This document shows positions 1 through 42,729 of a DNA stretch of 42,729 bases, piece by piece. The notes beneath the pieces are model-generated. The model made no database searches, was not told the DNA's origin, and worked only from the letters and a program-made list of their open reading frames with translations. This DNA is from a virus. The stretch covers positions 1 through 42,729 of the IMG/VR virus record IMGVR_UViG_3300013138_000012. One strand, given 5' to 3'. The position numbers and the translations under genes were made by a program. The stretch's first letter is position 1. Every line of letters starts with the position of its first letter.

Positions 1-334
1 CGGCGTCCGGTGATGCTTGGCGTTGGGCTAACAAATCATCAACCTGCTCGCACCAGTGGCACGGCTCGGTATCACAGCCGTTAAACTCCGCTGCCTCAAA
101 ATCACTGTGCCACGCCCTCACCTCCTGAAGAAGAGCGACGGCTCTGGCGTTTACCGGGACAACACTGCACTCACAGCATTTCCCCACCGCTGGTCCAGCG
201 CACCCTGATTTCTCACAGGCAGCAAATGGGTAACGCATGTATTGCATATTTTTCACGATGCCACGCTTTCCCGCACACTCCATGCAGGTATTAAATGGCT
301 CGCTAACCTCTGTGCCGCACTTACAAAAAGGCAT
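1..334 (-). CDS. Cys-rich small phage protein, partial at the window edge
   Basis: The frame is open from an ATG at 334 to the left edge, so the C-terminus is outside the window. The product begins MPFCKCGTEV and has paired cysteines (CKC, CMEC, CCEC, CHWC), which suggests one or more zinc-binding knuckles, followed by a charged helical stretch. A GGAG lies about 10 nt upstream of the ATG. It is the last visible gene of the short operon that starts at the promoter near 918..946. I do not recognise a family. A plus-strand frame across the same bases has no such ordered pattern and is taken as a shadow. Confidence 0.6.
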   Translation of the reverse strand, partial: MPFCKCGTEVSEPFNTCMECAGKRGIVKNMQYMRYPFAACEKSGCAGPAVGKCCECSVVPVNARAVALLQEVRAWHSDFEAAEFNGCDTEPCHWCEQVDDLLAQRQASPDA

Positions 335-373
335 AACCAGTCACTCCAGCGGACGGGAATTAGCGGGGTACTT

Positions 374-394
374 CGGGCCGTCCGCATCGGCCCG
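374..394. other. Perfect 7-bp hairpin between two small genes
   Basis: CGGGCCG and its exact reverse complement CGGCCCG flank a 7-nt loop. There is no T-tract on either side, so it is not a convincing intrinsic terminator. It lies between the stop at 412 and the start at 334 and could be an RNA processing or translational element. Confidence 0.4.
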
Positions 395-411
395 ACCGCT
401 GATCAGGGGCG

Positions 412-558
412 TTAGCAATCCTCAATTCGCTTGGTTGCTATCTCGAAATACTCAGAATCAATTTCGTCCTTCTGGTCGTGTTCATCGAGTTTCACACCGA
501 GTTCATCGGCAAATTGATTCACTCGATTATATGCGTAATCAAAAATTCCACCGCTCAT
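412..558 (-). CDS. MSGG-type small phage protein (48 aa)
   Basis: The product begins MSGGIFDYAY, a hallmark start of a widespread family of small phage and prophage proteins of unknown function. It is acidic and probably helical. Its ATG overlaps the TGA of the upstream gene (ATGA), so translation is probably coupled. The start is fixed by this overlap and by the family N-terminus. No function is known to me. Confidence 0.75.
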   Translation of the reverse strand: MSGGIFDYAYNRVNQFADELGVKLDEHDQKDEIDSEYFEIATKRIEDC

Positions 559-866
559 ACGCCAATGATCCGATCACGAATTCCAGTCTTTGTCTGCCGC
601 ACTACAATTCGCAATGCCTTAGTCATCATATCACGGTCACCAGCAATTAGCTCCCATATTTTATCAGTCATGTCTCCCGACAATTCCGGCTCATCTTCCA
701 CCGCCCGCAAACACCGTTCGCGTTCTATGTCTGTTGCTTCAGACATGACCAGAACCCCGTCGGTCAATTTATTCATCTCTTGGTAGATACGCAATTCCTT
801 TGCAGCAGCTTTCGGGTCACATCCGTTTTCGAGCCACTGAATTACCGGCATCAAATCTATGTTCAT
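555..866 (-). CDS. Hypothetical early protein (103 aa)
   Basis: The reading frame continues upstream to an ATG at 881, but the ATG at 866 has GGAG 9 nt before it while the one at 881 has no Shine-Dalgarno, so 866 is preferred. The product (MNIDLMPVIQWLENGCDPKA...) is soluble, helical and acidic. It is first in the operon behind the promoter at 918..946 and overlaps the next gene by 4 nt. I do not recognise a domain. Confidence 0.65.
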   Translation of the reverse strand: MNIDLMPVIQWLENGCDPKAAAKELRIYQEMNKLTDGVLVMSEATDIERERCLRAVEDEPELSGDMTDKIWELIAGDRDMMTKALRIVVRQTKTGIRDRIIGV

Positions 867-917
867 GGTATGCCACTCCATATTTAAGTGTTAATCTCAA
901 CCACTCACTACAAATAT

Positions 918-946
918 AATATACACCATCTGAAACCAAATTGCAA
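918..946 (-). promoter_or_regulatory. Recurrent sigma-70-type promoter, copy 1
   Basis: On the minus strand TTGCAA (complement of 941..946) and TATATT (complement of 918..923) are 17 nt apart. This is one of ten copies of a conserved promoter block that continues downstream with GTAGTGA and GAGATTAAC. It points at the genes starting at 866, 558 and 334. Confidence 0.8.
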
Positions 947-978
947 CAATTATTTTCGCCTAATGATAAATGTGAAGC

Positions 979-1158
979 GTTATGCCTCCTGCCAGTCTAC
1001 ACCGGCCCCACTACGGGGTCGCCTTACTGTCACCCTCCAAGAAACCCTCGAAAGGCAGGCGCATAACAAAATTTTCAACCTGACCGCGAGAACGTCAGGT
1101 GGTTTTCTGCCAGCGCACAGGCGCGTCAGGTTACCCTTGGCGTTATGCACCAAGGGTA
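979..1158. ncRNA. Structured non-coding stretch, candidate RNA
   Basis: The gap 887..1221 holds promoter copy 1 and then no convincing gene, but 979..1158 is dense in hairpins. Visible stems are 979..985 with 1061..1067 continued by 988..993 with 1054..1059, an inner stem 1004..1009 with 1015..1020, 1078..1084 with 1094..1100, and a perfect 9-bp stem 1132..1140 with 1150..1158 around a 9-nt loop. A GCATAAC-like box recurs in three places. I cannot match it to a known riboswitch or RNA family, and the strand is unknown. Confidence 0.35.
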
Positions 1159-1221
1159 TTCCTCAGCGCGGTTATTGCATTTATGGTGATCATCCTGTCC
1201 ACTTCAGGGCTTGCTGTAGGT

Positions 1222-1485
1222 TCATTTCAGGTATCCTCGGGCATCTTCATGCTGCACACACCCGAAGTCAGGGAGCGTTTTCATTTCTGCATAGTAATCG
1301 CTTCCATCCTGAACGAAGAACAACCGCCCAGTATATTCAGACTTCAATACGCGCCTGCCTCCATAGCCAGCCCATTCTGTTGCGTCCCAGAACTGAACCG
1401 CGGCCCTGCACTTTCCCGATCCCGGTATTTCTCCATAGTTGGAATCGGGTTTTTGCCAATGTTTGCATGTTTTGCATCTTTTCAT
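1222..1485 (-). CDS. CxxC small phage protein (87 aa)
   Basis: The product begins MKRCKTCKHW and has a later GKC and GCVQHE, a cysteine and histidine layout seen in many short proteins of enterobacterial phages and likely to bind one zinc ion. The ATG has GAGA about 6 nt upstream. Base composition is nearer to bacterial DNA than to the AT-rich phage core, suggesting it arrived with the neighbouring GC-rich cassette. Function is unknown. Confidence 0.7.
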   Translation of the reverse strand: MKRCKTCKHWQKPDSNYGEIPGSGKCRAAVQFWDATEWAGYGGRRVLKSEYTGRLFFVQDGSDYYAEMKTLPDFGCVQHEDARGYLK

Positions 1486-1534
1486 GGCTGTCTCTTTTAG
1501 CTGGCGACCTACTCACACATGGCCCCGGTCCAAG

Positions 1535-1563
1535 GCGGATGCGCTCTAAAGCGGATGCGCTCT
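1535..1563. repeat. Short tandem repeat, two copies
   Basis: GCGGATGCGCTCT occurs at 1535..1547 and again at 1551..1563, a 16-bp period, in the gap between the genes at 1485 and 1607. It looks like slippage or a junction of the GC-rich insert. Confidence 0.6.
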
Positions 1564-1606
1564 CATGCGCTTTCGGTCACCATAAAAGGCGGGGTGGATG
1601 ATTTTT

Positions 1607-2011
1607 TCATGGCTGGTCGCTGTAGGAGCGACAGCCATAGCTATACCGCATGACCTCCACGTACTTCGCGAAGGTCGGTTTCGCCACCCGCTTGGGTGGG
1701 GGCGGATAGCCGTCGCTGTCCTGCTCGTGCAGGTAGCAGACGGCCGGGAGGAGCGCGTACGCATCCTCCAGGCGGCCCTGGTAGCAAGCCAGGGCGTACG
1801 GGGACAAGGAGGCCTCGTACTCGGCCTCCTCCTTGGCCCTACGGGCCTGCTCGGCCTCGTAGGCCGCCTGCTCGGCAAGCCGGGCCAGAGCATGGGCCGA
1901 GAGCCCCCTGGTCTCTGCCGGAGGGTCGCAGGTGGGGCAGCCACCGGCGTAACCGTGGCTGCAAAGTGTGGCGGGCCGCTCGCCATCCTCTATTCCGTGG
2001 AGGTAGCCCAT
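1607..2011 (-). CDS. GC-rich hypothetical protein coupled to the Csx16-like gene (134 aa)
   Basis: The frame can be extended to 2140, but the ATG at 2011 overlaps the TAA of the Csx16-like gene (TAATG), which makes it the natural start. The N-terminal part carries CSHGYAGGCPTCDPP, a possible zinc knuckle. An Ala/Glu-rich helical or coiled segment follows (LARLAEQAAYEAEQA), then a tail rich in Tyr and Pro. Codon and base use are far more GC-rich than the phage core. I do not recognise it. Its tight coupling suggests it may act with the Csx16-like protein, but that is inference only. Confidence 0.6.
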   Translation of the reverse strand: MGYLHGIEDGERPATLCSHGYAGGCPTCDPPAETRGLSAHALARLAEQAAYEAEQARRAKEEAEYEASLSPYALACYQGRLEDAYALLPAVCYLHEQDSDGYPPPPKRVAKPTFAKYVEVMRYSYGCRSYSDQP

Positions 2012-2307
2012 TAGAGCACCTCCACGTGGTAGGTCACCGGGGCTCCGGCGTACCGCCGGACCTGGTCGAGGGTCAACTCGACCCCCCGGAGCTCTGCCGG
2101 GAGAGCAAGTGGCACCTCTGTGAAGGTCTCGCAGAGGCACGACAGCGAGTGCGGCAGGACGCCGCAGACGTGCTTCCCTCGGACTAAATCCGGGGTGGCG
2201 TGGCCGATTACCTCTGTTTTGGAGTCGGCAAGGCCGATCTCCCGGAGGTAATCCACCAAGCCTGGGTGCCTGGTCACTACGATCTCTACTCTAATTTTTT
2301 CACTCAT
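2011..2307 (-). CDS. csx16: Csx16 (VVA1548)-family CRISPR-associated protein, putative viral ring nuclease
   Basis: The 98-aa product shows the hallmarks of Csx16: VVTRHPG at residues 10-16, a middle segment GKHVCGVLP at 44-52 matching the family's GD.VIGTLP, and LPAELRGVELT at 69-79 matching the LPAE.RG.EL box. Length is normal for the family. Csx16 occurs as an accessory of type III CRISPR loci and has been linked to cleavage of cyclic oligoadenylate messengers. No cas gene or array is nearby, so as a phage gene it is more likely an anti-CRISPR than part of a defence system. A very strong Shine-Dalgarno (AGGAGGAGGAGG) precedes the ATG. It lies in a GC-rich island behind promoter copy 2. Family assignment is from recalled motifs, and the activity is inferred. 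Confidence 0.82.
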   Translation of the reverse strand: MSEKIRVEIVVTRHPGLVDYLREIGLADSKTEVIGHATPDLVRGKHVCGVLPHSLSCLCETFTEVPLALPAELRGVELTLDQVRRYAGAPVTYHVEVL

Positions 2308-2331
2308 AATCCTCCTCCTCCTCGTACTCTG

Positions 2332-2586
2332 TTAATACCGCTGCAAACTCCGACGCAGCGGCACACTCCACCTCACTGTTCCCTTAGAACTCATTGCTTC
2401 GGCATCGCCAACTATTTGTCTCAGCCTCCATGGCCCGATGTTCGCGCCGAAGAAAAAATGTTCTGCTGGTATCGGTTTCGCGGCGATCGGCGGTAGCAAC
2501 CGGAATGAGTAACTGCAAAGCAGTCGCCCGTCTTGCCAGCACTCCCGCGCCATCGTTGCTGGGTTGTCATAGGTGCAAACTTTCAT
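2332..2586 (-). CDS. Hypothetical small early protein (84 aa)
   Basis: This is the first gene after promoter copy 2, with AAGGAGG 5 nt before the ATG. The product (MKVCTYDNPATMARECWQDG...) is basic and soluble, with no membrane segment or recognisable domain. Composition is intermediate between the AT-rich core and the GC-rich genes downstream. It heads the operon that carries the Csx16-like gene, which makes it a candidate for another host-takeover or anti-defence protein, but nothing in the sequence proves this. Confidence 0.65.
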   Translation of the reverse strand: MKVCTYDNPATMARECWQDGRLLCSYSFRLLPPIAAKPIPAEHFFFGANIGPWRLRQIVGDAEAMSSKGTVRWSVPLRRSLQRY

Positions 2587-2661
2587 TGTTCCTCCTTAGT
2601 TCTAACTGTGTGCAGCTTCAATAAATAAGTGTTAATCTCACTTGCTCATCACTACAAATAT

Positions 2662-2690
2662 AATATACACCATCTGAAAGGGAATTGCAA
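2662..2690 (-). promoter_or_regulatory. Recurrent sigma-70-type promoter, copy 2
   Basis: TTGCAA (complement of 2685..2690), 17-nt spacer, TATATT (complement of 2662..2667). It opens the operon 2586, 2307, 2011 that includes the Csx16-like gene. Confidence 0.85.
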
Positions 2691-2703
2691 CAATTATTTT
2701 CGA

Positions 2704-3333
2704 TTATTTACAAAATTTTTTTCTGAGCGCAATAAATTGTTTACAATAATCATCTCGTTTACCAATAATCACCTGAGGTTCTTCCTCATCAACAGAAATT
2801 AATACTACCAGATTGCATATTGGTATTTTTGTTCTTTCTTCCCATGCAATTGCATAAGCTGAACATTGCATAAAGTAGTTGGCAATTTCTTCCTTCTTCT
2901 TTATTCTTTTACTTGTCTTGAAATCAATTACTGATATTCTATTGTTCCATTTGGCGATACAATCAACTGTACCAGCAACTTCAAGATAATCACTGTACAA
3001 ACCAGCTTCTATTGCCTGAACATCAGTGATATTCTCAAGAATAGGTTGAAATTTCAACCAATTCTCTTGATCAAAAATACTCGGTTTAACTGATTCTCCC
3101 ATTAAATAAGATTCACATAGAGAATGGAATCTTGTGCCCCTATTAGTTGCTTGTTTACTTATTCTATCAGCTACATCATTACCAACCGATTCTCTCCATT
3201 TATTGATACTATCTTTGTTATATTGTGAAGTTATGGTAGTAACAGATGGATAATGTTTTCCCTCTGGTGTCAGATAATATCTAATACCATTAATCTCTAC
3301 TCGTTCTAACTTAGGAAGGGGGTATAACATCAT
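2704..3333 (-). CDS. PD-(D/E)XK-superfamily nuclease, Cas4/MGME1-like (209 aa)
   Basis: The core shows GTRFHSLCE around residue 66, then GTVDCIAKW and VIDFKTSK near 117-138. This D...DxK arrangement, followed by a Gln-containing helix (FMQCSAYAIAWEE), is typical of PD-(D/E)XK exonucleases of the Cas4, RecB-nuclease or MGME1 type. Such phage enzymes process DNA ends in replication or recombination. The first ATG overlaps the stop of the metallophosphoesterase upstream (ATGA). It is the last gene before promoter copy 2. The superfamily is clear; polarity and substrate are not. Confidence 0.8.
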   Translation of the reverse strand: MMLYPLPKLERVEINGIRYYLTPEGKHYPSVTTITSQYNKDSINKWRESVGNDVADRISKQATNRGTRFHSLCESYLMGESVKPSIFDQENWLKFQPILENITDVQAIEAGLYSDYLEVAGTVDCIAKWNNRISVIDFKTSKRIKKKEEIANYFMQCSAYAIAWEERTKIPICNLVVLISVDEEEPQVIIGKRDDYCKQFIALRKKFCK

Positions 3334-4028
3334 ACCTTCACAATATCATAATATAGTGCATGATACTTATCAAAATATACATGATCATCATGAAAATGAC
3401 CATAAAAGAACTTTCTTATTGAGTCTCTTCTGGTAAGAACATCAAACATATCCTGAAGGTGAATACTTACTAAGTCATGAAATCTTGATTTTTCGCCATG
3501 ATTATAGACATTAGAAATCAATCTTGCCGGTGGCGAATGAGTAATTACATAGTCTATTCTCTTACCGGAATTGATATTACTCCATGCTAAATCCAAATCT
3601 TTATCGGATAATGCCTCTCTCTCCCACCAAGAAACATTTTCTACTCGTAATGACTTGTCAATTGATAACCCGCCACCGACAGTAAAGAAATTTTTATCTT
3701 CTATAGTATAAATGTGGCCCCTGCGAAGATGGTATATCTTTCCCTCATGCGCACATCCCACAGTAGAACCAAACATTTCCCTATCTGGCAAAATATCAAG
3801 GAGAGAAAAGTTTTCGTGGTTGCCATCAATAAAGAGGGTAGTCCATGGTCTTTCTGCTAACCACTGAAGGTTCTTCCATTCTTTTTCTGAATTGTCCCAG
3901 AATCCACCAAAATCGCCTGCAATAATTACATAATCATCTTTGGTTAACGATACTCCATTCATATCCAGATTTCTTTTGTAGAATCTGGTAAAATTCCCAT
4001 GGGTATCGCCTGTTACATATATTGCCAT
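3330..4028 (-). CDS. Calcineurin-like metallophosphoesterase (232 aa)
   Basis: All motifs of the family are in order: GDTHG at residues 7-11, GDFGG near 38-42, GNHEN near 69-73, THSPP in the second half and GHFHDD near the end. These bind a two-metal centre and hydrolyse phosphomonoesters or diesters. Phage members can act on RNA ends or nucleotides. It sits between an Rnl2-type RNA ligase and a nuclease, with a 1-nt stop/start overlap with the ligase gene (TAATG), so end trimming before ligation is a plausible role. That link is inferred from position. Confidence 0.88.
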   Translation of the reverse strand: MAIYVTGDTHGNFTRFYKRNLDMNGVSLTKDDYVIIAGDFGGFWDNSEKEWKNLQWLAERPWTTLFIDGNHENFSLLDILPDREMFGSTVGCAHEGKIYHLRRGHIYTIEDKNFFTVGGGLSIDKSLRVENVSWWEREALSDKDLDLAWSNINSGKRIDYVITHSPPARLISNVYNHGEKSRFHDLVSIHLQDMFDVLTRRDSIRKFFYGHFHDDHVYFDKYHALYYDIVKV

Positions 4029-4969
4029 TATTCCATACCATATTTTACAACAATCTTAGAGGCTGTTTTGTTTCCATTAAAGATAGCTTTCAATTCTTTT
4101 CTACCAAAGTTATCCTGATCAAACTCTTCTTCTCTCAGAAAAGTCTCTCTGGCATCAATGAGCATATATCCAATATATTTACCAATATCTTTCACTGTCT
4201 TGAGCGGTCCATACTTACTGATAACAGTTTGTAATCTTTCATCATTGAGATAAGAAAGAAACACTTCGTTCCATCTATTTACTTCTGGTGTATATTCAAC
4301 ATCAACTCTGGGATTCTTTTGTCGTTGTTTTTCTTTAAATGATTCGTTTTTCTTCTTGATATAAAGCAACTCCCCATATTGATTATATATCAATCTATCG
4401 AGTGGCTTTATAACAATTCCCTCGCAAATGTTTGTTTTATCATGATAGAACAAAGTTGTATTAATATTTGTGTCAAATCCAAGCGCAGTATCTAATCCGG
4501 TAACAATATCCAGAACCGGAATGAGAAGATGGTCTAATCCGCCAACAATAAAAAAATTCCTCATAAAATCTTGCGTTTGAATTTTATCATTGATTCGCAT
4601 ATCAAAGAAAAGTAATCGTTTTTCTCTGCCGTACTCAACACCTTTCTGTATACCATCACCAAAGAGTTCACCATAAAGATGCAATGTTGCTCCATGAGCA
4701 TAACAATAATTTTGAAAAATGTCAAGTTCATTGGCGATCTTTGATAATACTTCTCCAATATTGAAAAATCCCTCATCGGTCAATTGATTTCGAGAAGCAA
4801 TTTTCATCTTCTCATGCGGCGAAAAGATCAATTGAATATTAGTTCCATGAATCTTTTCTTGAACTACGAAGGGAATTTCATTGAGAACATCATTGTGCAG
4901 ATCACGGAATGTCCTAATGTTCTTCTGGTTATAATGATTCTCAAATGAAGGATATTTAATGAATGACAT
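4028..4969 (-). CDS. Rnl2-type RNA ligase (313 aa)
   Basis: The start MSFIKYPSFENHY resembles the T4 Rnl2 N-terminus (KYSSLENHY), and motif I is EKIHGTN with the adenylated lysine at residue 39. A later GIVIKPL fits motif IV, and IKKKN fits motif V. The enzyme seals nicks or breaks in RNA with ATP through a lysyl-AMP intermediate and may repair tRNAs cleaved by host defence nucleases. Length is close to the 334 aa of T4 gp24.1. The Shine-Dalgarno is weak and distant. A degenerate fragment of a second ligase of this type lies just upstream. Confidence 0.88.
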   Translation of the reverse strand: MSFIKYPSFENHYNQKNIRTFRDLHNDVLNEIPFVVQEKIHGTNIQLIFSPHEKMKIASRNQLTDEGFFNIGEVLSKIANELDIFQNYCYAHGATLHLYGELFGDGIQKGVEYGREKRLLFFDMRINDKIQTQDFMRNFFIVGGLDHLLIPVLDIVTGLDTALGFDTNINTTLFYHDKTNICEGIVIKPLDRLIYNQYGELLYIKKKNESFKEKQRQKNPRVDVEYTPEVNRWNEVFLSYLNDERLQTVISKYGPLKTVKDIGKYIGYMLIDARETFLREEEFDQDNFGRKELKAIFNGNKTASKIVVKYGME

Positions 4970-4980
4970 AGTAATTTTGG

Positions 4981-5103
4981 TACCTCAATTAGCAAGAAGA
5001 TGTTCCATTTCGTACATGGAGAAAAATCTCTCATAAATTTTTGTGTTCGGATTTCACCATCAATGAAAAAATTAACGTGAATGTTGATGCCATGGATTTT
5101 CTC
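4981..5103 (-). pseudogene. Degenerate fragment of a second RNA ligase
   Basis: The minus strand of this gap encodes, without a start codon and right after an in-frame TAG, EKIHGINIHVNFFIDGEI, which mirrors motif I (KxHGxN) and the strand after it in Rnl2-type ligases. It differs from the intact ligase next door (EKIHGTNIQLIF). Similarity fades after about 20 residues. It is most simply a remnant of a paralogue removed by recombination. Confidence 0.55.
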
Positions 5104-5113
5104 CTATGCGATT

Positions 5114-5359
5114 TTACCTCGTAGCTGTCCTTTTCAAGAATTCCTCTTCTGAATATTCGATGCCGCGCAAATACCAGTACCTATTACCATTAGCATACTC
5201 AATCGCAGGACCATCCTCACGGTGGATCTTGTCATTCAAGTACCAACACTTATCACCATTAGTACACTCAACCGCGGGGCCATCTGTGCGGTGAAGCATG
5301 CCATTCAGATACCAATACTTATCACCATCTTCTTCAACAATCACTTCGTACTCATTCAT
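5114..5359 (-). CDS. WYLNG/HREDGPA-repeat protein, paralogue A (81 aa)
   Basis: The protein has three tandem units of about 22 residues with the pattern WYLNxxxHRxDGPAxE, ending in the C-terminal motif EYSEEEFLKRTATR. The repeats resemble the beta-hairpin 'YWYLNGKLHREDGPA' repeats found in many phage and giant-virus proteins; function is unknown. It is the only gene behind promoter copy 3. Paralogues lie at 9292..9774 and 39790..40026, with a remnant at 21000..21104. It is shorter at the C-terminus than the 39790 copy because a stop follows TATR. Confidence 0.8.
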   Translation of the reverse strand: MNEYEVIVEEDGDKYWYLNGMLHRTDGPAVECTNGDKCWYLNDKIHREDGPAIEYANGNRYWYLRGIEYSEEEFLKRTATR

Positions 5360-5419
5360 TTAATTGCCTCATGGTTTAGGTTAATCTCACTCGCTCATCA
5401 CTACAAATACTACAAATAT

Positions 5420-5448
5420 AATATACACGATTAGACATCAGATTGCAA
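5420..5448 (-). promoter_or_regulatory. Recurrent sigma-70-type promoter, copy 3
   Basis: TTGCAA (complement of 5443..5448), 17-nt spacer, TATATT (complement of 5420..5425). It drives the WYLNG-repeat gene at 5359. CTACAAATA is duplicated just downstream. Confidence 0.85.
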
Positions 5449-5463
5449 CAATTATTTTCAAAA

Positions 5464-5700
5464 TCAGAACAAAATTTCTCTTGGGTGAAATTGGCGTCCA
5501 TGTTCGTACATAAAATCTTCCAGTATTCTCACTCGGTCAAGAATGGACATGGATTCTTTAGTTTCCATGAACAATTTTTTATGGCAAATTTTTATTTTAT
5601 TCTGGCATTCCCTGCAATAAGTAGAATAATCGTTGTTTGCTCTGGCTTCAACTTTCACCTCACAGCATAACGAACAATGAATTTCTTTTAATATAGCCAT
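5464..5700 (-). CDS. Small zinc-finger protein (78 aa)
   Basis: CSLC near residue 9 and CREC near 29 form a four-cysteine zinc site of the kind found in phage HNH-like or zinc-ribbon proteins. The rest is basic, then helical. GGAG precedes the ATG in the same GAGGAGTTTTAAT leader that follows the thyX stop, which shows that this gene originally lay directly behind thyX. Part of it is repeated in the chimeric remnant just upstream. Function is unknown. Confidence 0.7.
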   Translation of the reverse strand: MAILKEIHCSLCCEVKVEARANNDYSTYCRECQNKIKICHKKLFMETKESMSILDRVRILEDFMYEHGRQFHPREILF

Positions 5701-5701
5701 A

Positions 5702-5866
5702 TTAAAACTCCTCGATCATGTCCCATGGTACCAGATTCATCAGTCTAATCATATCTGGATGTGCCGCTTGATTGGGCATTCCCAATTCTTTTCCTTTGTT
5801 GTAGTTCCATTCTGCTTCTCTGCAATAAGTAGAATAATCGTCGTTTGCTCTGGCTTCAACTTTCAC
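5702..5866 (-). pseudogene. Chimeric remnant: zinc-finger gene fused in frame to an internally deleted thyX tail
   Basis: From a GTG at 5866 the frame reads about 15 residues of the zinc-finger protein (ending YSTYCRE), then jumps at the shared TGCAGRGAA (Cys-Arg-Glu) codons into thyX (AEWNYNKGKELGMPNQ). It then skips about 33 thyX residues, resuming at AAHPDMIRLMNLVPW and ending as thyX does. Both junctions keep the frame. A 17-bp tandem duplication (GTGAAAGTTGAAGCCAG) breaks the frame upstream. It is a record of a tandem duplication that recombined at microhomologies and is probably not a functional gene. Confidence 0.7.
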
Positions 5867-5890
5867 CTGGCTTCAACTTTCACCTCACCG

Positions 5891-5972
5891 CATAGGGGCA
5901 AAAGTATATTTTGGGTGTAATAGTTTGTTTATAGGGTCAACTTTGTCGCTCAAAATATACTATGGCCCTATG
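5891..5972. repeat. 82-bp element with imperfect 22-bp terminal inverted repeats
   Basis: CATAGGG at 5891..5897 pairs with CCCTATG at 5966..5972, and AGTATATTTTG at 5903..5913 pairs with CAAAATATACT at 5951..5961. The interior of about 37 bp is unique. It interrupts the duplicated copy of the zinc-finger gene after only seven codons (MAILDAS then stop). It may be a miniature inserted element or a large hairpin. Confidence 0.55.
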
Positions 5973-5992
5973 ATGCATCTAATATAGCCATA

Positions 5993-6781
5993 TTAAAACT
6001 CCTCGATAATGTCCCATGGTACTAAATTCATTAGCCTAACTATATCTGGATGTGCCGCTTTGTCTGTCCTGAGTTTACGAATTAATTGCCACTCTTTTGC
6101 ATCAGCAGTGACCCATATCTCTGTCATTAGCGAATTGGGAAGCATAGCACGTGCCGCTTGATTGGGCATTCCCAATTCTTTTCCTTTGTTGTAGTTCCAT
6201 TCTGCTTCTCTGCATGAAACCTCAAATAAGAATTTTTGATTGCGGATAGCATTCTCTTTCTCATACCACCAAGGTTCAATGAATTTCATACCACCGATGC
6301 TTTCATCACAATATCTCGTTGATCTCTGAGCAAAACTCGCTGGACGATGCCTCACCAATTCATGGGAAACGCCTCTATCGCATATAAATTTTGCCGTATA
6401 TCTTTTTATTTCTTTAGGTATTACCTCACACTCACAAGAAAAATAATTAAGATCAGTGAATTGAAAATACTCTAACCAAGCTCGGTAATTACCACCAATG
6501 TAACATTTCTCGTTTATATGATCTCGATATTTAAGATGATACTTACCTCTAAAATTAGACCAGACATCTTCACCAACTTCCATGATGAAGTTTGAATGCT
6601 CAAGCATCGCTGTGTGGTTTCTAAGAAGAAGCATCTCCACAAATTCTTTTGCAGATGTTTCGGTAATTTTGTCCAATGAATTATAACAAGTTCTACCACA
6701 CTTCTCGATTAGTTTTAAACAACCATCGAGATCGGTTGGTGTCTCTGCAAAATGTTCCACCCTTGGTTTAATTATCTCCAT
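5993..6781 (-). CDS. thyX: Flavin-dependent thymidylate synthase ThyX (262 aa)
   Basis: The ThyX signature RHRx7S is exact: RHRPASFAQRS at residues 144-154, followed by TRY. The enzyme makes dTMP from dUMP using FAD, NAD(P)H and methylene-tetrahydrofolate. Length is typical. It works with the dUTPase, deaminase and class II ribonucleotide reductase in this window to supply dTTP. Its ATG overlaps the stop of a tiny upstream ORF (TAATG). The 3' end has been duplicated and rearranged just downstream (5702..5866). Confidence 0.95.
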   Translation of the reverse strand: MEIIKPRVEHFAETPTDLDGCLKLIEKCGRTCYNSLDKITETSAKEFVEMLLLRNHTAMLEHSNFIMEVGEDVWSNFRGKYHLKYRDHINEKCYIGGNYRAWLEYFQFTDLNYFSCECEVIPKEIKRYTAKFICDRGVSHELVRHRPASFAQRSTRYCDESIGGMKFIEPWWYEKENAIRNQKFLFEVSCREAEWNYNKGKELGMPNQAARAMLPNSLMTEIWVTADAKEWQLIRKLRTDKAAHPDIVRLMNLVPWDIIEEF

Positions 6782-6870
6782 TATGTTGTCCTATTGAAAA
6801 TTAAGTACAATATTGTAATGTTCACTCCCATTACTATTGCGGCAATCAATATTTTTATTTTGTTAATCAA
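6781..6870 (-). CDS. Possible 29-residue single-span membrane peptide
   Basis: A frame from TTG at 6870, overlapping the end of the endolysin gene by 8 nt and ending in a TAATG overlap with thyX, encodes a Lys-containing N-terminus and one hydrophobic span (ILIAAIVMGVNITILYLIF). Exact packing between two genes argues for a real ORF. The start codon is weak and no good Shine-Dalgarno is visible. Its position next to an endolysin makes a lysis role conceivable, without proof. Confidence 0.4.
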   Translation of the reverse strand: MINKIKILIAAIVMGVNITILYLIFNRTT

Positions 6871-7459
6871 GGTAGCCCATTGCTCGATTATAGAATTTCA
6901 CTCGGTTCTCTAATCCATGATATCCACCATTGATCTTCTTCGTTAGTGTTTTTATATCACTGAGATCCGCCCAATGATTAAGATCATTTCTTTCCCAGAA
7001 CCATATAGAAGTCAATACGGCAGTCTCGGGTTCAAGTAACATATCTGGATTATCAATCAACCTATCATCATCAAAAAGATCAATAGAACACTTACTATAA
7101 TTACTTTTACCAGTAAGCATGATTAATCCCCTGCCCCGGTATTTCCATCCATCTTCTGGACCAATATTTCCCATTCTATTACCATAAACTTTATTGGCAA
7201 TCAATGACGGTTTCCTGGCAAATTTTTCTACATTACCTGTATTAAAATATCTGGGAAATACACGAAGTAAAGCAGAAGCAGAATAATTAAGATTTTCTTC
7301 CAATACATTGAATTCCGCTGATTCATGACCACATTGTGCTAAAAATGCACAGACTCGTAATTTTGTATTAATAGAGGTCATGGGAAGGGTATTCTCCAGA
7401 GTATCTTCCCATAATTGGTGATGTTTACAGTTTGGAAAAATTTCTTTAATTCTGTACAT
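6863..7459 (-). CDS. GH19 chitinase-like endolysin (198 aa)
   Basis: The start of the catalytic domain has AQCGHESAEF with the catalytic Glu at residue 46, followed by NYSA and RYF, then the GRG(L/Y)I.LTG motif and a C-terminal INGGYHGLENR. These are the classic landmarks of glycoside hydrolase family 19 lysozymes in phages of Gram-negative bacteria, which cut the glycan strands of peptidoglycan. There is no signal peptide, so it would need a holin. Spanin genes lie at 25974..26558. Confidence 0.9.
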   Translation of the reverse strand: MYRIKEIFPNCKHHQLWEDTLENTLPMTSINTKLRVCAFLAQCGHESAEFNVLEENLNYSASALLRVFPRYFNTGNVEKFARKPSLIANKVYGNRMGNIGPEDGWKYRGRGLIMLTGKSNYSKCSIDLFDDDRLIDNPDMLLEPETAVLTSIWFWERNDLNHWADLSDIKTLTKKINGGYHGLENRVKFYNRAMGYLD

Positions 7460-7462
7460 GAT

Positions 7463-7714
7463 TCACCGTATCCTATCTTTTAATCCTTGTCCACCAGGTG
7501 TTTTCTCTGCGATATTGGTCAAAACATCCCTAAAACCATTATCAATTCTCCTGATACCCATTCGCATTGCATCTCCTATAGATGGCGCAGTCCCTGGTCC
7601 ATAATATCGAAGAACATCCGGATGATCATTCAAATAATTACTAATAGCAGAATATGGCATTATCTCATCATATATCTTATTAGTATAAATGTTCCTGAAT
7701 GTATATGTCGGCAT
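7463..7714 (-). CDS. Conserved phage protein with FmdB-like N-terminus (83 aa)
   Basis: The start MPTYTFRNIYTNKIYDE and the tail with DNGFRDVLTNI are typical of a conserved protein of T4-like and cyanophages. It resembles an FmdB-type zinc ribbon that has lost its cysteines. Function is unknown. Its ATG overlaps the stop of the upstream gene (TAATG). Confidence 0.7.
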   Translation of the reverse strand: MPTYTFRNIYTNKIYDEIMPYSAISNYLNDHPDVLRYYGPGTAPSIGDAMRMGIRRIDNGFRDVLTNIAEKTPGGQGLKDRIR

Positions 7715-7896
7715 TATTCCACTCTACCTTCCCAGATTGTAATCAACTCCTTCAGAGTTTTACTGTTATCCTCAAGCCCACAGGGACAACCTTGACAATA
7801 GAGCGCGACCACACCAACATTAGGTGTATTAATCACTAATAGTTCTGTTGTACCACAAAAGGGACATGGTTTATTTACTTTTCTGATTTTTTCCAT
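7714..7896 (-). CDS. Lar-like restriction alleviation or zinc-ribbon protein (60 aa)
   Basis: CPFCG near residue 11 and CQGCPCG near 34 form a four-cysteine ribbon, followed by the helix LKELITIWEGRV. This matches the Lar family layout (CPFCG...C..C...A...WN.R). Lar of Rac prophage modulates type I restriction to favour methylation. The homology is to the short zinc-ribbon fold, so an anti-restriction role is only suggested. It sits in the same early operon as the Csx3-like gene. Confidence 0.6.
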   Translation of the reverse strand: MEKIRKVNKPCPFCGTTELLVINTPNVGVVALYCQGCPCGLEDNSKTLKELITIWEGRVE

Positions 7897-7899
7897 TCT

Positions 7900-8454
7900 T
7901 TACCACCATAGATTTTGATAATATTTACTGAATAGATTTATACCACGTTGTATTCTCTTCTGATGTTTCTTATAACCTTCTTTATCAAACCAATGCGTAT
8001 ATTTATCAGTCGGCACCATTTCAAACATTCCATCTTCTCTCTCAAATTCCATCACATCTACTTTACCATGATGAAATTGTTCTTCCCAATCACTATTATA
8101 CTCACCAAACGCCCAGATCATTTCATCCAAAATTATTTTCCAGCGTTTTTCACTACCTACATTTGCAGGATATCCATTGGTTTTCTTTCTGAATTCAACC
8201 AACGCCGGATGAATCACTTTAGCAAGAGTAGCATCAAGACTATATGTATCATAACTATAAATTTTTATCTTGTCTTTTCTCTCTGAGCGCCATTCATATA
8301 TTTGATTACAAAAATCATTGAATCTGGGAAATGTATCATGAATCCAAGTACCAATTTCAAATCGTCTTTCTGGAGATACACCAATGAATCTCAGTGTATC
8401 CGCAATCTGATATGGTCCAATAAATGTTTTATAATTTGGAATATTTACTTTCAT
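7900..8454 (-). CDS. Conserved phage protein of unknown function (184 aa)
   Basis: The features IGPYQIADTLRF, then SYDTYSLDATLAKVIHPAL and W..ILDEMIWAF, are those of a protein family found in many myoviruses and jumbo phages, with invariant W, D and E residues. It is soluble and mostly helical. Its ATG overlaps the stop of the Csx3-like gene (ATGA), so the two are translationally coupled. No function is established that I know of. Confidence 0.75.
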   Translation of the reverse strand: MKVNIPNYKTFIGPYQIADTLRFIGVSPERRFEIGTWIHDTFPRFNDFCNQIYEWRSERKDKIKIYSYDTYSLDATLAKVIHPALVEFRKKTNGYPANVGSEKRWKIILDEMIWAFGEYNSDWEEQFHHGKVDVMEFEREDGMFEMVPTDKYTHWFDKEGYKKHQKRIQRGINLFSKYYQNLWW

Positions 8455-8753
8455 AGCGGTGCACCATGGCGAGAAAGAACAGCCTCGCTTCTTCCATCGT
8501 TGTATCGAACCTCAGTGAATAAATGAACAACAGCATGAAATACTACCATATATGCCCATACTGCCATGGGACCAGTGAGAATAACCCGATCTCGTAGTTC
8601 ATCCTGATTATTTCTAATGATATTATTGATATTTCTACCAACAATATTTACAGCTTCTTTCATGGGGGTTATAAGATTCAATCTCCCAGCAACTTCTTCA
8701 ATTTCGCAGCCAGAATATAAATCAGAATTTTTCAGACTTAGATCAATAATCAT
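8451..8753 (-). CDS. csx3: Csx3-family protein, putative cyclic-oligoadenylate ring nuclease of phage origin
   Basis: The 100-aa product carries the Csx3 signature in its second half: RVILTGPMAVWAYMVVFH (56-73) matches the family's V.LSGRGP.WLYA...H, followed by VRYNDGRSEAVLSRHG (82-97) matching FDPRLG.AVV..SH. His73/His77, Asp86, Arg88 and His96 align with the conserved His, Asp, Arg and His of Csx3. Csx3 (Crn3) cleaves cyclic tetra-adenylate made by type III CRISPR. With no CRISPR genes nearby, a counter-defence role is likely. ATGA overlaps on both sides fix the start, and GGAG lies 10 nt upstream. The family call rests on recalled motifs. Confidence 0.8.
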   Translation of the reverse strand: MIIDLSLKNSDLYSGCEIEEVAGRLNLITPMKEAVNIVGRNINNIIRNNQDELRDRVILTGPMAVWAYMVVFHAVVHLFTEVRYNDGRSEAVLSRHGAPL

Positions 8754-8911
8754 GGCAGGTTGTCTCCGTTTGAAATAATAATATAACCAAGAACTGATAA
8801 AGGAACAAAACACAGTAGAATCATCGGCACAATACCAATATCACTGTTTTCGATATACCCAGCAGTACCAAAAAGAACAAAGATAGCAATGATAGCCACA
8901 AAAGATTTCAT
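8750..8911 (-). CDS. Small two-span membrane protein (53 aa)
   Basis: Two hydrophobic segments, about residues 4-18 and 26-46, are separated by the short polar YIENSDIG. AAGGAG lies 9 nt before the ATG. The gene ends in an ATGA overlap with the Csx3-like gene. A small membrane protein coupled to an anti-defence candidate may be a partner or simply another early host-takeover gene. I do not recognise a family. It is too short for most gene finders. Confidence 0.65.
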   Translation of the reverse strand: MKSFVAIIAIFVLFGTAGYIENSDIGIVPMILLCFVPLSVLGYIIISNGDNLP

Positions 8912-8925
8912 TGTGAAAAGTCTCC

Positions 8926-9102
8926 TTAATTGTAGGACATCTCAATCATATCGGCACGTAAAAGCAACGCATCTTTTTCTGCATCTTCCTTTGTTAATCT
9001 GAAGATGCCCGTATCTACGCGCCACAGTTTTAGATTATCTCTGTAATATTCAACTCTTCCCTGATATCCCCGACCCAACCTTTTGATTGTTACCTTTAGC
9101 AT
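8926..9102 (-). CDS. Small basic early protein (58 aa)
   Basis: This is the first gene behind promoter copy 4, with AAGG 7 nt upstream of the ATG. The product begins MLKVTIKRLGRGYQGRV and is probably a small beta-plus-helix fold (VEYYRDNLKLWRV, then LTKEDAEKDALLLRA). It heads the operon that carries the Csx3-like gene. No family is recognised. Confidence 0.65.
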   Translation of the reverse strand: MLKVTIKRLGRGYQGRVEYYRDNLKLWRVDTGIFRLTKEDAEKDALLLRADMIEMSYN

Positions 9103-9157
9103 TTTGTTACCTTATATTGTAATTTGATCTCACTCACTCGCTCATCACTACAAATAT

Positions 9158-9186
9158 AATATACACCATACGAAAGGGAATTGCAA
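9158..9186 (-). promoter_or_regulatory. Recurrent sigma-70-type promoter, copy 4
   Basis: TTGCAA (complement of 9181..9186), 17-nt spacer, TATATT (complement of 9158..9163). It opens the operon 9102, 8911, 8753 (Csx3-like) and onward. Confidence 0.85.
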
Positions 9187-9265
9187 CCATTATTTTATGT
9201 TTTTACGTTATATTTTAAGATAAAACGATATACCATTTCTAATGAATTTGGATTTTGTGATAGCC

Positions 9266-9293
9266 AAGCGGCATGTCTGGCATGCCGCTTTTT
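9266..9293 (+). terminator. Perfect 10-bp hairpin with T-tail on the plus strand
   Basis: AAGCGGCATG pairs with CATGCCGCTT around a 5-nt loop, and T residues follow on the plus strand. It lies immediately after the stop of the minus-strand WYLNG gene, where the T-tail is on the wrong strand for that gene. It may block antisense transcription or be part of imported DNA. Confidence 0.5.
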
Positions 9294-9774
9294 ACATACC
9301 AGCATCACGATCACTCAAACCTTGCAACACACCACATTTATCCAGCTTCCCAAGATGCACACTCCATCGGCAGGTATAGGCACCGAAATGCTTTCCAATC
9401 CATACGCCGCGAGGAAGTAATATCCAGCAAACGGCTCGGACAATTGCAAGCCGAAAACGCATAACAAGTCGGTCAAGTGAGCATTTATTGATTTTTTTGT
9501 GTTTGATGCCATTCAGATACCAGCACTTAGTACCATTGGCATACTCAATCGCAGGACCATCCTCGCGATGACGTTCACCATTCAAGTACCAATGCTTATC
9601 GCCATCAGCTTCAACAATCGCAGGACCATCCTCGCGGTGACGTTTATCATTCAAGTACCAACACTTAGTACCATTGGCATACTCAACAGCAGGACCATCC
9701 TCACGGTGACGTTTGCCATTCAGATACCAGCACTTAGTACCATTATCACCAACAATCACTTTATACTCTTTCAT
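9292..9774 (-). CDS. WYLNG/HREDGPA-repeat protein, paralogue B with foreign C-terminus (160 aa)
   Basis: Four repeat units (WYLNG..HREDGPA..E) fill about residues 1-82. Instead of the family's EYSEEEFLKRTAT tail, an unrelated Arg- and Cys-containing segment of about 70 residues follows, starting near KHKKINKCSLDRL. The DNA of that segment looks more balanced in base composition than the repeats, suggesting fusion to imported sequence at about 9480. No recurrent promoter precedes it; it is read from upstream. The 5' leader can fold a hairpin next to its GAGG. Confidence 0.7.
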   Translation of the reverse strand: MKEYKVIVGDNGTKCWYLNGKRHREDGPAVEYANGTKCWYLNDKRHREDGPAIVEADGDKHWYLNGERHREDGPAIEYANGTKCWYLNGIKHKKINKCSLDRLVMRFRLAIVRAVCWILLPRGVWIGKHFGAYTCRWSVHLGKLDKCGVLQGLSDRDAGM

Positions 9775-9840
9775 AAAATTTCCTCAGAAAGGAAACTACA
9801 TAAGCATAGCTTTAGTGTAGTTTACAAAGATTGTCCCATA

Positions 9841-10041
9841 TTATTTGTTACTGCTTTCTACCAAATTTACAATATCACTAACACTTTCGGTAACATCGGT
9901 GTAATAAGATCGTCTACCGGCAGAAGCAAAGAAAACGCGCGTGCCATCAACAGTTGGTAACATGGTTTCAATTTGATTAGCATTAACCATAATCTTAATT
10001 TCTTGATATTGTGTCGTTAATTCAATAAAGAATGGCTTCAT
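9841..10041 (-). CDS. FlbD-like small protein (66 aa)
   Basis: The pattern MKPFFIELTT...MVNANQIETMLPTVDGTRVFF, then TDVTESVSDIVNLV, is that of the short FlbD-like fold found in many phage genomes. GGAG lies 7 nt before the ATG. In bacteria FlbD proteins are linked to flagella; the phage versions have no known role. Confidence 0.55.
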   Translation of the reverse strand: MKPFFIELTTQYQEIKIMVNANQIETMLPTVDGTRVFFASAGRRSYYTDVTESVSDIVNLVESSNK

Positions 10042-10043
10042 GT

Positions 10044-10388
10044 TTATACTCCGTATTCAAGTTCCAAGAAATTGATAAATGTATCAACGGAGTTTAGTGT
10101 ATATACCTTTTCGTATCCATTATCAGTCGGTATATTGACTGTAAATTTTCTTTCACCACAATCATTTTCATATACAAAATAACCCATCCAAGAATCAGTT
10201 GCGCCATATTTTGCCAGTTCTGAATCTATATAGGTAACTGCTTTATCAATGGGTACGGTTAATCGCTCAAAAAACTTGGATTCCGGATCCATATTAAACA
10301 TCTCTTCCGCTTTATCCCAGAACGAATCAAATTCTTTCTGTAGATTAACAACTTCCCGAATATAACTCTCCAATTCTTTATTCTGCAT
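10044..10388 (-). CDS. Hypothetical protein (114 aa)
   Basis: A soluble acidic protein starting MQNKELESYIREVVNLQKEF with GGGAG upstream. It has a helical N-terminal half and a later GYEKVYTLNSVDTFINFLE. The gene directly precedes the FlbD-like gene and follows the glycosyltransferase gene. I do not recognise the family. Confidence 0.65.
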   Translation of the reverse strand: MQNKELESYIREVVNLQKEFDSFWDKAEEMFNMDPESKFFERLTVPIDKAVTYIDSELAKYGATDSWMGYFVYENDCGERKFTVNIPTDNGYEKVYTLNSVDTFINFLELEYGV

Positions 10389-10401
10389 GATTATTCTCCC
10401 A

Positions 10402-11337
10402 TTATTTCTGTGTTAGTGTATCAAGATCACTCAAGTCATTCATTTGAATCAACTTTAGTCCATAATTATTTATCAATGGTTCTTTATCAGGATCATATCC
10501 ATCTATATACTTTAATTTATTATCTTTAAACGGCAAATAATTTACATAATGATGAACTCGTTTATACTTCCATACAAGAGTAGTAACATCTGGATGGGCA
10601 TCATAAAGCATTTGACTTTTATTAATAGTACCAGAAGGATTAACACCATCAATCCATTTCTTTGTGTCCATCTCTCCTTCTACATGATAAAACTCCTGTG
10701 TATTGCCTCCCTTAATTGTCTGTGTTGCCGCCTTACCCTGTAAAAAACAATTGAACTGAATAGTACAGTCACCATCTTTAAGGATATCCAAACTTATGAT
10801 AGTATCTTCGTTGTATTTTCCCCTGAATCTATGTTTACAATTCACATCAATCAATGCGCAAGAATAAATTCGAGTATTCAATACAAACGGTGGATATGAT
10901 TGGTTGGGCGCACAAAAAAATCTATATTGCAATCCAGACATTGGTACATTAGAGTACCTATCATTGAAATCTTCCATTGCTCTGAACATGCAACCGCTCT
11001 CAACTCGAATCCTACAATTATTATGCAGTCTATAAAAAGATTCTATATTATCATCCATCACCCAAAATCTCTTTGCACCGAGATGAATTGTATGATCCCA
11101 GCACCAATTCCTTGCTCGTCCTGGACCATCTCCATGATTACTAAATGGAAGCACAAGTAATGTTACATATTTTCTAATTCCAAAGGTATCTAATGATTTG
11201 TCATAATCTTCATAATCTTGGGGTTCAATCGCTATGTAATGCGGAATTTTCATTCTTGATAATGCCCTTGAGGAGAGCATCGTATCAGAACGACCCTTTG
11301 AGACAATATAAACTGGATACTTAGGATTAGTCGTCAC
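10402..11337 (-). CDS. TET-associated glycosyltransferase (TAGT)-like enzyme (311 aa)
   Basis: Motifs in order are YPVYIVSKGRSDTM near residue 8, IEPQDYEDY, LPFSNHGDGPGRARNWCWDH, FWVMDDNIESF (a DxD-like metal site), FVLNTRIYSC and FLQGKAATQTIKGGNTQEFY. This is the pattern of the GT-A-like TET-associated glycosyltransferases predicted to sugar-modify hydroxymethylated bases in phage DNA. It suggests hypermodified DNA that resists restriction. No TET/JBP oxygenase or hydroxymethylase is in the window. The start is GTG, placed just after the stop of the upstream gene behind a GGAGGAG. The enzyme family is well supported; its acceptor is inferred. Confidence 0.82.
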   Translation of the reverse strand: MTTNPKYPVYIVSKGRSDTMLSSRALSRMKIPHYIAIEPQDYEDYDKSLDTFGIRKYVTLLVLPFSNHGDGPGRARNWCWDHTIHLGAKRFWVMDDNIESFYRLHNNCRIRVESGCMFRAMEDFNDRYSNVPMSGLQYRFFCAPNQSYPPFVLNTRIYSCALIDVNCKHRFRGKYNEDTIISLDILKDGDCTIQFNCFLQGKAATQTIKGGNTQEFYHVEGEMDTKKWIDGVNPSGTINKSQMLYDAHPDVTTLVWKYKRVHHYVNYLPFKDNKLKYIDGYDPDKEPLINNYGLKLIQMNDLSDLDTLTQK

Positions 11338-11691
11338 TTACTCCTCCTCTATCCAGCGCATCAGAGCATTCTTTACTCTATCGAGTTTAGGATACCAAAT
11401 AGACTTAGTTTTCACTGATATATTCTGATTGATTAACTTACCGAATGCTCGATAATCTTCTTCTGATCGAAAATGGACATATAGTGTCTTATATGTAGGA
11501 TTATCATCCTGAGAATACTCTGGCATGCCTACCCAATGCTTCTTCCAGAGTTTATCATCTGTATTTTCCTGAACAAGATCATCTCCAAAGACATCTGATA
11601 ATGTTCCTGGTAAACTCTCTTTCTTACCCACAAAATTATCATATTCACTTGTCTCTGTAACAACAACATCAGGCACTTTTTTCTTTACCAT
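11338..11691 (-). CDS. Conserved phage protein linked to DNA-modification loci (117 aa)
   Basis: The core (HWVGMPEYSQDDNPTYKTL, then VHFRSEEDYRAFGKLI and TKSIWYP) belongs to a small family that I recall as common in phages near ParB-like or DNA-modification genes. It ends directly at the GTG of the glycosyltransferase. The N-terminal third is low in structure. Function is unknown. Confidence 0.7.
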   Translation of the reverse strand: MVKKKVPDVVVTETSEYDNFVGKKESLPGTLSDVFGDDLVQENTDDKLWKKHWVGMPEYSQDDNPTYKTLYVHFRSEEDYRAFGKLINQNISVKTKSIWYPKLDRVKNALMRWIEEE

Positions 11692-11699
11692 AATATCTC

Positions 11700-12308
11700 C
11701 TAATCAAGTAATGCAACGGTGATATTTCTTTTCGCTATCTTTTTATATATAACAAATCTTCCTGCATTTGTCAAGACATTTTCGCTATAATTCTTTGCTC
11801 CTCCACTATATTTTTCTAATGCCAATGAGACATCGCCATTAGCATATTGCATTTTCTTCAGAAAAATTGAAGTACCCATCTCAATATTATAATCAATATT
11901 GGTAGTCTTTGTTCTATCAATAACAATATCCCCACGAAGAACTTGCATTAAACCCCGGGCATTTTTATTAGAGATCGCATCTGGCTTAAACATGCTTTCT
12001 TTTTCAATGATACCAATGATTAATTCCTGAGGGACATCACATTCCCTCGATTGTTTAACTATACTTTTTGCTATTTTCTCTGCTATGGAATACTTAATTT
12101 TCGTGTTTCTCTGGGTGATATATGATTTAATAACTTCACAGTCTTGTTTATCTTTAATATAATCATTATGAATTTTCTGTTTCAATTTGTGGAGTTCATA
12201 CCCTCTTGCGATATGATTCCATTGCATCGCCAGAACAACAAGTATAAACAAACAAGAAAAAAAGATAAACTGATTTCGCTGATGTTTGTTAAATCGAAAA
12301 TTTCCCAA
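11700..12308 (-). CDS. Membrane-anchored lytic transglycosylase (202 aa)
   Basis: A hydrophobic span at residues 13-29 anchors the protein. The SLT domain shows IEKESMFKPDAIS with catalytic Glu104, GLMQV at 119-123 and NIEMGTSIFLKK later. Such enzymes cut peptidoglycan with formation of anhydro-muramyl ends, during DNA entry or lysis. The start is TTG at 12308 inside the end of the deaminase gene, behind GAGG; there is no better ATG upstream of the anchor. Family assignment is firm, timing unknown. Confidence 0.85.
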   Translation of the reverse strand: MGNFRFNKHQRNQFIFFSCLFILVVLAMQWNHIARGYELHKLKQKIHNDYIKDKQDCEVIKSYITQRNTKIKYSIAEKIAKSIVKQSRECDVPQELIIGIIEKESMFKPDAISNKNARGLMQVLRGDIVIDRTKTTNIDYNIEMGTSIFLKKMQYANGDVSLALEKYSGGAKNYSENVLTNAGRFVIYKKIAKRNITVALLD

Positions 12309-12678
12309 TCCTTACCTCTCTGAAAAATGGATAATCTGGTATCGTGAATATTACACGTTTAACTCCATACTGTTTTAGTAGATTATAACATGAATTACAT
12401 GGTTTTGCCATAGCGGGCATGCCATTTTTATATTCACGATAGATGAAAATTGTGGAGCCACAAACTTCTTTATGACTAATTTTTCTGAGAGCATCTCTCT
12501 CTGCATGAAGAGAATTGTTCCAGGATGTATATGTGGTTAATCTATTACAAGAACGAATCTGATTATATCCCTTTGTTATAACCCGATTACCAGAAACCAC
12601 CACGGCGCCGACCTGAACTTTGTATCTGCTCTTCCTCGCTTCTTTTTTCGCTAACATCATCATCGTGAATATCTTCAT
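12289..12678 (-). CDS. Zinc-dependent deoxycytidylate deaminase-like protein (129 aa)
   Basis: HAE at residues 58-60 and PCNSC at 93-97 form the zinc site of the cytidine/deoxycytidylate deaminase superfamily. The N-terminal LAKKEARKS and QVGAVVV fit the fold. It probably deaminates dCMP or a related nucleotide to feed ThyX. The ATG at 12678 gives the family-like start MKIFTMMMLAKKEA. It overlaps the small ORF 12587..12784 by about 90 nt, and its 3' end overlaps the transglycosylase start by 20 nt. The exact substrate cannot be read from sequence. Confidence 0.82.
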   Translation of the reverse strand: MKIFTMMMLAKKEARKSRYKVQVGAVVVSGNRVITKGYNQIRSCNRLTTYTSWNNSLHAERDALRKISHKEVCGSTIFIYREYKNGMPAMAKPCNSCYNLLKQYGVKRVIFTIPDYPFFREVRIGKFSI

Positions 12679-12784
12679 CACTGGACTCTTCGGTAAAAAT
12701 AGTTGAACGCCGATTATAATCTTTAGTTGATTGATGCATGATTATTGGTTTTGCTACTGGTACTCGGCACTGTGGCTTTTCCAT
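12587..12784 (-). CDS. Small charged protein overlapping the deaminase gene (65 aa)
   Basis: From ATG at 12784 the product starts MEKPQCRVPVAKPIIMH and has a very acidic then basic tail (EESSDEDIHDDD, then GRRRGGFW). The first 35 residues fill an otherwise empty gap between the HAD gene and the deaminase, supporting a real gene. The last 30 residues overlap the deaminase in another frame. No strong Shine-Dalgarno is seen. The function is unknown. Confidence 0.45.
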   Translation of the reverse strand: MEKPQCRVPVAKPIIMHQSTKDYNRRSTIFTEESSDEDIHDDDVSEKRSEEEQIQSSGRRRGGFW

Positions 12785-12801
12785 TTTGTGATACCCTGTA
12801 T

Positions 12802-13368
12802 TTACAAATAGATTAGTATATCTTTCCAATTGCTTAATATTTTACCACCAGGAACATTATTGTATTCATGGAGCATCAGAAAACTATTAAGCCCCATACT
12901 ATTGCCAAGATGATAGTTCTTAACATGATCTTCAATCCATGTTAACCCAGAATCTTTATACTCAGAAAGAACATGATCTTTATCCTCTCCAGTTCCAAGA
13001 CATGTTATCTTATGAAATGCCTTTTTACCAAACAGAGCATGAAGATTATCAATTCTGTTCTTATGTGCCCTTTCATTATCGCTAATAGAAGTGATTACAT
13101 GAAAAATATATCCGTTATCTACCAGATGCTCGACTACCTTAACGGAGTCTCGAAACGCTGGTAGATTTTTTATCATGAAAGAATTATTAAAGGCACTTAC
13201 AATATTCTTTTTCTGGTTCGCTTTAACTGTAGAATATCTATCTGCAATATTGTAGTGGTTACGATAATTTTTAGATGGTTTATGTCCCAGGGAAAGCATC
13301 CAATAATGAAACGGACGCTCCCAATCAAGAAGAACCCCATCAGCATCAGTCAAAATTAATTTCTTCAA
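12802..13368 (-). CDS. HAD-superfamily phosphatase, 5'(3')-deoxyribonucleotidase-like (188 aa)
   Basis: Motif I is TDADGVLLDWE at residues 7-17 (nucleophile Asp8, general acid Asp10), motif II is VITSIS near 94, and a late WIEDH gives the metal-binding acidic residues. Phage members dephosphorylate nucleotides and tune pools. The start is a TTG overlapping the stop of the 44-aa gene (TTGA) with AGAGG 8 nt upstream. It sits with the deaminase, as expected for nucleotide metabolism. Confidence 0.82.
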   Translation of the reverse strand: MKKLILTDADGVLLDWERPFHYWMLSLGHKPSKNYRNHYNIADRYSTVKANQKKNIVSAFNNSFMIKNLPAFRDSVKVVEHLVDNGYIFHVITSISDNERAHKNRIDNLHALFGKKAFHKITCLGTGEDKDHVLSEYKDSGLTWIEDHVKNYHLGNSMGLNSFLMLHEYNNVPGGKILSNWKDILIYL

Positions 13369-13499
13369 CTATGAAACCTCTCAGGAAACATATTCATGAC
13401 TATGACCCACTCATACCAAGTATTGTCGCCGCCGGGTCTTGCGATTTTGGACATCTTATACCAAAAATCACAAAAACGATGGGTTGTCTTCTGATACAT
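13365..13499 (-). CDS. Small early protein (44 aa)
   Basis: ATG at 13499 is preceded by GAGG with 7-nt spacing and is the first start after promoter copy 5. The product (MYQKTTHRFCDFWYKMSK...) is aromatic-rich. Its stop overlaps the TTG start of the HAD gene, so it may act partly as a translational leader. Function is unknown. Confidence 0.6.
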   Translation of the reverse strand: MYQKTTHRFCDFWYKMSKIARPGGDNTWYEWVIVMNMFPERFHS

Positions 13500-13546
13500 T
13501 CTGTTACCTCATAATTTAAGTTAATCTCACTCATCACTACAAATAT

Positions 13547-13575
13547 AATATACACCATCTGAAAGGGAATTGCAA
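13547..13575 (-). promoter_or_regulatory. Recurrent sigma-70-type promoter, copy 5
   Basis: TTGCAA (complement of 13570..13575), 17-nt spacer, TATATT (complement of 13547..13552). The upstream flank has CGCCTAATGAT twice, a motif also present once beside promoter copy 1. It lies between the terminator at 13607..13641 and the operon beginning at 13499. Confidence 0.85.
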
Positions 13576-13606
13576 CAATTATTTTCGCCTAATGATCGCC
13601 TAATGA

Positions 13607-13641
13607 TAAAAAAAGTGGCATCCATAAAAATAGATGCCACT
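13607..13641 (-). terminator. Rho-independent terminator after the outer-membrane protein gene
   Basis: On the minus strand AGTGGCATC and GATGCCACT form a 9-bp stem (13614..13622 with 13633..13641) followed by at least seven T residues. It ends transcription of the barrel-protein gene just before promoter copy 5. Confidence 0.9.
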
Positions 13642-13644
13642 CAT

Positions 13645-13677
13645 AACACAATCTAAAGGAGGAGGTTAGATTGTGTT
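13645..13677 (-). other. 12-bp hairpin overlapping the stop of the outer-membrane protein gene
   Basis: AACACAATCTAA pairs exactly with TTAGATTGTGTT around a 9-nt loop. It lies directly before the terminator hairpin. Two strong stems in tandem may protect the mRNA 3' end as well as terminate it. Confidence 0.7.
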
Positions 13678-14290
13678 AAAATCTAAATCCCATCGTGGCT
13701 ACTATCATGCTTGAGGAAGTATCCAAGACGCGATCATTACTAATCTTATAAGAAACCGCGATATCAACATTTTTAGTTACCGCAAAAATCTTACCCAGGT
13801 CAAGCTCATTCAGTGTAATTTTTCCTTCACCAAAACCATAAGTAAACTCGTTGGTAATAAAAAAGCGCATCGGAAACATGGCGGTCAGCTTATTCTTATA
13901 ATAAAACTCATCACTTGCATTTTCTTGAATACGGTAATCAACAGAATTTTTATCTGAAAGATCAATTATACCAAGACTGAGCTTCGGTGTAATAAAAACA
14001 GTAGGACGCAATTCAGTATCCCATTCTTTACCATTTCGGGACCAGCTATGCTGAAGAGCGGCACCAATATCAACATTTTTTACCAGAGATGTAGTTCCTT
14101 CAATCGCGGTATGATGAAGCTGGGTTTTGCCATTCTTATCCATATCAACCCGTTCTTGTACTACAACATCAACATCACCAACTTTCTTTTTTAATTCTAC
14201 TTCACCCCGATATCCATCTACATCAGCAAATGCCGAACTACAAACCAACGAAAAAACACCGACAAGAACCATAATTTTTGTTTTAAACAT
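13676..14290 (-). CDS. Secreted outer-membrane beta-barrel-like protein (204 aa)
   Basis: A clear signal peptide (MFKTKIMVLVGVFSLVCSSAFA, cut after residue 22) precedes a mature chain of alternating hydrophobic strands that ends MGFRF with the terminal Phe typical of outer-membrane barrels. The strand pattern recalls DUF2490-type proteins. A phage-encoded barrel could change the infected cell surface, for example to block superinfection. It has GAGGAG before the ATG and its own strong terminator, so it is expressed as a discrete unit. No promoter is obvious in 14291..14359. Confidence 0.65.
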   Translation of the reverse strand: MFKTKIMVLVGVFSLVCSSAFADVDGYRGEVELKKKVGDVDVVVQERVDMDKNGKTQLHHTAIEGTTSLVKNVDIGAALQHSWSRNGKEWDTELRPTVFITPKLSLGIIDLSDKNSVDYRIQENASDEFYYKNKLTAMFPMRFFITNEFTYGFGEGKITLNELDLGKIFAVTKNVDIAVSYKISNDRVLDTSSSMIVATMGFRF

Positions 14291-14359
14291 TTTCTACTCC
14301 TCTTTTAAATTATCTGCGAATCCCTATGATTCACAGGTAAAAGTAAACTACCGATAACA

Positions 14360-14536
14360 TCACTTTTGATAACCGTCTTTAGCCCATCCTTTACCCTTTA
14401 ATTGAAAAGAAGTATTTGCTGGTATTTTCCTCATACTTACTTTACAACATTCTGGCGCATTTGTCAAGTCATTAGAAGAAAAGTATTCCTCTTTCACCTT
14501 GCCACAGTTTTTGCATTCAAATACATAGATAGGCAT
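14360..14536 (-). CDS. FmdB-family zinc-ribbon protein (58 aa)
   Basis: The start MPIYVFECKNCGKVKEE and the pair ECC form the FmdB zinc ribbon, and the end LKGKGWAKDGY is the usual C-terminal box of this family. It follows the ribonucleotide reductase gene by 2 nt. FmdB-like proteins are putative regulators, and many phages carry one. The ORF is short but unmistakable. Confidence 0.8.
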   Translation of the reverse strand: MPIYVFECKNCGKVKEEYFSSNDLTNAPECCKVSMRKIPANTSFQLKGKGWAKDGYQK

Positions 14537-14538
14537 AT

Positions 14539-16434
14539 TTATATCTCACACTGTCCGCCGGCACAAGCAAGCTCTTGTGACGATGTTGTTTGGTCATCAA
14601 ATTCATATTCGGATAATCTATTCCACCTAATGCTCTGGGGAAAACTGTTCATTAGTTCATTATACTCTTTCTCGGTAATTTCTTGTAATGGTGCATTCTT
14701 ATATATATGATCATTTACTGGGAAAAATGATAATCCTCCAACAATATCCCAATTTTTATAAACCCATGAGCAAACATCCATAAAATTATTATCATCATAA
14801 TAAATTGTCTGGCTGGGGTTGCCATCACACCAATGTTCCGAGTAAATTTTCCATAACTCAAGTTGCCTCATTGCATCAAGATTTTTCTGGCAAATTGCAT
14901 TTTCTGATGCTTTACATGGAAATTCAAAAATAATTTTCTCTCCATTAACGCTATAAGGAATGTTTTCATCAATCATCAAATTAGTTAATGGGTCTTTAAT
15001 ATCTTGTGTAACTCTCCGAATATAATATTTTGCGTATCTGGGATGTATACCAGATGAAGAATCTGCTAACAATGAGACACTTCCACTTGGTTTCAATAGC
15101 GTTAATTGTTTACTCTGATTAATTCCAAGTTTCTGGGACAATTCCTCGTTAGTTTCTTTTGCAACAAGACGCATTTCCTTTAACCAATCTATGACAAGGG
15201 AACCGACAGAAATACCATCAACATACTTCTGGGTTTTGCCGCACATTACTTCATGGTCCATGATACCAGTTAGCGATACACCAAGCAATCGCTCCTCTTC
15301 AGCGTTCTTCTTCCATACTTTCCTGAGGTATCTAAAATCGGTCAATGTTGATTGCAAAGTACCAATAATAGTGGCAATTCTAACTTTCTCTTTCAAAACA
15401 TCAAGCGTATCTTCTGCACGTATAACTACCTCTGATAGATTACAAAATCCACCAGTACTCAGTAAAATTGCCTCGGCGCATGGATTCAAGAGATAATAAC
15501 CTTCTGGATCCCTTCCCATCTTAACAGCTTTTTTCTTCATCGCAGTTTGACTAACAATACCTCTTTCACCGGATTTACTTTTATAAAGGGACCGCATCTC
15601 ACCAATAAAGCTATCTAAATCTGGCTTTTCTGTATACATAACTGAATTATTTGTTAAAGCTCTCTGGGGATCAGTCTCCCACCAGTTACCAGTTTTTGCT
15701 CTTCGCATTCTATCATCAGTAAGATTTGAAAATGATATGCCGGCTGCCCTACGAACTGAACCAACAATAACAGCATCAAGAATATGACAAATTAAATCAT
15801 GACATTCAAGACTATTGAGTTTTCTACCCGCAGCATTCTTGAATATTCTAATTGTTTGTTGAAAAAGCAAATCAATTGCGCCCGGACCACTTGCTCTACC
15901 ACCGAATGTCTTGAGCCTTGCGCCAGCAGGACGAATCTTACTAAAATCAAACTTTGGTATTTTGCCTGCGTATAGAAGTGAAATGAGTTCCCTAAATGCT
16001 GATGCCCATCCTATCTTACTATCAGATACGGTAATTGTAGAATCGGTATCAAAAAATTCCTCCGCGACTTCAGGCAATTCATTAATAAATTCTCTCTCTA
16101 CCGAAAATCCAATCCCCGCGCCATTCATGAGAATAAAGAAAATTTCGTCAAACGCCCTGGGATGATTAATGGCGATACCTGCACAATTATAACCAGCAAC
16201 ATTATCCCTATCTAATGCCTTACCCGCAGTCATTAGCGCCCGCATAGATGGCATTACATGAAGAGAATGAATAGCATTATGGACTTCAAGTAATTCATCG
16301 CCCAATTCAGGATATTTCTCTCTCCAGAAATTCACATATCTATTGACAGTTTCTTCCCACGTTTCCCTGCGTTTTACATCGTCCATAAATCGAGCATATT
16401 TCGATATGTGCATGTATTTCTGAAGTGGATTCAT
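14539..16434 (-). CDS. nrdJ: Adenosylcobalamin-dependent (class II) ribonucleotide reductase (631 aa)
   Basis: The NPCAEAIL motif, the PSGSVSLLADSSSGIHP box and the C-terminal redox pair CAGGQC identify a ribonucleotide reductase large-chain fold. The single compact chain, the N-terminal VMPSMRALMTAG and GAGIGFSVE, and the absence of an nrdB partner indicate the monomeric class II triphosphate reductase. It makes dNTPs from NTPs using coenzyme B12, so it needs a host that makes or imports cobalamin. It overlaps the 77-aa gene upstream (ATGA). Confidence 0.93.
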   Translation of the reverse strand: MNPLQKYMHISKYARFMDDVKRRETWEETVNRYVNFWREKYPELGDELLEVHNAIHSLHVMPSMRALMTAGKALDRDNVAGYNCAGIAINHPRAFDEIFFILMNGAGIGFSVEREFINELPEVAEEFFDTDSTITVSDSKIGWASAFRELISLLYAGKIPKFDFSKIRPAGARLKTFGGRASGPGAIDLLFQQTIRIFKNAAGRKLNSLECHDLICHILDAVIVGSVRRAAGISFSNLTDDRMRRAKTGNWWETDPQRALTNNSVMYTEKPDLDSFIGEMRSLYKSKSGERGIVSQTAMKKKAVKMGRDPEGYYLLNPCAEAILLSTGGFCNLSEVVIRAEDTLDVLKEKVRIATIIGTLQSTLTDFRYLRKVWKKNAEEERLLGVSLTGIMDHEVMCGKTQKYVDGISVGSLVIDWLKEMRLVAKETNEELSQKLGINQSKQLTLLKPSGSVSLLADSSSGIHPRYAKYYIRRVTQDIKDPLTNLMIDENIPYSVNGEKIIFEFPCKASENAICQKNLDAMRQLELWKIYSEHWCDGNPSQTIYYDDNNFMDVCSWVYKNWDIVGGLSFFPVNDHIYKNAPLQEITEKEYNELMNSFPQSIRWNRLSEYEFDDQTTSSQELACAGGQCEI

Positions 16435-16664
16435 ATAATTTTCTCCGGGCTATATCTACATTCAATAATTGTTAAGTTTTTATCAATATCTCTCTGAAGT
16501 GTTTTACCAATGATGATGCCAGAACATTGCCTGTTCAATATGGAATCAAAACATGGTTCTTTACTCTGGCATTGTTGATATTTCGGACAATCACTATAAT
16601 TAATTGGACGCATATCTCCATGCTTATCGTTGAAACATTTTACTATGTAAGTTATGTTGTTCAC
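16431..16664 (-). CDS. Cys-containing hypothetical protein (77 aa)
   Basis: Four cysteines (CPKYQQCQSKEPC and CSG) suggest a small metal or disulfide site. It is packed between dut and the ribonucleotide reductase with 4-nt overlaps on both sides, so it belongs to the dNTP-supply operon. No family recognised. Confidence 0.65.
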   Translation of the reverse strand: MNNITYIVKCFNDKHGDMRPINYSDCPKYQQCQSKEPCFDSILNRQCSGIIIGKTLQRDIDKNLTIIECRYSPEKII

Positions 16665-17113
16665 GTTTTACCCGTACTACCAAATCCTCTACTACCACGA
16701 TTAGTCATATCATTTTCATAATCTTTTTGTGATACTACTCTCAATACTGCCCTTTCTACAGGAGTAATAACACCCTGGGCAATTCGATCATCCTTATTAA
16801 TAGCAAAGGGCTTTTTACTTAGATTAATAAGAATTACGCCAACGAGACCGCGATAGTCAGAATCTATGGTTCCTGGCTGATTCAAAACAACTACTCCATG
16901 CTTTAGTGCCAATCCAGACCGGCTTCTGACCTGTAACTCATATCCGTTTTGTATTTTAAATCGTAATCCTGTTGGTATTAAAACTGACATTCCTGGTTCA
17001 AGAACATAATTTATAGTTGATCTCAGATCAAATCCAGAAGAACCGTCAGTTTCATAGGTAGGAATCCCTCGGCAATCCTCACTATCAATCAATACATCTA
17101 CAAATACAGTCAC
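16661..17113 (-). CDS. dut: dUTP diphosphatase (150 aa)
   Basis: All five trimeric dUTPase motifs are present: DGSSGFDL (23-30), RSRSGLA (63-69), GTIDSDYRG (81-89), KDDRIAQ (107-113) and the glycine-rich RGSRGFGSTG (139-148). It converts dUTP to dUMP, keeps uracil out of DNA and feeds ThyX. Length is standard. Confidence 0.95.
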   Translation of the reverse strand: MTVFVDVLIDSEDCRGIPTYETDGSSGFDLRSTINYVLEPGMSVLIPTGLRFKIQNGYELQVRSRSGLALKHGVVVLNQPGTIDSDYRGLVGVILINLSKKPFAINKDDRIAQGVITPVERAVLRVVSQKDYENDMTNRGSRGFGSTGKT

Positions 17114-17168
17114 TTATTCACCTATATATTAATTTTACTCAAAAATAATTAACAAACGAGTTAATAAT

Positions 17169-17540
17169 TTAATGAACAGTTGTTGCCTGGGGCTCAAATT
17201 GGTTTGCCCTTACGGCAATTGCGGCAAAAATATCGTTTAGATCAACAAAGTCAATATGTTCCCTCGTATCTTCGTCAAATATGTTTACTAAACTACCCAC
17301 ACTTCTATATAGTAATTTAGCAGCAGAAGCAACAGAGAGAAGAAGAGCATCACGATCATCATTTTCAATGTTTAATGGCATAGTCATAGAAAAATGATTT
17401 TCTTTATCTACAAAATGTGTAAGAAACGGTTTATAGACTCGTTTCTGATTGACTTCTCTTGACAAAAGAATGATATGTACTGCACCAAAAGTTTGCACCT
17501 CTACATGACGAATAAAATTTGATTTTGTGTTTTCCATCAA
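17169..17540 (-). CDS. Hypothetical protein (123 aa)
   Basis: A mixed alpha/beta soluble protein (HVEVQTFGAVHIILLSREV..., later DDRDALLLSVASAAKLL). It overlaps the gene upstream by 4 nt. No domain recognised; it sits between the dut operon and a group of replication-linked genes. Confidence 0.65.
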   Translation of the reverse strand: MMENTKSNFIRHVEVQTFGAVHIILLSREVNQKRVYKPFLTHFVDKENHFSMTMPLNIENDDRDALLLSVASAAKLLYRSVGSLVNIFDEDTREHIDFVDLNDIFAAIAVRANQFEPQATTVH

Positions 17541-17962
17541 TCAATTTCCTCATATATATCAATGACGAAATCCTCACCGAGTTCTTCAACGCCCTCGATA
17601 ACCATCTTATCAGTACCACTCTTGGCAAAAGATTTACCTGGTGGTAAAAATGTAATCAATGACAAACCAGTAGGCTCAACGGCAGACACAAATCCCTGAT
17701 TTAGGCTTTTGCTATAAAATAAGATATTCTTGCCAACATTTCCCCTAAAATCCTTCACTTTTTCAATTGCGTTCCGAAATAGTTTTTTGAGTTCATCAAT
17801 TGTCAATTTTGAACGCTCTTTGATTCTATCAAAGCCATGGTGCGTGTTGAATATCCATTTTTCTTTCCAACGATAAAGAAATTTCGATCCCATATTAAGG
17901 ACATCATCAACCACGCCCTCTAACATAGTTATTTCTTCTCTGAAATTTGAATATGTTTTCAT
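17537..17962 (-). CDS. Hypothetical protein with HHGFDRIKER motif (141 aa)
   Basis: The central HHGFDRIKERSKLTIDELKK resembles the H..DR..ER..L core of small phage proteins with a BrnT/RelE-like or related nuclease fold, and a later FYSKSLNQGFVSAVEP continues the sheet. This is a faint resemblance only. It overlaps the 123-aa gene by 4 nt. Confidence 0.6.
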   Translation of the reverse strand: MKTYSNFREEITMLEGVVDDVLNMGSKFLYRWKEKWIFNTHHGFDRIKERSKLTIDELKKLFRNAIEKVKDFRGNVGKNILFYSKSLNQGFVSAVEPTGLSLITFLPPGKSFAKSGTDKMVIEGVEELGEDFVIDIYEEID

Positions 17963-18011
17963 TATTGGTGTCTTATCCCTCCCCTAAGTTAAAAGTATTC
18001 TTTACTGCTAA

Positions 18012-18572
18012 TTACCCATTAAGGTTATCTGCTATATTCAAATTATCATCAATTTTAACAACAATTGTATTTGGTTGTTTATCTTTCTTCTGTTCCGCTT
18101 TCTGTTTGGGTGGGCGTCCTCGACGTTTTTTTGTTTGTGTTTGTGGTGCAGTACCCGATGTCGTACCAGATGCAGTATCAGTAATAATACCATGCGATGC
18201 AACTAATTTAGCAGTTATATTTGGATATAACTTGGTAAGACACTGATCTTTCACTGCGATTAAAATTTCTGCCTCAGATTCATGAATGCCCTCAAGCATC
18301 TGAATAAAAAGTTGTTCCCTTCGTACTGCACTCAAATCTTTCCGGAGAAAGACGTATAATTTCTTTATATGCTGATAAAAATTTGCTGGGGTCATGCCAA
18401 TTGGAGCGGCATCTTTCTTATATGGCGGTGAACCATCCGGAAGCAGCAATTTTGCATTGGGCGAAAACGCATATTGCAAAAGCATTTTTATTGCATAGTT
18501 ATTAATATATTCATTGAGATTTTTTGGATTATCATTAATCTCTTTGAGTATTTCAGGAATGTGTTTTGTCAT
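18012..18572 (-). CDS. DUF6433-like phage protein with AT-hook (186 aa)
   Basis: The frame is open to 18659, but ATG at 18572 has GAGGA upstream and gives MTKHIPEILKEINDNP. The core PDGSPPYKKDAAPIG, then LYVFLRKDLSAVRREQLFIQMLEGIHESEA and KLYP.ITAKLV, matches a conserved protein family of T4-like phages that I recall as DUF6433. A basic tail carries KKRRGRPPKQK, a textbook AT-hook for the minor groove of AT-rich DNA. It lies among replication genes, so a DNA-bound role is plausible. Confidence 0.72.
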   Translation of the reverse strand: MTKHIPEILKEINDNPKNLNEYINNYAIKMLLQYAFSPNAKLLLPDGSPPYKKDAAPIGMTPANFYQHIKKLYVFLRKDLSAVRREQLFIQMLEGIHESEAEILIAVKDQCLTKLYPNITAKLVASHGIITDTASGTTSGTAPQTQTKKRRGRPPKQKAEQKKDKQPNTIVVKIDDNLNIADNLNG

Positions 18573-18819
18573 AAAGATTTTCCTCTTCGTAAATTTTATT
18601 AGCTTGATCAAACAATTTTTTTGCTTCCGCAAATACGTACTCCAACTCATCAATATCAAATTTCAAAACAGATTCGTTATCATCGCGGGTCTGTTTCATC
18701 GTAATATACGGTCCGCCGGCTTCATCATCAATCTTGATCTCAGTAACACTTTCATGGAAAATAGGATTATAACCACTGTAGAAACAATTAACTTGTGTGA
18801 TCATTGAGCGCATAGCCAT
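18553..18819 (-). CDS. Hypothetical acidic protein (88 aa)
   Basis: ATG at 18819 is preceded by GAGGAG overlapping the stop of the RNase H-like gene and is preferred over the upstream ATG at 18834. The product has a beta-rich first half and a helical acidic end (DIDELEYVFAEAKKLFDQA). It overlaps the AT-hook gene by 20 nt. Family unknown. Confidence 0.65.
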   Translation of the reverse strand: MAMRSMITQVNCFYSGYNPIFHESVTEIKIDDEAGGPYITMKQTRDDNESVLKFDIDELEYVFAEAKKLFDQANKIYEEENLYDKTHS

Positions 18820-18820
18820 A

Positions 18821-19738
18821 TCAAAACTCCTCAATATGATTCATTAGTATCTTACACCGATGTTTAATAAAATAGTTCATGATCTTGTTTGATGACTTAT
18901 TATACTCTTTCTGTTTATATATGTCAATAATTTTCTCTTGAATTTCTTGTGGTATTTTTTCATAAGAAATCAGAGCTTCATTTCTCTGAAAATTCCTTCT
19001 CTCATTCTGGTTTTCACATGCATCTACTCCATACTTAAAAAATGAATCCAGTCTAACTTTTCTAAATGGTTTTTGTCTCTTATTCTCATGAACAAATGTA
19101 TCATCATCAGAAAGAATATTGGGTATACCATCACCAGAATCGCCAGTACAAATTTTTTCCAGCAATACTTTATTTATCTCGTCTTTCTTTCTGGTAACAA
19201 ACTTCTTAGTGACAGGATTATATTGCTTCACATTATTATATTTATGTAGTTGGTAATTATCACTATCACTGGAAAGAATCAGAATTGGTTTTGGTTCTCC
19301 ACCAGATAAAGCGTATAATCCCTCTCCACCATCGAGTTCATTATCCTGAAAATATTTAGTCATTACACCAATAATGTCATCAGCTTCATAATACTCATCG
19401 TGAATTACCCTGTAAGGAAATACTTCTCGCAGTTCTTCCCGAAATTTGCTCATTGTATCAAAGATCAATTTCCAATTCAGTCCACTGGCTTTTCTTCCCT
19501 TAGCACGATGGGCTTTATAATAAGGAAACAAATCTTTTCGCCAATATTTCTTACCATCGCAACAGATTATCAATTCACCAAAATTACTAAACCTCTTTTT
19601 GTAATTAAGAAGGGAATTAAGAACCACATGCCGCATCAATGATTCAATCTTTGCTTCATCAGCATCATTCTTAAAATCATTGGGAAACTGAAACACAGAA
19701 GCAAGGGCAATTTGGCTATAATCAACGAGAATCGGCAT
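18821..19738 (-). CDS. rnh: T4 RNase H-like 5'-3' exonuclease (305 aa)
   Basis: FEN-family landmarks are in order: MPILVDYSQIALA at the N-terminus, WRKDLFPYYKAHR, YEADDIIGVM, LSSDSDNYQL and TGDSGDGIPN, the acidic residues that bind the two metals. In T4 this enzyme removes RNA primers and flanking DNA from Okazaki fragments. Length equals that of T4 Rnh (305 aa). It is close to the gp33-like, DsbA-like and ligase genes, an arrangement that recalls T4-like genomes. Confidence 0.9.
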   Translation of the reverse strand: MPILVDYSQIALASVFQFPNDFKNDADEAKIESLMRHVVLNSLLNYKKRFSNFGELIICCDGKKYWRKDLFPYYKAHRAKGRKASGLNWKLIFDTMSKFREELREVFPYRVIHDEYYEADDIIGVMTKYFQDNELDGGEGLYALSGGEPKPILILSSDSDNYQLHKYNNVKQYNPVTKKFVTRKKDEINKVLLEKICTGDSGDGIPNILSDDDTFVHENKRQKPFRKVRLDSFFKYGVDACENQNERRNFQRNEALISYEKIPQEIQEKIIDIYKQKEYNKSSNKIMNYFIKHRCKILMNHIEEF

Positions 19739-19753
19739 AGTGATATAATCCTT

Positions 19754-20872
19754 TTAGAATGCTGCCAGAATCAAAACATTATCGTTTGTTCTGCCATTAT
19801 TTTTTTTATTAACTCCCTTGACAGAATTATATATTTTTTCCATATTCTTTTTAGAGAGATTGATATTGGAGAAAAACTTATCGGGATTTCTGATACCTTT
19901 ATTACCAGACTTGGTGACATCAAAATTAAGAATTGTTGTACCTTTCACTGTTAATCCATCAGAATCCACAGCATAGTAAGAGAACAGTCTTCGTTTAGCA
20001 GTATCATACAACCACACTAATTTTGCACCAATAATTGTCTTGGGATCAACACTTTCCAACTTGCCCCATTTCTTGATATGTTTCATCTTCGCCACCAAAA
20101 GATTGGCTGGCTTTTTCTTTTTTGCCCGGGGCTTTCTTTCACTCTTCTTGTTCTGTTTATGTTGCAAACAACCATTGATGATCGCCTCAACGAAAGCGAT
20201 CATCTTCTTAATCTTAACTTTACCAAAGTGATCAACATAGCCCTCTTTCAAGTCGGGATCTTTACAAGAAAGAGCTTCTTTAAGCTCACACAACAATACA
20301 TTAAAATGTTCTGCAATTTTATTCGCCACTGGAGATGAAATCTTGTTATGAGCAATGAACCGTTCAATCTCGAATGACTTATTATCCGTAATAAAATCAT
20401 CAAACGCGCAATCAATCTCACTAATAAGATTATCTGCCACATTAATGAGATTTGTTTGGATTGTTGGCTTAGGATTAGAGGAAGAAATTGCCGGTGCGTA
20501 TTTCTGTTCAAGTTTGTCATATAGATATGTAATTCTATCATAATGACGGGGTTCAAGTTCTCCGCCTCGCATCAGAACCCGAACGAGTAATCCGAGTGAA
20601 CGCAACTCACAGTCAGGAGCATTTTCAAATATCTTTATTGCTTCTCCATCACGCTCTGATACGTAATACTTCTTAATCCATTTAACAACAGTTTTATCAT
20701 CTGAATATTGATTATGATAATTATAGAAATCGTTAAGAGAAGAATCGTAATTGATACCCAGAGAAACAATGGGTTCCTTTGCCTTAATTGCCGCCCTTTG
20801 CTTCTCGACATTTGCTATATGATCAATTGTGGTTTTCTTCACTGAACGATTTCTCAATTTGTTTTCTGCCAT
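19754..20872 (-). CDS. Conserved phage protein of unknown function (372 aa)
   Basis: The N-terminal LSLGINYDSSLNDFYNYHNQY-type region (near residues 37-57), a basic linker RKPRAKKKK and a C-terminal beta domain (GAKLVWLYDTAKRRLFSYY, then LTVKGTTILNF) are features I associate with a large unassigned family in T4-like phages. It is soluble and basic in the middle, suggesting nucleic-acid binding. It is the first long gene behind the triple-repeat promoter copy 6. Confidence 0.72.
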   Translation of the reverse strand: MAENKLRNRSVKKTTIDHIANVEKQRAAIKAKEPIVSLGINYDSSLNDFYNYHNQYSDDKTVVKWIKKYYVSERDGEAIKIFENAPDCELRSLGLLVRVLMRGGELEPRHYDRITYLYDKLEQKYAPAISSSNPKPTIQTNLINVADNLISEIDCAFDDFITDNKSFEIERFIAHNKISSPVANKIAEHFNVLLCELKEALSCKDPDLKEGYVDHFGKVKIKKMIAFVEAIINGCLQHKQNKKSERKPRAKKKKPANLLVAKMKHIKKWGKLESVDPKTIIGAKLVWLYDTAKRRLFSYYAVDSDGLTVKGTTILNFDVTKSGNKGIRNPDKFFSNINLSKKNMEKIYNSVKGVNKKNNGRTNDNVLILAAF

Positions 20873-20890
20873 CTTATCGCCTCATAATTT

Positions 20891-20956
20891 AGGTTAATCT
20901 CGCTTGTTCATCAGGTTAATCTCGCTTGTTCATCAGGTTAATCTCGCTTGTTCATC
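20891..20956. repeat. 22-bp tandem repeat, three exact copies, in the leader of promoter copy 6
   Basis: A 22-bp unit beginning AGGTTAATCTCGC is repeated exactly at 20891..20912, 20913..20934 and 20935..20956. It is the conserved leader segment found once at the other promoter copies. Each copy read on the minus strand encodes the micro-ORF MNKRD followed by a stop. Confidence 0.9.
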
Positions 20957-20967
20957 ACTACAAATAT

Positions 20968-20996
20968 AATATACACCATCTAAAAGGGAATTGCAA
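20968..20996 (-). promoter_or_regulatory. Recurrent sigma-70-type promoter, copy 6
   Basis: TTGCAA (complement of 20991..20996), 17-nt spacer, TATATT (complement of 20968..20973), followed by the triple 22-bp leader repeat. It drives the gene at 20872 and those beyond. Confidence 0.88.
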
Positions 20997-20999
20997 CAA

Positions 21000-21104
21000 T
21001 TATTTTACGATTTTTACATTGTATCCCAGGATTTTCACCAGCTCAGCCACGGTGAGTTCTTTCGTCGTGGCTGTCTTTCTCAGGAATTCCTCTTCTGTAT
21101 GCAC
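21000..21104 (-). pseudogene. C-terminal remnant of a WYLNG-repeat gene
   Basis: The frame encodes EEEFLRKTATTKELTVAELV and onward to a stop that falls directly before promoter copy 6. It is nearly identical to the C-terminus of the intact paralogue at 39790..40026, but all WYLNG repeats and the start are gone. It abuts the stop of the glycine-zipper protein gene. Confidence 0.75.
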
Positions 21105-21110
21105 CTCTTA

Positions 21111-21461
21111 TCACCGAACAACCTCTTTATATCCAACGAAATTCCCATTCACATCATAGACAGGAATAACTACTGTCCTGGGATATGCAGTTTGTGGTAC
21201 AGGTTGTTTATTTGATTCAATAATTGTTCCTAAAATTATACCAGTAGTTGTACCAATAATCAATCCTGGTACAAAATCGTCATAATATCTTCCATGTATA
21301 TGTCTATAACCATGCCCGTATTCATGATAATTATGAATATTCGCCCTGCCTCGTCCATTGGCATATGCTGGTGTACAACAAACAGCAAATGCGCCCAATA
21401 CCAATATGGCAATTGTTACTTTTTTTGCAACTGAATAGTTGTTGCGTTTCTCTGTGGTCAT
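21111..21461 (-). CDS. Exported protein with glycine-zipper segment (116 aa)
   Basis: A Lys-rich start and hydrophobic core (VTIAILVLGAFAVCCTPAYA) form a probable signal peptide ending near residue 34. A His/Tyr/Gly-rich stretch follows, then a second hydrophobic segment with small-residue spacing (GLIIGTTTGIILGTIIES) like glycine-zipper envelope proteins. GGAGGT precedes the ATG. It is probably an early envelope-directed protein; the family is not known to me. Confidence 0.65.
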   Translation of the reverse strand: MTTEKRNNYSVAKKVTIAILVLGAFAVCCTPAYANGRGRANIHNYHEYGHGYRHIHGRYYDDFVPGLIIGTTTGIILGTIIESNKQPVPQTAYPRTVVIPVYDVNGNFVGYKEVVR

Positions 21462-21476
21462 CGTGGCTACCTCCTG

Positions 21477-21758
21477 TTATCCTGTGGTCACATTAGACAA
21501 CATGACAGTTTGGTAAATGTCCAAAAACTGTTCTTGTTCCTCTGATTCCTCATTAAAACTTTGCTTATGATATGCCTTAATCATTTTCTTGATGATCTTT
21601 TTAGGAATATCAAATTCGTCAGAGAGATCAGAAACGGTATCTTTCAAAAATACCCGTTCATCTTCGATGCGAGTAAGAGCGGCAGAAGATTCGCTCATAA
21701 TGCTCTTGATTCGCTTCTTTACATTAGGATCATTCAATTTGGCGTTAAGCTGCATCAT
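21477..21758 (-). CDS. dsbA: DsbA-like double-stranded DNA-binding protein (93 aa)
   Basis: The helical chain with AALTRIEDERVFLKDTVSDL, FDIPKKIIKKMIKAYHKQ and FNEESEEQEQFLDIYQ recalls the small DsbA proteins of T4-like phages, which bind DNA near late promoters. Size is right (T4 DsbA is about 89 aa). The gene sits directly beside the gp33-like gene group. GGAG precedes the ATG. The similarity is from memory and moderate. Confidence 0.6.
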   Translation of the reverse strand: MMQLNAKLNDPNVKKRIKSIMSESSAALTRIEDERVFLKDTVSDLSDEFDIPKKIIKKMIKAYHKQSFNEESEEQEQFLDIYQTVMLSNVTTG

Positions 21759-22041
21759 TTGTCTCCGTTACGTTATCATATTCTTTAATTGAATCCCAGC
21801 GCATTGATCGCCATCCATCGGCATCAACATCCCAGACAACTAAAATATCTGAATTCTTCTTTCTTTTGTTATCTTTATATTGATAACCGCTACCAGAAAT
21901 AACATCTTCTTTTAGTGTACAATAAATCTCCCGTTCTTCTCCATTTAATTTGGTGAAAACCATTCGCAGTTCGTTCTTTTTCAGAGATTCAATAAGCTCC
22001 TCTCTGGTTTCAGCATCATCTAAATCAACAATAACATTCAT
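21745..22041 (-). CDS. SH3-like beta-barrel phage protein (98 aa)
   Basis: The pattern ELRMVFTKLNGEEREIYCTL, then ILVVWDVDADGWRSMRWDSI, is that of the short SH3-barrel (DUF2693-like) proteins common in T4-like phages. GGAGG lies 7 nt upstream of the ATG at 22041. It overlaps the DsbA-like gene start by 14 nt. Function is unknown. Confidence 0.72.
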   Translation of the reverse strand: MNVIVDLDDAETREELIESLKKNELRMVFTKLNGEEREIYCTLKEDVISGSGYQYKDNKRKKNSDILVVWDVDADGWRSMRWDSIKEYDNVTETNDAA

Positions 22042-22043
22042 GG

Positions 22044-22277
22044 TCAATCCTCCATTAGATCAAAAATTGAATCCTTCTTCTCCATCATGCCAACATCAGC
22101 AAACTCAACTGCGAGCTTACTTTTAAGTGAATCATTAACATAACACGCTATTTGGTCAATATTAATATCATTTTTCGCGCAAAAAGAAACGATTGTCTCA
22201 ATACAAAGAGCATTTTTTTCATTTGCAGTTGTTTCAATGAACAAAGAAAATTCATTCGGATTCATGAAAAGTTCCAT
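22044..22277 (-). CDS. 33: gp33-like late transcription coactivator (77 aa)
   Basis: The preferred start MELFMNPNEFSL at 22277 follows the stop of the upstream gene by 7 nt. The helical body (CIETIVSFCAKNDINIDQIA, SLKSKLAVEFA) and the hydrophobic-acidic C-terminus DSIFDLMED mirror T4 gp33, whose C-terminal tail grips the sliding clamp while the body binds RNA polymerase. Size is near that of cyanophage gp33. It suggests sigma-appropriating late transcription as in T4. The assignment rests on pattern and neighbourhood. Confidence 0.65.
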   Translation of the reverse strand: MELFMNPNEFSLFIETTANEKNALCIETIVSFCAKNDINIDQIACYVNDSLKSKLAVEFADVGMMEKKDSIFDLMED

Positions 22278-22284
22278 ATCAATA

Positions 22285-22593
22285 CTACCCCGTATTAACT
22301 GGTACATTTTGTGTATGAAAATATCTCTGACACCGTTCAACAAAGGGTTCAAGATGATTGACAACAAACGATTTGGGCATATTATGACTTATTGATGTTG
22401 GGTGATAATTATATATGGGCACTCGTTTATTTGCTCTACCAATGGCTATGGAGAGCGCACGAACCTTATCAAATTTTTTTGTTCTATCAATTGGATGAAC
22501 CTTTGACCAACCAATTGCGTATTCAGAATCAACCAATTTAGCAATAATCACACCCGTAATGCCATGCTTGTCTTTAATCCATTTGATAATCAT
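22285..22593 (-). CDS. Conserved small phage protein (102 aa)
   Basis: ATG at 22593 has GGAG 8 nt upstream and gives MIIKWIKDKHGITGVIIA. The segment PIDRTKKFDKVRALSIAIGRA is characteristic of a family in T4-like phages (F.K..AL.IA.GRA). It comes first behind promoter copy 7 and just before the gp33-like gene. Function is unknown. Confidence 0.7.
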   Translation of the reverse strand: MIIKWIKDKHGITGVIIAKLVDSEYAIGWSKVHPIDRTKKFDKVRALSIAIGRANKRVPIYNYHPTSISHNMPKSFVVNHLEPFVERCQRYFHTQNVPVNTG

Positions 22594-22629
22594 CGTCGGA
22601 GCTCCATTAAATAAGTTAATCTTACATTC

Positions 22630-22658
22630 AATATACAATAGTTGAAATAAAATTGCAA
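22630..22658 (-). promoter_or_regulatory. Divergent copy 7 of the recurrent promoter
   Basis: TTGCAA (complement of 22653..22658), 17-nt spacer, TATATT (complement of 22630..22635). The spacer and leader differ from the other copies, so conservation of both hexamers and spacing here supports their function. Confidence 0.7.
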
Positions 22659-22661
22659 CAA

Positions 22662-23957
22662 TTATTTCAATTCAGATAACGAATTTGCCTCGCTCTTATC
22701 AACTCTAACCGTCTTGAATATGGGCAAAAACAAAGATTTGGTATCTCTACCCTCAGAAGAAATTATCTCATTATAGGTAATTTCAACAATCTTACCCACG
22801 AAGTGTTCTGGTGTTTGTTTCCTAAGATCATCAGTTAACCCAGAACCGCACTCAACAGAGAGTAATCCATCAGAAGTTGTTAATATCAAACTACCAATCA
22901 TACCGGGTTTCTTTGAATGCGGAGTAGTACCAACACAAAGAAGATCAGCATCATTTTCTGCTTTCAACTTAATCTGAGTTCTTAATCGCTTATTTTCCCA
23001 TGAAGCTCTCATATCTTTTACAATAACGCCCTCATGTCCAACAGATAATTCATGATAAAATAGAATCATTACATCATCCCAAGAATTTACCACATCAGAT
23101 TGAACTACACTTATTTTCCATGATTTATTTGCAATTACTCTATCAGAAAGTTCATGGATTCTTTTCTTATATGGTACATCATATATACCACGATTAAAAT
23201 CAATAATTGGTATCATATCCCATAGAACAACATGAACAAGTTCAGCTTCTTCTTTTGTAATAGTTCCCTTGATTGCTTTGTTCAAGATACCGTTGGAAAT
23301 TTTTCTGGGAAGAATCTCACCATCCTTAATACAAATTGCTTCGCCATCAAGAACGACGGGATCGCCCCCCGCAATCAATAGCGCATCATCATCCAAACAA
23401 TTCATGAGATTAATATTTTTACCATTCCTGGTAAAACACTCTACTGCACCAGCATTGACGACAATATTGATTCTTAAACCATCAAACTTTTCCTGACAAT
23501 AAGCGGGAAATTTAATGTATTGCTTATTCTTTTCGTTACTCTTTTCACAAAGAGCAACAGGATATACATCAATTAGATTTTTCCATACTTTATTGACTGT
23601 CTTATAATCTACTCCACAATTTGGATCCTTCTTAATAATTCTGATTATCAATGATGCATTTTTTTCATCGGTGTTAGAAAGATAGTCACTAAGAAGAGCA
23701 ATGGCAGCATTGCCAGTAGTTGCCCTTGACTCTAATGCATCAAGCAGTTGAAAACCATCATCAAGCGAATATACACTTGACTCTTTAGTATATACAGGAA
23801 TCTTTCTGATATTAAACACTTTCTTATAAGAAAGTGCGTATAGAAAGAAATCATCTAATCTATCAACATTCTTATAGTTACTCAGAATTTCCAGTTTCTT
23901 TTTTGATGAGCTTGTGTTCTGAAGTAAATCAATCACATCTGCGGGATGAATAACCAT
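22662..23957 (-). CDS. 30: ATP-dependent DNA ligase, T4 gp30-like (431 aa)
   Basis: Motif I is CQEKFDGLRINI with the adenylated Lys at residue 157 of the 431-aa form. VLDGEAI fits motif III, HEGVIVKD fits motif IV, and LRTQIKLKAEND fits motif V. The C-terminal OB-fold has GSLILTTSDGLLSVECGSG. It seals DNA nicks in replication. The frame is open into the tRNA gene upstream, but ATG at 23957 has GGAG 6 nt before it and avoids reading tRNA sequence. Confidence 0.93.
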   Translation of the reverse strand: MVIHPADVIDLLQNTSSSKKKLEILSNYKNVDRLDDFFLYALSYKKVFNIRKIPVYTKESSVYSLDDGFQLLDALESRATTGNAAIALLSDYLSNTDEKNASLIIRIIKKDPNCGVDYKTVNKVWKNLIDVYPVALCEKSNEKNKQYIKFPAYCQEKFDGLRINIVVNAGAVECFTRNGKNINLMNCLDDDALLIAGGDPVVLDGEAICIKDGEILPRKISNGILNKAIKGTITKEEAELVHVVLWDMIPIIDFNRGIYDVPYKKRIHELSDRVIANKSWKISVVQSDVVNSWDDVMILFYHELSVGHEGVIVKDMRASWENKRLRTQIKLKAENDADLLCVGTTPHSKKPGMIGSLILTTSDGLLSVECGSGLTDDLRKQTPEHFVGKIVEITYNEIISSEGRDTKSLFLPIFKTVRVDKSEANSLSELK

Positions 23958-23976
23958 ATCAAACTCCATTATTTTT

Positions 23977-24051
23977 TGGTACTCCCACCAAGACTCGAAC
24001 TTGGATAGCACGGTTATAAGCCGCGTCCTCTAACCGTTGAGGTATGGGAGT
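23977..24051 (-). tRNA. tRNA-Ile (UAU)
   Basis: On the minus strand a complete cloverleaf folds: acceptor ACTCCCA with TGGGAGT, D-arm CCTC/GAGG, anticodon stem CGCGG/CCGTG around the loop CTTATAA (anticodon TAT), T-arm CCAAG/CTTGG around TTCGAGT, discriminator A and an encoded CCA. It reads AUA, a codon favoured in AT-rich DNA. It lies between promoter copy 8 and the ligase start. Confidence 0.95.
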
Positions 24052-24121
24052 TATAATTACAACACTTACCGACGTGTTCAAGTGCCGGGACAGTCACTCA
24101 CTCACTCATCACTACAAATAT

Positions 24122-24150
24122 AATATACACCATCTGAAAGGGAATTGCAA
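24122..24150 (-). promoter_or_regulatory. Recurrent sigma-70-type promoter, copy 8
   Basis: TTGCAA (complement of 24145..24150), 17-nt spacer, TATATT (complement of 24122..24127). It drives the tRNA and the ligase gene. Confidence 0.85.
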
Positions 24151-24178
24151 CAATTATTTTACGATTTTTTAAAAAAAT

Positions 24179-24925
24179 TTACAGAATTTCTTCGATATCA
24201 ACAGTAGATATTAGACCGGTCTCAACATCACGGTTAACCTTCATCTTCCACCGCTTAGGAGTATTACCTTCTATGATATTTGTAACCGGTGAAACCGACG
24301 AATTGGGAGGAGGAGGGGGCAACAAAGAGGAAATTTCTGCAATAGAAATTTCTTTGTTTGGCTGAACATTATTTGATGTATCATCATTTTTTGGAAAAAT
24401 TTCTTTTTTCTTTCTCTGGAGTAATTTGGGTTTTTCTTGCTTGAACTTATTTAATAAAGGAATATCGGTAGAAATAGCAGAACCCGTTTTATTAGCTGGT
24501 GTATCTGCTGGTGCAATGTTACCTTCTTCTTCGTTCAGAGATGAAAAGAAGTTAATAACATCAAGTGTTTCCTCAATAGGAACAAAATCCATATCGAGAA
24601 TATTGTTTAGTTGTTCGCTCAAATACTCAATGGAATATTCAGTATCGGTATCATAATGTTCTTTTACTAAGAAGTATGCAGCTACAATATTGGCAAGTTT
24701 TGTATTACCACCAGGAAGTTTACCGATAAGCCGTTTAATGTTGAAAACAAGTCTTTCTAAGAATGTATAAGAACTCTTTTCCTCGGGAGTTTTCAGATCA
24801 GAAGGATTGCGTAATCTTTTACCATCCGCATCAATTACACCATATTTAAACGCATCAGTTTTATCAAATGGAGTAACCAACATTGATAAAATTTTCAATG
24901 CTAATATATTTTTTGTTAAGGACAT
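24179..24925 (-). CDS. Conserved phage protein with disordered C-terminus (248 aa)
   Basis: The N-terminal half (ILALKILSMLVTPFDKTDAF, YTFLERLVFNIKRLIGKLPGG) matches a conserved family of T4-like phages of unknown role. The C-terminal half is a low-complexity linker (LLPPPPPNSS, KPKLLQRKKKE) ending in an acidic tail. It starts the block 24.2-32.5 kb that lacks the recurrent promoter, possibly middle or late genes. Confidence 0.7.
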   Translation of the reverse strand: MSLTKNILALKILSMLVTPFDKTDAFKYGVIDADGKRLRNPSDLKTPEEKSSYTFLERLVFNIKRLIGKLPGGNTKLANIVAAYFLVKEHYDTDTEYSIEYLSEQLNNILDMDFVPIEETLDVINFFSSLNEEEGNIAPADTPANKTGSAISTDIPLLNKFKQEKPKLLQRKKKEIFPKNDDTSNNVQPNKEISIAEISSLLPPPPPNSSVSPVTNIIEGNTPKRWKMKVNRDVETGLISTVDIEEIL

Positions 24926-24928
24926 TAA

Positions 24929-25321
24929 CTATATTTTCCTTAATGTAGTAATTAATTCTTGATCTAAATGCAAATCTGATAATCTAATACATCTACCGTT
25001 AAGTGATATCTCATCCTTCATTCTATTTAAGAATAATAAGTAGGTCGCAAGTGTTCCCCAGTATTCCTGTGGTATCTTATAGAACAACAGATAAATTGCA
25101 AAATCACCAAATACATTAAATAAAATAATTAAATGATTAATTATTAATCTGTGGGTCTCAATTTTTCTGAATAAATTTCGTTTGATATATGCCAATAACT
25201 GTATATCTTCCTGAAAATCTCGCAATGTTACACAACTTGGATTGTTATAATGTAACATTGCGAGATTTATAAATGTATCATCAGATATATTTACCATAAA
25301 ATTGGGAATCAACGAAGCCAA
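24929..25321 (-). CDS. Conserved helical phage protein (130 aa)
   Basis: The sequence SLIPNFMVNISDDTFINLAM, FQEDIQLLAYIKRNLFRKI and LIINHLIILFNVFGDFA is typical of a small, highly conserved protein in T4-like and related phages. The aliphatic middle suggests an internal helix bundle, not a membrane span. It precedes the 248-aa gene by 3 nt. Function is unknown. Confidence 0.72.
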   Translation of the reverse strand: MASLIPNFMVNISDDTFINLAMLHYNNPSCVTLRDFQEDIQLLAYIKRNLFRKIETHRLIINHLIILFNVFGDFAIYLLFYKIPQEYWGTLATYLLFLNRMKDEISLNGRCIRLSDLHLDQELITTLRKI

Positions 25322-25352
25322 ATTCTATTAAGTAACAGTCAAGGTAGCTACA

Positions 25353-25961
25353 TTAGTCTTGGCCAAATAGAACATCATCAGAATCGGTGTCACCAACTAC
25401 GCTTGGATGCGAATCTGTGATCGCGACAATTTTCTCAACTTTCTGCCGCACGGCTGCAGCCGTGCCAGTACCAGTACCAGCGCCAGTTGCAATGAATTGT
25501 GTGCCTGCATTACTATCATCGGCTCCAATTAGCGTAAAGTCTGTGGTGCCGGCAGTAAGTATCTCATACATTTTCCCAGTCACAAATGATCCAGCAGTGA
25601 AAGACGAAGAATCTTTGTGGGTCCAATACGCATACCATCCAGCGCCTCGCATTCCCAATGCTTTCGCTTCGCTTGTCGCGGCTTCTACTTCATCAACCAT
25701 GATCAATTTTGTACCAGTTGGATATATCTCTTGATACATAACATTTGCGGTACCAGTACCAGTACCGATGCCGGTTGCAATGAATTTTGTGCCAGCATCA
25801 CTATTATCAGCTCCAATTAGCGTAAAATCCGTGGTGCCAGGAACAAGTATCTTATACATTTTCCCAACTACGAATGAACCCGCTGTAATAGGCGTTGCAT
25901 CGAGATTAATAAATTTTGGTCGACTTCCTACTGCATCTGTTTTATTCCATAAAGGTGACAT
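25353..25961 (-). CDS. Virion-type protein with two GTGT-repeat domains (202 aa)
   Basis: Two copies of a roughly 42-residue unit (AGSFVxGKMYxIL...GTTDFTLIGAD...GTGTGTA, about residues 14-57 and 118-161) enclose a unique middle segment with GAGWYAYW. Such units occur in many phage tail and decoration proteins as small surface beta domains. AGGAG precedes the ATG. The DNA of the repeats is also similar, indicating recent internal duplication. A structural or host-surface role is likely but the exact part is unknown. Confidence 0.7.
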   Translation of the reverse strand: MSPLWNKTDAVGSRPKFINLDATPITAGSFVVGKMYKILVPGTTDFTLIGADNSDAGTKFIATGIGTGTGTANVMYQEIYPTGTKLIMVDEVEAATSEAKALGMRGAGWYAYWTHKDSSSFTAGSFVTGKMYEILTAGTTDFTLIGADDSNAGTQFIATGAGTGTGTAAAVRQKVEKIVAITDSHPSVVGDTDSDDVLFGQD

Positions 25962-25973
25962 ATTGATAACTCC

Positions 25974-26558
25974 TTATTTGTTATGGATTTTTTCCTGTTC
26001 TCTAATCCATTCTTGTAATGATTTCAATTGCTCAACTACCTGATTGTGTATTGAGTAATTCTTAACTATTACTTCGGCAACTCCAGATAGTTTAATTGCT
26101 GTGGGGGCTGCATTAGTATCTCCGGGGGCGTCGGGAATTTTGCCGTCAATGGCTGCATTGTGGAGCACCCGGAAACCATCAGGAATAATACAACTATCAT
26201 CACTTTCTTTAGTAATATATACGGGCACTTCTTTAACGATAACATCTCCCTTCTCCTTAATAATTTTTGTCTTTGTAACATATTTAGTAATCGTCTCGAC
26301 TGTCACATTAGCAGCAGCAGTCTCCACTCTCGCAAGCTCAACCTCAAGAGCGAGCATCTTCTTTTTCCATATTGCACGTTCTGTAATACCGCCTTGTCCG
26401 TACATGCAAATACCAAATATCGCAACGGCAATTATAGTAAAGACATTTTTATTCGGCACAATGAAAGAAAATGGAGATAGAAAAAATCCCACACCAACTA
26501 TTGCAAAAAATGTCAGGACATGAAAAATAACATCTGGAATCCATTGTAAAAGAAACAT
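25974..26558 (-). CDS. Rz-like i-spanin (194 aa)
   Basis: Two N-terminal hydrophobic segments (about 8-30 and 39-54) are followed by a coiled-coil region (ALEVELARVETAAANVT) and a periplasmic end with CIIPDGFRVLHNAA and VVEQLKSLQEWIREQ, the typical Rz-like C-terminal layout. Spanins join inner and outer membranes at the last lysis step in Gram-negative hosts. An o-spanin is encoded inside it in another frame. The extra first hydrophobic segment is unusual for an Rz. Confidence 0.75.
   Translation of the reverse strand: MFLLQWIPDVIFHVLTFFAIVGVGFFLSPFSFIVPNKNVFTIIAVAIFGICMYGQGGITERAIWKKKMLALEVELARVETAAANVTVETITKYVTKTKIIKEKGDVIVKEVPVYITKESDDSCIIPDGFRVLHNAAIDGKIPDAPGDTNAAPTAIKLSGVAEVIVKNYSIHNQVVEQLKSLQEWIREQEKIHNK
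26069..26245 (-). CDS. Embedded Rz1-like o-spanin lipoprotein (58 aa)
   Basis: A frame fully inside the i-spanin gene begins at ATG 26245 with AAGGAG about 7 nt upstream. It encodes a basic N-terminus, a hydrophobic core and the lipobox MVSGC, then a short Pro-rich mature chain (PTPPEILMQPPQQLN). Signal, lipobox, length and proline content are those of Rz1. It would sit in the outer membrane and bind the i-spanin end. Nested arrangement is known from lambda. Confidence 0.78.
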   Translation of the reverse strand: MLSLKKCPYILLKKVMIVVLFLMVSGCSTMQPLTAKFPTPPEILMQPPQQLNYLELPK

Positions 26559-26560
26559 GT

Positions 26561-27085
26561 TTATACTCGTATCAATCTCTTTATTGCGTTTTCAATTCCA
26601 GCATTTCTTTTCTCAACTTTATGTTTATGTTTTTCATCGTCAGAAACAGTTGATTGAAAAGAATGCACTCCTTTGTTAATTGCAGCCTGTTTAAGATAGT
26701 TTTTCAACTTATCATGGCTAACTTCTGTGACAGGATTGCCATAGATATCTACTCTATCGCTATTCTCCTCACCTTGATCGTCATCGGAAGAATCAAACAT
26801 TACTGAAAGGCAAATAGAACATGCCTGCGTACCATACTTACCACCCTTAAAGTGGACATTATCGCCCTCTCTTCGAGCGTTCCATGCCCGACGTTTTTCA
26901 TCGGTGAATTTATATTCATCGCCATCTTTCATATCCTGTAACATCTCCTGTTGATGGGGATGAAGAGGAATAGAAAACTTATTAACAGATTCCTTAGGGC
27001 TTCTTACATGAATAGATTTAACAACGCCCCAGGGATGTTGTCGTGTACTAACTGTGGCTTCTTGCACTTCAATCTCGGTAGTCAT
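26561..27085 (-). CDS. Conserved phage protein (174 aa)
   Basis: A central conserved segment (KFSIPLHPHQQEMLQDMKDG, DEKRRAWNARREGDNVHF, GTQACSICL) recurs in T4-like phages of environmental origin. The C-terminus is basic and helical. It stands upstream of the spanin pair. I know of no function. Confidence 0.65.
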   Translation of the reverse strand: MTTEIEVQEATVSTRQHPWGVVKSIHVRSPKESVNKFSIPLHPHQQEMLQDMKDGDEYKFTDEKRRAWNARREGDNVHFKGGKYGTQACSICLSVMFDSSDDDQGEENSDRVDIYGNPVTEVSHDKLKNYLKQAAINKGVHSFQSTVSDDEKHKHKVEKRNAGIENAIKRLIRV

Positions 27086-27109
27086 GAGTTTATCTTCCGT
27101 AGCTAAAAT

Positions 27110-27946
27110 TTACGCAAAAATATAATGCTCATCAACTTCCATAAAACGCCGACTATCAGCAATATCAACGGTATCGTAAGGAGTAACATAAGAAATACCA
27201 TCCTTTTCTGGAAAAGCATAAATCTTTTCATTTATAACGCGAAAATGATGGACATCTGCCATCTCTTTAACCGGTACATAGTATTTAATCTTTATTATAT
27301 CCTCATTCATTTTCACATTAGAATCAACATAATCATTAATTACTTTCTGAGCAGCTTGTGGATTCATACCAAATTTCTTGGCAATTACTGAATGAGCTTT
27401 GATTATCTTATCACCAAAATCATCCATGCCCATCCTTTTAGCATTAAACTTTGATATATGAACATCGAGTAATTTCTTGATCTCGGCATTTATATTCGCT
27501 TTCATTGCTTTATCATGAAACAATTTTGAGGCATCTATCTCAGAAAGATTTTTCGGCTTGGGTTCGGACATCATTAATTTGATATATGCGTTAATTACTT
27601 CTTTTTTTGCTTGGGCCTGTGTATCAAATAATCCTATTTCCTTGCGAGTACCATTATTTTTTCCAGATATTGTAGCTCTGTATTTACCATATTCACCATC
27701 ATAGCCCTTTCCCTTATGTGTAGAAGGATCAATCAACTGCACAACTATATAACCAGGTTCGCGGCCTTTCATTCTTTCATCATAATAATTAACTGCCATA
27801 CCAATAGATTTTCCTTTCTTTTCCCAGGCATGTTCATTATTTGCTCTCTTCATAAAAGATTCGCGCTCCCAAGAAGAGTATTCAGAAATTACTTTCTTGT
27901 CATCATCTTCTTCTAACACAACTTTGAACGGATTAACATTTTCCAT
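27110..27946 (-). CDS. Hypothetical phage protein (278 aa)
   Basis: A soluble protein with an N-terminal KRANNEHAWEKKGKSIGMAV, a beta region with GYIVVQLIDPSTH, and a long helical centre. The end (FRVINEKIYAFPEKDGISYV) is beta-rich. It lies between the Dps-like gene and the 174-aa gene. Family not recognised. Confidence 0.65.
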   Translation of the reverse strand: MENVNPFKVVLEEDDDKKVISEYSSWERESFMKRANNEHAWEKKGKSIGMAVNYYDERMKGREPGYIVVQLIDPSTHKGKGYDGEYGKYRATISGKNNGTRKEIGLFDTQAQAKKEVINAYIKLMMSEPKPKNLSEIDASKLFHDKAMKANINAEIKKLLDVHISKFNAKRMGMDDFGDKIIKAHSVIAKKFGMNPQAAQKVINDYVDSNVKMNEDIIKIKYYVPVKEMADVHHFRVINEKIYAFPEKDGISYVTPYDTVDIADSRRFMEVDEHYIFA

Positions 27947-27947
27947 C

Positions 27948-28382
27948 TTATTGTCCTTGTTTTAACATTGAATTTAGAAACCATATATATTTTTTAAGTA
28001 TTGAAACGAGATTAGAAACCACATTGATGATGTTGTGGTTTTTCTCGATTGTTGCCAGATCAATTACTTCATTGCACATTAAAACAAGGTGACTAAAATT
28101 TGTAGATAATGATGCGACCATATCATCGGGTATTTCTGTGTCTTCAACCAATGTATTATATGCGTATAACTCAACAAGAGATAGAGGCGCGCGCTCATCC
28201 AACTGCCGAAGAATTTCCGCTATAATATCAACTTGGGCATCTAATGCAAGATAAATCTCCCCAAAAAGTGTATGTTTGCTATAAAAATCTTTCCCCTCTA
28301 TATTCCAGTGATATGATTGGGCATTGAAACGCAAAACAAATAAATTTGCCAATAACTTTTTAAGAAGATTTATTAATTCCAT
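27948..28382 (-). CDS. Dps/ferritin-like protein (144 aa)
   Basis: The segment RFNAQSYHWNIEGKDFYSKH, then EIYLALDAQVDIIAEILRQL, matches the first helices of Dps, including the HW, D and E residues that form its ferroxidase centre between subunits. Length is typical of Dps (about 150-160 aa). Dps proteins oxidise iron and protect DNA. A phage copy may shield packaged or replicating DNA from oxidative damage or store iron. Assembly and activity are inferred. Confidence 0.75.
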   Translation of the reverse strand: MELINLLKKLLANLFVLRFNAQSYHWNIEGKDFYSKHTLFGEIYLALDAQVDIIAEILRQLDERAPLSLVELYAYNTLVEDTEIPDDMVASLSTNFSHLVLMCNEVIDLATIEKNHNIINVVSNLVSILKKYIWFLNSMLKQGQ

Positions 28383-29912
28383 TTAATTTTCCTTTCTGGA
28401 AGCATGAGCAAGCCTTTCAGTCTCAAGTTTTCTTAATTTGGGCAATAACTTTATTGCTATTCTGGTAATTGTCTTATTCATACCAGCAATTTTCTTCTCT
28501 ATCATTTCTTTATCAGCAATAGACATATCAGAAAGTTTTTTCTTTGATAATCTCTCTTTTAAAATCTTGATTGCCGCTTTTCTTGCTCTCTTTGCAAGTT
28601 TATCTGGTGTTGACCGTCTCTTCATGGCAAGTTTCAATGCGCGAACCCTTTTAGACTTACTCTTAGCAAATCTCATCCGTAAGCGCAATCTCTCAACCCT
28701 TGACATAACCTCAGATAAAGATTCAACACTCTCTTCAAGGTCATCTTCTTCCACTTCATTACCATCATCATCAACTATCTGAATATCCTCGTCATCATAA
28801 CCATGATTAAGTAAATCGTCATCGTCAATATCATCTAAAATATCATCAATTTCCTCGTCATTGATTTCATCATCAATTTCATCTTGTTTTTCTTCTTCAT
28901 GGATTTTATAATGAATCTTTCTGATTCGATTGTGATTATCTTTATCAGTATTAGTCATTAAATTAGCATCTTGTTTCTCTGAATCGTCAACTGATTCACC
29001 GTTATCTTCGATATCAATCTTATCCTTCAATTTTTTAAGCAACTTGTTATCAATATCAATCTTACTTGCGGATGCTTCTATCAATAACTCATTAATATTA
29101 TTTCTGATTGTTTTGGTTAAGACAGGAATTTTCAATACCTCTGAGAGTAGCGCATTGATATCAAACTCCTTAACTTCTGATAGCCATGTATTCATTATGT
29201 TTCCTTCTGAACACTTTAGGACAAGATGATTACTGCCCCTAAATTTGATTTGTTTTATCTTTCCTTCATGTAGAACGAAATCGCCCGTTTTATAAATTTC
29301 ATTGGCAAGATATCTGTCTCTGATTGTGACACTCTCGGATATACCCATACCAGACCGGACATCAGCAAACATCTTTTGTACTAATGAATCGGGAAGAGTA
29401 CCGGGTGCACCAGAAGAAAATAGAGCAAAATCATTATTTGCAGCAGCATGCCTCATTTTAGTTGCAGACATACCAGAAACATTATCAGAATCTGGGTCCC
29501 TCTCACCAGCAGATACAACAATGATGTTATTGAAATTGTACTCTTTACCATTATATTTATCAAGAAGATTCTTATATTCTGTTATTCTATCTGATCCCGC
29601 AATGACAATTAGATTCTTATATTTACCATCAATATCCTTAACTGCTTCTATGAAAGTTCTTATTTTATCATTAGCGGCAATGAAGTTAATGGAGGGAAAT
29701 GCTTTTCTGAGATAGAATATTTTTTGCTTGATCGTTAAAGGATTCTTCTTCTTATCCTGGGTTTTAGAAACATAAACAACATGGTCAGATTTATACTTAC
29801 TCGCAAGCCTCTTTACCGCGGCAATAAGCAGACCATGACCTTGTGTCGGAGGATTCATTCTTCCGAAACAAAAAACAATATTGGATTCTTTCTCTTCTAT
29901 TAGCCAGTTCAT
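28383..29912 (-). CDS. Cytidylyltransferase-like protein with acidic linker and basic C-terminus (509 aa)
   Basis: The first 190 residues form a nucleotidyltransferase of the HxGH class: FCFGRMNPPTQGHGLLI near residue 14, VIAGSDRITEY, and GMSATKMRHAAA resembling the ISSTxIR motif. A middle region leads to a very acidic stretch (DDEINDEEIDDILDDIDDDD) and then a strongly basic helical tail (ERLRLRMRFAKSKSKRVRALK...). Enzymes of this class join a nucleotide to a phosphorylated substrate. Similar basic tails occur in phage head-core proteins, so a fusion of enzyme and structural function is possible. It overlaps the 114-aa gene by 4 nt. Confidence 0.75.
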   Translation of the reverse strand: MNWLIEEKESNIVFCFGRMNPPTQGHGLLIAAVKRLASKYKSDHVVYVSKTQDKKKNPLTIKQKIFYLRKAFPSINFIAANDKIRTFIEAVKDIDGKYKNLIVIAGSDRITEYKNLLDKYNGKEYNFNNIIVVSAGERDPDSDNVSGMSATKMRHAAANNDFALFSSGAPGTLPDSLVQKMFADVRSGMGISESVTIRDRYLANEIYKTGDFVLHEGKIKQIKFRGSNHLVLKCSEGNIMNTWLSEVKEFDINALLSEVLKIPVLTKTIRNNINELLIEASASKIDIDNKLLKKLKDKIDIEDNGESVDDSEKQDANLMTNTDKDNHNRIRKIHYKIHEEEKQDEIDDEINDEEIDDILDDIDDDDLLNHGYDDEDIQIVDDDGNEVEEDDLEESVESLSEVMSRVERLRLRMRFAKSKSKRVRALKLAMKRRSTPDKLAKRARKAAIKILKERLSKKKLSDMSIADKEMIEKKIAGMNKTITRIAIKLLPKLRKLETERLAHASRKEN

Positions 29913-30253
29913 TCTTTTGTGATTGTATGGAGTGTATTATAGAAATTTTTTCCTGTGCCAGTCTTAATGACACGATAAACTTCACCAGTTTTTCTATTCG
30001 TATATTTCATTTCACCAGAACCACCAAATCCAACACGAACCATTTCCTCTTTGAATTTGTCATGGAATTTTAAGGCATTATTATCATCTTCTTTTGATGG
30101 AGACATAGATTTATACATTCCTTTCTTTGCCTTTACATATTCCTTTGCAAACTCTTTGGAACGATAATCATGCTCTACTTTGTTATCTTTATTCAGGCTT
30201 AAGCCTTCTTGTATATCTGAAATTTCTTTTAGTATATCTTTAAAAGTTTTCAT
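29909..30253 (-). CDS. Hypothetical basic protein (114 aa)
   Basis: A Lys-rich soluble protein (MKTFKDILKEISDIQEGLSL..., later GGSGEMKYTNRKTGEVYRV). It is 4-nt coupled to the cytidylyltransferase-like gene. The N-terminal FKDIL.E pattern is shared by short N-termini of several virion-linked proteins in T4-like phages, including the next gene (STFKSYLTED). Function is unknown. Confidence 0.62.
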   Translation of the reverse strand: MKTFKDILKEISDIQEGLSLNKDNKVEHDYRSKEFAKEYVKAKKGMYKSMSPSKEDDNNALKFHDKFKEEMVRVGFGGSGEMKYTNRKTGEVYRVIKTGTGKNFYNTLHTITKE

Positions 30254-31480
30254 TTACTTACTACTCCATCCCTTTAATATATCTGGTGAAAAATTTGCGA
30301 AAGAAAACTCCAATCTTGATACTAACTTCACTGCATTAGTATCATTAATCGCAACGAATCCCTCTTGATTAGTAACCCTAAAACCGTTTTTTGTTTTCAG
30401 AAAAGTCTTAATCTCACTTAATTTATTTAGCTTCTTAATCAAGAACTCTTTTGCAGTTGTTATTTTCTGAACAAGATCAAATATTTTAACTATATCCTTC
30501 TTGGGAAAAGATAAAAATTCCATGATTGGTCGCATTTTTTCATCAACTCCGAGTTTACCCTTCTCGGTTTTTCTCTTCGTTTTCTCTTCGGTCATCTTCT
30601 GAAATACATAATCATATAAACCATCTACATGACTATTGACATCAATTTCATTCTTGTTTGACCTAATCCTAATATTATCATAGGTATTGATTATCTTTCT
30701 TAATTCCTCGTTCTTATGAATAGAATTTAGTGTCTGTGCATTCATACTTTGGAATAATTTACCTATCTCACTGAGCATACTATCAAATTCTTTCCTCTCT
30801 TGCTCGGTAAACATCGCCTTTGATGTCACATTCTCTACTATAGCATTAATCATCCATGAGGTCAATGATTTTCTGAAATTTTTCGTGATATTATCAGTAA
30901 ACTTTGCAGATAGAGAATTTATCGTATTGCCAGAATATGATGTGTGCCAGACAATACCAATATTACTACTCATGATATATTTACCAAGCTCGGAATCATG
31001 GGGAATAGCATATAGAATTGTATTAGGATGAAATGTTATATATTTAACACCATCAATTGATTCAGTCTTCAGCGAATCTTTCGTGAACATGATATCTCCC
31101 TGAAAGATTCCCTTCTTTATATCAAGTTTTGCGCACTCATCAAATGCAACCATCAACTTATGCGCAAGGTCACCGGTTGTATCAGACATTATATCACTGT
31201 GACTGTAATATAGCTTAGGATTCTTATTGAATATTCCTTTCTTTGCGATAAAAAATTTGCCATTCTCTGGATTTATACCAGTCACAACTGCAGGAGCGCC
31301 ATCAAACTTAGTAGATATTTTTCCCTTTGCTGTTCCCTGAGTAAGCATATCTCGGATATCTCGCATAAAGAAAATTGCTTTTCTTGTTCCATCAACACCA
31401 CCATCGAATACAAGATTCTCGATGTGTGTCATATGGGAGTTTATATCTTCGGTGAGATATGATTTAAATGTTGATATCAT
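30254..31480 (-). CDS. DUF6267-like protein with KxDG nucleotidyltransferase motif (408 aa)
   Basis: Start at ATG 31480, which overlaps the upstream stop (ATGA) and has GGAG 8 nt before it. The segment ISTKFDGAPAVVTG resembles motif I (KxDG) of DNA and RNA ligases, and GIFQGDIMFTKDSL resembles motif III, with AKKGIF between. The rest is long and helical. This protein is conserved in T4-like phages, and I recall it as DUF6267. A divergent ligase or capping-type fold is an inference from motifs. Confidence 0.65.
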   Translation of the reverse strand: MISTFKSYLTEDINSHMTHIENLVFDGGVDGTRKAIFFMRDIRDMLTQGTAKGKISTKFDGAPAVVTGINPENGKFFIAKKGIFNKNPKLYYSHSDIMSDTTGDLAHKLMVAFDECAKLDIKKGIFQGDIMFTKDSLKTESIDGVKYITFHPNTILYAIPHDSELGKYIMSSNIGIVWHTSYSGNTINSLSAKFTDNITKNFRKSLTSWMINAIVENVTSKAMFTEQERKEFDSMLSEIGKLFQSMNAQTLNSIHKNEELRKIINTYDNIRIRSNKNEIDVNSHVDGLYDYVFQKMTEEKTKRKTEKGKLGVDEKMRPIMEFLSFPKKDIVKIFDLVQKITTAKEFLIKKLNKLSEIKTFLKTKNGFRVTNQEGFVAINDTNAVKLVSRLEFSFANFSPDILKGWSSK

Positions 31481-32505
31481 AATTTGAGCTCCTGAGCAGT
31501 TCCACTTTTCAATTTTGTTGGACAAATCAGTACCCTTGCTCCAGTATAGGTCTCATTGTCAGATATATATTGTCTTCCATTGGAATATCGCATTAGTATG
31601 ATGGGTTCATATCCAGAACCAGACTTAAAAAACTTAGACAAATCGCCAGATATGGAAATTTTATCAGTAAAAGTCAATTCATACATTGTACATTTGGGAT
31701 CACGGATTCTTGTTAATACCGGATCGCCCTGTCCAATTAAATGAATATTATCAACTCCATACTGTGATTTTCCATATTCTGGACCATAGATAGCATATTT
31801 TACCAGCTCAATCGTTTTTCTATCATTGGGCGATAGTTTGATAAAGAATCTCTTATGATTCTTTACGACATCATTATGAAATTGGGAAAATGTTCTAAGA
31901 GCAGATTTAACGATAGGATGCTGATTTATAACATCATTTTTTATACCAGTGATAGATACATATTGTTGATATGCTGATGGTCCACCAGCTTTCTTATGTG
32001 ATATTTGACATACGGGTTTAAACCCTGAATTATGAATATAGAAATCACTTTTCGGTGTACCAGCATTAGTTTTAGCACCGGTACAATTCTCAAATCTATA
32101 ATGTATTCTATTATTGTGCTTTACAACAATGGTAATTCCCTTACCGGTATCATCCATTGTTTTAATTAATTTATCAAGGTTGTCTAATGCAAGGGACTCA
32201 TCTTTTACCGTACTCTTTGCCGGATATCCTATCTTTGTTATAGGAAGATATCCCTTAGTTCCATTGTATGATACATTGGCATATACTGATTTTCCAATGA
32301 GTAATTGTTTATTATTCAGCAGACGCAATTTATTGAGATTTTTTAATACTTTTATGGAGATATTATCTGAATCTATCAGATTAACAGGAGTTTTTGATTC
32401 GACAAAAAGCAAATCGGCAAATTTATTCCAATCGCTTTTACCTAAAATCCTATCTTCCCATACAGTAATATTTGAGCCGGTTCTTTTTCTCGAAAGTGTA
32501 GCCAA
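31477..32505 (-). CDS. Conserved phage protein, possible PD-(D/E)XK-like nuclease (342 aa)
   Basis: TTG at 32505 with GGAG 7 nt upstream gives MATLSRKRTGSN. The segment KSDFYI...VCQISHKKAGG resembles the D...(D/E/Q)xxK core of PD-(D/E)XK enzymes, and AYQQYVSITG follows. It is a widely conserved protein of large phages, usually called hypothetical. Nuclease activity is a guess from this motif. Confidence 0.62.
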   Translation of the reverse strand: MATLSRKRTGSNITVWEDRILGKSDWNKFADLLFVESKTPVNLIDSDNISIKVLKNLNKLRLLNNKQLLIGKSVYANVSYNGTKGYLPITKIGYPAKSTVKDESLALDNLDKLIKTMDDTGKGITIVVKHNNRIHYRFENCTGAKTNAGTPKSDFYIHNSGFKPVCQISHKKAGGPSAYQQYVSITGIKNDVINQHPIVKSALRTFSQFHNDVVKNHKRFFIKLSPNDRKTIELVKYAIYGPEYGKSQYGVDNIHLIGQGDPVLTRIRDPKCTMYELTFTDKISISGDLSKFFKSGSGYEPIILMRYSNGRQYISDNETYTGARVLICPTKLKSGTAQELKL

Positions 32506-32542
32506 TGAAACGCTCCATTGTTAAAATATAATTTAACATTAT

Positions 32543-32680
32543 TTAGCATCTCATATTGTTTGATGTCCATGCTCTGATATCACAATAATCATTGATTAGC
32601 GGTTTAACCCAATCTGCCCAATCGGTCTCCGGTTTGTTCCTAATATACATAAACAGCCTTAGCGCCATATATTTCTCCAT
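32543..32680 (-). CDS. Small hypothetical protein (45 aa)
   Basis: ATG at 32680 or, with GGAG 6 nt upstream, ATG at 32668 begins MALRLFMYIRNKPETDWADW. The acidic, Trp-rich product fills the gap between the IS607 element and the next phage gene. It may be the phage gene beside which the transposon landed. Family unknown. Confidence 0.5.
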   Translation of the reverse strand: MEKYMALRLFMYIRNKPETDWADWVKPLINDYCDIRAWTSNNMRC

Positions 32681-32725
32681 TAATTAGTTTCGTTTTCACT
32701 AAAAATCCTCGAGTTAGTTAAAATT

Positions 32726-34024
32726 TTATAAAATCTTAACTTCTACAAGCGGTAGGGACTCTAAACTCCTACCTGTACTAAAATCAAAGAATCCAGTTTC
32801 TAACCAATAGAAACCATTGCCTCTGTTGATTTTAGCCTTACGAAAAGCATCCGGTATATCGGGAAGATTTGCCTCATGGTTTAAAGAAGCATTGTAATCT
32901 GCATCTAATTCCAGATTACAATGTTTACATGCGTAAATCTTTCCTTTCCGATTAGCTTTCCGCACTATGCCACAACCACTACATCTCTGACTTCTATAGG
33001 TAGAAGATTGGTGAATTAGATGGACGCCATTCTCTTCACAAATTCGTTCTACCTTGTCTCGGATGAGGGTGTTTGTCCAGTGGGACAAAATTCTTGATCG
33101 TCTTGTTTTGTAACCTATATTGAATATTCGTTCTAATCTTAGTTCTTTTATGTTTGAAACATTTAACTGGTTAATTGACCAATTTATATGATTCTTTCTA
33201 TGATCTTGAGCACGCTTAAATGCTTTGCTTCCTTTTTTCTTTCTTGTCATTTTAGAAAGAATAGACTCTAAACTATGTCCATGATGACATTTATTGGGCA
33301 ATTGCTGCTTATCAGAAGTGGTGAGAATATCTTTTAAACCTTGATCTGCGCCGACTATTATTCCTTCTGTTTTCTTTGAAACATCTTGAATTTTCCATCT
33401 TACGTCTATAGAATCTCTATCAACAAGAAAGGAGGTCATCATAACACCCCTCTCCTTTAAAGAAAGAGAATGTTTTGTGTGTTTTAAAGGGATTACAACT
33501 TCTCTCTTATCTTTGAATATAGATTTTAGATGTAAGAATCCATCAAAATGTTTGCAATCCCTTTCTAAAAAGGAAATACATTTAGAACTTAATTCAGGTT
33601 TTATCTTGTCCAGTGAGGGCTTTACTGGATTATTTTGTTTGATTTTTTTAATCAGGGGTTTCATTGATTTTTTACTTCTTCCCTCTGATTTTAATTTCTC
33701 AAGCATGAAAATTCTTTTTCTCTGTTTTTCAACCTCTGCTTTTATTATTCCCGAGAGTTGAACAACGATATGGGATAACGCCCTTGCTGATAGAGAAGTT
33801 TGAAAAGTGAAATGTTTGTAGTCTATATATTTTGGAACATTCAATTTCTTTTCTTTCACTGAAAAGGAATAATCTTTTCCATTTACTGTCCATGAATAAC
33901 CATTCTCCCAAATATCATCGAGAATTATAGAAGATGCTCTTCTATATTCACTTATGAAAGAGGAAAGAGTTTTTAATTTTCCGGTGTTGGAAAATTTTGT
34001 TATATGCTTGCTGCTTCTAATCAT
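32726..34024 (-). CDS. tnpB: TnpB, RNA-guided nuclease of IS607 type (432 aa)
   Basis: The RuvC-like catalytic centre looks intact: VGADQGLKDIL carries the first Asp, LRLERIF the Glu and ELDADYNAS the last Asp. A zinc ribbon lies between them (CSGCG...CKHC). TnpB proteins are guided by a reRNA/omegaRNA made from the transposon right end and cut DNA next to a target motif, aiding retention of the element. The omegaRNA would be expected around the tnpB 3' end, near 32690..32900. Catalytic competence is inferred from motifs. Confidence 0.92.
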   Translation of the reverse strand: MIRSSKHITKFSNTGKLKTLSSFISEYRRASSIILDDIWENGYSWTVNGKDYSFSVKEKKLNVPKYIDYKHFTFQTSLSARALSHIVVQLSGIIKAEVEKQRKRIFMLEKLKSEGRSKKSMKPLIKKIKQNNPVKPSLDKIKPELSSKCISFLERDCKHFDGFLHLKSIFKDKREVVIPLKHTKHSLSLKERGVMMTSFLVDRDSIDVRWKIQDVSKKTEGIIVGADQGLKDILTTSDKQQLPNKCHHGHSLESILSKMTRKKKGSKAFKRAQDHRKNHINWSINQLNVSNIKELRLERIFNIGYKTRRSRILSHWTNTLIRDKVERICEENGVHLIHQSSTYRSQRCSGCGIVRKANRKGKIYACKHCNLELDADYNASLNHEANLPDIPDAFRKAKINRGNGFYWLETGFFDFSTGRSLESLPLVEVKIL

Positions 34025-34587
34025 TGTTCCAAGACTATATCCTTAACTTCTTTTACTTTTTTTCTTCCTCGCCTAATTCCATAAAGACGACAACAAAAAG
34101 ATGTTATTATTGAAATCATATCTTTAATTAAATCCTTCTCATCTTCACAGTCTCTATTAAGAACAATAATTTGGCAATTCAACTTGTTTAGTAATTTTTC
34201 AAGATAATTAAAACCGAAACGAGTTAATCTATCTTTATGTTCAACTATAATAACAGACGGAAGAGAATCGAGCATTTCCATTAGCTTTGGTCTCTTATCG
34301 TTCATCCCAGAAGCTATTTCTTTGTAAATTTTTTCAATCTCAAATCCTTTGCTGTTGGCAAAAGAGACACAACTACTAATCTGATTTTCGAGGGACTTCT
34401 TCCTATCATAAGAAGAAACTCTTGCATAGATCACGATCTTTCCCATCTCTTCTTTTTTGTCCTCATGAACAAAAATGGAACCAGAAGGTGACACTTCTAC
34501 CAAATGAGGGATTTTCCCCTCTCTGAACCACTTATAAGCGGTGTGATAAGTTATTCCTTGTTTTTTTGCCCATACAGACAATTTCAT
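34021..34587 (-). CDS. tnpA: IS607-family serine recombinase TnpA (188 aa)
   Basis: The N-terminal MerR-like helix-turn-helix (MKLSVWAKKQGITYHTAYKW) and the resolvase domain with IVIYARVSSYDRKKSLENQ, in which the serine of ARVSS is the nucleophile, and EHKDRLTRFG are diagnostic. The C-terminal helix is of normal length. The enzyme moves the IS607 element. Its stop overlaps the tnpB start (ATGA). Confidence 0.93.
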   Translation of the reverse strand: MKLSVWAKKQGITYHTAYKWFREGKIPHLVEVSPSGSIFVHEDKKEEMGKIVIYARVSSYDRKKSLENQISSCVSFANSKGFEIEKIYKEIASGMNDKRPKLMEMLDSLPSVIIVEHKDRLTRFGFNYLEKLLNKLNCQIIVLNRDCEDEKDLIKDMISIITSFCCRLYGIRRGRKKVKEVKDIVLEQ

Positions 34588-34662
34588 ATTGACTTTTCCC
34601 GATAAATTTGCTATTATAAAGATAATCTAATCTTCTAAATATATTTAGTAACTAAGATTTTT

Positions 34663-34884
34663 CTAAACACAAAAAAACACAATAAAACATAAAAAAATCT
34701 TTAAAATGTTTATAGACATATATCCCTGACAGATTTTACCAATCCTGTTGTTATAAAAATGATCAATGGGATTAGGAGATCTCCTGGGAAAATTAGATTT
34801 ATGCCGAGCACAACACGACAATCTCTTGCATTGTTCTTTATTGGCATCACAAAGAACAAGAAGCTCGGCATTACAATCTAACAT
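34663..34884 (-). CDS. Cys-rich small protein with an apparently altered end (73 aa)
   Basis: ATG at 34884 overlaps the TAG of the upstream gene. The first half has repeated cysteines (MLDCNAELLVLC, CKRLSCC), then becomes a hydrophobic AT-rich tail (ILKIFLCFIVFFCV) unlike the start. The change in character near 34720 suggests that the 3' end was replaced when the IS607 element inserted. The family is not recognised. Confidence 0.45.
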   Translation of the reverse strand: MLDCNAELLVLCDANKEQCKRLSCCARHKSNFPRRSPNPIDHFYNNRIGKICQGYMSINILKIFLCFIVFFCV

Positions 34885-35162
34885 TTTACACACTCATCGT
34901 CGGTTATTTCTTCAAGATCAACCTTGTCCATATCTATATCTAACTCGCATGTATCCTCTATCTCGGATTCATATATATGATTATTATATTCATCTTCTGG
35001 TACTCTATACCACTTTCCATCTGGAAGAAGCATAAAATATCTATCTTCCTTTTCATCACGTTCTATCTTAAATGCTACTTGACTATAATCCTTAACTGTA
35101 ATTTCACAGATTATCGTCTTTCCATCTTCTCGATGAACATCAATACACGATATAGGTATCAT
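34878..35162 (-). CDS. Acidic hypothetical protein (94 aa)
   Basis: ATG at 35162 has GGAGG 8 nt upstream. The product starts MIPISCIDVHREDGKTIIC and carries a beta-rich centre (FMLLPDGKWYRVPEDE) and a very acidic end (IEDTCELDIDMDKVDLEE). It follows the helicase gene. No family known. Confidence 0.65.
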   Translation of the reverse strand: MIPISCIDVHREDGKTIICEITVKDYSQVAFKIERDEKEDRYFMLLPDGKWYRVPEDEYNNHIYESEIEDTCELDIDMDKVDLEEITDDECVKC

Positions 35163-35201
35163 CGCCCAATCCTCCGCCAATTTTTTACTTCCACATGATT
35201 A

Positions 35202-36599
35202 TCACTCATAAAGAAAATTTTCTCCATTGATAAATTTTTTACCTCTCTTTTCGGTTAAGAACACCGGCTCATCTTGTTTAACTTTGCTTCCAGAATCACA
35301 AATATTACTCTGTGCTGATTGCTCCAAATTATAAAATCTCATTTTCTCTGGATCGAGACCCACCACGAATCGTTTAAAATAATTAAGATCGCCATATCTA
35401 TTTTTCAATTGCTTAATCATTACTTGTCCTATCTCATCAAGTTCTTCCGTTCGCATCATTGCAAAATAAAAATCAAGGGTAAAAATAATACCAACACTAT
35501 CTGATATATCACCCATTTCAACATCAGTAGATTCAAGAGCAGCGCGGTTCATTTGGACAGCAGTTAAAACAGGAACATTATACTCAATCGCTAATGTTCT
35601 AAATTCCTCTGCGACACTTTTCAGGATTGTATAGGAATTTGCAGCATGATTCTTAATTCTCTGTGATGCACATATACCCAAGTAATCAATACAAATTAAG
35701 TCTGGTACAAAATTGTTCTTTGACTTTAATTCTTCCAATAATGCTCTGAAATGACCCGCATGGACTGATCCTGTGGGATATTCTTTAATTTTCAATTTAC
35801 CGATATTTTTTGACTTAACTATATTGATCTTACTCTGAAAATCATCTTTAGATAGCCTCTTGATATTCTGAATCGAAACATCAAAGAGATTGGCATCTAT
35901 TCTCTCGGCAATCTTGTATTCACTCATTTCCATTGTAATATAAAGAACATTCTTACCCTGAAGAAGAGTGGATGCGGCAACATGGCAAAGAAATACCGAT
36001 TTACCTTTGCCAGATGGTGCGGCAACACAAGAAAGCGTCTTGGGTCTTAATCCTACACCCCCGGTTATCTTATTGAATATATCCAGATCAAATTTTATTC
36101 CATTCTCTTCCTGATTATAATGCTCGAATCTTTCTATGGCATCATCAGTATAATCATGCCCAACAGAAGTATCAAAAGAGACATTAAGGGCATCCTGAAG
36201 AAGTAACGGTATAGAATCTTCTCTCCTATCATTACTGCCATGACCATCAAAAATTGCAATTGATTCCAGAATTGCCAGATAAACTGCTCTTCTCTGAAAG
36301 AATTTTTCGGTTTCATTGATTAACCATTCTCTGTTAGATACACTTTCATTTATTGACTCAATTACAATTGGTAATTGCTTCTCGTCTTCACCGGTTAAAT
36401 CAGTTCTGTTCAATACTGATATTTCAAGAATATCCTTAGTAATTCTCTTGTTATACTTAGTATGAAAATCTATAATTTCACTAATCAGGAGTTTATCGTA
36501 TTTGTCTTCAAAATATGGTACTTTAATGAAAGGAATAACCTGTCTGGAATATTCCTCATCATATAATAATCCATTAATTATTTGGTCTTCCAGGCGCAT
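35202..36599 (-). CDS. 41: Replicative DnaB-type helicase, T4 gp41-like (465 aa)
   Basis: Walker A is APSGKGKS at residues 194-201, Walker B is LICIDYLG, and VPVLTAVQMNRAA with the sensor Gln follows, all of the RecA-like DnaB/gp41 core. The N-terminal 150 residues form the helical domain used for ring formation and primase contact. Length is close to T4 gp41 (475 aa). AGGAG lies 6 nt before the ATG. It unwinds DNA ahead of the gp43-like polymerase encoded in the same region. Confidence 0.93.
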   Translation of the reverse strand: MRLEDQIINGLLYDEEYSRQVIPFIKVPYFEDKYDKLLISEIIDFHTKYNKRITKDILEISVLNRTDLTGEDEKQLPIVIESINESVSNREWLINETEKFFQRRAVYLAILESIAIFDGHGSNDRREDSIPLLLQDALNVSFDTSVGHDYTDDAIERFEHYNQEENGIKFDLDIFNKITGGVGLRPKTLSCVAAPSGKGKSVFLCHVAASTLLQGKNVLYITMEMSEYKIAERIDANLFDVSIQNIKRLSKDDFQSKINIVKSKNIGKLKIKEYPTGSVHAGHFRALLEELKSKNNFVPDLICIDYLGICASQRIKNHAANSYTILKSVAEEFRTLAIEYNVPVLTAVQMNRAALESTDVEMGDISDSVGIIFTLDFYFAMMRTEELDEIGQVMIKQLKNRYGDLNYFKRFVVGLDPEKMRFYNLEQSAQSNICDSGSKVKQDEPVFLTEKRGKKFINGENFLYE

Positions 36600-36602
36600 T
36601 TA

Positions 36603-36911
36603 TTACTCCTGATTAGTGGCAGTAGGACATCCATCACTAACATAATCCTCAATAATTTTTAGAAGAATTTGTCCCACGGTCTCATCCAATCGCGTCTTAT
36701 CATCTCCACTAATATCGCGCCCACTATCAGTTGAATACTCCAACAAATCATACTCAAACATAAGCAAATCGCTTTCTTCAGCACTTACTTTAATATCATG
36801 GAAAGAAAACTTTACATCCTTAAATTCCCCATCGGTAATAATGATGCCGCAATTTTTACTATCATTACCAATATCAAATACATCAAATGTCGGTACAGCC
36901 GAAGTTGTCAT
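36603..36911 (-). CDS. Conserved acidic phage protein (102 aa)
   Basis: ATG at 36911 with GGGGAG upstream gives MTTSAVPTFDVFDIGND. The chain has a beta region and an acidic helix (LDETVGQILLKIIEDYV) and is probably a small partner of the replication proteins, as it sits directly before the helicase. No domain recognised. Confidence 0.65.
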   Translation of the reverse strand: MTTSAVPTFDVFDIGNDSKNCGIIITDGEFKDVKFSFHDIKVSAEESDLLMFEYDLLEYSTDSGRDISGDDKTRLDETVGQILLKIIEDYVSDGCPTATNQE

Positions 36912-36925
36912 GGTGTTCTCCCCTT

Positions 36926-37981
36926 TCAATTTTTAAACTCAATATTTACAACATTGAAAACATCTTTCAATTTACCTAACAACGTCACTCTATGACGTTC
37001 ATCAAGATTGCATAATCCAATGTTTTTCAGAATAGATAAATCAAATCCAAACGATTCTGATACACCATCTGTATTCGCGGCTGAATGTATCAGCGGCAGA
37101 CAATCCAAATTTATGCTCTCAATCAATCTGTATATCGAAAAAAGTTCTTGGTCATACGCTGGTAATATATAAGTATAACGTGATTTGGATATAAAGTCAA
37201 GATAAATTTCTTTATCCACAAAAGTATTTTCACCAGTAAAATCATTTCTGATAAAAATTTTACTACTCCCAAACATACTCGCAACACCATAAACGTCATC
37301 GAGGAATTTACAACGATCACTATTCTTTAATACGGTTAAACCAAAAACAAAATCAAACACTTTATCATTCTTGACCAAAGTATTAAATGTTGCATGATTA
37401 TTAAAATATTGCAGAGAATCTAATCTATGTGCGCCGATTGAAGGAATATCATAACCATGATATTGATAATAGTTACTTGGTTTATAATCATCATGAAAAC
37501 AAGCAAACGAAAATTCAAGCGGATCAAACATCATTTCATGGATAGGAATTTTATATACATGATTGATTTTTAGGAGAACCAAGCAGTTATATAAAACATG
37601 AGATACAGAGAGAAACTTTAATTGTCCAGAATCTTTGGGAAATACACCAACTCGTTTTGATACCCTACTTAATCCAGAACCAGGACTAAAAGCTCCGCCA
37701 AATATATGTATTGCCGTGTAATGTTTTGCCCATGATACGTCTATATCAGCATAAACTTCTTCCCATGATGAATATTTTGTTGTATCAATTTGTCTTGGGA
37801 CAAAATTTACCGATAATCCTGTAATAGATTCTACTAACCGCTTATTTGTGGTGGTTTTTGCAGAAGTAAGGTAATCAATACTATTCGTTTTGGACTTAAG
37901 GATAGAGACATGAGATAACATGCCCCTACCCTCAATGCCGGTTATTGCTCTGGTACTATATACAAGAATGTTATGCTTCAC
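36926..37981 (-). CDS. Possible GT-B-like glycosyltransferase (351 aa)
   Basis: The C-terminal half has the layout of a GT-B sugar-nucleotide domain: FVFGLTVLKNSDRCKFL, then YTYILPAYDQELFSIYRLIESINLDCLPLIHS, in which the Glu and the following hydrophobic strand match the usual E...G..P.I motif. The N-terminus (NILVYSTRAITGIEGRGM) fits the first Rossmann strand and glycine loop. T4 alpha- and beta-glucosyltransferases have this fold. The similarity is faint, so the call is tentative. Confidence 0.45.
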   Translation of the reverse strand: MKHNILVYSTRAITGIEGRGMLSHVSILKSKTNSIDYLTSAKTTTNKRLVESITGLSVNFVPRQIDTTKYSSWEEVYADIDVSWAKHYTAIHIFGGAFSPGSGLSRVSKRVGVFPKDSGQLKFLSVSHVLYNCLVLLKINHVYKIPIHEMMFDPLEFSFACFHDDYKPSNYYQYHGYDIPSIGAHRLDSLQYFNNHATFNTLVKNDKVFDFVFGLTVLKNSDRCKFLDDVYGVASMFGSSKIFIRNDFTGENTFVDKEIYLDFISKSRYTYILPAYDQELFSIYRLIESINLDCLPLIHSAANTDGVSESFGFDLSILKNIGLCNLDERHRVTLLGKLKDVFNVVNIEFKN

Positions 37982-38005
37982 GAAGATAGTACTCCCACTA
38001 TAACG

Positions 38006-38206
38006 TTATTTAACTTTTTGCCAAATTGGTTGTGCAGAACCGGGAAAGACAACTTGCTCATACCCACTCTCTACAAATTTTTTCTCCTTTATATCTCGAG
38101 AAACAATGGGAACAATAATGGCGATCGCACCCAAGATTATCAACATGAAACAACAAAAACCAGCCCAAAAATCAAAAGATCGCAAGGTTTCAAAAAAGTC
38201 TTTCAT
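38006..38206 (-). CDS. Small single-span membrane protein (66 aa)
   Basis: A hydrophobic segment at about 14-36 (WAGFCCFMLIILGAIAIIVP) is followed by a basic tail. TAGGAG lies 5 nt before the ATG, inside the end of the upstream gene, which overlaps by 17 nt. Function is unknown. Confidence 0.65.
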   Translation of the reverse strand: MKDFFETLRSFDFWAGFCCFMLIILGAIAIIVPIVSRDIKEKKFVESGYEQVVFPGSAQPIWQKVK

Positions 38207-38369
38207 AGAAGCTCCTAATAAATGAGTTAAACGCTTTTACAACAGAGTAGTACCTTGCTTTCACCGCTGCTTCTTTCTTCTTAGCAACAATCTTCTTGGC
38301 CTCTGCTCGTATTTCCAGCCACTCAGAAAAGTGACTAATCAGTTGCTTTATCGGGTTAAGCATCTCCAT
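38190..38369 (-). CDS. Small Lys/Ala-rich protein (59 aa)
   Basis: ATG at 38369 (AAGGGA upstream) is preferred over 38393, which lies inside uvsX. The product is one long basic helix (EIRAEAKKIVAKKKEAAVKAR). It is coupled on both sides to neighbouring genes. Unknown role. Confidence 0.55.
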   Translation of the reverse strand: MEMLNPIKQLISHFSEWLEIRAEAKKIVAKKKEAAVKARYYSVVKAFNSFIRSFYERLF

Positions 38370-38380
38370 TCCCTTATCTC

Positions 38381-39442
38381 TCAATCTTCCCATGTTTCTT
38401 CAGTACGATTCTCTATCTTTTCGTGGATTTCGTCCTCTGATAAAATACTATTGCACCCGATCCTGTACCTTTTCTTAATATGCTCATTAAACGTGGGATC
38501 TTCCAAAATACTTCCCCAGAATTTACTATTGAATGTATCTGCCAATCTATACTTCTTTTCATCGCCGGCTTTTGCATACCAACCATTTGAAGGTTTAGTA
38601 CAATGACCACTATCAAGAGCAATATCCATTAAACCAGAGTATCTACTTATACCATGCTCGAATGACACAATAATTGGTATTTTACTTTTCTCCCTGACAT
38701 ATCGAGATTTTTCAACATTGATAATAAAATTATAACCAGACAATTCTTTACCGTCTTTATCTTGTTGTCTACCGATAAACCAAATAGTATCTGAAGAATA
38801 GGTAATGCCGGTACCACCACCGAGAATATTTTTACTGTATAATTCTTGTGTCTTATATGTATGTCCTATGCACACCATTGGTATATCTTTCTTACAGAGA
38901 TATGGTGTAACAATTCTAAAAAATCCCTTTAACTGTTTCGCTCTTGACATATCAGCAGCGGAGTTTTGATTCATTGCATCATCAACTTCTTTCTTAGATG
39001 CCAAATTGCCAATAGAATCAATGATAATAATAACTTTATCTTTCCTCTCAATGTTATCAAGTTGTTGGATAATATCAAACTTTAACTCTTCGATATTCAT
39101 AATTGGTACATGCAGAACCCTTGATAGATCAATACCAAATGTAGAAAAATATGACTGCGGAGTACCAAATTCCGAATCATAGAATATCAAAGCAGATTCT
39201 GGATAATAATCCATGTATGCTTTTGCCAACAAGAGAGATATTCCTGTCTTGAAATTTTTTGATTCTCCAGCAATCGTAGTTAATCCAGGGGTTAGTCCTC
39301 CAGTTAAATCACCCGCAAGGGCAATGTTAATCGCTGGTATCGAAGTCTGAATCATATCCTTTTCATTAAAGAATTTAGAATTGATCAGAACTTCAGTTTC
39401 CTTGATTGTCGTGTTCTTTTTTAGCTTTTCGATTATTGACAA
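38381..39442 (-). CDS. uvsX: UvsX RecA-like recombinase (353 aa)
   Basis: Walker A is GESKNFKTG at residues 59-67, close to the GPSKSFKSN of T4 UvsX. Walker B is KVIIIIDSIGNL. A KKDIPMVCIGHTY segment and the L2 region (GGGTGITYSSD) follow. It forms filaments on single-stranded DNA and drives recombination-dependent replication. Length is near that of the T4 protein (391 aa), slightly shorter. Confidence 0.92.
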   Translation of the reverse strand: MSIIEKLKKNTTIKETEVLINSKFFNEKDMIQTSIPAINIALAGDLTGGLTPGLTTIAGESKNFKTGISLLLAKAYMDYYPESALIFYDSEFGTPQSYFSTFGIDLSRVLHVPIMNIEELKFDIIQQLDNIERKDKVIIIIDSIGNLASKKEVDDAMNQNSAADMSRAKQLKGFFRIVTPYLCKKDIPMVCIGHTYKTQELYSKNILGGGTGITYSSDTIWFIGRQQDKDGKELSGYNFIINVEKSRYVREKSKIPIIVSFEHGISRYSGLMDIALDSGHCTKPSNGWYAKAGDEKKYRLADTFNSKFWGSILEDPTFNEHIKKRYRIGCNSILSEDEIHEKIENRTEETWED

Positions 39443-39471
39443 ATTAAATCTCCGTTATGTGTGTTACAATG

Positions 39472-39708
39472 TTATGCAAGCGCGTCTTTGGCTATCCGAC
39501 CCGCATGGAAGATTGATCCAGATGAGCAGTCACAAGGCACCCCGCAATCACACTCAGAATGCTCGGCTATTTCAATTATTTTCGCTAATGCAGAGCGGTA
39601 CTTCTCACCACCAGCTAAAAACGCAGCAATCATACAATCAGAAGCATTGTCGCCTCTATACATTGTTACGTTGTCCTGTAACCACTTCTCGGCATCAATT
39701 CGTTGCAT
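39472..39708 (-). CDS. Small early protein with CDC motif (78 aa)
   Basis: ATG at 39708 (GAGG about 9 nt upstream) gives MQRIDAEKWLQDNVTMYRGD. A later CDCGVPCDC may bind metal. Composition is nearer to bacterial DNA than the core. It is the only gene behind promoter copy 9 before uvsX. Family not known. Confidence 0.65.
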   Translation of the reverse strand: MQRIDAEKWLQDNVTMYRGDNASDCMIAAFLAGGEKYRSALAKIIEIAEHSECDCGVPCDCSSGSIFHAGRIAKDALA

Positions 39709-39758
39709 AACCAGTTTCCTCAAAAGAAAAGATCATAGTTACTCATCACTACAAATAT

Positions 39759-39786
39759 AATATGCACCCACGAGAGGGAATTGCAA
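39759..39786 (-). promoter_or_regulatory. Recurrent promoter, copy 9 (variant)
   Basis: TTGCAA (complement of 39781..39786), 16-nt spacer, CATATT (complement of 39759..39764). Both the shorter spacer and the first base of the -10 differ from other copies, so it may be weaker. It drives the gene at 39708. Confidence 0.7.
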
Positions 39787-39789
39787 CAA

Positions 39790-40026
39790 TTATTTTACGA
39801 TTTTTACGTTGTATCCCAAGATTTTCACCAGCTCAGTCATAGTGAGTTCTTTCGTCGTGGCTGTCTTTCTCAGGAATTCCTTTTCTGAGTATTCGATGCC
39901 ATTCAGGTACCAATACTTATCACCATTAGCATACTCAACCGCAGGACCATCCTCGCGGTGAAGATCGCCATTCAGGTACCAACACTTACTACCATCATCA
40001 CCTACAATCACTTTGTACTCTTTCAT
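39790..40026 (-). CDS. WYLNG/HREDGPA-repeat protein, paralogue C with full C-terminus (78 aa)
   Basis: Two repeat units (WYLNGDLHREDGPAVE, YWYLNGIEYSEKEFL) are followed by the complete tail KTATTKELTMTELVKILGYN and its basic end. The tail is the part retained in the remnant at 21000..21104. It is the only gene between promoter copies 10 and 9. Function is unknown. Confidence 0.8.
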   Translation of the reverse strand: MKEYKVIVGDDGSKCWYLNGDLHREDGPAVEYANGDKYWYLNGIEYSEKEFLRKTATTKELTMTELVKILGYNVKIVK

Positions 40027-40081
40027 TTCATCGCCTCGTAATTTAGGTTAATTTAGGTTAATCTCACTTCACTACAAATAT

Positions 40082-40110
40082 AATATACACCATACGAGAG
40101 GGAATTGCAA
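40082..40110 (-). promoter_or_regulatory. Recurrent sigma-70-type promoter, copy 10
   Basis: TTGCAA (complement of 40105..40110), 17-nt spacer, TATATT (complement of 40082..40087). It drives the WYLNG gene at 40026. AATTTAGGTT is duplicated just downstream. Confidence 0.85.
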
Positions 40111-40124
40111 CAATTATTTCACCA

Positions 40125-42659
40125 CTACACGAAAAAACTTTCTAACGTGTTCTTCTCCTCAATTGACCAATTCAGGGGAGATATAACTATGTTCATGGGA
40201 TCAACAAATGATTTACAAAACATCGTATCATAATCAACATAGGCATCAAGCCCAAATTCCTTTGGTAATTTATCAATAAACGCTATAACATTTTCTCTAA
40301 TAGGATTCGGCATCTTCAGATAAACAAACTTTATTTTGCTGCCTTCCTTGATCGTTTCATACTTCTTTGTCAATTTATATTTTTTGAGATAATAATTATA
40401 TAGTAATGCGCCACGAACATGGATAGGACATCCTTTGCTATACACAGGAGAACCAGAATACAAACTCAATCCATTCACACCCCTGGGAAATGCAATCTCT
40501 GATATATTATATTGGGTATATATATCACTAAATTTTTTAATAAATTTCTGTAATGAGGCTTCACTACCAGTTAGTACCTCATTCAGAGCAGTCTTCAGTT
40601 GCGGTCTGATCACGGCGGGAGTACTTGATCTGACAATCTCTAAACCAGTAACTTTTAGCTTCGGTTCAGCATAGTGTACACCCTCGTTATTCAAGACAAG
40701 CATACCGTATTTTTTCTTGGCAATCATTACCAAAGACTTAACAATTTTCTCAACCTTCATCTTCATTGCCTGCTCATACGCATTTAGGTATATAGCAAGG
40801 TCATTATATGCCCTATCAATAACTTCCTGAAGTGTCTTATTAGCAAACTTCAATATGAATTTTTCGATTTCACCATCGCTCTTTCCCTTACAATATTTTT
40901 CTACAGTAGTATTCATTGATGCGAAAGAGGAATCGGTATCAGAATATATTATATAATCAACACTCGTAGTTCCATTGAGTTTATTCATAAAGGCATTAAC
41001 TGCTTTATTAACCCATTGAATGGCAACCTGTCCAGATATTGTAATTCCCTCTGCTATTCGGAGATCATAATATCTAAAATGATTATTAGCTAATGCACCA
41101 TATCCAGAATTCGCTAAAATCTTTATTGCCATCTGTTTGTTATTATACATGGCAATCTTGGCTTTCAGTGATTCATTACCAGTATCCTCAAATTCCTGTT
41201 GATACTTTAACATCTTCTTTTTTGCTTTTGATCTATCAGAATACAATTTAGTCATCAAATCAGGTATAATTCCAGTCTTCTCCCTACTATACATTGATCC
41301 ATTGCATGCCATGGTGATATTTTTATCAACCAGAAATGTTGTATCATATTCTTTAGCGAGAATCCCCGGAACAGATACAGCCATTGAATCGGGAACAATT
41401 GTTTCTGGAGACATATTAAACATCTTAATCAAATGAGGATAAAGACTTGCGAGATCAAGAGTAACAACCCAATCGTGTTTGCCAATAGCGGGTTCTTTTA
41501 CAAACGCGCCCTCAAATGCTACTTTTTGTCTATAGTGGTCTACAGGAATTACGACATTCTTTTGGCGCAAATAGTTATATATCATAGCATCCCATATTTT
41601 CAGGGATCCAAATATATCATCAGGATTAACTTTTACCATATAAGCAATGGTAAACGCAAGATCAATAAACTTAAACTTGGCATCAAGGTCATTAACCAGA
41701 GCAACATCTATCAAGTTATATGCACAAAAATGATCCCAATCTTTCGTGTAATGGTCAGCGAATGAACCATCGTATTCAAGTTTTCTTTTTCCAAGTTCTG
41801 TGTATGCAACATCATCAAGTTTCCATGATTCTCTACCGCCATAAGTATATTTCTTCATTAGATCAATCATATCAAGATGGTTGCAACCAATGATATTATA
41901 TGACAGTAATTCCCGTTCTCCTATCTTAATTTTTCTATCGTGAATTATACCCCAGGGAGATAGTTTATTAGTGTACTCATTACCCAATACGGTACTAATT
42001 CTACCAACAAGATAGGGTATATCAAATAAATTGGTGTTCCATCCGGTAATTACATCAGGAAATTTATATTGCCACTTTGTGATTAGATCGCGCAACAAAT
42101 CCGCTTCGGTATCAGATAAATGGATAATGACATCATTGATATCAATATCATTATCAATGAGTAGTTTATCATCAAGGATTGTATTTCTACTTGTGAAAAG
42201 ATGGTACTTTTTATCTGTACTATCAAAAACAGTAATTAGTAATATTTCTTCTCTGGGATTAGTAGCATCAGGAAAACCATAATCAGTGGTTGTTTCAATA
42301 TCTATTGTATATACGGTCAAATGTTCTGAATTAAACTGTATATCATGGGGAAAATTGTCTGAGATGAACTGGAGTTGATAGTTCCGCATTCCCAGTATTT
42401 CATAGTCGTGTACGTTATCATATTTACTAATGAATTCTTTACATTCTTTAATTGTACCCGGATGGATATCATACACAGGTATACCATGAATGTCAGAATA
42501 CTTTGTGTCTTTTTTCTTGTTTGAGTATATAAAGAATGTGGGACAATAATCCACTTTGGTAGTAAATCTATCGCCAGAAGGAAGAATACCCCTGCTTAAA
42601 ATTTTATTGCCCCAGGGGAATACGTACGTATATGTCGAATTTTTAGGAATTTTTTGCAT
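40125..42659 (-). CDS. 43: Family B DNA polymerase, T4 gp43-like (844 aa)
   Basis: The exonuclease domain has YTIDIETTTDYG (ExoI, Asp120 and Glu122), WNTNLFDIPYL and a later YNLIDVALV. The polymerase domain has LDLASLYPHLIK, KILANSGYGALAN and YSDTDSSF, the three family B motifs with their catalytic Asp residues intact. Length is close to T4 gp43 (898 aa). Proofreading appears intact. Its start at 42659 is preceded by a TATAAT-containing AT-rich region. Confidence 0.95.
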   Translation of the reverse strand: MQKIPKNSTYTYVFPWGNKILSRGILPSGDRFTTKVDYCPTFFIYSNKKKDTKYSDIHGIPVYDIHPGTIKECKEFISKYDNVHDYEILGMRNYQLQFISDNFPHDIQFNSEHLTVYTIDIETTTDYGFPDATNPREEILLITVFDSTDKKYHLFTSRNTILDDKLLIDNDIDINDVIIHLSDTEADLLRDLITKWQYKFPDVITGWNTNLFDIPYLVGRISTVLGNEYTNKLSPWGIIHDRKIKIGERELLSYNIIGCNHLDMIDLMKKYTYGGRESWKLDDVAYTELGKRKLEYDGSFADHYTKDWDHFCAYNLIDVALVNDLDAKFKFIDLAFTIAYMVKVNPDDIFGSLKIWDAMIYNYLRQKNVVIPVDHYRQKVAFEGAFVKEPAIGKHDWVVTLDLASLYPHLIKMFNMSPETIVPDSMAVSVPGILAKEYDTTFLVDKNITMACNGSMYSREKTGIIPDLMTKLYSDRSKAKKKMLKYQQEFEDTGNESLKAKIAMYNNKQMAIKILANSGYGALANNHFRYYDLRIAEGITISGQVAIQWVNKAVNAFMNKLNGTTSVDYIIYSDTDSSFASMNTTVEKYCKGKSDGEIEKFILKFANKTLQEVIDRAYNDLAIYLNAYEQAMKMKVEKIVKSLVMIAKKKYGMLVLNNEGVHYAEPKLKVTGLEIVRSSTPAVIRPQLKTALNEVLTGSEASLQKFIKKFSDIYTQYNISEIAFPRGVNGLSLYSGSPVYSKGCPIHVRGALLYNYYLKKYKLTKKYETIKEGSKIKFVYLKMPNPIRENVIAFIDKLPKEFGLDAYVDYDTMFCKSFVDPMNIVISPLNWSIEEKNTLESFFV

Positions 42660-42676
42660 GAATCACCATTAGCTAC

Positions 42677-42682
42677 ATTATA
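42677..42682 (-). promoter_or_regulatory. Possible -10 element (TATAAT) for the DNA polymerase gene
   Basis: A consensus TATAAT lies 18 bp upstream of the polymerase ATG on the minus strand. The -35 region is poor. It is not a copy of the recurrent promoter. It could be an activator-dependent middle promoter or chance in AT-rich DNA. Confidence 0.35.
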
Positions 42683-42729
42683 AACCATTTTGAAAAATAA
42701 AGCTACTTAAAAAGGGAATTATCACAAGA

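Follow-up and report, generated by a model that had tools for sequence, protein, structure and literature searches.

From our profile, reverse-search and structure-prediction analyses, we conclude that a 42.7-kb virus record (IMG/VR record IMGVR_UViG_3300013138_000012; its 42,729 nucleotides are called the window here) encodes a distant relative of Csx3, and that this protein belongs to a previously unlisted family of phage proteins that constitutes a divergent Csx3-like branch. By analogy with its cellular relatives, the family is probably a viral cA4 ring nuclease acting against type III CRISPR. Csx3 is an enzyme by which bacteria destroy a CRISPR alarm molecule. If our reading is true, phages too make use of this host switch-off enzyme.

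Csx3-like gene and its setting

The Csx3-like gene lies on the minus strand with its 5' end at position 8753 (Table 1). It starts with ATG, preceded by GGAGA at a distance of 9 nt, and encodes 100 amino acids followed by a stop codon. Both sequence stretches quoted in an initial annotation of this DNA are found in the ORF, and the overlapping starts and stops that it described on both sides are 4-nt ATGA overlaps (CCATGA upstream, CTATGA downstream). The ORF is a real gene. Its upstream neighbour, a short hydrophobic ORF, had no match in PHROG or PADLOC. Homologues of the downstream gene were inspected in 80 viral loci, where a Csx3-like gene adjoins none of them and only chance alignments were obtained. 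The record also encodes a T4-type DNA polymerase, a UvsX-like recombinase, a DnaB-like helicase, an ATP-dependent DNA ligase and a ribonucleotide reductase. The earlier statement that no cas genes are nearby holds for the ORFs scanned with PADLOC, in which eight other ORFs of the window gave no match.

Table 1. Position of the Csx3-like gene, its two halves and its neighbours in the window.
Feature	Position	Strand	Basis or remark
Csx3-like 100-aa protein P0001	8451..8753	-	ORF; 10 relative ORFs; PADLOC Csx3 E 1.9e-4; AF2 family model pLDDT 89
Csx3-like core, residues 57-100	8454..8585	-	V-I-L-T-G-P-M-A-V-W ... H73 ... H77 ... Y84-N-D86-G-R88 ... H96; hhalign of family against nine Csx3 proteins
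N-terminal half, residues 1-56	8586..8753	-	kept within the phage family, without alignable Csx3 counterpart; alignment of 11 members
Upstream 53-aa hydrophobic ORF	8750..8911	-	stop overlaps Csx3-like start by 4 nt; best 19-residue mean hydropathy 2.5
Downstream 184-aa gene, phrog_11543 (unknown function)	7900..8454	-	start overlaps Csx3-like stop by 4 nt

A phage family of Csx3-like proteins

Searched as a single sequence, P0001 matched nothing in Pfam or PDB and nothing of note in PHROGs or NCBIfam; tblastn returned nothing from 50,697 phage records or 72,556 plasmids, and scans of viral and genome contig collections with P0001 alone yielded no relative. Matches to DDP1 and DfrA24 were weak single hits and were dropped. 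Relatives were recovered with a degenerate DNA pattern for G-P-x-A-x-W-A-Y, which led to two true relatives. A profile of these two led to six more contigs, and a looser pattern to one further contig (L116). The pattern matches L091-L093 are not relatives of P0001. As recovered by DNA pattern and profile searches, the family has 11 members, P0001 included, distributed over 10 phage contigs; at least 10 phage contigs thus carry it.

The members are encoded by phages or viruses, on IMG/VR contigs that carry terminase, Sak4 or phage DNA polymerase genes. Terminase genes occur in two of the contigs (L098 and L099), Sak4 with a helicase in L095, a phage helicase in L101, and a T4-like polymerase together with an RNA polymerase gene in L102. 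The G+C content of the contigs for which it was measured ranges from 23 to 60%. Contig L101 contains tandem Csx3-like genes on the plus strand (5511-5843 and 5995-6288), with a diverged second copy directly upstream. This diverged copy has GSTPVW and HH, nearer to the classical Csx3 motif.

The dN/dS between the members of L095 and L096 is approximately 0.15-0.18 over 99 codons, and the family is under purifying selection. In a tree of the phage proteins and Csx3, the two groups stand apart on long branches, and the support for this split is no more than moderate (69/56); for these reasons we claim no origin for the phage family.

Relationship to Csx3

The PADLOC Csx3 models match P0001 alone (Table 1) and the tandem paralogue of L101 (E 2e-5). 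Scanned together, nine of nine members are matched, with a best E-value of 3.1e-7, and the models matched are, among the matches listed, Csx3 or CARF-HEPN-Csx3 only (including PDLC01040). None of 10 shuffled or reversed versions matched in PADLOC. Matches to the curated Pfam model are weak: Cas_csx3 (PF09620) was seen below threshold for five of the 11 members (best E 0.0088), was not listed for P0001 or for two relatives scanned, and its gathering score of 21 bits was passed by no member among the matches listed. The sole other Pfam family among the 11 members was a single KH_2 match (E 0.13).

In profile-profile comparison against nine Csx3 sequences, consisting of A. fulgidus Csx3 (AfCsx3, checked against PDB entries) and eight from genomes, the phage family scored 44.5 in hhalign, and 50.7 with 11 members, at a probability of 94-96. 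For comparison, 300 column permutations reached a maximum of 23.1 (mean 11.5), and the reversed profile reached 15.7. Small Csx3 subsets gave weaker scores of 24-25, and the Csx3 signal therefore rests on the pooled family. The alignment places phage residues 57-98 on AfCsx3 residues 41-81. In the reverse direction, 296 bacterial genomes searched with the phage profile gave a single match (E 3.7e-5), to the Csx3 domain that ends a CARF-HEPN protein. The likeness to the core of Csx3 on which the initial annotation was built is thus beyond chance, with an imperfect register for which a one-residue gap is needed. Taken together, the profile, reverse-search and model evidence supports homology between the phage family and the Csx3 core.

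Predicted structure

The AF2 model made with the family alignment (pLDDT 89, pTM 0.80) has the predicted order b-b-b-a-b-a-b-b, with strands at residues 2-4, 18-21 and 24-27 and a helix at 31-48 in the N-terminal half. A single-sequence AF2 model of P0001 was all helix at pLDDT 54 and was discarded as uninformative; a transmembrane reading of the hydrophobic helix was likewise dropped after the family-based alpha/beta model. Among 350,542 PDB chains, the top Foldseek match of the family model was 6YUD, a structure of Csx3 with bound cA4, at a probability of 0.90 but with an E-value of 0.15 and a TM of 0.37 over approximately 53 columns; the search also scores residues and is not fully independent of the sequence evidence. 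The predicted structural likeness to Csx3 is therefore limited to the core, and a full-length Csx3 fold is not established by the model. Weak fold matches include the SAVED/CARF CBASS receptors Cap4 and Cap5. A search of viral folds in BFVD gave no convincing relative.

Conserved residues

His77, Asp86, Gly87 and His96 are invariant in all 11 members. His73, His77, Asp86 and His96 were invariant in the first nine; the L101 paralogue alone has Arg in place of His73, and both L101 copies have Lys in place of Arg88. In AfCsx3, cA4 cleavage needs H60 and D69 and is strongly reduced in R71 and H80 mutants; H57, H60 and H80 have been called absolutely conserved, and two dimers enclose cA4 between them (PMC7371418). 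Judged from alignment, with differences between aligners, His73, His77, Asp86, Arg/Lys88 and His96 would match these residues needed for or aiding cleavage (H57, H60, D69, R71 and H80). In most members the spacing His77-9-Asp86-2-Arg88-9-His equals that of H60-D69-R71-H80; the last strand of P0001 is one residue shorter than in most members. An ungapped alignment puts His77 on AfCsx3 His61, a Val in the column of the essential His60, and position 85 (Asn or Asp) on Asp69. Asp86 and Arg88 fall on Asp69 and Arg71 only with a one-residue gap, as one alignment has it, and the aligners differ on the equivalence of Asp86 and Asp69.

Of the residues by which AfCsx3 contacts cA4 (S44, G45, R46 and I49), the second is identical in the phage protein (G61), the first and last are similar (T60 and V65), and Arg46 is lost (P62); across the family this position is Pro or another residue. 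The C-terminal strand after the last His is absent as well, most members ending 0-5 residues past this His and the L101 paralogue approximately 10. In the N-terminal half, N9, L12, R24, T29 and N41 are invariant among the 11 aligned members. Of these, N9, R24, T29 and N41 may line a distinct pocket. The presence of invariant residues peculiar to this half suggests that the function is not simply copied from Csx3.

The initial annotation had called the protein a member of the Csx3 family. We retain this as kinship, indicated by PADLOC, profile-profile and reverse searches; at curated cut-offs the family falls outside Csx3, since no member passes Pfam gathering among the matches listed and both Arg46 and the C-terminal strand are missing. 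Of the checks that had been proposed, a profile search was positive with the PADLOC models and below the gathering score with PF09620, and the structural comparison returned 6YUD with likeness in the core only. Neither this comparison nor conservation in relatives spoke against the annotation: its His/Asp/Arg/His set is kept or nearly so, the departures being Lys for Arg88 in both L101 copies and Arg for His73 in the L101 paralogue.

Csx16-like gene and other features of the window

The initial annotation had counted the Csx3-like gene as the second ring-nuclease-like gene of this DNA, the other being Csx16-like (2011-2307, minus strand). The product of the latter matches PF09652 above the cut-off (E 7.7e-17) and PADLOC Csx16 (E 1.2e-14), and is a genuine member of the Csx16 family. 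The gene falls within the left-end 2.6 kb, whose composition differs strongly: positions 1-2600 have 55% G+C and the rest of the window 35%. This shift reflects either DNA imported recently by mosaic exchange or a chimeric join close to position 2600, and the presence of both genes in one genome is not secure for that reason.

Other observations were made in the window. Two short ORFs at 5464-5866 (minus strand), beside thyX (5993-6781), share a KVEARAN-DYSTYCRE stretch; one of them repeats C-terminal thymidylate synthase pieces without the internal segments, and the two look like a decayed duplication. A resolvase-like and transposase-like pair (phrog_6620 and phrog_506; 32726-34587, minus strand) lies inside the phage replication genes and resembles an IS607-type element with TnpB. 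Two mutually related ORFs (9292-9774 and 5114-5359, minus strand) are built of repeats of the form KCWYLNGKRHREDGPA. A glucosyltransferase-like gene (10402-11337, minus strand) matches phrog_842, beta-glucosyl-HMC-alpha-glucosyltransferase (9e-39), a hint that the phage DNA may be modified.

Proposed function and alternatives

We favour, with somewhat better than even confidence, the reading that P0001 is a stand-alone divergent Csx3-like (Crn3-like) phage protein that would cleave cA4 to turn off type III effectors. By analogy with Crn3, the protein would form a dimer and bind the cyclic tetra-adenylate made by host Cas10. Cleavage of cA4 would then be metal-dependent and take place between two dimers, one contributing its Asp86/Arg88 face and the next its His73/His77/His96 face; the loss of cA4 would silence the cA4-activated type III CRISPR effectors during infection. 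Oligomeric state, metal dependence, cA4 substrate, catalysis and anti-CRISPR role are all inferred here by analogy with the cellular enzyme. A cellular Csx3, that of M. mazei, gives partial relief from type III immunity in E. coli (PMC7371418), so that such an activity would serve a phage.

Similarity to Csx3 by coincidence, in an unrelated and possibly membrane-associated small phage protein, would fit the hydrophobic core helix (best 19-residue mean 1.75) and the all-helical single-sequence model. It is very improbable and is largely refuted by the confident alpha/beta model obtained with the family, by the matches of every member scanned to Csx3 models where shuffled versions gave none, and by a profile-profile score far outside the permutation null. 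A Csx3-fold protein could also serve the phage in another way, for example by binding RNA or trimming 3' ends. The first description of Csx3 was as a Mn-dependent RNA deadenylase. AfCsx3 does bind and deadenylate RNA, but Csx3 has been reassigned as a cA4-specific ring nuclease (PMC7371418). The Csx3-like gene is located among phage metabolism genes, and no member was linked here to a CRISPR-bearing host; against this stands the closest cellular relative found, a Csx3 domain fused to a CARF-HEPN type III effector. We regard an RNA role as quite unlikely.

The protein might instead derive from Csx3 and sequester a cyclic oligonucleotide as a sponge, or act on another messenger such as a CBASS or Thoeris nucleotide, without hydrolysing cA4; in our view this is unlikely. 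The family has its own invariant N9, R24, T29 and N41, which are absent from Csx3; the loss of Arg46 and of the C-terminal strand, and the occurrence of Cap4 and Cap5 among the weak fold matches, point the same way, and phage cyclic-nucleotide sponges are known (as cited in PMC12751052). A pure binder, however, would have no need of the invariant His77, Asp86 and His96 and the near-invariant Arg/Lys88, and sponging has been argued to work poorly against cyclic oligoadenylate, which type III systems make in large amounts (PMC13148439).

We also tentatively propose, at somewhat less than even confidence, that this trimmed-down Csx3 branch adds another class to the viral ring nucleases that counter type III CRISPR, that it has spread across unrelated phages (G+C 23%-60%), and that at least one phage pairs it with a Csx16 ring nuclease. 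Its lineage-specific N-terminal pocket might confer another cyclic-nucleotide specificity or a faster turnover than that of cellular Crn3.

Novelty and comparison with known systems

Phages are known to encode few ring-nuclease families: AcrIII-1 and AcrIII-2 have been established as anti-CRISPRs, and a handful of phage genomes carry Csx16 or Csx20. A survey of 28,114 phage genomes found AcrIII-1 in 36, Csx20 in four and Csx16 in two, and no Csx3/Crn3 (PMC12409355). AcrIII-2, a viral SAVED ring nuclease, was described after this 2025 survey (PMC12751052). The literature searched, exclusive of subscription papers and most preprints, contained no report of a phage-encoded Csx3/Crn3. The family scores weakly against the standard Pfam model and could therefore have been missed. 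It now provides a small set of proteins for testing, and a search profile that finds members missed by Pfam.

With Csx3/Crn3 (A. fulgidus AF_1864; PF09620; 3WZI and 6YUD), the phage proteins share a length of approximately 100 amino acids, the core VxLxG....W...H...H....Y.D.R....H in the same order, and a predicted strand-helix-strand-helix-strand-strand core. They differ from it in being phage-encoded, in scoring below the Pfam cut-off, in lacking the C-terminal strand, in having Pro for Arg46, in the one-residue register shifts near His60 and Asp69, and in their own conserved N-terminal half. The C-terminal domain of CARF-HEPN-Csx3 proteins (PDLC01844) gave the best single-sequence profile match, with a score of 53 and a probability of 96; it contains VxLTG.APVWLYL...HA.....R..Y and, as in the phage proteins, ends at the last His. 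This domain is part of an effector fusion, and the example in L105 is without the Asp and Arg, whereas the phage proteins stand alone and keep both. The 513-aa fusion of L105 is the nearest cellular relative of the phage family that was found.

Csx16 (PF09652), encoded on the same contig, is a second cA4 ring-nuclease family, with a CARF-like Rossmann fold unrelated to Csx3. AcrIII-1 (DUF1874, PF08960) resembles the phage family in its proposed role as a small phage-encoded enzyme that destroys cA4, and has an unrelated fold. Pfam gave no PF08960 match for any family member, and none above the cut-off in the window and nine other phage records. AcrIII-2 differs in its SAVED fold and its 230 amino acids (PMC12751052), and offers a parallel in that a phage carries a cellular sensor or ring-nuclease domain on its own as an anti-CRISPR.
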